Origin: Anaerolineae bacterium
Lineage (GTDB): Bacteria > Chloroflexota > Anaerolineae > JAAYZQ01
Direction of reading: 5' to 3'
NCBI GenBank assembly: GCA_023544525.1
Contig: JAMJFU010000011.1
Coordinates: 1-39,083, forward strand
DNA: 39,083 nt
Shown here: positions 1 to 39,083 of the stretch, in pieces
How the letters are laid out: each line of letters begins with the position of its first letter
Position numbering within the stretch: the stretch's first letter is position 1
Notes under the pieces: generated by a model
Told to the model about the DNA's origin: nothing
Databases searched by the model: none
What the model saw: the letters and a program-made list of their open reading frames with translations, nothing else
Made by a program: the position numbers and the translations under genes

Positions 1-282
1 GACATCGACCTGGACCAGCAGTTGCTACAGTCCGATCCTATCCGGATCGTGGAAGCGGTCATCACCGGCGTGAGCTTTCTCGGCGCAGGGACCATCATCC
101 GCCAGCGGGGGAGCCAAGAGGTGGAGGGCTTGACGACGGCCGCTTCCCTGCTCTTTGTCGCAGGAATTGGCCTGTGCGTGGCATTATCGCAGGCCATCCT
201 GGCCGTGGGCTTGACCTTGATGGTCTTGCTGACGTTGCGAGGGCTGAGTTACCTGCGGCGCCAGGTTACAGACGAGGAATAG
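1..282 (+). CDS. MgtC/SapB family membrane protein, C-terminal part (5' end outside window)
   Basis: Frame open to window edge; hydrophobic ITGVSFLGAGTIIRQRG..VEGLTTAASLLFVAGIGLCVA motif typical of MgtC/SapB. Confidence 0.85.
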   Translation, partial: DIDLDQQLLQSDPIRIVEAVITGVSFLGAGTIIRQRGSQEVEGLTTAASLLFVAGIGLCVALSQAILAVGLTLMVLLTLRGLSYLRRQVTDEE

Positions 283-348
283 GCACGTGGGCTCCGGGAA
301 ATGGAATGCTGATGCCGTATCGCTAGGGATAGAGAGGATAGCCAACGA

Positions 349-711
349 ATGACAAACGAAATGACAGCCGAGAGTCGGGAGACGATCATCCGGCAGCGAT
401 TGCAGGACAGCCTGCGCGCTGCGCAAGAAGAGTTGTCACAGATCCAACAGAGGCTCCAGGACAAAGGGGACTATGGTCCGGGGACGGGCGACCCGTTGGT
501 GGTCCGCTGGGAATTGAACCTGGCCCGTCGCGATCGCGTCGAGTCCCGCATCGAAGACCTGGAGCACGCCCTGGAGCGGCTGGAGGAAGGCACCTATGGC
601 GTGTGTGAGTCATGTGGCAAGCCCATTGACCTGGGAAGGCTCGAGGCATTGCCGCAAACGGAGCTGTGCATCGAGTGTGCGCGCAACGCTGGCGAGGGCA
701 TGGCCGCGTGA
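349..711 (+). CDS. TraR/DksA-type C4 zinc finger protein
   Basis: Coiled-coil N-terminus; C-terminal YGVCESCGKPIDLGRLEALPQTELCIECA four-cysteine zinc finger. Confidence 0.9.
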   Translation: MTNEMTAESRETIIRQRLQDSLRAAQEELSQIQQRLQDKGDYGPGTGDPLVVRWELNLARRDRVESRIEDLEHALERLEEGTYGVCESCGKPIDLGRLEALPQTELCIECARNAGEGMAA

Positions 712-868
712 GGAGATCGCTGGAGAGGTGGTCGTGGAACTGGTCCGAGGCGAGCAGCCCGAGCTCTTGAGCAAAGACGGCCACGTGGACAAGGAAATCA
801 CGGCGGAGGCCAGGGAACCTGCCCAAGCCGCAGGTTCATAGGATAGCAGGATAGGAAGGGATGTTGTT

Positions 869-1840
869 ATGGATCGATTTCTACTGGTAGGTACAGACCA
901 GGGCCTGGCTGTCTACCGGCGAGAGGCGCAGGATTGGCAGCAGGTCGCGCACACGTTGAGAGACTGGCGCGTGGAGAGCGTGAGCAGCCACGGCCGCATC
1001 ATTCTGGCTGGCACGACGGGCGGCATCTTTCGCTCGCATGACCTGGGTGTGTCATGGAGCATGTCCAGTGACGGCTTGACGCATCCCCATGTCCGCTGGC
1101 TGGCCCACCATCCCGACTACTCGGGGGTCGTGCTGGCCGGCACCGAGCCCGCTGCCATCTACCTCTCGCGGGACGACGGTCAGAACTGGCAGGAGTGTCC
1201 AGAAGTCGCCGAGCTGCGGGACGAGCACGGCTGGTACCTGCCCTACTCTCCGGAAGCAGGCTGCGTGCGCGGTTTCGCCTTCCATGGGCAGCGGTGCTAC
1301 GCGGCGGTGGAGCAAGGGGGTCTGCTGCGATCGGACGACGGCGGCGATACGTGGTATTTGGCCGAGGGCAGCGACGGGCTGCCCCGCACGCCACCCGAAG
1401 GCTTTGTGCACCCCGATGTACACTCGGTCGCCGTCCATCCCCGGTCGCCGGACCTGATCCTGGCACCCACGGGAGGTGGCTTCTACAGGTCCAAGGACGG
1501 GGGCGCGACGTGGAGCCGGCTCTACGGCAGCTATTGCCGGGCTGTTTGGGCCGATCCCTCCGACCCTTCACGGCTGATCCTCGGCCCTGCCGACTCGGTG
1601 GATCGCAACGGGCGGATCGAGCTGAGCGAGGATGGCGGGCAGACCTGGCAGGGTGCCGCACAGGGGCTCGAAACCCCCTGGCCGAGGCACATGGTGGAGC
1701 GTTTTCTCCAGGTGGACTATGACCTGCTGGCAGTGCTCTCCAACGGAGAGCTTCTAACCACGCCCCTGGGCAGCTTGGCATGGCGGCGCATTTTGCCCGA
1801 GGCCGGCCGGATCCTGGCCGTTGCGGCCATGCAGGGCTGA
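869..1840 (+). CDS. Asp-box (BNR/sialidase-like) beta-propeller protein
   Basis: Five Asp-box repeats: SHDLGVSW, SRDDGQNW, SDDGGDTW, SKDGGATW, SEDGGQTW. Confidence 0.8.
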   Translation: MDRFLLVGTDQGLAVYRREAQDWQQVAHTLRDWRVESVSSHGRIILAGTTGGIFRSHDLGVSWSMSSDGLTHPHVRWLAHHPDYSGVVLAGTEPAAIYLSRDDGQNWQECPEVAELRDEHGWYLPYSPEAGCVRGFAFHGQRCYAAVEQGGLLRSDDGGDTWYLAEGSDGLPRTPPEGFVHPDVHSVAVHPRSPDLILAPTGGGFYRSKDGGATWSRLYGSYCRAVWADPSDPSRLILGPADSVDRNGRIELSEDGGQTWQGAAQGLETPWPRHMVERFLQVDYDLLAVLSNGELLTTPLGSLAWRRILPEAGRILAVAAMQG

Positions 1841-1945
1841 CCGGACAGAGTCGAGACGCATTGCGCAGCGCTGGGCTGGCATCCAGTCCAGGCAGCGGTT
1901 GTTCTGAAACATGAGATGATACGGAAAGGCAGAGGAGGTCTTCTG

Positions 1946-2896
1946 ATGAAAGCAATGGTAATCAAAAAGTTTGGTGGGCCCGAGGTCTTTGAGGCCCGCG
2001 ACATGCCCAAGCCAGAGCCGGGACCGACAGAGCTTCTGGTCAAGGTCTTTGCCACCTCGATAAACCCAATAGACTACAAGATACGCCAGTCAGGTTCGTG
2101 GGCGGGCGTGCAGCCACCGGCCATCATCGGCTACGATGCTTCGGGGGTGGTTGAGGCTGTCGGCGACCTGGTTCAGGATTTTGAGGCCGGTGACGAGGTC
2201 TACTACACACCCGAGATCGACGGCAACCCCGGCACCTACGCCGAGTACCACACCGTCGACGAGTCGATCGTCGCCTTCAAGCCGGACAATCTCTCGCACG
2301 CCGAAGCGGCAACCATCCCCCTGGCCGGGGCGACAGCCTGGGGCGCCCTGATCCCGCGGGCCAACATCTGGCTGGGAGAGACGGTGCTCATCCATGGTTG
2401 CGGTGGCGTGGGCTCGCTGGGCGTCCAGATCGCCAAAGCAGCAGGAGCCAGGGTCCTGGTCACTTGTAGTGACTATATGGTGCCGCTGGCCGAGGAGCTT
2501 GGTGCCGACCGGGCCATCGACTACAAGGCCGAGGATTTTGTCGCGGTGGTAGAGGAAGAGACGGAAGGCGAGGGCGTCCACGTCGTCTTTGACACGGTAG
2601 GCGGCGAGACTCTGGCGAAAAGCATTCCGGTCGTGCAGGCCTTTGGCGTCATGGTCGGCATCGTGAGCAGCAGCATCGACCTGCGGGCGGCCTATAGCAA
2701 GAACCTTACGCTCCACACCATGTTCATGCAGCGCGACCGCCAGCAGCTGGACGTACTGCGTACGCTGCTGGAGGCGGGCCAGATACGGCCCGTCGTCGAC
2801 TCGGTGATGGATCTCGAGGAGGTCGCAGAAGCACACCGCAAGCTAGAGGCGGGCGGTATCCGGGGCAAGATCGCCCTGCAGGTAGCCGCAGAATAG
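1946..2896 (+). CDS. Zinc-type alcohol dehydrogenase-like / NADP-dependent quinone oxidoreductase (MDR family)
   Basis: MKAMVIKKFGGPEVFE N-terminus, INPIDYKIR, GCGGVGSLGVQIAKAAGARV Rossmann motif; ATG at 1946 preceded by AGGAGGT. Confidence 0.9.
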   Translation: MKAMVIKKFGGPEVFEARDMPKPEPGPTELLVKVFATSINPIDYKIRQSGSWAGVQPPAIIGYDASGVVEAVGDLVQDFEAGDEVYYTPEIDGNPGTYAEYHTVDESIVAFKPDNLSHAEAATIPLAGATAWGALIPRANIWLGETVLIHGCGGVGSLGVQIAKAAGARVLVTCSDYMVPLAEELGADRAIDYKAEDFVAVVEEETEGEGVHVVFDTVGGETLAKSIPVVQAFGVMVGIVSSSIDLRAAYSKNLTLHTMFMQRDRQQLDVLRTLLEAGQIRPVVDSVMDLEEVAEAHRKLEAGGIRGKIALQVAAE

Positions 2897-2942
2897 TGCC
2901 AGGCAACAACCAGTACCTCAACAAGGTGAAGTAAACTTGACC

Positions 2943-3066
2943 TGTCATTGCGAGCCGCCGTCGCTTGGCCGTAAGCGGAGCGAAGCAATCTCCGGTTGGC
3001 CAAGAGGAGATTGCTTTCCTGTCGCTGCGCTCAGGACAGGCGGTCGCTTCCCTCCTCGCAATGACA
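2943..3066. repeat. REP-like nested palindromic element
   Basis: Outer perfect inverted arms TGTCATTGCGAG (2943-2954) / CTCGCAATGACA (3055-3066); inner arms AAGCAATCTC / GAGATTGCTT around a short GGTTGGCCAAGAG loop. Confidence 0.8.
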
Positions 3067-3104
3067 TGGTTCGGACTGATGGAACAGGAGGAGACAAGAC
3101 AGCG

Positions 3105-5543
3105 ATGACACCGATTCAGGAGCTAGAAGCAGGACAACTCTACCAGCACACCGATCCCGCCAGATTTGGTTTCGAGACCACCGAGGAGCTCGAGGATCTG
3201 GACCAGGTCGTGGGGCAGCCTCGCGCTGTGGAGGCGATGAAGTTCGGCATGGGCATCAAGGCCCGAGGCTACAACATCTTTGCCGTGGGCCCGCCCGGAA
3301 CAGGCAAACGCACCGTCGTCACCCAGTACTTTGAGCAACAGGCCAAGGAAGCCCCGGTCCCACCGGACTGGTGTTATGTAAACAACTTTGAGGAATCCCA
3401 CCGGCCCAAGGTGATCCAGTTGCCCGCCGGTAAGGGCATCGCCTTTCGCCAGGACATGGATGAACTGGTGGACAGCCTGGGCACGGCCCTTTCGGCCGCG
3501 TTCGAGAGCGAAGAGTACCAGGCCCGTCGCCAGAGCATTGCCAGCGAGCTTCAGGAGCGACAATCCGAATACTTTCAAGATCTCCAGGAAAAGGCCCAGG
3601 AAAAGGGAGTAGCTCTGCTGCGCACGCCGGCAGGCCTGGCCTTTGCGCCGATACGCGAGGGAGAGGTCATGTCCTCTGACGAGGTACAGGAGCTCCCCGA
3701 GGAAGAGCGCAAGCAGATGGAATCGCAGGTCGAAGAGCTGCAAACCGAACTGCAAAAGATCGTGCGGCAGGTGCCCAGTTGGCAGCGTGAGACTCAGGAC
3801 AGGCTGAGAGAGCTCAACCGCGAGATGGCAAACTTTGCCGTGGGCGGTCTCATCGACGAAATCCAGGAGCGTTACAGCGACTTTCCAAAAATCGTCGAGC
3901 ACCTGGACGGTGTCCAGAAGGACATTGTCGAGAATGCCCGGGATTTCCTGGCAGGTCCGCAACAGGAGGAGGGGAATCTGCCTGCTGCCCTGCGTGGCGC
4001 CATGAGTGGCCAAAGCGGCGAGGGAGGATCTCTGGTTCTGCGGCGCTATCGAGTCAACCTCCTGGTGGACCATAGCCAGGCCGAGGGTGCGCCGGTGGTC
4101 CACGAGGACAATCCAACGTACCAGAACCTGGTGGGACGCGTGGAACACATTGCCCAGATGGGGGCCCTGGTGACCGATTTCAACCTGATCAAGCCGGGAG
4201 CCCTCCACCGGGCCAACGGGGGATTCCTGATCATCGATGCCCGGAAGATCCTTACGCAGCCGTACGCCTGGGAGGGGCTCAAGCGCGCGCTCCGGTCGCG
4301 CGAGATCCGCATCGAATCGGTAGGGCAGATGCTCAGCCTCATCAGCACCATCTCCCTGGAGCCGGAGACGATCCCTATGAATACCAAGGTGGCGCTCCTT
4401 GGCGAGCCGATGCTATACTACCTGCTCTACCAGCTCGACCCCGATTTCCCCGAGCTCTTCAAGGTGCAGGCGGACTTTGCCACGAGCATGGACCGCAACG
4501 ACGAGAACCAGGAGCTCTATGCCCGCATGATCGCATCGTTGGCTCGCCGTGAGGAGCTGATGCCGCTGGATCGCACCGGCGTGGCCCGTGTGATCGAACA
4601 TGGTGCTCGCATCGTGAGCGACACCCAAAAAGTCTCGGTCCAGATGCGGGATATCGCCGACCTGCTGCGCGAGGCAAGCTACTGGGCAAGCCAAAACGGC
4701 CACGACGTGATCACCGCCGCGGATGTGCAAGAGGCCATCGATGCTCAGATCTACCGCTCGGACCAGTTGAGGGAACGGGTTGAGGAGGCGATCGAGCGCG
4801 ACATCGTGCTGATCGATGCCCGCGGTGACAAGATCGGCCAGATCAACGGGCTGTCGGTCATCCAGCTGGGCAACTTTGCCTTCGGCCGGCCTAACCGCAT
4901 CACGGCCCGGGCATGGATGGGCAAGGGCAACGTCGTAGATATCGAGCGGGAGGTGGAATTGGGCGGGCCGATCCACTCCAAGGGGGTCTATATCCTGTCC
5001 GCCTTCCTGGGAGAGCGCTACGCGGAAGAGATCCCGCTCTCGCTCTCGGCCAGCCTGGTGTTTGAGCAGTCATACTCAGGTGTAGAGGGCGACAGCGCCT
5101 CGTCAGCGGAGCTCTATGCACTGCTCTCAGCCATCGCCGAGGTGCCCCTCAAACAATCACTGGCTGTGACCGGATCCGTGAACCAGCACGGCGGGGTGCA
5201 GGCCATCGGCGGGGTCAACCAAAAGATCGAGGGCTTCTTTGACGTCTGCCGCGCAGAGGGGCTGACTGGAGACCAGGGCGTCTTGATCCCGGCCAGCAAT
5301 GTCCAACACCTGATGCTGCGGCAAGACGTCGTGGACGCCGTGAAAGAAGGACAGTTCCACATCTATCCCGTGGAAAACGTGGACCAAGGGCTGGAGCTGC
5401 TGACAGGCATGCCGGCGGGTGAGCGCGACGAGGAGGACAAGTTCCCCGAGGGGACGGTCAACCGCCGCATCGAAGATAGGCTGGTCGCAATTGCCGAAAA
5501 GCGGCAGGCCTTTGCCAAAGATGAGAAGGAGGAACTGGGGTGA
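3105..5543 (+). CDS. Lon-like (LonB-type) AAA+ ATP-dependent serine protease
   Basis: Walker A VGPPGTGKR; GGFLIIDARKIL; S16 catalytic region EGDSASSAELYALLSAIAEVPLKQSLAVTGSVNQHGGVQAIGGVNQKIEGFF. ATG at 3105 preceded by AGGAGGAG. Confidence 0.9.
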   Translation: MTPIQELEAGQLYQHTDPARFGFETTEELEDLDQVVGQPRAVEAMKFGMGIKARGYNIFAVGPPGTGKRTVVTQYFEQQAKEAPVPPDWCYVNNFEESHRPKVIQLPAGKGIAFRQDMDELVDSLGTALSAAFESEEYQARRQSIASELQERQSEYFQDLQEKAQEKGVALLRTPAGLAFAPIREGEVMSSDEVQELPEEERKQMESQVEELQTELQKIVRQVPSWQRETQDRLRELNREMANFAVGGLIDEIQERYSDFPKIVEHLDGVQKDIVENARDFLAGPQQEEGNLPAALRGAMSGQSGEGGSLVLRRYRVNLLVDHSQAEGAPVVHEDNPTYQNLVGRVEHIAQMGALVTDFNLIKPGALHRANGGFLIIDARKILTQPYAWEGLKRALRSREIRIESVGQMLSLISTISLEPETIPMNTKVALLGEPMLYYLLYQLDPDFPELFKVQADFATSMDRNDENQELYARMIASLARREELMPLDRTGVARVIEHGARIVSDTQKVSVQMRDIADLLREASYWASQNGHDVITAADVQEAIDAQIYRSDQLRERVEEAIERDIVLIDARGDKIGQINGLSVIQLGNFAFGRPNRITARAWMGKGNVVDIEREVELGGPIHSKGVYILSAFLGERYAEEIPLSLSASLVFEQSYSGVEGDSASSAELYALLSAIAEVPLKQSLAVTGSVNQHGGVQAIGGVNQKIEGFFDVCRAEGLTGDQGVLIPASNVQHLMLRQDVVDAVKEGQFHIYPVENVDQGLELLTGMPAGERDEEDKFPEGTVNRRIEDRLVAIAEKRQAFAKDEKEELG

Positions 5544-6385
5544 GCAGGGACAGAGCAGAGCTGATCATTCGCCGCATCCTGGTCGCTCTGGACGCTTCCC
5601 CCCACAGCCTGGCCGCGTTGGAGGCAGCCGTCGAGTTAGCCTCCCGCTTTGGGGCCGAACTGTATGGCCTCTACGTCGAGGACATCAACCTGCTGCGCCT
5701 GGCCGAGCTACCGTTTGCCCAGGAAGTTGGCCAATTCTCGGCGAACCGCCGGCGCCTGGATGTCCAGGAGCTGGAACGCCAGATCCGGGCTCAGACTGTG
5801 CGCATACGCCGCATCTTCCGGGGAACAAGCCAGCGGGCTGAGGTCAGCTGGACGTTCAGTGTGTCCCGGGGCCGCGTGGACAGGGAGGTGCTGGCCGCCG
5901 CAACGGAAGCCGACGTCCTCGTGCTGGGCCGCGCTGGCTGGTCATGGATACGGCCGGGGCGAGCGGGGTCCACGACGCGCGCGGTGCTGGCCCAGGCACC
6001 GGGCTGGGCCCTCATTCTGCAAGAGGGCACCTGCCTGGGCCAACCGGTGGGAGTCGTGTACGACGGCTCACCGCTGGCTCAAAAGGCACTGGAGGCCGCT
6101 GCAGCACTGTTGGAGGACGATGGGCAGATGACGGTGCTTTTCCTGGCAGACGATCCACAGAGCTTTGAGAGCCTCAAGGCACAGGTTCACGCCTGGCTTG
6201 GCGAGCAGGACATCCAGATGCGCTACCGGACGCTGACCAGTTTTAATGTGCCCAGCCTGGTAGACGCCCTGGAGACAGAGGGTTGTGGCACCATCGTCCT
6301 GCCTGCGCGCAGTGCCGTGCTTAGTGATCAGGCGCTGCGAGCGCTGCTGGACGAGGTCCGGGTGCCGGTGTTGTTGGTCCGCTAG
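5540..6385 (+). CDS. Universal stress protein (UspA-like)
   Basis: RRILVALDASPHSLAALEAAVELA; GTG start overlaps the preceding stop (GTGA). Confidence 0.85.
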   Translation: MSRDRAELIIRRILVALDASPHSLAALEAAVELASRFGAELYGLYVEDINLLRLAELPFAQEVGQFSANRRRLDVQELERQIRAQTVRIRRIFRGTSQRAEVSWTFSVSRGRVDREVLAAATEADVLVLGRAGWSWIRPGRAGSTTRAVLAQAPGWALILQEGTCLGQPVGVVYDGSPLAQKALEAAAALLEDDGQMTVLFLADDPQSFESLKAQVHAWLGEQDIQMRYRTLTSFNVPSLVDALETEGCGTIVLPARSAVLSDQALRALLDEVRVPVLLVR

Positions 6386-6421
6386 GCCTACTGCGGGCCA
6401 AGAGGAAAGGATAGGTAAAAC

Positions 6422-7048
6422 ATGGAGTTCAAGTATATACCAGGAAAGACGGTGGAGGTGCCGGACATTCCGTACAAAGACCAGATCGAGCTACCCGCCA
6501 GTGAGACCGCGGTCCTCGTGGTCGACATGCAGAACGATTTCGTCAGGCCCGAAGGGAAGCTCGTCGTTCCGGCTGCCAGTGAGACAGTAGCCCGCATCCA
6601 GCAGGTGCTAGAGTCAGCGCGATCTCGAGACGTCCGCGTCATCTACACCCAGGACACACAGGTGGAGGACGACCCGGAGTTTGACATCTGGCCCGAACAT
6701 TGCCTGATCGGAACCTGGGGCTGGGAGATCATCGACGAGCTGAAACCCGGAGCCCAGGACCTTATCTGCCGCAAGAACCGCTATGACGGGTTCTACGGGA
6801 CGTGGCTCGACCACTTTTTGAGCAAAATCTGGAAGATCAAGCACGTGGTGATCATGGGCACCGTCTCGAACATCTGTGTGGCGCATACTGCCGCCTCGGC
6901 CGGAATCCGCTGGTACCACGTGGTGCTGCCGGCGGACGGTACCTCGGCACTGAACGAATTTGACCAGGCACTGACCCTGCGCCAGGTCTCTTTTCTCTAC
7001 AACGGCAGTGTGGTCAAGAGCGTCCAGGACATCCGGTTCACGGACTAG
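6422..7048 (+). CDS. Cysteine hydrolase (isochorismatase-like family)
   Basis: AVLVVDMQNDFVRPEGKL; VVIMGTVSNICVAHTAASA catalytic Cys region. Confidence 0.9.
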   Translation: MEFKYIPGKTVEVPDIPYKDQIELPASETAVLVVDMQNDFVRPEGKLVVPAASETVARIQQVLESARSRDVRVIYTQDTQVEDDPEFDIWPEHCLIGTWGWEIIDELKPGAQDLICRKNRYDGFYGTWLDHFLSKIWKIKHVVIMGTVSNICVAHTAASAGIRWYHVVLPADGTSALNEFDQALTLRQVSFLYNGSVVKSVQDIRFTD

Positions 7049-7077
7049 CAGACCAGAACGAGCAAAGGAGAACCACT

Positions 7078-8181
7078 ATGCCGAGAGAAAAGATCGACCT
7101 CCCACACCACGTCGAGTACCTGTCTATCCTGGACAAGGACGGCAACGTGGATCAAGACCTGGAGCCGGACATTCCCGACGACCAATTGCGGAAACTGCAC
7201 CGCTATATGCTCCTGGGTCGCCGCTTCGACGAGCGGATGCTCCGCCTGCAACGCCAGGGGCGGATCGGAACGTTTGCACCCATCAAGGGCCAGGAGGCGT
7301 CCCAGATCGGCCCCGTTGCCGCCCTGCGCGAGGATGATTGGATGGTGCCCGCCTTCAGAGAGGCAGGCGCCATGATCTGGCGCGGCCAGTCCATGGAAGG
7401 CATCCTCCTGCTTTACGGGGGCTTTAACCAGGCGGGCGAGATGCCTGAGGGGATCAACAACCTCCCGGTGGCCGTGCCCGTAGGGACACAGGTCCTGCAT
7501 GCCGTGGGCCTGGGTTACGGTATGAAGTACCGGGGCGATGACCGGGTGGCCATGACCTTCTTTGGCGACGGGGCGACCTCGGAAGGAGACTTTCACGAGG
7601 GCCTGAACTTTGCCGGCGTCTTTCAGACGCCCGTGGTCTTTGTCTGCCAGAACAACCACTGGGCCATTTCCATCCCTCGTTCGCACCAGACCCGCTCTGA
7701 GACGCTGGCTCAGAAGGCCCTGGCTTATGGCATGCCGGGCATCCAGGTAGATGGCAACGATATCCTGGCCACGTACGTCGCTGCGACAGAGGCGGTCGAG
7801 CGGGCCAGGTCGGGCGGTGGGCCCACGCTGATCGAATGCGTGACCTATCGCCGCTCGGTGCACACCACGGCCGACGACCCCACCCGATATCGAACCGACG
7901 AAGAGGTGGCAGAGTGGGAGGAACGGGATCCCATCACCCGCTTTCAGAAATACCTGAAGGACAAGGGTTTGTTGTCGGACCAGGAGCTGGAGGAACTCGA
8001 GGAAGAGATCGACACCGAGATCAGAGACGCGGTGGAAAAGACGGAGAAACGGATGGAGGAGCTCGCCGGCGAGGCGATGGTCATGTTCGAGCACATGTAC
8101 GCCGAGCTACCGCCTTACCTGCGCGAACAGAGGGACGAACTGGCACGAGAGCTGGCGGCGAAGGAGGGCAGCAATGGCTAA
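7078..8181 (+). CDS. pdhA: Pyruvate/2-oxoacid dehydrogenase E1 component alpha subunit
   Basis: TPP motif GDGATSEGDFHEGLNFAGVFQTPVVFVCQNNHWAIS; first gene of an E1a-E1b-E2-E3 operon. Confidence 0.93.
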   Translation: MPREKIDLPHHVEYLSILDKDGNVDQDLEPDIPDDQLRKLHRYMLLGRRFDERMLRLQRQGRIGTFAPIKGQEASQIGPVAALREDDWMVPAFREAGAMIWRGQSMEGILLLYGGFNQAGEMPEGINNLPVAVPVGTQVLHAVGLGYGMKYRGDDRVAMTFFGDGATSEGDFHEGLNFAGVFQTPVVFVCQNNHWAISIPRSHQTRSETLAQKALAYGMPGIQVDGNDILATYVAATEAVERARSGGGPTLIECVTYRRSVHTTADDPTRYRTDEEVAEWEERDPITRFQKYLKDKGLLSDQELEELEEEIDTEIRDAVEKTEKRMEELAGEAMVMFEHMYAELPPYLREQRDELARELAAKEGSNG

Positions 8182-9154
8182 GATGACCATGGTCCAGGCA
8201 CTCAACCACGCCTTGCACCAGCAGATGCGCAAGGACGACAGCGTAGTGGTGCTGGGCGAGGATGTGGGCGTGGACGGCGGCGTGTTTCGGGTCACCGATG
8301 GGCTCATCGACGAGTTTGGCAAAGAGCGGGTCATCGATACCCCTCTCGCCGAATCGGCCATCGTCGGCACCTCCATTGGCATGGCCATCTATGGGCTAAA
8401 GCCGGTGGGCGAGATCCAATTCTCGGGATTCTCGTACCTGGCCTTTCACCAGTTAGAATCTCACGCGGCGCGCATGCGCTGGCGCTCGCAGGGAGGCTAC
8501 CACGTGCCCATGGTGCTGCGCATGCCCTACGCCGGTGGCGTGCGCGCCCTGGAGCACCATTCAGAGAGCCGGGAAGCGTACTATGCCCACACCCCCGGCC
8601 TGAAGATGGTGATCCCCTCCGGGCCGCGCACGGCACGGGCGCTGCTGGTCAGTGCCATCCAGGATCCCGATCCGGTGATCTTTTTCGAACCCAAGTCGGT
8701 CTATCGCGCCTTCCGCGAGGAGGTGCCAGAGGAAGAGGAATCGATGCCGTTAGGCCAGGCCCAGGTTGTCCGTGAGGGAGGGGATATCACCCTCATCGCC
8801 TACGGCGCCATGCTGCGACCCACGCTGGAAGCTGCCCAGAGATTGGAAGATGAGGACGGGGTGCAGGCCGAGGTCATCGACCTGCTCACCATCTCTCCGC
8901 TGGACACCGACACCTTTGCCGAGTCGGTGCGCAAGACCGGGCGGGCCGTGGTCGTCCACGAGGCGCCGCGCAGCTTTGGACCAGGGGCCGAGGTCGTTAG
9001 CCGCCTGGTGGAAAAGTCGTTCTGGTACCTGGAAGCACCGATCCAGCGGGTCACCGGCTTTGACATCATCATCCCCATGTTCGCCTACGAGCAGGTCTAC
9101 CTGCCAGGGGTAGAACGGATCCTGCGTGGCGCCCGCGAAACGCTGAACGCCTGA
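8174..9154 (+). CDS. pdhB: Pyruvate/2-oxoacid dehydrogenase E1 component beta subunit
   Basis: VVVLGEDVGVDGGVFRVTDGL..RVIDTPLAESAIVGTSIGMA; 8-nt overlap with E1 alpha. Confidence 0.93.
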   Translation: MAKMTMVQALNHALHQQMRKDDSVVVLGEDVGVDGGVFRVTDGLIDEFGKERVIDTPLAESAIVGTSIGMAIYGLKPVGEIQFSGFSYLAFHQLESHAARMRWRSQGGYHVPMVLRMPYAGGVRALEHHSESREAYYAHTPGLKMVIPSGPRTARALLVSAIQDPDPVIFFEPKSVYRAFREEVPEEEESMPLGQAQVVREGGDITLIAYGAMLRPTLEAAQRLEDEDGVQAEVIDLLTISPLDTDTFAESVRKTGRAVVVHEAPRSFGPGAEVVSRLVEKSFWYLEAPIQRVTGFDIIIPMFAYEQVYLPGVERILRGARETLNA

Positions 9155-9169
9155 CAAGGAGGTAAGAAG

Positions 9170-10513
9170 ATGGCCCGTGAGTTCAAACTCCCTGACCTGG
9201 GAGAAGGCATCCACGAAGGAGAGATCGTCAAGGTCCTGGTTTCCGAAGGGGACGAGGTCAAGGAGGATCAGCCGATCCTGGAGGTCGAGACCGACAAGGC
9301 TACAGTTGAGATTCCCTCACCGTTTGCGGGGGTCGTGACAGAGATCCGGGTCGCCCGGGGAGACCTGGTAAACGTGGGCGACGTCCTGCTGGTGTTCGGC
9401 GATATGGAAGTGGCCGAGGAGGAGGCGGCAGCTCCTGAGAAGGAGGCGCCTCCAGAGAAAGAGAAAAAGGAACCGGAGCCCGAGGCAGCGCCACCTGAGG
9501 CCAAAGAGCCTGCCAGGCCGGCGTCCGAGCGACGGGAGGGCCCGGTACCGGCCTCCCCGGCTACGCGGCGCCTGGCGCGGGAGTTGGGCGTCGACCTGAA
9601 GCAAGTGCCTGGCAGCGGGCCCGGTGGGCGCGTGTCCTCGGAGGACGTGCGGCGCTTTGCCGAGCGCGGCAAAGAAGAGATCGAGGAAAAAGAGCCCGCC
9701 GCGCCCGCGGCAGAGCGACGGCCGGCTGCCCCAGCCGAGGTCTCGCCCGTGCGTCCATCGGCCATCCCGGTACCGCCCCTGCCCGACTTTACCCGGTGGG
9801 GCGAGGTGGAGCGGGTACCGCTGCGCTCGGTGCGGCGCTCGACGGCCAAGCACATGGCCCTGGCCTGGTCGCAGATCCCACACGTCAGCCACCAGGACAT
9901 CGCGGACGTCACCGAGCTGGAGGCCTTTCGCCAGAAATACAAGGAGCAGATCGCCGAACAGGGTGGCAGCCTGACCCTGACGATCTTTGTGATGAAAGCC
10001 GCCGTCGCGGCGCTCAAGGCCCATCCGCGCTTTAACGCCAGCCTCGACGCCGACACAGAAGAGATCGTCCTGAAGAGATACTACCACGTGGGCGTTGCCG
10101 TGGATACCGAGCGCGGCTTGCTCGTGCCCGTGGTCCGGGATGTGGACCGCAAGAGCATCACGGAGCTGTCGGTAGAGCTCAAGGAGCTCGTCGAGCGGAC
10201 CCGCTCCGGCAATGCCAGCCTGGAAGAGATGCAGGGCGGGACGTTCACCATCACCAACCCCGGGCCCCTGGGTGGGACCGCCTTTGCGGCCATCGTCAAC
10301 TACCCGGAGGTCGCCATCCTGGGCATGGCCCAGGCACAGTGGCGGCCGGTCGTTCGCGGCAAGGGCAAAGACGCCGAGATCGTGCCCCGCTTCCTCCTGC
10401 CTGTCATACTTTCCTTTGACCACCGTGTGGTCGATGGGGCGGACGCGGCGCGGTTCGTATCACTGATCATCGACATCCTGGAAGACCCGGACAGGCTTCT
10501 GGTCTCAGTCTAG
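9170..10513 (+). CDS. pdhC: Dihydrolipoamide acyltransferase (E2)
   Basis: Single lipoyl domain (VETDKATVEIPSPFAG), peripheral subunit-binding domain (SPATRRLARELGVDLKQVPGSGPGGRVSSEDV), catalytic FDHRVVDGADAARF. Confidence 0.93.
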   Translation: MAREFKLPDLGEGIHEGEIVKVLVSEGDEVKEDQPILEVETDKATVEIPSPFAGVVTEIRVARGDLVNVGDVLLVFGDMEVAEEEAAAPEKEAPPEKEKKEPEPEAAPPEAKEPARPASERREGPVPASPATRRLARELGVDLKQVPGSGPGGRVSSEDVRRFAERGKEEIEEKEPAAPAAERRPAAPAEVSPVRPSAIPVPPLPDFTRWGEVERVPLRSVRRSTAKHMALAWSQIPHVSHQDIADVTELEAFRQKYKEQIAEQGGSLTLTIFVMKAAVAALKAHPRFNASLDADTEEIVLKRYYHVGVAVDTERGLLVPVVRDVDRKSITELSVELKELVERTRSGNASLEEMQGGTFTITNPGPLGGTAFAAIVNYPEVAILGMAQAQWRPVVRGKGKDAEIVPRFLLPVILSFDHRVVDGADAARFVSLIIDILEDPDRLLVSV

Positions 10514-10532
10514 AGAGGAAGGACAGCATTCC

Positions 10533-11951
10533 ATGGTAATGGGCGAAGCAACAATCGATACAAAGGTGGCTGTCATCGGCGCCGGGCCCGGGGGTTACGC
10601 AGCTGCCTTTCGGGCTGCCGACCTTGGTCTCGACGTGACGATGGTCCACCTGGATGAGCGCCTGGGCGGTGTGTGCCTGCTGCGGGGTTGCATTCCTTCC
10701 AAGGCATTGCTGTATCTGACCGAGCTCGTGCACGACGCCCGGCAGGCCAAGGACATGGGCATCGACTTCTGCCAGCCCGAGATCGACGTAGATGGAGTCC
10801 GGGCCTGGAAGGACAGCGTTGTCGACCGCCTGACAAAGGGCTTGGACACCCTGAGCAAGAGGCGCGACGTCCAGCTGGTGCAGGGCCGGGCCGTGTTCGA
10901 ATCCTCCAGCAAGCTGCGCGTCACCGGCCCCCAGACCACGCACATCACCTTCGAGCATGCCATCCTGGCCACCGGCAGCCGTGCAAGAGCGCTGCCCGGA
11001 ACCGAGTTCAAGGAGGGCGCACGGATCATGAGTTCCACCGGCGCCCTGCAGTTGGCCGACATCCCCGAAAGGCTGTTGGTGATAGGCGCTGGCTACGTAG
11101 GCATGGAGCTGGGCTCGGTGTACGCCGCTATGGGCAGCCGGGTGACCGTGGTCGAGCTGAGGGATGAGATCCTGCCAGGCACCGATCGTGACCTGGTGCG
11201 GCCCTTTGAACGCAAGGCCGAGCAGATCTTTGAAGCCATCCAAGTGCGCACCAAGGTGGCCGAGATCGAGGAGAAGGAGGAACACGTCCGGGTCGTCCTG
11301 GAAGGAGATGTCGACGAGCCAGAGCAGACCTTCGATCGGGTGCTGGTGGCCATCGGCCGCGGGCCCAATTCGGACGACATTGGCCTGGAAAAGACGGGGG
11401 TCGAGCTGGACGACCGGGGTTTTGTGCGCGTGGACGAACAGCAGCGGACGGCTGATCAGAAGATCTTTGCCATCGGCGACGTGGTCGGCGGCATGATGCT
11501 GGCCCACAAGGCCATGTATGAAGGAAAGGTGGCAGCAGAGGTCATCGCCGGCGAGCCGGCTGCCTTTGACGTGCGCGCCATCCCGGCCGTCGTCTATACC
11601 GACCCCTCTATCGCCTGGGCAGGCCTGATGGAGCCCCAGGCGGAAAAAGAGGGCCGTGAGATCGCAGTGGCACGCTTCCCCTGGGGCGCCTCGGGCCGGG
11701 CCCTGACCATGGGCGCGCCCGAAGGCCTGACCAAGATGATCTTTGATCCAGATACGGAGCACATCCTGGGCGTGGGCATCGTCGGCCGCGATGCAGGCGA
11801 GATGATCGCCGAGGGCGTACTGGCCATCGAGATGGGGGCCGTGGCGGCCGACCTGGACCTGTCCATCCACGCCCACCCCACCCTCTCAGAGACAGAGGAG
11901 GAGGCCGCCGGCGCCTTTCTGGGCCATGCCACGCACATCCTGCCCAGATAG
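10533..11951 (+). CDS. lpdA: Dihydrolipoyl dehydrogenase (E3)
   Basis: GAGPGGYAAAFRAADLG FAD motif; GGVCLLRGCIPSKALL redox-active cysteines; HAHPTLSE C-terminal motif. Confidence 0.93.
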   Translation: MVMGEATIDTKVAVIGAGPGGYAAAFRAADLGLDVTMVHLDERLGGVCLLRGCIPSKALLYLTELVHDARQAKDMGIDFCQPEIDVDGVRAWKDSVVDRLTKGLDTLSKRRDVQLVQGRAVFESSSKLRVTGPQTTHITFEHAILATGSRARALPGTEFKEGARIMSSTGALQLADIPERLLVIGAGYVGMELGSVYAAMGSRVTVVELRDEILPGTDRDLVRPFERKAEQIFEAIQVRTKVAEIEEKEEHVRVVLEGDVDEPEQTFDRVLVAIGRGPNSDDIGLEKTGVELDDRGFVRVDEQQRTADQKIFAIGDVVGGMMLAHKAMYEGKVAAEVIAGEPAAFDVRAIPAVVYTDPSIAWAGLMEPQAEKEGREIAVARFPWGASGRALTMGAPEGLTKMIFDPDTEHILGVGIVGRDAGEMIAEGVLAIEMGAVAADLDLSIHAHPTLSETEEEAAGAFLGHATHILPR

Positions 11952-11988
11952 GAACGCCGGGCATGCACAAAGCAGGCACAGCACCATG

Positions 11989-12017
11989 TTGACCAAGAGC
12001 AGGAAAAATAGTACAAT
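11989..12017 (+). promoter_or_regulatory. sigma70-type promoter upstream of osmC
   Basis: TTGACC (11989-11994) - 17 nt - TACAAT (12012-12017). Confidence 0.65.
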
Positions 12018-12070
12018 ATGTATCACGTCAACCAATAGTATTGAACGGTGAAATGAAAGGATAGAGACCG

Positions 12071-12511
12071 ATGGCAGAACTCCTTCGTGAAGGTGGAGCA
12101 GTATGGAAAGGCAAGCTGCGCGACGGCACAGGCATCATCAGCACCGAGAGCGGGGCCCTGGCTAAAGAGTCGTACAGCTTTAGGACGCGATTTGAAGACA
12201 AGCCGGGCACAAACCCGGAGGAACTCATCGCCGCAGCGCACGCTGGCTGTTATAGCATGGCCCTGGCCAATACCCTGGCCCAGAAGGGCTACGAGCCTGA
12301 GAGCATCGAGACCCTCGCCGTCTGCACGCTCGAGTCGGCCAAAGGGGGCGGGTTCAAGATCAGCAAGATGCGGCTTCATGTCCGCGGCCAGGTCCCGGGC
12401 ATCGACGAGAAGACGTTCAAGCAGATCGCCCATGAGGCAGACGAGGGATGTCCGGTGTCCAACCTGCTGCGGTGCGGCCTCGAGATCGAGCACGAGGTCA
12501 ACCTGCTGTAG
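12071..12511 (+). CDS. osmC: OsmC family peroxiredoxin
   Basis: GTNPEELIAAAHAGCYSMALANTLAQKG and DEGCPVSNLLRC peroxidatic/resolving Cys motifs. Confidence 0.9.
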   Translation: MAELLREGGAVWKGKLRDGTGIISTESGALAKESYSFRTRFEDKPGTNPEELIAAAHAGCYSMALANTLAQKGYEPESIETLAVCTLESAKGGGFKISKMRLHVRGQVPGIDEKTFKQIAHEADEGCPVSNLLRCGLEIEHEVNLL

Positions 12512-12527
12512 GCCACGGGAAAAAAGC

Positions 12528-12573
12528 AGGAGATCTTGTTGGACCATACCCGTGTGACCCGGCAAGATCTCCT
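12528..12573. promoter_or_regulatory. Perfect 11-bp inverted repeat between osmC and korA-like gene (attenuator/terminator/operator candidate)
   Basis: AGGAGATCTTG (12528-12538) / CAAGATCTCCT (12563-12573), 24-nt spacer, no T-tract. Confidence 0.5.
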
Positions 12574-12614
12574 CGACCTGGTAGGCCGATCTACCACAGA
12601 AACCGGGAGGGTTC

Positions 12615-14558
12615 ATGAGTAGCGAACAGACCGATAGCCTGGCCTGGCGCGTAGGCGGACCGCAGGGCAGCGGTGTGGACACGGCAGCACGCATCTTTGC
12701 CGGTGCTGCCGCAGCGGGCGGGCTGCACATTTTCGGCAGGCGAGAGTACTATTCGAACATCATGGGCCGGCATAGCTATTATGATGTTCGCGTCGCCGGC
12801 CGCCCGATGACCTGCCACAGCAGCGTCGTCCATGTCTTGACCACATTCGAAGAAGAGACGCTGGTCCGCCACGCCATAAGCACCGGCGAGGGCGGGGCCA
12901 TCATCCACGACGTGGAAAGCTCAGATGTGCGCCTGGATAGGATCACGTTTCTGGACGAGCGGGTCGTGAAAGACCTGACCGCCTACCTGGGCGAGCGCGA
13001 CCTGCCCCCAACGACGGCGGGTGTGCTGGAGGACGCTCGGCGCCGGGGTGTGGAGGTGTTCCCCGTAGCATACGACCAAATTACCGAGACGCTGGCCGGA
13101 GACATCCTCTTTAAGCCCCGTGCCGACCGGGCGCTGAATACCATCGCCGTGGCCGTCTCCTGCGCGCTGCTGGGCTACGAACCCGAATACCTCGCCGACG
13201 CGCTCAAGTGGATCTTTGGCGGACGCCAGGAGATCATCGATCTCAACGTCAAGGCCGTAGAGCTGGCCTATGGCTACGTCAAGGACGAGTTCGACCACGG
13301 ACGTCTCTTGCACCGTATGCGCCCGGTCCATGGGACCGAGCCGATGATCCTCGTCGGTGGCAATGAAGCGGTCGCGATGGGCAAGATGGCCGCGGGCCTG
13401 ACGTTCCAGACCTACTACCCCATCAGCCCGGCTACGGACGAGAGCGTCTACCTCGAAGCGCATGCCACCGTGCCGTTGAAAAACGGAGGTGAAGGGGCGA
13501 TCGTCGTCGTCCAGACCGAAGATGAACTGGCCGCGGTGACCATGGCCACCGGCGCAGCCCTCACCGGGGCTCGAAGCGCGACGGCAACGGCAGGGCCTGG
13601 CCTGTCCCTGATGGTGGAAGGCCTGGGCTGGGCCGGCATGAACGAGGTGCCGCTGGTGGTCACCGCCTACCAGCGGGGCAGCCCCTCCACCGGGGTGCCC
13701 ACCCGCACCGAGCAGGGCGACCTGCTGTTTGCCATCCACGCCGGGCACGGCGAGTTCCCCCGGCTGGTCCTGGCATCAGGCGACGTGACCGAAGCCTTCC
13801 TTGACGCAGCGCAGGCTTTCAATTATGCCGAACGATACCAGACGCCGGTAATCCACCTTCTCGACCAGACCATCGCCCGCACCACCCAGACCGTGCCCCC
13901 CTTTGATGTAGGGTCGATCCGCATCGAGCGGGGTGACGTCTATGTGCCGCCAGAGGGAGACGACGTGCGGGGTCCCTACCCACGCTTTGCCGTGACCGAG
14001 TCGGGTGTATCGACGCGCCCCTTGCTGGGCCAGCGAGGCGGGACCCACTGGCTGACCGGCGCCGAGCACACCGAAGCCGGCCAGGTGACAGAGGACCCTG
14101 TGATCCGCGAACAGCAGTTGGAAAAGCGGGCGCGCAAGCTGGCTCTGGCGGCCCGTGAGATCCCGGCAGAGCACAAGCTGGCGGTCTATGGTGAGCCCCA
14201 GGCGGCCTTTACCATCGTCAGTTGGGGATCGAACAAGGGCGCTATCCTGGAAGCCCTGGAACGCATGAGCGCGGCTGGCATCGACGCCCGGCTCATCCAG
14301 GTCCGCCTGTTGTGGCCCTTCCCTCGGGAGGAACTGGCGCCGATCCTGGAGGCGGCCAGACCACTGGTCGTCGTCGAGTCCAACCACAGCGGGCAGTTTG
14401 CACAACTGCTCTGCGGGCAGACTGCCAGGCAATGTGACCACCTGGTCGTCAAGTACAACGGCCGGCCCATGACCTGTGGGGAGTTGACCAGGGCACTGCT
14501 GGATATTCATCGCGGGACGGCGGAAGAACGGATCGTCCTGCGCAATCCATACGAATGA
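12615..14558 (+). CDS. korA: 2-oxoacid:ferredoxin oxidoreductase, fused gamma/alpha subunit
   Basis: N-terminal gamma domain (GPQGSGVDTAARIFAGAAAAGG) fused to alpha domain (GNEAVAMGKMAAGLTFQTYYPISPATDES). Confidence 0.88.
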   Translation: MSSEQTDSLAWRVGGPQGSGVDTAARIFAGAAAAGGLHIFGRREYYSNIMGRHSYYDVRVAGRPMTCHSSVVHVLTTFEEETLVRHAISTGEGGAIIHDVESSDVRLDRITFLDERVVKDLTAYLGERDLPPTTAGVLEDARRRGVEVFPVAYDQITETLAGDILFKPRADRALNTIAVAVSCALLGYEPEYLADALKWIFGGRQEIIDLNVKAVELAYGYVKDEFDHGRLLHRMRPVHGTEPMILVGGNEAVAMGKMAAGLTFQTYYPISPATDESVYLEAHATVPLKNGGEGAIVVVQTEDELAAVTMATGAALTGARSATATAGPGLSLMVEGLGWAGMNEVPLVVTAYQRGSPSTGVPTRTEQGDLLFAIHAGHGEFPRLVLASGDVTEAFLDAAQAFNYAERYQTPVIHLLDQTIARTTQTVPPFDVGSIRIERGDVYVPPEGDDVRGPYPRFAVTESGVSTRPLLGQRGGTHWLTGAEHTEAGQVTEDPVIREQQLEKRARKLALAAREIPAEHKLAVYGEPQAAFTIVSWGSNKGAILEALERMSAAGIDARLIQVRLLWPFPREELAPILEAARPLVVVESNHSGQFAQLLCGQTARQCDHLVVKYNGRPMTCGELTRALLDIHRGTAEERIVLRNPYE

Positions 14559-14577
14559 GAGGCTTAGGTTAGAGCTT

Positions 14578-15576
14578 ATGGCTGTTAAGAGCGAAACACG
14601 AAGGATCACGGCCAAGGATTACCGCGTAGACCAGCCGATCGATTGGTGCCCCGGGTGTGGGGATTTCGGAATCTTGAGCGCCTTGCAACAGGCATTGGCC
14701 AGGCTTGGTCTGGAACCCCACCGGGTAGCTATCGTAGGCGGCATCGGCTGCTCGGGCAAGAGCCAGTACCATATCGGTGCCTATGGCGTGCATACGCTCC
14801 ACGGGCGACTGTTGCCCTACGCCACCGGGATCAAGTTGGCCAATCCGGAGCTGACCGTGGTCGCGGTGGGTGGCGACGGCGACGGCATGGCCATCGGCGC
14901 CGGGCATTTCGTAAACGCAGGGCGGCGCAACGTGAACATGACCTACATCCTTTTCAACAACGAGGTCTATGGCCTGACCAAAGGCCAGGCATCGCCCACC
15001 CTGCCCCTCGGCCTGCAGACCAAGAGCCTGCCCGAGCCCAACGCCCAGGGACGGGTGAACTCGTTGATGCTGGCCCTGTCGGCTGGTTTCACGTGGATTG
15101 GCCGCGGCTATGCCTTCAACGTGCGGCAGCTGGTAGGGTTGATGCAAAAAGCCATCGAGCATCCGGGGTTGGCCTACCTGGACGTCCTGCAGCCCTGCCC
15201 TACCTACAACAACCTGCACAACAAAGATTGGTATGCCGGCAAGGACCGCGGTGACCGGCCCCGTGTCTATGCGCTTGACGATGAGGATTATGATCCGGTC
15301 ATAGCCGAGGGCGCCGATGAAGAGACGGTCGTAGCCAAGATGGGCCAGGTGATCGGCAAAGCGATGGAGTGGGGAGACCGCATCGCCACCGGCGTATTCC
15401 TGGAGAACCGGAATGTATCTACCTTTGAGGAGAGGTTGGGCAGCCGCAGCCCCAGCTACCACAAGCATGCGCCGGCGTTGCGGCCCATCGCCGACGCAGA
15501 GGGCCGCTCCCTGGCCGATCTGAGCGATCTCTTTGCCCAAACCAGCGTGACCCGCAAACCGGGAGGGGAGGCATGA
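14578..15576 (+). CDS. korB: 2-oxoacid:ferredoxin oxidoreductase, beta subunit
   Basis: WCPGCGDFGIL, GGIGCSGK, TPP-binding GGDGDGMAIGAGHF, LQPCPTYNN (four candidate FeS cysteines). Confidence 0.9.
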   Translation: MAVKSETRRITAKDYRVDQPIDWCPGCGDFGILSALQQALARLGLEPHRVAIVGGIGCSGKSQYHIGAYGVHTLHGRLLPYATGIKLANPELTVVAVGGDGDGMAIGAGHFVNAGRRNVNMTYILFNNEVYGLTKGQASPTLPLGLQTKSLPEPNAQGRVNSLMLALSAGFTWIGRGYAFNVRQLVGLMQKAIEHPGLAYLDVLQPCPTYNNLHNKDWYAGKDRGDRPRVYALDDEDYDPVIAEGADEETVVAKMGQVIGKAMEWGDRIATGVFLENRNVSTFEERLGSRSPSYHKHAPALRPIADAEGRSLADLSDLFAQTSVTRKPGGEA

Positions 15577-16949
15577 CCCAAGCTCAGGAATTGGCAGCCT
15601 TCGTCGAGCGAGTTTCCTATGACGATCTCTCGGGCCAGGCCCGAGAGCAGCTCAGGATCCGCGTCTTGGATTCACTCGGCTGCGCCATCGGTGCCCTGGA
15701 GGGAGAGCCGGTGCAGATGATCCGGCAGCATCTTGACGATTTTGGCGGCACCGGGCACTGCACGCTCATCGGCGGTGGCTGGACAGCACCCGACCGTGCA
15801 GCCCTCTACAATGGAGCCCTGGTGCGCTACCTCGACTATAACGACAGCTACCTGGCCGAGGGAGAGACGTGCCATCCCAGCGACAATCTGGGCCCCGTGC
15901 TGGCCGCCGCAGAGTACGCCGGGCGGAGCGGCACGGATCTGATGACCGCCCTTGCCGTGGCCTACCAGGTGCACTGCCGCTTGAGTGACGTGGCGCCGGT
16001 GCGGGCCGAGGGCTTTGACCACACCACCCAGGGCTCGTACGCTGTGGCAGCGGGCGTGGCCAAAGCGCTGGGGCTCGACCCGGTCAAGACAGCCAATGCC
16101 ATCGCCATCAGCGGCACGGCATTCAACGCCTTGCGCGTGACGCGCACGGGTGCGCTATCGCATTGGAAGGGCCTGGCCTATCCGAACACCGCTTTCGGCA
16201 GCACCCATGCGAGCTTTTTGGCCATGCGGGGCGTGACCGGCCCCCCTGAAGTCTTTGAGGGCAACAAGGGGTTCATGGATTCCATCGCCGGCCCATTCGA
16301 GATCGACTGGTCGCAGGAGGACACAGAGCGGGTCACGCGGACCATCGTCAAAAAGTACAACGCCGAGATCCATTCCCAGCCTGCCGTCGAGGGGGTGCTC
16401 GAGCTTCGAGAGAGACATCAGCTGACTGGCAGAGAGGTGCAGCGGATCCAGATCGAGACCTTTGACGTGGCTTATCACATCATCGGCGGTGGTGAGGAGG
16501 GGGACAAGACCCAGGTGCAGTCCAAGGAAGAGGCGGATCACAGCCTGCCCTACATGGTGGCCGTTGCGCTATTGGATGGCCAGCTCAGGCCAGAGCAGTA
16601 CCAGCCGGAGCGGATCACCCGCACGGACGTCCAGAATCTGCTGCGGCAGGTGGAGGTCCGGCCCACACGCGAATACAGCGCTCGCTTTCCCGGCGAAATG
16701 CCCTGCCGCCTTGGCCTGACGCTCAAGGACGGCCGTGAGCTGACCATCGAAAAGCGCGATTACGAGGGCTTTCACTCCCGGCCGATGGCCTGGGATACCG
16801 TGGTGGACAAGTTCGAGCGACTGAGCTCACCCTACGCCAGCGCTCCGCTGCGAGGTGAGATTGTCAGCGCTGTCGCTGGCTTGGAGGCCATCTCCGTGGG
16901 CGAGCTGATGGAGTTGCTCGCCCGTGTACAGCTTCCGACGCACGGATAG
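15573..16949 (+). CDS. MmgE/PrpD family protein
   Basis: RVLDSLGCAIGAL, RYLDYNDSYLAEGETCHPSDNLGPVLAAAE, KYNAEIHSQPAVEGVLEL; ATGA overlap with korB stop. Confidence 0.9.
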   Translation: MTQAQELAAFVERVSYDDLSGQAREQLRIRVLDSLGCAIGALEGEPVQMIRQHLDDFGGTGHCTLIGGGWTAPDRAALYNGALVRYLDYNDSYLAEGETCHPSDNLGPVLAAAEYAGRSGTDLMTALAVAYQVHCRLSDVAPVRAEGFDHTTQGSYAVAAGVAKALGLDPVKTANAIAISGTAFNALRVTRTGALSHWKGLAYPNTAFGSTHASFLAMRGVTGPPEVFEGNKGFMDSIAGPFEIDWSQEDTERVTRTIVKKYNAEIHSQPAVEGVLELRERHQLTGREVQRIQIETFDVAYHIIGGGEEGDKTQVQSKEEADHSLPYMVAVALLDGQLRPEQYQPERITRTDVQNLLRQVEVRPTREYSARFPGEMPCRLGLTLKDGRELTIEKRDYEGFHSRPMAWDTVVDKFERLSSPYASAPLRGEIVSAVAGLEAISVGELMELLARVQLPTHG

Positions 16950-17009
16950 CGTGGGGATCCTGCGAGTGGGCCAGGTGAGCAAGTCTGGCAAGAGGAGGTT
17001 GGTTCAAGC

Positions 17010-17855
17010 ATGAGTGCCGTACAAGGACATCCAGCAGATAGGGCCTTTGATTTCTTGAAGGTGAACGACCGGCCGTCCAAGCCGCGGAAGCGGGGCGTGA
17101 CCGAGATCCGGGGCCCATACTATACCCCGATGGGCAAGCGCTATCTCCAGGACATCTTGGAGACCATGAGCACCTACGTCGACGCCCTCAAGTTCGCGGG
17201 CGGATCTTTCAGCCTCATGCCGCGACCCGCGGTACAGGAGCTGTTGGACCTGTGCCACCAGTACGACGTCATGGTCTCGACCGGTGGCTACATCGAGTAT
17301 GTCCTGACCCAGGGTTCTGGCGCCGTCTCGAAGTATATCCACGAATGCCGAGACCTGGGGTTTGACATCATCGAGATCTCCAGTGGGTTCATCACCATCT
17401 CGACCGATGATTGGCTGCGCCTCATCGAGCAGGTCCAAGAGGCAGGCCTGAAGGCCAAGCCAGAGGTGGGGATCCAGTTCGGTGCAGGCGGCGCCAGCAC
17501 CGCCGAGGCCCTAGAGACCGAGGGAACCCTGGATCCTGGCTGGGCCATCCTCCAGGCCAGGCGCTTCCTGGACGCGGGTGCCTATATGATCATGGTCGAG
17601 TCGGAGGGGATCACAGAGAGCGTAAAGGCCTGGCGGACCGACGTGCCGGCCAAGTTCGTCAACGCCCTCGGGCTGGAGAAAGTGATGTTCGAGGCGGCCG
17701 ATCCCCAGGTCTTTGCCTGGTACATCAAGAACTATGGCCCCGAAGTGAATCTTTTTGTAGACCACAGCCAGATTGTGCAGGTCGAGTGCCTGCGCAGCGG
17801 CATCTGGGGGACGGCCAGCCTGTGGGGCCGCGTGATGACGTACAAGGGGCAGTAG
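17010..17855 (+). CDS. Phosphosulfolactate synthase (ComA/HSA32-like) family protein
   Basis: DALKFAGGSFSLM, VSTGGYIEYVL, HECRDLGFDIIEISSGFITIS, KVMFEAADPQVFAWYIKNYGPEVNLFVDHSQIVQVECLRSGIWG. Confidence 0.85.
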   Translation: MSAVQGHPADRAFDFLKVNDRPSKPRKRGVTEIRGPYYTPMGKRYLQDILETMSTYVDALKFAGGSFSLMPRPAVQELLDLCHQYDVMVSTGGYIEYVLTQGSGAVSKYIHECRDLGFDIIEISSGFITISTDDWLRLIEQVQEAGLKAKPEVGIQFGAGGASTAEALETEGTLDPGWAILQARRFLDAGAYMIMVESEGITESVKAWRTDVPAKFVNALGLEKVMFEAADPQVFAWYIKNYGPEVNLFVDHSQIVQVECLRSGIWGTASLWGRVMTYKGQ

Positions 17856-17932
17856 TCCAACTGCTGATCCCGCCAAGTCGGTTCCTGTAACCATGGCACG
17901 AGTTCGACGTATAAACACTAAGGGAGGTACGC

Positions 17933-18262
17933 GTGAATCTACCCGATTTCGATTTCGAGTTCATGAGTGAGATACCCGATCCAGACGACGTGCTCAGGGC
18001 TGAGGCTCTGAACCGGCTCCTGGAGCTCGCCGAAGGGCATGACGACATCATCGGCGCTTCGGTCGCCGTTGAAGAGCTTACGGGCACGACCACGCCCCAC
18101 CACTACCAGGTTCGGGTGGTCGCCTTTGTCCGGCCCAACAACATTGCCGCCGTAGAAAAGGACGAGACAGCACGCGGCGCGCTTAAGGGTGCGCTGACGG
18201 CCGTAGAGAGGCAGGTGCGCGAGCAGCGAGAGCAACTGCGCGAGACGTGGAAGCGACCCTGA
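17933..18262 (+). CDS. Hypothetical protein (109 aa)
   Basis: Open frame preceded by GGGAGGT; no confident family recognised. Confidence 0.6.
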   Translation: MNLPDFDFEFMSEIPDPDDVLRAEALNRLLELAEGHDDIIGASVAVEELTGTTTPHHYQVRVVAFVRPNNIAAVEKDETARGALKGALTAVERQVREQREQLRETWKRP

Positions 18263-18305
18263 GGCGGCTGCACAGGGCTGCAAACAGCAAAGGGCGCAAG
18301 AAGAC

Positions 18306-19235
18306 ATGAGCGAGTTCGGATCCTGGGAGAGGAAACTCCAGAACTGGTACGAGCAGTTTGCCGGCCGGATCAAGGAGACCCTGAAGGGCCTATACCAATG
18401 GCTGAACAGGGTTACAGGCGGCGTGCCGCGGATCCTGGGCACGACGTTCGGGAGCTTTGGCGAGGCGCGGGGTTCTGAGGCGGCTGCCGGCATGGCCTAC
18501 TATGCACTCTTTTCGCTGTTCCCATTGACCCTGGCGCTGGTCGCTATTGGCGGCTTTTTCCTGGAGAGACAACAGGCTGTGCAGCAGACCATCCTGCTCA
18601 TCAGGCAAGCTTTCCCCGTTTCACAGTCCCTGATCGTCGAAAACATCCAACAGGTCCTGGAATTGCGTGGCACGGTGGGGCTCATCGGCTTGGTCGGTAC
18701 ACTCTGGTCGGCCTCTGGATTCTTTACCATTCTGACGCGAAACGTGAACCGGGCCTGGCCCTCTGCGACGGCGCGTGGTTTCTGGGCCAGACGGCTGATC
18801 GCCCTGACCATGATCGGCATCTTGTTCGGGCTGCTGCTTGTGTCCCTGCTGTCCAGGACCGCACTGAATCTCCTCTCCCAGCTGCAGATTCCCCTGGGGG
18901 ACAGCGGATCGATCTCTGATACGCCTCTGTGGCTGGTTGCGTCTACACTGGTTCCCTGGCTGCTCACCCTCGTCCTGTTTACGGCGTTATACCGCTGGGT
19001 ACCAAACACGCAAGTGCCCGGGTGGGCGGCTCTTTGGCCCGCGGTCGTCGTGTCCGCAGTGTGGCAGATCGGAGCCGGTGTCTTTGCCTGGTACGTCGGT
19101 AGCGGTCTCGCGCCCTATCGGGTTGTGTACGGCTCTCTGGGCACAATCATCGCCCTCATCTTCTGGATCTATCTGAGTAATTGGCTCATCGTCTTCGGAG
19201 CACACCTGAGCGCAGCCATCGCACAACGCCCGTAG
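18306..19235 (+). CDS. YihY/virulence factor BrkB family membrane protein
   Basis: AAAGMAYYALFSLFPLTLALVAIGGFFL; LWSASGFFTILTRNVNRAW; multi-TM profile. Confidence 0.9.
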   Translation: MSEFGSWERKLQNWYEQFAGRIKETLKGLYQWLNRVTGGVPRILGTTFGSFGEARGSEAAAGMAYYALFSLFPLTLALVAIGGFFLERQQAVQQTILLIRQAFPVSQSLIVENIQQVLELRGTVGLIGLVGTLWSASGFFTILTRNVNRAWPSATARGFWARRLIALTMIGILFGLLLVSLLSRTALNLLSQLQIPLGDSGSISDTPLWLVASTLVPWLLTLVLFTALYRWVPNTQVPGWAALWPAVVVSAVWQIGAGVFAWYVGSGLAPYRVVYGSLGTIIALIFWIYLSNWLIVFGAHLSAAIAQRP

Positions 19236-19292
19236 GAGAGCCTGACCATCTCAAGAGCGACCACTCATCACCGAGAAACTGGAGGTTTGTTT

Positions 19293-20477
19293 ATGGATAT
19301 TCTTGACCGGAAAGAACTGGAACAACTGGGCACAAGGAAGGACGGTTGGCACGTTTCGATCTATATGCCCACGCATCGAGCAGGCGGCGAGGTACAGCAG
19401 GATCCGATCAGGCTGAAGAACCTTCTGACGAAAGCCGAGGAGAAACTGCGTGAGTGGGACCTCCGGCCACCCGAGATTGCGTCGATCCTGGAGCCGGGGT
19501 TCGCTCTCCTGGATGACCACATCTTCTGGCGACGGCAGAGCGACGGGCTGGCGATCCTGGCTGCCCGGGACGCATTCCACACCTACCGCCTGCCTTCCAG
19601 CTTTGAGGAGGAGGTGATCATCGGTCCCAGCTTCTACACCAAGCCACTCCTGCCTATCGTCAGCCACGGCGGCCTGTTCTATGTGCTGGCACTCAGCCAG
19701 GGCCAGATACGCCTGGTGCAGGGGACGCGTTACACCGTGGGTGAGGTCGATCTGGAGGACGTCCCTGACAGCCTTGCCGAGGCCCTGCGGTTGGACGACC
19801 CAGAAGCGCGGCTGCAGTTCCATACCACAACCGGTCCCGGACACGGCAAGGGCGGTGCTCCCACGGCAGGCACCGGAGCCGGGCGCCAGGCAACCTTTCA
19901 CGGTACCGGCGCGCCGGCCGACGACGAGAAGGACGGGATCCTGCGCTATTTCCAGCTCGTCGATAAAGGCATGCAAGAATTACTGGCGGGGCAACAGATC
20001 CCTTTGGTGTTGGCAGGTGTGGACTATCTTCTGCCGCTATACCGAGAAGCGAGCAGCTATGACCACATCCTGGAGGAGGGCATCGTGGGCAACCCGGAGC
20101 AGTTGAGCACCAAGGAACTCCACCAACGCGCCTGGACGCTCGTGCAGCCCCGGTTCCTCGAGGAACAAGAGGAGGCCACCCGCCTCTACCAGCAACTGGC
20201 GGGAGGCGACCGGGCAGTGGCAGAGTTGGACCAAGCCGTGCCCGCGGCCCACTATGGGCGTGTCGCTACGTTATTTGTGCCCGTCGACCTGCAGCGCTGG
20301 GGGACTTTTGATGCCAACACCAACCAGATCGACGCCCACGATGACATGCAACCAGGTGACATAGACCTCCTGGACCTGGCAGCGGTCCAGACTCTGATCA
20401 ATGGCGGCACCGTCTACGCTGTCGAGTCGGACCGCATTCCAGGCGAGGGACCCCTGGCTGCGATCCTGCGCTATTGA
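19293..20477 (+). CDS. Bacterial archaeo-eukaryotic release factor (baeRF)-like protein
   Basis: VSIYMPTHRAGGEVQQDPIRLKNLLTKAEEKL N-terminal motif, FHGTGAPADDEKDGILRYFQLVDKGMQELL central motif, C-terminal GRVATLFVPVDLQRWGTFD. ATG at 19293 preceded by GGAGGT (upstream TTG at 19287 less likely). Confidence 0.72.
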   Translation: MDILDRKELEQLGTRKDGWHVSIYMPTHRAGGEVQQDPIRLKNLLTKAEEKLREWDLRPPEIASILEPGFALLDDHIFWRRQSDGLAILAARDAFHTYRLPSSFEEEVIIGPSFYTKPLLPIVSHGGLFYVLALSQGQIRLVQGTRYTVGEVDLEDVPDSLAEALRLDDPEARLQFHTTTGPGHGKGGAPTAGTGAGRQATFHGTGAPADDEKDGILRYFQLVDKGMQELLAGQQIPLVLAGVDYLLPLYREASSYDHILEEGIVGNPEQLSTKELHQRAWTLVQPRFLEEQEEATRLYQQLAGGDRAVAELDQAVPAAHYGRVATLFVPVDLQRWGTFDANTNQIDAHDDMQPGDIDLLDLAAVQTLINGGTVYAVESDRIPGEGPLAAILRY

Positions 20478-20515
20478 CCAGAGCCGATCACCCATTCAGG
20501 GACCAGGAGTCCGTG

Positions 20516-21724
20516 ATGCGCATTCTGATGGTCAGCCATGGCTATCCGCCCACCCTGAGCGGCGTAACCCTGGTCGTCCAGAAACTCGCTCGAGCCATGG
20601 TCAGACGGGGCCATCATGTGACGGTGGTCACCTCGAGCGATGCTGGAGAGACCTATGAGGCCGAGGACGAAGGGGTCCGGCTCATCCGAGTGCACGGTGG
20701 GCTGAATCCCTTCTGGAAGGAAGCGCCCATCCCCTTCATCAGCCACGGCGACCTGCAGGACATCGTAGAGGACGTCCAGCCCGATATACTCCACGCGCAC
20801 GAGTCGGGCCCCCTGGGCCTGCAACTTGCGCGACTGGAGACCGAGCCGGATGTGCCTCGCGTTATCAGTTGTTATTATGTGCCCCGCTTTGCCGCTCGTT
20901 ACCTGGCCTGGAACGGGGAACCCTCGGAGATCGTCGAGAGCATCGTGCGTAGCTACTCCATATGGCTGTTCAACCACTTCCGATGCGTCGTCTTTTCCAC
21001 CGCCGCTCACAGGCAGTTCTTTGCCGGGGACGAGCTGGTGGTGCCCACGACGGTCATCTCCAACGGCGTGGACGTGCGCCGCTATTCACCCGCCGGCGGG
21101 TGCGACGAGGGCGTTGAGGCAAAATACGACCTTCCGGCTGGCCCGCGCATCCTCTTTGTCAGCCGGCTGGCCAAGGACAAAGAGATCGACGTACTGCTCA
21201 GCAGTATGCGGTCCCTGGATCCAGCTCTCGGGGCACAACTGCTGCTGGTAGGCCGCGGCGACGACGAACCCCGTCTTCAGGAGATCACAGACGAGCTCGA
21301 TCTGAGGGATCGTGTTCGCTTCCTGGGTTTTGTGCCTGAGGAAGACCTGCCGGCCTTGTACCGGGCATCGAGTCTCTTTGCCATCGCCTCCATCTGCGAA
21401 GTCCAGAGCCTGCCCACGTTGCAGGCCGCGGCAACCGGGCTGCCGGTGGTCGCCGCGGATGCCGTCGCTTTGCCAGAACTGGTGCACCACGGCGTGAACG
21501 GTTTTCTGGTACCGCCCGGAAAACCAGAGGCATTTGCCCTGGCGATGGAAGAGCTACTGCGCGACCAGGCCCTGGCTGCCCGGATGGGCACAGCCAGCCG
21601 GGCCATCGCGCAAGAACATGCCGAGGACCGGACCTTCGACCAGTACGAAGAGCTGTGGCTGCAGACTGCACGCGAACACGACAACCCCCGGCAGCCGTCG
21701 GTGATCACACCCAGAGCACACTAG
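20516..21724 (+). CDS. Glycosyltransferase family 4 protein
   Basis: MRILMVSHGYPPTLSGVTLVVQKLARAMVRRGHHVTVVTS; RILFVSRLAKDKEIDVLL; C-terminal ICEVQSLPTLQAAATGLPVVAAD. Confidence 0.88.
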   Translation: MRILMVSHGYPPTLSGVTLVVQKLARAMVRRGHHVTVVTSSDAGETYEAEDEGVRLIRVHGGLNPFWKEAPIPFISHGDLQDIVEDVQPDILHAHESGPLGLQLARLETEPDVPRVISCYYVPRFAARYLAWNGEPSEIVESIVRSYSIWLFNHFRCVVFSTAAHRQFFAGDELVVPTTVISNGVDVRRYSPAGGCDEGVEAKYDLPAGPRILFVSRLAKDKEIDVLLSSMRSLDPALGAQLLLVGRGDDEPRLQEITDELDLRDRVRFLGFVPEEDLPALYRASSLFAIASICEVQSLPTLQAAATGLPVVAADAVALPELVHHGVNGFLVPPGKPEAFALAMEELLRDQALAARMGTASRAIAQEHAEDRTFDQYEELWLQTAREHDNPRQPSVITPRAH

Positions 21725-21744
21725 ATAGCCATCGATGACCTGAG

Positions 21745-21810
21745 AAAGGCAGGAAGCCAGCGGTCTGCCCCAGCTTCGAGCGGGTAGCTGCTGGATGCCT
21801 TTGCCTTTTT
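21745..21810 (+). terminator. Rho-independent terminator-like stem-loop
   Basis: AAAGGCA (21745-21751)..TGCCTTT (21796-21802) with additional internal pairing, followed by GCCTTTTT. Confidence 0.5.
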
Positions 21811-21850
21811 GGGTCAGATCTGGTACCATATTCGTGGAGGATGCAAGTCT

Positions 21851-23605
21851 ATGCCAGAATCACCCTACCTGCAGCAGCTCGAGAACCGGATAGACATCGC
21901 CCACGTGCCGTTCAGCGACCGGGGATCCCGGCTCCTGGTGTTTCGCTACCCCGACCGGGAGCGGCTCTACATCAAGCTCGCCGAGCGACTGACGGAGCTG
22001 GAGCCCGGCCTCGATACCTACCGGTTTCGCCCGCCGTACATCCCCGACTTTTGTTTTATCGATGAGGAAGGCATGGCGCTCTCCTACCGCCTGACTACCT
22101 ATCCCCACCTCCTCGTCTTTGAGACGCGTCTCGGCTCGTTCAGATTGGCTTTCCACCGGCGGGACACGCTAGCCATCGGTCTGCCCGCCGGGGTAGCGGC
22201 AGGCATCCGTTTCCGGGCCAGCACCCAGATGTGGCAAGAGGAGGAGCGAGGCGGAAAGCTGATGGCAGTGCGCAACCTGGCTTACCGCACCAACGGCGAG
22301 GTGGTCAGGAACGAGCTCAGCTACGAACACAAGGCCTATATGATCGAATTCATCGCCGCCCCTGGGGAGGACCTGGCGATTCACCTGAGTGTACGCGATG
22401 ACCTGCGACTGGCCGGCGATCCGGTGCCCTTTTCGGAGACGGAGGCCACAGCGGAGCGGCGTTGGCACAGCTGGTTCTCCCGGGTGCCTATTGTGGCGGA
22501 ACCGTACCGCGATCACTACTACTATGCCTGGTGGGTTATGAGCAACAACCTTGTCGAGCCCGCTGGTAGGGTTGCCCACGAGGCCATGATGCCCTCCAAG
22601 GTGCAGTACGTCGGCATTTGGAATTGGGATGCCTGTTTCCACGCCCTCGCCTTTCGCCACGCCGACCCCGAACTGGCACGCAACCAGTTGAGGACGATGT
22701 TGGATTGCCAATTGCCCGACGGCATGATCCCTGACGCAGTGCACGACGAAGAGGTTATTGCCAACATCGAATTCCCCATGCGGGCAGAGGTCACCAAGCC
22801 GCCCATCATGGCCTGGGCTGCACTTAAATTGGACGAGACAGATCCGGACCCAGAGTTTCTGCAAGAGATCTATGTCCCACTCGTCCGCTGGAACGCCTGG
22901 TGGTTCAGCATGAATGACGACGATGCCGATGGGCTCGTGCAGTACAACCATCCCTATTCCTCGGGATTGGACGATAGCCCCTTGTGGGACTATGGCATGC
23001 CGGTTGAATCACCCGATCTGAACACCTACTTGTGTGTGCAGATGGGATCCCTGGCCATGATGGCCGAAGCCCTGGGCATGCAGAACGAGGCCGATATGTG
23101 GCGCCGGCGGGCAGCCGCTATCGTGCGGCGGATGATCGAGGATTTCTGGGATGAGGAGGCGGGATTCTTTCGCGCCCTGCGTGACGAGCAACCGATCCCG
23201 GTGTGCACGCCCTTTAATCTCTATCCTCTGTGGACGGGCCAGCTGCCGGATACCATCTGCCAGCGGCTGCTCAACCACCTTACCGATCCCCAAAAGTTCT
23301 GGGGGGGCGTGACCATCCCGACCGTGGCGCGCGACGACCCGCATCACGATCCCGAAACCATGTGGCGAGGTCCTGTCTGGGCCAACATCAACTACATCTT
23401 TGTCGAGGCATTGCGGCAGATAGGCGAACTGGAACTGGCCCGGGAGCTCCGGGACAAGACACTAAGGCTGATCATGGACCAGCCAGGCATGTACGAATAC
23501 TACAACTCTGAAACCGGTGAGCCGCCCACGATCGCCGCCCACGCCTTTGGCTGGACTGCGGCGGTCTTTATTGACCTGGCCATCCAGGCCAGCATCGAGA
23601 CATAG
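21851..23605 (+). CDS. GH63/MGH1-type glycoside hydrolase (mannosyl-/glucosylglycerate hydrolase-like)
   Basis: VGIWNWDACFHALAFRHADPELARNQLRTMLDCQLPDGMIPD; YNHPYSSGLDDSPLWD; MWRGPVWANINYIFVEALRQIG, the (alpha/alpha)6 barrel signatures of GH63-like enzymes. Confidence 0.78.
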   Translation: MPESPYLQQLENRIDIAHVPFSDRGSRLLVFRYPDRERLYIKLAERLTELEPGLDTYRFRPPYIPDFCFIDEEGMALSYRLTTYPHLLVFETRLGSFRLAFHRRDTLAIGLPAGVAAGIRFRASTQMWQEEERGGKLMAVRNLAYRTNGEVVRNELSYEHKAYMIEFIAAPGEDLAIHLSVRDDLRLAGDPVPFSETEATAERRWHSWFSRVPIVAEPYRDHYYYAWWVMSNNLVEPAGRVAHEAMMPSKVQYVGIWNWDACFHALAFRHADPELARNQLRTMLDCQLPDGMIPDAVHDEEVIANIEFPMRAEVTKPPIMAWAALKLDETDPDPEFLQEIYVPLVRWNAWWFSMNDDDADGLVQYNHPYSSGLDDSPLWDYGMPVESPDLNTYLCVQMGSLAMMAEALGMQNEADMWRRRAAAIVRRMIEDFWDEEAGFFRALRDEQPIPVCTPFNLYPLWTGQLPDTICQRLLNHLTDPQKFWGGVTIPTVARDDPHHDPETMWRGPVWANINYIFVEALRQIGELELARELRDKTLRLIMDQPGMYEYYNSETGEPPTIAAHAFGWTAAVFIDLAIQASIET

Positions 23606-23630
23606 GGTAGATAGCCTTAGGAGGTCACCC

Positions 23631-25142
23631 ATGGATTCAGATGCCAGACCGAAGGATTGTGAGCTGCTCCAGTCCGAGTTCTTTGCCAACCGGGCGGTGA
23701 TCATTGCCGCAAACCGCGGCCCCGTCACCTTCACCCGTGACGAAGATGGCAATCTCGAAACGCAGCGGGGTGGCGGCGGCCTGGTCACGGCCCTTACGGG
23801 GCTATGTCGCCATACGACAGACATGACCTGGATCGCCTGTGCACGGACGGACACTGACGTCGAATGGGGACAGGGGCCGGTCGACCTCGAGGATGGCTCG
23901 CATATCCAGGCCAGGTTTCTCTCTCCAAGTGAGGAGGCCTACGAGGCATACTACAACATCATTTCGAATCCCTTGCTGTGGTTCCTACAGCACTCGATGT
24001 GGGATGTACCTCGGGCGCCCCTGATCGACCAGGACACCTGGCAGGCTTGGGAAGAGGGATACGTGGCAGTCAACAAGCTCTTCGCGGAGGCCATCGCCCA
24101 GCAGGTGCGCGCCGTTAGCCGTCCCACGCTGGTCATGCTCCAGGACTACCACCTCTACCTGGTCGCCCGCGAGCTCCGCACCCTCCTCCGCCGAAAACAC
24201 CGAGCTACGGTCTTGCACTTTGTCCATATCCCCTGGCCGGGTGCGGAATACTGGCGCATCTTGCCCCCAGGCATGCGCCAGGCCATCCTGGACAGCCTCT
24301 GCGCGGTGGATGTCCTGGGCTTCCAGACCAAGGAGGACGGGCTCAACTTCTTGCGCACCTGCGAGTCGCTGCTGCCCGAGACAGCGGTGAATTACGGTCG
24401 CAGCAGGGTGTGGTACAGGAACCATGCCACCCATGTCCGCGACTTTCCCATCTCCATCGACATCGATGCGCTCAACCATTTGGCAGCGTCGCCAGAGGTT
24501 TCCGAACACCGGGCCGAGGTCCGAGATATTGTCGGGGATCGCAGGCTGATCCTGCGCATCGACCGCATCGAGCCCAGCAAGAATATCGTGCGGGGTTTTT
24601 TGGCCTTTGACGAGGTGCTGGAGCGCTATCCGGAACACTGTGGCAACGTGACGTTTCTGGCCCTGCTGGTGCCCTCCAGGATGGATCTGAAAGAGTACCG
24701 GGACTATCTGGATGCCTTGATGGCCACGGCTGGCCGGGTGAACGCCAGGCATGGGAGCAGTGAATGGGAGCCGGTCCGGGTGTTGGTGGGCGACAGCTAC
24801 CCGCGGGCCGTTGCGGCCATGCAGCTCTATGACGTCCTGCTGGTGAACGCCATCGTCGACGGCATGAACCTGGTCGCCAAAGAAGGGCCAACGGTCAACC
24901 AGCGGCACGGCGTGCTCATCCTCTCGGAACGAGCCGGGGCCCGGCAGCAGTTGGAGCCAGGTGCGTTGGTGGTGTCGCCCTGCGATGTCTATGCCACGGC
25001 GGAAGCCCTGCACCAAGCTCTGGAGATGCCGGCTGAAGAACGCGAGGAGAGCGCCACGCGGCTGCAATGGCTCATCGAGCGGGAAGACATCTCGGACTGG
25101 CTTTCCCGCCAACTGGAGACCATCTCCGAGCTCAACCTGTGA
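23631..25142 (+). CDS. GT20 family glycosyltransferase (trehalose-6-phosphate synthase-like; VldE-like sequence features)
   Basis: RGGGGLVTAL, FVHIPWPGAEYWRILP, RIDRIEPSKNIVRGFLAFDEVL, LLVNAIVDGMNLVAKEGPTVNQ; ATG preceded by AGGAGGT. Confidence 0.85.
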   Translation: MDSDARPKDCELLQSEFFANRAVIIAANRGPVTFTRDEDGNLETQRGGGGLVTALTGLCRHTTDMTWIACARTDTDVEWGQGPVDLEDGSHIQARFLSPSEEAYEAYYNIISNPLLWFLQHSMWDVPRAPLIDQDTWQAWEEGYVAVNKLFAEAIAQQVRAVSRPTLVMLQDYHLYLVARELRTLLRRKHRATVLHFVHIPWPGAEYWRILPPGMRQAILDSLCAVDVLGFQTKEDGLNFLRTCESLLPETAVNYGRSRVWYRNHATHVRDFPISIDIDALNHLAASPEVSEHRAEVRDIVGDRRLILRIDRIEPSKNIVRGFLAFDEVLERYPEHCGNVTFLALLVPSRMDLKEYRDYLDALMATAGRVNARHGSSEWEPVRVLVGDSYPRAVAAMQLYDVLLVNAIVDGMNLVAKEGPTVNQRHGVLILSERAGARQQLEPGALVVSPCDVYATAEALHQALEMPAEEREESATRLQWLIEREDISDWLSRQLETISELNL

Positions 25143-25170
25143 CGGCTGTGTTGGCAGAAAGGAACGCCGA

Positions 25171-26436
25171 ATGAGCGAGCATGTGCCCACGACCGCTATC
25201 CTGCACTATAGTGCCCCACCCGTGATCGGCGGTGTAGAGGCCGTGATGCTGGCCCATGCCGAGACTTTCGTGGCCTGCGGCTACCCGGTCACGATCGTCG
25301 CCGGGCGCGGCGAGGCCGACGCCCTGCCCGGTGGTGTGGACCTGGTCCTCATCCCTGAGCTCGATTCTCAGCACGAGCAGGTGCTCGAGTTTGGCCCAGA
25401 GCTCGAGCAAGGGCTCGTGCCAGCCGGGTTCGAGGAGTTCACGGGTCTCCTGGTAGAGAAACTGGTGCCGGTCGTAGACCGGTTCGACAACATCATCGTG
25501 CACAATGTGTTGACCAAGCGCTTCAATTTGCCGCTGACAGCGGCCCTGTTCCGCCTGCTGGATGCCAACGTAGCGAGACACTGTATCGCCTGGTGCCACG
25601 ATTTTGACTGGACGAGCCCCCGGTCCCGGTCCAAGGTCCATGAGGGCCATCCCTGGGACCTTCTGCGCACCTATCGCGAGGACCTGACCTACGTGGTTGT
25701 CTCAAAAGACCGGCAGCAAACCCTGGCCGGGCTCCTTGGATGCCCGCAGGAGGAGATCCGCGTGGTCTACAACGGGGTCAGCGCCCCGACCCTGCTGGGC
25801 CTTACGGAGCCCGGCAAAGGCCTGGTCGAGCGGCTCGGGCTTCTCAACGCTGAGCTGGTCATATTGATGCCGGTGCGGGTCACCAAGGCCAAGAACATAG
25901 AGTACGCGCTGCGGGTCGTGGCGGCGCTGAAGGAGCGGGACTGCCGGGTCAAGCTGGTACTCACCGGCCCGCCCGATCCCCACGATGAGCGCAGCATGGA
26001 CTATTTCCGCTCGCTGCAAGAGCTGCGTCGCGAACTGGGTGTCGAGCAGCAGATGCGCTTTGTATTCGAATCCGGCCCGGACCCGGGCGAGGGATATTTC
26101 GTCGACTATCCCGTCGTGGCCGATCTCTACCGGGCCAGCGATCTGCTTTTCATGCCCAGTCACAGCGAGGGCTTTGGCATGCCCATCCTGGAAGCAGGGC
26201 TGGTAGGCATGCCCGTGATTGCCACCTCTGTCCCGGCCGCAGAAGAGATCGGTGACGAGGATGTGATGCTCTTTGACCCATCCGACGAGCCACGGGAATT
26301 GGCCGGCCGCTTCCTGGACTGGGCCCAGAACAGCCCTGTTCACCGTTTGCGCCAACGTGTGCGCCAGCACTACACCTGGCAGACCATCTTTCGACGGGAG
26401 ATCGAGCCCATGCTCCAGCGCAGGTCGGAAACGTGA
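25171..26436 (+). CDS. Glycosyltransferase family 4 protein
   Basis: HYSAPPVIGGVEAVMLAHAETFVACGYPVTIVAGRG; LMPVRVTKAKNIEYALRVVAAL; FMPSHSEGFGMPILEAGLVGMPVIATS. Confidence 0.87.
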   Translation: MSEHVPTTAILHYSAPPVIGGVEAVMLAHAETFVACGYPVTIVAGRGEADALPGGVDLVLIPELDSQHEQVLEFGPELEQGLVPAGFEEFTGLLVEKLVPVVDRFDNIIVHNVLTKRFNLPLTAALFRLLDANVARHCIAWCHDFDWTSPRSRSKVHEGHPWDLLRTYREDLTYVVVSKDRQQTLAGLLGCPQEEIRVVYNGVSAPTLLGLTEPGKGLVERLGLLNAELVILMPVRVTKAKNIEYALRVVAALKERDCRVKLVLTGPPDPHDERSMDYFRSLQELRRELGVEQQMRFVFESGPDPGEGYFVDYPVVADLYRASDLLFMPSHSEGFGMPILEAGLVGMPVIATSVPAAEEIGDEDVMLFDPSDEPRELAGRFLDWAQNSPVHRLRQRVRQHYTWQTIFRREIEPMLQRRSET

Positions 26437-27272
26437 TCCCGCCTGAGCCAGATACGGCGCTCCTGGAGCGGCTCGACCGGGCAGAGGGTGTCCGCCTATT
26501 CCTGGACTATGACGGGACCCTGGCCGACTTTGCGCCGACGCCGGACCATGTCAGTCCTGATCAAGAGCTGGTGGATCTCTTGTCCCAGGTCGTGGACCAT
26601 CCACGCATCCAGGCGGCCATCATCAGCGGCCGGCGCCTGGGTCACATCCAGCGGCTGGTCCCCGTCGAAGGCATCCTGCTGGCCGGAACCTACGGGGTGG
26701 AGATCCAAACACCCCAGGGCGAGCGCCTGGACCGCCTGGATTACCACACGGTCCGCCCCACGCTGGAAAAGCTCAAACCCCTATGGGCAGACCTGGTCGA
26801 AGGGCGTGACGGCTTCTATCTGGAGGACAAGAACTGGGCCCTGGCCCTGCACGCACGTTTTGCCGATCCCGCCGAATCCGATTGCGTGCTGGGCGCGGCC
26901 CGCCAGTTGGCGAGGGATGCTATCCGCTCGGGCCCGCCCGACGTCTTCAGGCTGCTGGGTGGCGACAGGTTCCTGGAGATTGGCCCGCAGTTGGCCCACA
27001 AAGGCCGTACCGTGGACTATCTGCTCGAAAGCCGCCCCTGGCCCGGTGCTATCCCTCTCTACCTGGGGGACGACGACAAGGATGAAGAGGCGTTCGATGT
27101 GATCCAGGCCCATCATGGGTTGGCCATCGTGGTCACGCCTGCGCCGCGCGAGACACAGGCCGACTATCGCCTGCAGTCACCGCAGGCAGCCCGCCGTTGG
27201 CTGCGGAGGTTGCTCGTGCACCTGGGCAGCGCCAGAGAGGCTCCCTCAGGAGCACCGGCTTCGCGTTCGTAG
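26433..27272 (+). CDS. otsB: Trehalose-phosphatase (HAD-IIB, OtsB-like)
   Basis: RLFLDYDGTLADFAPTPDHV; AIISGRRLGHIQRLV; LYLGDDDKDEEAFDVI; GTG start overlapping preceding stop (GTGA). Confidence 0.87.
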   Translation: MIPPEPDTALLERLDRAEGVRLFLDYDGTLADFAPTPDHVSPDQELVDLLSQVVDHPRIQAAIISGRRLGHIQRLVPVEGILLAGTYGVEIQTPQGERLDRLDYHTVRPTLEKLKPLWADLVEGRDGFYLEDKNWALALHARFADPAESDCVLGAARQLARDAIRSGPPDVFRLLGGDRFLEIGPQLAHKGRTVDYLLESRPWPGAIPLYLGDDDKDEEAFDVIQAHHGLAIVVTPAPRETQADYRLQSPQAARRWLRRLLVHLGSAREAPSGAPASRS

Positions 27273-27362
27273 TCACCCGCGCAGCCAAAGAACGCTGCAG
27301 CGCCTACAACGAATCCTGGCACTCGCCCTATCGAAGCGCTCTGACCAAAGTCAGTGCTCCTG
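27247..27362. repeat. Terminal-inverted-repeat element (copy 1 of 2), overlapping the 3' end of otsB
   Basis: CAGGAGCACCG (27247-27257) / CAGTGCTCCTG (27352-27362), 1 mismatch; 5' ~25 bp resembles the element at 36912. Confidence 0.6.
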
Positions 27363-27380
27363 CTTGCCCCGCTCAAAAGG

Positions 27381-27409
27381 TTGCAGATACGACCATTTGC
27401 TGGTAGAAT
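27381..27409 (+). promoter_or_regulatory. Candidate upstream sigma70-type promoter for topoisomerase operon
   Basis: TTGCAG - 17 nt - TAGAAT. Confidence 0.45.
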
Positions 27410-27509
27410 AGAATTGTTTGTCCCCGGTCACCGAGCCGAGGCCCACTAGATGTGCCGTATCATCGACCCGATCGAACTAGTCCTTGTGGCCCAATCGGCG
27501 AAAAGGGTC

Positions 27510-27538
27510 TTGACAAACCAGAACATTTGTGCTATAAT
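27510..27538 (+). promoter_or_regulatory. Consensus sigma70-type promoter upstream of gyrB/parE
   Basis: TTGACA (27510-27515) - 17 nt - TATAAT (27533-27538), 33 nt before the ATG at 27571. Confidence 0.85.
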
Positions 27539-27570
27539 GATACGGGCCGATTTTCGTGTGGGAGACAGGT

Positions 27571-29607
27571 ATGCCGAAAACCTACGAATCTGAGGACATC
27601 CAAGTCCTTGACTACCCAGAAAACATCCAGCGCCGGCCGGGCATGTACGTCGGGGGCACGGGCCTCGACGCACTGCACCACCTGGCGTACGAGCTCGTCG
27701 ACAACGCGGTAGACGAGGCGCTTGCGGGCGCCTGCACGCAGATCTCTGTCGAGCTCCTCCCGGATGGCTCTCTCAAAGTGGTCGACAACGGTCGTGGCAT
27801 CCCCACCGGCATGCACGCCGAGAAAGGGCGGCCCACGCTGGAGCTGGTCTTTACCGAGCTGCATGCTGGAGGCAAGTTCAAGGAAGGAAGCTACACGACC
27901 AGCGGAGGCCTCCACGGCGTCGGCATCAAGGCCACCAACGCCCTATCCGAGTGGCTGGAGGTGAGGGTGCGCCGCAACGGCGTCGTCTACTTCCAGCGGC
28001 ACGAGAATGGCCTGCCGGTCATCCCCGTCCAGATCCTGGATCCGGTTAGCGGGGAAACCATCGCCGAGGTCGGCCAGAGGGGCGAGGCCACCGCGATCAA
28101 GAAGCATGCCCAAAAGAAGCTTGGCACTGCCACAGAGATCGTCTTCAAGCCCAACGGCCGTTTCCTGGACACCGTGGACTTTGATTTTGACATGATCGCC
28201 CGGCGCCTGCAGGTGATCGCCTTCCTCCTGCCCGGCGTGGAAGTCGAGATCACGGACAACCGCAAGAAGAAATCGCGGTCCAAGAGCTTTCGTTACGATG
28301 GCGGCCTGGTCGAGTATGTAGATTGGCTCAACGACGGCCGCCGGCCCATCCACCGCCAGCCCCTGGAGGTGAGCGGTCGCCAAAACGGGGTCAGTATCGA
28401 GGTGGTTTTCCAGTGGCACAGCAGCGTCGACGACAGCGAGATTGTCAGTTTTGTCAACACCATCCCTACCCCGGATGGGGGCAAACATGTGGCTGGCTTC
28501 AAGAGCGCCATCACCAAAGCCATCAACCAGTTCGCCGCCGAGAAAAAGCTGACCAAGGACAAGGGCGAAGCCAGCATCCGCGGTGGTGACACATTGGCCG
28601 GCCTGACAGCGGTGCTCAAGATTTCGATGCAGGATCCACACTTCACCAGCCAGACCAAGACCCAGCTGGCCAGCGACCAGGTCCAGGGGATCGTCCACAG
28701 CATCGTGTACGAGGGGCTCCTGGAGCAACTGCGCAAGAAGATTTCGCTGGGCCGGACGATCGTCCAGCAGGCCCAGGCGGCAGCCCAGGCCCGCGTGGCA
28801 GCGACCAAGGCGCGCTCCCTGGTGATCCGCCGCAGTGTATTGGACGCGGCTGATTCTGGCCTGCCGGGCAAGCTGGCCGACGTCAGCAAAGGAACGTCAA
28901 CGGACCAGACCATCCTGTATGTCGTCGAGGGCGACAGCGCAGGCGGCTCCTGCAAGATGGCCCGCGACCGCAGATACCACGCCATTCTGCCACTGCGCGG
29001 CAAGCCCCTGAACGTAGAGGGGGTCAAGGTCACACGTCTCCTGAACAACAACGAGATCAAGGCCATCATTGCGGCCATAGGCGGCGGGATCGGCGCAGAC
29101 TTTCGCGTCGACGACATGCGCTACGGAGGGATTGCCATCCTCGTGGACGCCGACGTCGACGGTGACCACATCCGCACCCTGCTCTACACCCTTTTCTGGC
29201 GCTACATGCGGCCGATGATCGAGGCTGGGCGGCTTTACGTCGCCGTGGCCCCCCTCTACCTGCTTCGCAAAGGAAAGCAGGCCCACTATGCCTATTCTGA
29301 GCGGGAGCGCGATGTGATCCTGGAGGAATGGGGGCGCAACGGGGTGACGATCCAGCGCTACAAGGGTCTGGGCGAGATGAACCCCGAACAACTCCGCGAG
29401 ACCGTTTTCAGTGTGAATGAAGCTGGCCCCTGGAACGACAGCCTCCGGCGGGTGACGGTGGAAGATGTGCACCACGCCAACCAGCTCATCGGCACCCTCA
29501 TGGGTCGCTCCGCCCGTAGCCGGCGAGGCTGGTTGTTAGAGCGCTGGAGCCAGGAAGATCACACCGAGAACGGGGACGAAGACGACGAAAACGGCGACAC
29601 AGAATAG
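27571..29607 (+). CDS. Type IIA DNA topoisomerase subunit B (gyrase B / topoisomerase IV ParE)
   Basis: ENIQRRPGMYVG, DNGRGIP, LHGVGIKATNALS GHKL ATPase; TOPRIM EGDSAGGSCKMARDR..ILVDADVDGDHIRTLL. Confidence 0.93.
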   Translation: MPKTYESEDIQVLDYPENIQRRPGMYVGGTGLDALHHLAYELVDNAVDEALAGACTQISVELLPDGSLKVVDNGRGIPTGMHAEKGRPTLELVFTELHAGGKFKEGSYTTSGGLHGVGIKATNALSEWLEVRVRRNGVVYFQRHENGLPVIPVQILDPVSGETIAEVGQRGEATAIKKHAQKKLGTATEIVFKPNGRFLDTVDFDFDMIARRLQVIAFLLPGVEVEITDNRKKKSRSKSFRYDGGLVEYVDWLNDGRRPIHRQPLEVSGRQNGVSIEVVFQWHSSVDDSEIVSFVNTIPTPDGGKHVAGFKSAITKAINQFAAEKKLTKDKGEASIRGGDTLAGLTAVLKISMQDPHFTSQTKTQLASDQVQGIVHSIVYEGLLEQLRKKISLGRTIVQQAQAAAQARVAATKARSLVIRRSVLDAADSGLPGKLADVSKGTSTDQTILYVVEGDSAGGSCKMARDRRYHAILPLRGKPLNVEGVKVTRLLNNNEIKAIIAAIGGGIGADFRVDDMRYGGIAILVDADVDGDHIRTLLYTLFWRYMRPMIEAGRLYVAVAPLYLLRKGKQAHYAYSERERDVILEEWGRNGVTIQRYKGLGEMNPEQLRETVFSVNEAGPWNDSLRRVTVEDVHHANQLIGTLMGRSARSRRGWLLERWSQEDHTENGDEDDENGDTE

Positions 29608-29637
29608 GCAGGATGCTGTCAACTAGGAGCATCCTGC
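29608..29637 (+). promoter_or_regulatory. Perfect 10-bp stem / 10-nt loop hairpin in the parE-parC intergenic gap
   Basis: GCAGGATGCT (29608-29617) / AGCATCCTGC (29628-29637); no T-tract. Confidence 0.5.
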
Positions 29638-29674
29638 AAGGCAGCCGGCGCCGCCTCTGCAGGACGAGCTCTTA

Positions 29675-32131
29675 TTGGAGACCATGATGCTGACGGACAC
29701 ATTGAGCGTTGAGACGGTAGCACTGACGACCGACCTAGAGCAGGCGTATTTTGAATACGCGGTCGAGACCATCACCGACCGGGCCCTGCCCCGGGTCGAG
29801 GACGGCCTCAAGCCTGTGCAGCGGCGTATCTTGTACGCCATGCACGACATGGGCCTGCGCCACGATCGGCCCCATCGCAAGTCAGCCCGTATCGTCGGCG
29901 AAGCGATGGGCAAGTACCACCCCCATGGCGATCAATCAGTCTATATGGCCATGGTGCGCATGGCCCAGCACTTTGCCATGCGCCATCCCCTGGTCGACGG
30001 CCAGGGCAACTTTGGCAGCATCGATGGCGATAGCCCAGCAGCCATGCGCTACACCGAGGCCCGGCTGGCCGAAATCGCCCAGCACATGCTGCAGGATATC
30101 GACCAGGACACCGTCGATTTTGTGGACAACTTTGACGGCAGCCTTCAAGAGCCCATCATCCTGCCAGCGGCATTGCCCAATCTCCTGGTCAATGGCGCCA
30201 CGGGCATCGCTGTGGGCATGGCCACCAACATCCCACCCCACAACCTGGGCGAGGTGTGTGACGCTCTGATCTATGTTGCCGAGCGCTGGAAGACTCTGGA
30301 CAAGATCACCGTCGACGACCTGATGGAGATTGTCCCCGGCCCTGACTTTCCTACTGGCGGCGTCATCTATCGCTACCGCGACGATGGTTCGGGCGAGAGG
30401 CTCGACACGATCCGCGCTGCGTACGAGTCGGGACGGGCACGCATCATAACCCAGGCGCGGCTGGCTATGGAGGACATTGGCGGGGGCAAGGTCAACATTG
30501 TGGTGACGGAACTGCCCTACGCCGTGCAGAAATCCACGGTCCTGGAGCGCATCGCCCGAGAGGTGCGCGATGGACGCATCACCGGTGTCACCGACCTGCG
30601 GGACGAATCAGATCACGAAGGCATGAGGGCCATCATCGAGGTCAGCCGCGTGGCCGACGCCCGAGAGGTGTTGGACGCCGTCCTGACGCGAAGCCAGTTG
30701 CGCGAGACCTTTGGCGTCAACGCCCTGGCCCTGGTCCCTGAAAAGATCAATGGCGACGTGATCGTCCGTCCCCAGCGCCTGCCGCTGAAGGATATGCTCG
30801 TCTACTTTGTCAGCCACCGGTTGGACGTCATTACCCGGCGGAGTCGCTACGAGCTGGAGAAGCGCCAGGCCCGGCTGCACATCGTCCAGGGTTTGCTCAA
30901 GGCGCTGGACATCATCGACGAGGTCATCGACACCATCCGGCGCAGCCGGACCACCGAGACGGCCCATACGAACCTGGTTCGCAAGTTCAGCTTCACCGAC
31001 ATCCAGGCCGATGCCATCCTGTCCATGCAACTGCGACGGCTCGCCGGCCTGGAGCGGCGCAAGCTGGCCGACGAAGAAAAAGAGCTCGAGGCCCGCATCA
31101 AGTATCTCAAAGGGCTCCTGCGATCAGAGAAGCGTCGCCTGGAGGTGGTGGTAGAAGAGACCAAGGACATCAAGGCCAAATTCGCCACCCCACGCAAGAC
31201 CATCATCCTCACCAGCGAAAAAACCGGCGCTACCATCGTCACCGAGGCCGAGCTGGCCATGCCCGATGGCCCGCAAGTGGTCGTCATCACCACCCAGGGC
31301 CTGCAGCGCAGTGACGCCAAGGGCTTTGGCTACCGCGTGCGAGAAGGGGCCACCAGCCGGGCGGTCGAAGCCCACCGCATGCACCTGCGCTGCGAGCAGG
31401 ATGACGTCGTGGTGCTCGTCTCCAGCCTGGGCCGAGCCTGGTGGGGTCCGGTCGGCCGGCTGCCAAGGTTGGCCGGTTTCAGCGAGTTGGGCCTGGACAA
31501 AGGCGAAGAGGTTGCCGGCATGGGCGTCTTGAGCGAGGGCTCGTCCCTGCTGATCGGCACCCGAAAGGGCCAGATCAAACGAGCCCGGGTCGAGGATGTC
31601 AGGTCCGGCGCCGAAGCGTCCTGGTCTATAGCCGTCGGGCTTTCTGGCGAGGGAGACGCAGTGCTGTTCGCCGGTGTTGGGGATGACAAAGCAGAAGCCA
31701 TGTTCTTCACCAGCTCGCGAGCCATCCGCATTGCCGGTGAAGACGTGAATCCGCAAGCCACATCCTCGGCGCGGGGGGTGGCCGGCATCAAGCCTCGGAA
31801 GGGGGATGTACTGCTGGGCGGTGCCTTGATCCCCGACCCCAATGCCAAAATCGGGATCGTCGTCGTCACCAAAGCTGGCTTTATCAAGCGGGTCCCGCTA
31901 GGTGAGTTCCCCGTCCAGGGCCGTGGAGGCCAGGGTGTGCTCCTGCTCAACCAGACCAGGGCCACCGGCCCGGTCGTGGCGGTGGCTGTGGGGCCCATGG
32001 CTGGTGACGTGGACCTGATCGGCGCTGCAGGCAAGCGCCAGCGGCTCGCCGGGGTGCCTGTCGAGAACCGCGCCAATCGTGGGGAAAAGCTCGTGGAGCT
32101 GGAGGAAGTGGTCGAGGCCTGGGTTCTGTAG
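29675..32131 (+). CDS. Type IIA DNA topoisomerase subunit A (gyrase A / topoisomerase IV ParC)
   Basis: [19 protein letters not shown]; active-site Tyr in MRYTEARL; C-terminal beta-pinwheel repeats. An internal ATG at 29684 (MMLTDTL would begin 9 nt after the called start) is an alternative start. Confidence 0.93.
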
Positions 32132-32148
32132 GCCGAGTAGGCCGAGTC

Positions 32149-32415
32149 TCACACGACCTGGTAGTGGCTCGGCCAACGCCGCACCAGGGTCCATTGGCCC
32201 GTTTCGAGGTTACGGCATAGTTCCCAGGTCTGAGGACCGGCAGTCTGTACCAGGTAACAGCGCAAGTCGCGTCCATCCTGCGTCCTGGTGCCCTCCCTGC
32301 CCCAGGACTCGATCTCGAAGCGGCGCTCCTGCCAGCGGAAGGCCAGCGGCCGGACCGTACCCTCAGGCCGGGCGTACACCTCGACGTTCACTGTCTCGTT
32401 GATGAATTCCATCAT
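32149..32415 (-). CDS. Small conserved-looking hypothetical protein (88 aa)
   Basis: Directly follows cinA-like gene on minus strand with GGAGGG RBS; FRWQERRFEIESWGREG..RCYLVQT..TWELCRNLETGQWTLVRRW. Confidence 0.65.
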   Translation of the reverse strand: MMEFINETVNVEVYARPEGTVRPLAFRWQERRFEIESWGREGTRTQDGRDLRCYLVQTAGPQTWELCRNLETGQWTLVRRWPSHYQVV

Positions 32416-32420
32416 CCCTC

Positions 32421-32915
32421 CTACCCCTGCGGCGGATCCCCAATCTGCTCTCGCAGGTAGGAGAGAACCAGGTTCAGGGCAGCATCTACCGATTGCTCTT
32501 TGTTGTGCAAGCGATCCCCCTGCCAGACACTGCGCCGGCAGCGTTCATCGTCTGGTGCCACCAGTGCAATGTAGACCAGACCGACAGGCTTCTGCGGTGT
32601 CCCGCCCGTGGGGCCGGCGATCCCCGTCACCGAGACGGCCAGATCGGCTCCGAACCTCTCCCGGGCCCCGCGGGCCATCTGGAGCGCCGTCTCTTCGCTG
32701 ACCGCGCCATGCGTCATCAGCGTTTCGTGGCGCACGCCAAGCACTTGTTCCTTGGCCTCCACCGAGTAGACGACGAAACCACCGAGGAAGTAGGCCGAGC
32801 TGCCGGGAACATTCGTGATGCGGTGTCCCAACAATCCCCCGGTGCACGACTCAGCCACGGCCAAGGTCAGGCCCTTCTCCCCGAGCAGGTCGCCGAGTTC
32901 CTCTTCAGCGCGCAT
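32421..32915 (-). CDS. pncC: CinA C-terminal domain / nicotinamide-nucleotide amidohydrolase (PncC)
   Basis: TLAVAESCTGGLLGHRITNVPGSSAYFLGGFVVYS; SVTGIAGPTGGTPQKPVGLVYIAL. Confidence 0.93.
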   Translation of the reverse strand: MRAEEELGDLLGEKGLTLAVAESCTGGLLGHRITNVPGSSAYFLGGFVVYSVEAKEQVLGVRHETLMTHGAVSEETALQMARGARERFGADLAVSVTGIAGPTGGTPQKPVGLVYIALVAPDDERCRRSVWQGDRLHNKEQSVDAALNLVLSYLREQIGDPPQG

Positions 32916-32932
32916 CGTCTTCCTCCACCGAT

Positions 32933-32961
32933 ATTATAGCACCATCGGCAGGACGGTCCAA
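32933..32961 (-). promoter_or_regulatory. sigma70-type promoter for pncC (minus strand)
   Basis: On minus strand TTGGAC (32961-32956) - 17 nt - TATAAT (32938-32933). Confidence 0.65.
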
Positions 32962-32975
32962 CTCCGGATCAGAGA

Positions 32976-33004
32976 TAGACAGCCCCCTGCTTTCGTGGTA
33001 TAAT
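32976..33004 (+). promoter_or_regulatory. sigma70-type promoter for the SDR epimerase gene (plus strand)
   Basis: TAGACA (32976-32981) - 17 nt - TATAAT (32999-33004). Confidence 0.65.
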
Positions 33005-33180
33005 GGCCCGCGTTGGCGTCCCGGCCAAAGTTTGGCACAGTCTGGCGCGCGTGGCAGGAGCAGAGCGGCTTGTGCGACCGATGGATCCTGATCAAGTGAT
33101 CTCGTTTACCATCCCCCTACAGAGCAGAGCGGGTACTCTATACTCTATCCGCCAGATTTCGGAGGTAAGAGAGGGCCATT

Positions 33181-34308
33181 ATGGGTGAGAAGATCCTCGT
33201 TACAGGTGGAGCGGGCTTTATCGGGTCTTTCCTGGTCGATGCCTTGGTCGAAGGAGGCAACGAGGTACGGGTGTATGACGCACTGGTGCCACAGGTTCAC
33301 GGTCCCGACCAGGCAGCGCCGGCGTATCTGAATCCCGCGACCGAGTTGATCAAGGGAGACATCCGCGATAGAGAGGCGCTCGCCCAGGCATTGGCAGGCA
33401 TCGACGTCGTCTTTCACCTGGCGGCAGCCGTCGGCGTAGGGCAATCGATGTACCAGATCCAATACTACACCGACGTGAATAGCCTGGGTGGCGCCGTCCT
33501 GCTGGACCTGCTGGCCAACGTCAAGCACAACGTGCGCAAGATCGTGGTTGCCTCGTCCATGTCCATTTATGGCGAGGGCAAGTACCACTGCGACGAGCAC
33601 GGCACCGTCTATCCCCGGCTGCGGACCGAAGACCAGCTCAAAGCGCGCCAGTGGGAGATGCGCTGTCCCCACTGCCGGCGCGAGGTGCGCCCACTGCCCA
33701 CAGACGAAGACAAGCCACTCTACCCCACCTCGATCTATGCCATCACCAAGCGAGATCACGAGGAGATGTTCCTGAGCACCGGCTTTGCCTACGGTATTCC
33801 GGCCGTGGCACTCCGGTTCTTTAACACCTACGGGCCACGCCAGGCGCTGTCCAACCCCTACACCGGCGTCATGGCCATCTTCTCCGGGCGTTTGCTGAAT
33901 GAACAACCACCGGTTATCTACGAGGATGGGAAGCAGAGCCGCGATTTTGTCCACGTACGGGACATTGTTCGAGGGCTGCTGTTGGCCATGGAGCGGCCGG
34001 AGGCCGATTACCAGGTCTGCAACCTGGGCACAGGTGCGTCTACCTCGGTGCTCGAGATCGCCGAGATGCTGAGCCAACAACTGACCGGTGGGGAGATCAA
34101 GCCGGAGATCCGGAACCAGTTCCGCGCGGGTGACATCCGGCACTGCTACGCCGACCTGACGGCAGCCCGGCGCCTACTGGGCTTTGAGCCGCGCATCTCG
34201 CTGGCCGAGGGCCTGGACGATCTGCTGGCCTGGGTCCGCGAGCAATCGGCGGAAGATCGCTTCGACCAGGTAGAGAAAGAGCTGGCGAACAAGTCATTGG
34301 TCGTCTGA
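33181..34308 (+). CDS. NAD-dependent epimerase/dehydratase (extended SDR) with Cys-containing insert, nucleotide-sugar 4-epimerase-like
   Basis: VTGGAGFIGSFLVDAL; YAITKRDHEEMF catalytic YxxxK; RFFNTYGPRQ; insert KYHCDEHG..MRCPHCRREV. Confidence 0.88.
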   Translation: MGEKILVTGGAGFIGSFLVDALVEGGNEVRVYDALVPQVHGPDQAAPAYLNPATELIKGDIRDREALAQALAGIDVVFHLAAAVGVGQSMYQIQYYTDVNSLGGAVLLDLLANVKHNVRKIVVASSMSIYGEGKYHCDEHGTVYPRLRTEDQLKARQWEMRCPHCRREVRPLPTDEDKPLYPTSIYAITKRDHEEMFLSTGFAYGIPAVALRFFNTYGPRQALSNPYTGVMAIFSGRLLNEQPPVIYEDGKQSRDFVHVRDIVRGLLLAMERPEADYQVCNLGTGASTSVLEIAEMLSQQLTGGEIKPEIRNQFRAGDIRHCYADLTAARRLLGFEPRISLAEGLDDLLAWVREQSAEDRFDQVEKELANKSLVV

Positions 34309-34428
34309 GATCACGCTGCGGGAGCTGGGCCATACCCCGTCGGCATCCGGGGGACGGGACGCCGGCCGCAGAGCCTGCACGCCCACACAATACGCCCGCC
34401 TCGAGCAGGCATAGGCAAGGAGTGATGA

Positions 34429-35829
34429 ATGAAAAAGAGGGACTATACGCCACTGCTGGCTGACCTGGCCGAAGCGTACGCCCGGCACTCGCCGAAATCC
34501 AGGGCAATCCACGAAAGGGCCGAGGAGGTCTTGGTCGACGGCGGCAGCCACTCACTGCGGCTTATCGAGCCGTTTCCGCCGCGTGTCGTTTCCGCGCGGG
34601 GGGCCTATATCACCGATGAGGATGGTCACTCCATTCTGGATTTCTGGCAGGGGCACCTGGCGAACATCCTGGGCCACAATCCAAGCGTTGTCACAGCCAT
34701 GTTGGCCCGGGCGCTGGAGGAGGGCGTGGGCTTGCAGACAGGCTTTTCCGACCGGCTCCAGGCCGAGACGGCGGAAATCCTGTGCAAGCAGACTGGGGCC
34801 GAGCGGGTGCGCTTTACGACCAGCGGCACCCTGGCCACCATGTACACGATCATCCTCTCGCGAGCCTTTACCGGACGTGACCTGGTCATGAAGGTCGGTG
34901 GCGGATGGCATGGTGCACAGCCGTGGGCGCTGAAAGGCGTAGACTATCATACCAACTCTGAGAACGGGTTCCAAAGGATCGAATCGGGAGGCGTGCCTCT
35001 CGCCGTGGTCGACAAGGTCATCGTGAGCGGTTTCAACGATCCCGAGCGGCTGCGCGAGCACTTCCGGGAGCATGGCGACCGCTTGGCCTGTTTCATTGTC
35101 GAGCCTTTTCTCGGCGCCGGGGGCTTTAAGGCGGCCAGCCTCGAATACCTCCAGACGGCGCGGGAGCTCTGCCACCAGTACGGCGCCGTCCTGATCTTTG
35201 ACGAGGTCATCTCGGGCTTCCGGTTCTGCGCCGGAAGTGCCGGGAGCCTTTACGGTGTCCAGCCCGATCTGGCCACGTTCGGCAAGATCGTCGGGGGCGG
35301 CATGCCCCAGGCGGCCGTCGCCGGGCGAGCAGACATCATGAACCTGGCCGGCCGCCAGAGCGGGAGCAAGGTCAGGTTCTCAGGCGGCACCTATTCGGGA
35401 CATCCGGGTTCACTGTTGGCAGCCAAGACACTCATGACTTACCTGGTAGAGCACGAAGCAGAGATCTATCCCTACCTGGCCAAGACCGGGCAGCGGGCAC
35501 GAGAGATGGCGACGGCCATCTTTGAGGAGGAGGGCATCTGGGCCAGGTGCACAGGGGACGGTGGGGACGTCCTACCGGGCAGCTCCCTGTTTATGATTCA
35601 CTTCCCCTACGACAAGGACACGGAACTGGAGCGGCCAGAGGATTGGTCAGACCCCACCAACTGTGACGTCATCTTGAGCCACAAGGTGCTCGACCTGGCC
35701 CTGCTGCTGGAAGACGTGTTCCTGAGCCGGAGCCATGGTGCGCTGACAGTGGCCCACACGGAAGCTGACCTGGATCGGCTGGGCGATGCGTTCCGCAGCG
35801 CCGCACGCCGCATCAGAAAATACCGCTAG
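34429..35829 (+). CDS. Class III PLP-dependent aminotransferase (glutamate-1-semialdehyde aminomutase-like)
   Basis: LDFWQGHLANILGHNPSVV; LIFDEVISGFRF; TFGKIVGGGMPQAAVAGR (PLP Lys). Confidence 0.88.
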   Translation: MKKRDYTPLLADLAEAYARHSPKSRAIHERAEEVLVDGGSHSLRLIEPFPPRVVSARGAYITDEDGHSILDFWQGHLANILGHNPSVVTAMLARALEEGVGLQTGFSDRLQAETAEILCKQTGAERVRFTTSGTLATMYTIILSRAFTGRDLVMKVGGGWHGAQPWALKGVDYHTNSENGFQRIESGGVPLAVVDKVIVSGFNDPERLREHFREHGDRLACFIVEPFLGAGGFKAASLEYLQTARELCHQYGAVLIFDEVISGFRFCAGSAGSLYGVQPDLATFGKIVGGGMPQAAVAGRADIMNLAGRQSGSKVRFSGGTYSGHPGSLLAAKTLMTYLVEHEAEIYPYLAKTGQRAREMATAIFEEEGIWARCTGDGGDVLPGSSLFMIHFPYDKDTELERPEDWSDPTNCDVILSHKVLDLALLLEDVFLSRSHGALTVAHTEADLDRLGDAFRSAARRIRKYR

Positions 35830-35887
35830 GCGTCCGGCTTGGGCCTGGACGGCATTACCATCCTTACCATTCGACAGGAGAAGAACC

Positions 35888-36883
35888 ATGCCAGAGACAA
35901 TCCGGATCGTACAGTATGGACTCGGCCCCATCGGAGCGGCGGTTGCCCGCCACGTGGTCGAGCGCGAGGGCCTGGAGTTGGTCGGCGCAGTAGACATCGA
36001 CCCCGCCAAAAAGGGCAAAGATGCCGGGGAGATCATCGGGCTGGGCCGCCCCCTGGGCTTTCCGGTGACAGGAACCCTGTCTGAGGCCCTGGAGCGGACT
36101 GAGGCCGAGGTAGCACTCCACACTACCAGCTCCTACTTTGACCTCTTCCAGAGCCAGGTGATCGAGATCCTCGAGGCAGGCCTGGACATCGTCTCGACTG
36201 CCGAGGAGCTGTCTTTTCCCTGGCTGGACCACCCGGAAGCGGCCGCCGCCGTCGATGCCGTCGCCCGGCGAGCCGGCAAGACGATCCTTGGCACGGGGGT
36301 GAACCCCGGCTTTATCATGGACTCCCTGCCCCTTTTCCTGACTGCCATCTGCCAGCGCGTGGACCACATCGAAGTGACGCGGGTCATCAACGCCTCCACG
36401 CGGCGGGGGCCCTTCCAGGCCAAGATCGGCTCTGGCCTGACCGTAGAAGACTTCGAGGCCAGGATGGCTGCCGGCCGCATGGGCCACGTGGGGCTGCCCG
36501 AGTCGGTGGCTATGGTCTTTGACACCCTCGGCAAAAAGCTGGTGCGCTACGAGTCCAACGTCGAGCCGGTGCTGGCCGCAGGGACCGTCAAGACGGAGCA
36601 TTTTGAGGTCCAGCCCGGCCAAGTGCGTGGCCTCAAGCAGGTCGCACGCGCCTATGGAGAAGAGGGAGAGTTCGTCGCCCTGACCTTCATCGCCGCCCTG
36701 GAAGCGGGACAGGACGGCGATACGATCAAGATCAGTGGGAAGCCAGACCTGGAGGTCACCCTGGCAGGCACGAATGGCGACCTGGCCACCGTGGCCATTG
36801 CGGTCAATGCCGTCCGCCGGGTGAAGGCAGCCCCGCCCGGCCTGGTCACCATGCGGGATCTGCCCATTGTAACCACCAGCTAG
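35888..36883 (+). CDS. Dihydrodipicolinate reductase-fold dehydrogenase (2,4-diaminopentanoate dehydrogenase/Ord-like)
   Basis: IRIVQYGLGPIGAAVARHVVEREGLELVGAVDIDPAKKGKD; GTGVNPGFIMDSLPLFL; ATG at 35888 after AGGAGAAG. Confidence 0.8.
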   Translation: MPETIRIVQYGLGPIGAAVARHVVEREGLELVGAVDIDPAKKGKDAGEIIGLGRPLGFPVTGTLSEALERTEAEVALHTTSSYFDLFQSQVIEILEAGLDIVSTAEELSFPWLDHPEAAAAVDAVARRAGKTILGTGVNPGFIMDSLPLFLTAICQRVDHIEVTRVINASTRRGPFQAKIGSGLTVEDFEARMAAGRMGHVGLPESVAMVFDTLGKKLVRYESNVEPVLAAGTVKTEHFEVQPGQVRGLKQVARAYGEEGEFVALTFIAALEAGQDGDTIKISGKPDLEVTLAGTNGDLATVAIAVNAVRRVKAAPPGLVTMRDLPIVTTS

Positions 36884-36911
36884 GGCGATTAAAAGCAGAA
36901 GCCCTTGGCAA

Positions 36912-36961
36912 CAGGAGCACCGATTTAGCGTTCGTGAGTGTTCATAGTATCGGTGCTCCTG
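36912..36961. terminator. Perfect 13-bp stem-loop between convergent genes; also copy 2 of the TIR repeat
   Basis: CAGGAGCACCGAT (36912-36924) / ATCGGTGCTCCTG (36949-36961), 24-nt loop; sits between + strand gene ending 36883 and - strand gene ending 36988. Confidence 0.6.
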
Positions 36962-36987
36962 CGATTCCCCCCGTTCGCGAACTCTGC

Positions 36988-37320
36988 TCACTCCCGCGCC
37001 CGGCCCAAATCCTCCGAGGGACGGGTGGCCCGATCCAGTTCGAGCAACAGCACATAGGCTTCTGCAGTGCTCTCGCCGCACATGTCTGGGCTGGGACGGA
37101 GCCGGACACAGACAGCAGGCCGGTCGGGATGGCCGTACAGCCGGCAGCGGTTGTCTGCGGTTAGCTGCACACAGCGCACGCCTGCCGGCTTGCCTTGCGG
37201 CATACCGGGTATGGGCGAAGAGATGGACAGGACGACACAACAGGCAGCACAGCCTGCACGACATTCCACGCCTAGTTCCCCGCTCTGTAGGTCACTACCA
37301 TTCCCCCGCATACGCCACAC
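36988..37320 (-). CDS. YkgJ family cysteine cluster (metal-binding) protein
   Basis: CRAGCAACCVVLSISSPIPGMPQGKPAGVRCVQLTADNRCRLYGHPDRPAVC. Confidence 0.88.
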   Translation of the reverse strand: MWRMRGNGSDLQSGELGVECRAGCAACCVVLSISSPIPGMPQGKPAGVRCVQLTADNRCRLYGHPDRPAVCVRLRPSPDMCGESTAEAYVLLLELDRATRPSEDLGRARE

Positions 37321-37804
37321 GGTACGGCTCGAGCTCTCTCGTCGTCAGGGCCCACCGCAGTTCTACCAACTGGCGCAGGTGCAGGAGATCGTGAGCAGCC
37401 CACGATGCCAACAGATCAGCCGCCGTGATCTCTCCCCAGGGCGCCTGGTAGGCCGCCTGCCAACCAGGAGCCTGGAGCGTGCGCAGCCAGGCCAGCGAGT
37501 CCTCGCGTAGCGTCAAGAAGCCTGCCATCGATTCCGCCGGGTCCCGCTCGTTGTAACGCCGCGCTGTCACCCAGCCGGCAGGATCGATCGGAGGCCACGT
37601 CTCCCCCGGCCGGTGAAGGGTATAGTCGATCCGCTGCCGAAAGTCCTCGCGCTCTTCGTCCCAGAGGTGGTTCACCACTTCGAGCATCGACCAGGAATCA
37701 GGGTCCGGCTTCCAGCGCGCCTGCGCATCCGTGATTCCGGCCAGGACCGCTCGAATCGCAGCAGCGCTCTCGGCCATGCGTGCTGCCACCTGCTCAACGT
37801 CCAT
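37295..37804 (-). CDS. DinB family (DinB_2) protein
   Basis: WSMLEVVNHLWDEEREDF; WAAHDLLHLRQLVELRW metal-binding His pattern; overlaps start of YkgJ gene. Confidence 0.85.
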   Translation of the reverse strand: MDVEQVAARMAESAAAIRAVLAGITDAQARWKPDPDSWSMLEVVNHLWDEEREDFRQRIDYTLHRPGETWPPIDPAGWVTARRYNERDPAESMAGFLTLREDSLAWLRTLQAPGWQAAYQAPWGEITAADLLASWAAHDLLHLRQLVELRWALTTRELEPYRVAYAGEW

Positions 37805-37864
37805 CCGGCACCTCCTGCGCATGTTCTTTGGGCGAGGGACCACAGCCCTGCCCCCATGTGGCCC

Positions 37865-37894
37865 ATTATATCACGGGATCCGGTACGTTGGCAA
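37865..37894 (-). promoter_or_regulatory. Candidate minus-strand promoter for DinB-YkgJ pair
   Basis: On minus strand TTGCCA (37894-37889) - 18 nt - TATAAT (37870-37865). Confidence 0.5.
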
Positions 37895-37938
37895 TGACCG
37901 TGGGGGCCATCCAGTTCGACTATTATGATGATTCATAT

Positions 37939-37967
37939 TTGACAAATACGCTCTTAGCATCGATAAT
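37939..37967 (+). promoter_or_regulatory. Candidate promoter for UbiA-family gene
   Basis: TTGACA (37939-37944) - 17 nt - GATAAT (37962-37967) in a locally AT-rich patch. Confidence 0.6.
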
Positions 37968-38031
37968 AGGGGGTGACAACAGGGATAGATGCCGACCGCT
38001 TTTTCGCAGCGTGGGGCGTAGGGAGGGATAG

Positions 38032-39063
38032 ATGGCTCTGGCACAATGGAGGGAAGCACTCAATGGCTGCAACGTCGATGACCCGGCGCAGGCTGATCCG
38101 CTGACGCGGTGGCTGGTCATCAGCCGGGCGTGCGTGTTCTCGATGACGGTCATCTCTGTGCTGATCGGCGTACTGCTCGCCGCCGCCGACGGGTACTACA
38201 GTTGGGGGCTGGCGTTTCTGTCGCTCGTGGGCCTGGTAGCAGCCCACGCGGCGAATAACCTGCTCAACGATTACCTCGACGTCAAGAACGGCGTAGACAC
38301 AGAAGACTATCCCCGCGCGCAGTACTCGCCCCACCCGCTCCTCGGTGGCCTGACCACGCCAGGGAGGCTCCTGCAGGCCGTGCTCCTCCTCAACCTGCTC
38401 GATGCCGCCATCATGCTGTTCCTGGGCCTGGTCGCCGGGCGGCCCTGGGCCTTTGCCTTTGCCGCGGGTGGACTGCTTCTCAGCGTCTTTTACGTGGCCT
38501 GGCCAGTCAAGCTCAAACATCGCGGACTGGGTGAGTTGACGGCGTTGGTAGTCTGGGGGCCGCTGATGACCGGCGGCACGTATTACATCGTGGCCGGGAC
38601 CATCACACCAGCGGTCTGGCTGGCGACGTTGCCCTACGGCCTGCTCGTGGCGACGGTCTTGGTCGGGAAGCACATCGACAAGCGGAGGCAGGATGCAGCC
38701 ATCGGCGTCCACTCCATCCCCGTGCTCTTGGGCGATGAGGCGTCCCGGCGCTTGAACATGGTTCTCATGGTCTCCTTCTTTGTCCTCGTTATCGCCCTCG
38801 TCGTCAGCGGAGCGATGGGCTTCTGGATCTTGCTCACGCTGCTGGCGATGGGCCGGCTGTGGACGGTCTTGCAGCAGTACCGCCGGCCGAAACCGGAAGC
38901 CGCCCCGGCAGGCTGGACCGTGTGGCCGCTGTGGTACGTTGGCTGGGCCATGCTCCTGAACCGGCGTGCCGGCCAGTTGTTCATCCTGGGCATGGTCCTC
39001 AACGTCCTGTGGAGCCTGGCCCGCGGCACTCTGTTGAGCAAGGTCGCCCTGCCGTGGGTTTGA
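38032..39063 (+). CDS. UbiA family prenyltransferase (MenA-like)
   Basis: AANNLLNDYLDVKNGVDTEDYPRAQYSPHPLLGG first Asp motif; KHIDKRRQDAAIGVHSIPVLLGD second motif; multi-TM. Confidence 0.87.
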   Translation: MALAQWREALNGCNVDDPAQADPLTRWLVISRACVFSMTVISVLIGVLLAAADGYYSWGLAFLSLVGLVAAHAANNLLNDYLDVKNGVDTEDYPRAQYSPHPLLGGLTTPGRLLQAVLLLNLLDAAIMLFLGLVAGRPWAFAFAAGGLLLSVFYVAWPVKLKHRGLGELTALVVWGPLMTGGTYYIVAGTITPAVWLATLPYGLLVATVLVGKHIDKRRQDAAIGVHSIPVLLGDEASRRLNMVLMVSFFVLVIALVVSGAMGFWILLTLLAMGRLWTVLQQYRRPKPEAAPAGWTVWPLWYVGWAMLLNRRAGQLFILGMVLNVLWSLARGTLLSKVALPWV

Positions 39064-39083
39064 GACGCCGTCATAAGCATCGT

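Follow-up and report, generated by a model that had tools for sequence, protein, structure and literature searches.

What might a bacterium make when genes of the trehalose type sit among further genes for sugar transfer and sugar hydrolysis? The question is raised by a window of 39,083 nucleotides, the whole stretch of DNA analysed here, which is contig G000:C22 of a 4.5 Mb draft genome (91.6% complete). By gene content, its relatives are Chloroflexota, chiefly Anaerolineae. The first-pass annotation described five co-directional sugar genes at 20516-27272, the last two overlapping at GTGA, and all five open reading frames are present there on the plus strand (Table 1). Its family names, GT4, GH63-like, GT20, GT4 and HAD, were checked with Pfam and NCBIfam and are borne out by both. 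Comparative analysis shows that the conserved unit consists of only four of these genes, GH63, GT20, GT4b and HAD (21851-27272). This is a combination of known families and a real conserved module, and no description of it was found in the literature searched, with subscription papers mostly outside the search.

Table 1. Sugar-related genes of the window, with positions, strand and supporting family matches.
Feature	Position	Strand	Family match and remarks
GT4a glycosyltransferase	20516-21724	+	PF00534/PF13692; outside the conserved module
GH63/MGH1-like glycoside hydrolase	21851-23605	+	PF22422 MGH1-like_GH, 272 bits, and PF03200; two domains
GT20, trehalose-6-phosphate synthase-like	23631-25142	+	PF00982, 356 bits
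GT4b, retaining GT-B glycosyltransferase, predicted primer extender	25171-26436	+	PF00534
HAD phosphatase, trehalose-phosphatase family	26433-27272	+	PF02358, 121 bits

The four genes are closely packed, with 25 bp between GH63 and GT20, 28 bp between GT20 and GT4b, and a 4-bp overlap (26433-26436) joining GT4b to HAD; a search for promoter-like sites within the cluster found none. Beyond its 3' end, a perfect TTGACA-17-TATAAT promoter-like site with a TG lies at 27510-27538, just upstream of a gene that reads from its sequence as DNA gyrase/topoisomerase IV subunit B-like. On the 5' side, ARAGORN calls a tRNA-Gly at 19745-19838, within an open reading frame (19287-20477) for a baeRF/ribosome-hibernation-factor-like protein, and the call is probably spurious.

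Genome scanning shows that GT4b has two kinds of partner. Of 301 genomes sampled across the phylum, 66 contain GT4b relatives, and where the surroundings were read the adjacent gene is mostly GpgS (glucosyl-3-phosphoglycerate synthase), which here has an N-terminal universal-stress (Usp) domain and scores 375 bits (cut-off 262). A GT4b alignment scanned against 84,980 species genomes yielded 80 loci, nearly all from Chloroflexota, which were annotated with the window proteins together with GpgS, GH13 and GT4c. They were then divided by GT4b identity to the window into 27 loci at 46% or above (GT20-type) and 53 below 46% (GpgS-type). GT20 stands beside GT4b at 25 of the former, accompanied by HAD at 23, and GpgS at none; GpgS is found at 49 of the latter and GT20 at none. 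GT4b is thus linked to one or the other in 74 of 80 loci, and GH63 is present in both types. Since the loci were found by GT4b sequence patterns and not by partner genes, the split is not built into the search.

The order GH63-GT20-GT4b-HAD persists even where GT4b identity has dropped to 46-65%, and in those relatives the neighbours outside the four genes are unconserved. No other family recurs at more than three of the 27 GT20-type loci, so the linkage does not reflect general synteny, and same-order recurrence of the unit is far beyond chance. Neighbourhood conservation, set beforehand as the refutation test, therefore came out in favour of the module, which recurs beyond the window genome. 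GT4a fared differently: it has no match beside GT4b at any of the 27 loci, its best identity across the 301 phylum genomes is 37%, and it lies 126 bp upstream of GH63. Not being conserved beside the module, it is ruled out as a pathway member; the four 3' genes of the proposed five-gene cluster stand, and one of the two GT4 enzymes once counted in the unit is unrelated. Some variation exists: 9 of the 25 GT20-type loci show no GH63 in the vicinity of GT4b, though contig ends truncate some of these, and L129 retains GH63-GT4b with GT20 missing. A variant order, GH63-GT4b-GT20, appears at L112:8203-13618.

Phylogenetic analysis places the partner change at a single point. Because related genomes are not independent, the tree is relied on here and not a p-value. 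In a maximum-likelihood tree of 86 GT4b rows (quick search), the GT20-type sequences form one branch of 28 rows, including the window, with SH-aLRT support of 100 and a long stem (0.96). The GT20/GpgS label changes once on this tree, and one partner switch accounts for it. This branch sits inside the GpgS-type radiation (weak support, 81), a placement that hints weakly at a switch from GpgS to GT20. A separate clade of 25 (99) unites the GT20s of these loci, distinct from GT20s sampled elsewhere in the phylum, and L112 is the sole locus whose GT20 comes from outside it. Their GH63s likewise group on a single branch (99) that also takes in three stand-alone GH63s; the exception is L125, whose GH63 is divergent and lies on the opposite strand. 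Additionally, L154 carries a GpgS-type GT4b in a record titled Deltaproteobacteria, placed among Chloroflexota sequences, and represents either a transfer or a binning error.

A closer look at the GpgS-type loci reveals further genes, including a GH13_18 sucrose-phosphorylase-like gene in 26 loci, a second GT4 (GT4c) in 26, and a small protein family in 13, which is a histidine phosphatase (His_Phos) in the three comparable neighbours scored with Pfam. GT20-type loci contain none of the three and have the trehalose-phosphatase-like HAD instead. Confinement of the separate phosphatase and the GH13_18 gene to GpgS-type loci is what a difference limited to primer chemistry would predict. Against the mannosylglucosylglycerate synthase model, GT4c-kind proteins score about 190-270 bits and GT4b about 40-75. 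Clusters of GT4b and the Usp-fused GpgS with the GH13_18 gene, the histidine phosphatase, GT4c and at times GH63 (L137-L190) are widespread in Chloroflexota. The literature searched, with the same restriction on subscription papers, yielded no paper on the product of these clusters and none pairing GpgS with Chloroflexi.

The two modules are also distributed differently among genomes. GpgS is absent above cut-off from the 91.6% complete window genome and from a second genome (G011), which speaks against the glucosylglycerate product suggested earlier for the window genome. Of two complete chromosomes, CP070811.1 (L114) carries the GT20-type module but lacks GpgS, and CP070764.1 has both modules (L128 and L146), a coexistence that argues for different products. 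Elsewhere in the window genome, G000:C477:2508-13226 (L209) holds a LacI regulator, an ABC sugar importer, two MggS-like GT4 genes and a GH13_18 gene; these two GT4s score 358 and about 234-240 bits, below the cut-off of 640.

The association of the GT4b/GH63 pair with GpgS in other Chloroflexota, a point absent from the first-pass annotation, is the main clue to the role of GT4b. Between the two types, primer synthase and primer phosphatase are exchanged as a pair, with GT4b and GH63 retained. From these neighbourhoods, GT4b is probably the primer extender and GH63 the remover of the added sugar.

The features of GT20 and HAD point to the primer itself. As the earlier reading of them as OtsA/OtsB-type genes implied, they resemble a trehalose-6-phosphate synthase and its phosphatase. 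GT20 scores 325.7 bits with the OtsA model, below the NCBIfam equivalog cut-off of 564.85, and is filed as an OtsA-like GT20 and not as an OtsA equivalog, the cut-off being no test of activity. A role as glucosylglycerol-phosphate synthase (GGPS, TIGR02398) is ruled out by 194.5 bits against a cut-off of 569. The best solved relative is 5LQD, the GDP-glucose-dependent OtsA of Streptomyces venezuelae. In mycobacterial and E. coli OtsA, glucose-6-phosphate is bound by Arg9, Tyr76, Asp130 and Arg300 in E. coli numbering (PMC6879718); the window GT20 has Arg29, Tyr108, Asp172 and Arg350 at these positions, and the four are kept in 25-26 of 26 members. At the base-binding positions of the S. venezuelae enzyme, Asp339, Phe341 and Ser344 (PMC5247666), the window protein has Asp388, Tyr390 and Ala393 and the family mostly Glu, Tyr and Ala, a pattern that leans towards a purine NDP-glucose donor without being decisive. 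HAD scores 119.7 bits with the trehalose-phosphatase model TIGR00685, above its cut-off of 68.05, and carries the motifs DYDGTL, SGR, LEDK and GDDDKDE; the catalytic and cap motifs are kept in nearly all members. Because GT20 keeps the glucose-6-phosphate residues and HAD scores as a trehalose-phosphatase, the predicted primer is likely trehalose.

GT4b is predicted to add a sugar to this primer. Its structural model, a confident one (pLDDT 93.5), has a GT-B fold, and the top structural matches are MshA and BshA, which use small acceptors; global superposition is poor, so these are only general GT-B matches. None of the curated function models reaches its cut-off with GT4b, the best being 58 bits against 260. 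With 38.5 bits in the MggS model (NF041101, cut-off 640), it is ruled out as MggS, the MggS-like enzyme being GT4c, found only at GpgS-type loci. The two types are cleanly told apart at eight positions: Lys116, Phe118, Ser152, Met233, Ala240, Asp269, Val298 and Met337. Positions 116, 118 and 152 lie in the N-terminal domain, which in GT-B enzymes is the acceptor side. Trehalose or trehalose phosphate is probably the acceptor.

Structurally, GH63 resembles known alpha-glycosidases, yet it departs from the glycerate hydrolases to which it was first likened. It has both the (alpha/alpha)6 domain and the catalytic Asp/Glu pair of the family; Asp374 and Glu549 are conserved in all 29 sequences compared and align with Asp182 and Glu419 of the glucosylglycerate hydrolase of M. 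hassiacum (MhGgH). The AlphaFold model (pLDDT 92) best matches the alpha-glucosidase YgjK over most of its length and combines the (alpha/alpha)6 domain with an N-terminal beta-sandwich, a domain missing from the single-domain glycerate hydrolases. Lys316 stands where MhGgH has Gln115, as in YgjK, in 29 of 29 sequences of both types, and the score with the glucosylglycerate hydrolase model NF047898 is 123.3 bits against a cut-off of 550. The score, the replacement of Gln115 by Lys and the extra domain rule out a plain glucosylglycerate or mannosylglycerate hydrolase. Between GT20-type and GpgS-type sequences, 157 columns are conserved in both and only 5 are type-specific. The active site is thus alike in both, which agrees better with removal of the terminal sugar than with cleavage of the primer bond, and GH63 is probably an exo-alpha-glycosidase, predicted to break the bond made by GT4b.

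Together, these features outline a possible pathway. GT20 would make trehalose-6-phosphate by transferring glucose to glucose-6-phosphate from an NDP-glucose donor, which may be GDP- or ADP-glucose, and HAD would strip the phosphate either before or after the GT4b step. GT4b would move a further hexose, its identity and linkage likewise conjectural, onto the trehalose unit to form at least a trisaccharide, from which GH63 would remove that hexose again in turnover. The arrangement may have arisen once in Chloroflexota, when a GT4b/GH63 pair, elsewhere coupled to GpgS and glucosylglycerate, took on a new primer-making partner. That the four genes form a cytoplasmic module for making and recycling a glycosylated trehalose, presumably as a compatible solute, has about an even chance of being right. 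More specifically, they may be a counterpart of the mannosylglucosylglycerate pathway in which GpgS has been swapped for GT20, GT4b makes an undescribed glycosyl-trehalose solute, and GH63 is dedicated to it, a tentative proposal that falls somewhat short of even. The literature search, subscription papers again mostly outside it, found no paper naming glucosyl- or mannosyl-trehalose under the terms tried. Of the earlier suggestions, an elaborate trehalose-derived product or a make-and-break cycle gains ground, since the extra GT4 and GH63 are conserved with GT20 and HAD across Chloroflexota.

Several points bear against this reading. GT4c is more MggS-like than GT4b, so the GT4b step is uncertain even in GpgS-type clusters, and the acceptor of GT4b could be other than trehalose. 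The cluster might simply make trehalose through GT20 and HAD, with GH63 turning over trehalose or another alpha-glucoside and GT4b merely co-regulated while acting on an unrelated acceptor. The best scores of GT20 and HAD with standard trehalose enzymes favour this, as does the Pfam Trehalase match on GH63, yet GT4b is the most constant partner and adjoins GT20 across deep divergence. Moreover, both the GH63 and the GT4b family accompany GpgS at loci lacking a neighbouring GT20, which means that neither belongs exclusively with trehalose, and plain trehalose synthesis is judged unlikely.

The partner swap can also be read as a change of enzymes without a change of primer: GT20 and HAD would replace GpgS and its phosphatase, still making glucosylglycerate, and the product would be a glucosylglycerate derivative. 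The functional swap in the gene neighbourhoods is exact, but the intact glucose-6-phosphate pocket of GT20, the lack of the GH13_18 phosphorylase-like gene at all GT20-type loci and the presence of both modules on CP070764.1 make this quite improbable. Finally, GT4 enzymes are common in glycolipid and polysaccharide synthesis, and the module could assemble a larger glycan or the head group of a glycolipid, with trehalose as a building block and GT4b as one polymerising step. However, no further export, polymerisation or acylation gene is conserved nearby, and the GT4b fold matches are led by the small-molecule enzymes MshA and BshA, leaving this idea very unlikely.

If the glycosyl-trehalose reading is correct, the module would provide a new trehalose-based oligosaccharide and a whole make-and-break gene set, found across several Chloroflexota orders whose members are mostly uncultured. 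It would also represent a natural experiment in which one GT4b/GH63 pair has been retuned between glucosylglycerate and trehalose primers, and the eight GT4b residues would mark the primer switch, offering a short testable list.

Compared with known systems, the module combines features of several. Like the GDP-glucose OtsA/OtsB system of S. venezuelae (5LQD, PMC5247666), it has a GT20 with the glucose-6-phosphate residues and a HAD of the trehalose-phosphatase family, and at the donor site its Asp and aromatic residue are like those of the purine-NDP-glucose type. Unlike OtsA/OtsB, it holds a conserved GT4 and GH63 within the unit, and nearly all module GT20s have Ala at the donor-site position of Ser344. 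Mannosylglucosylglycerate (MGG), a solute of Petrotoga and Rhodopirellula, is made by GpgS, GpgP and MggS (PMC3694870). The module is predicted to follow the same logic, in which one glycosyltransferase makes a primer disaccharide that is dephosphorylated and then extended by another, and the GT4b family is linked to GpgS in other Chloroflexota. It differs from the MGG pathway in that neither the cluster nor the window genome has GpgS above cut-off and its GT4b lies far below the MggS threshold (38.5 bits against 640). Like MhGgH, TtMgH and YgjK, the module GH63 keeps the catalytic Asp/Glu, the WxWD motif and the MGH1-like domain. It shares an extra N-terminal beta-sandwich with YgjK, unlike MhGgH and TtMgH, and is set apart from MhGgH by Lys316 in place of Gln115 and by a score far below the GgH cut-off.
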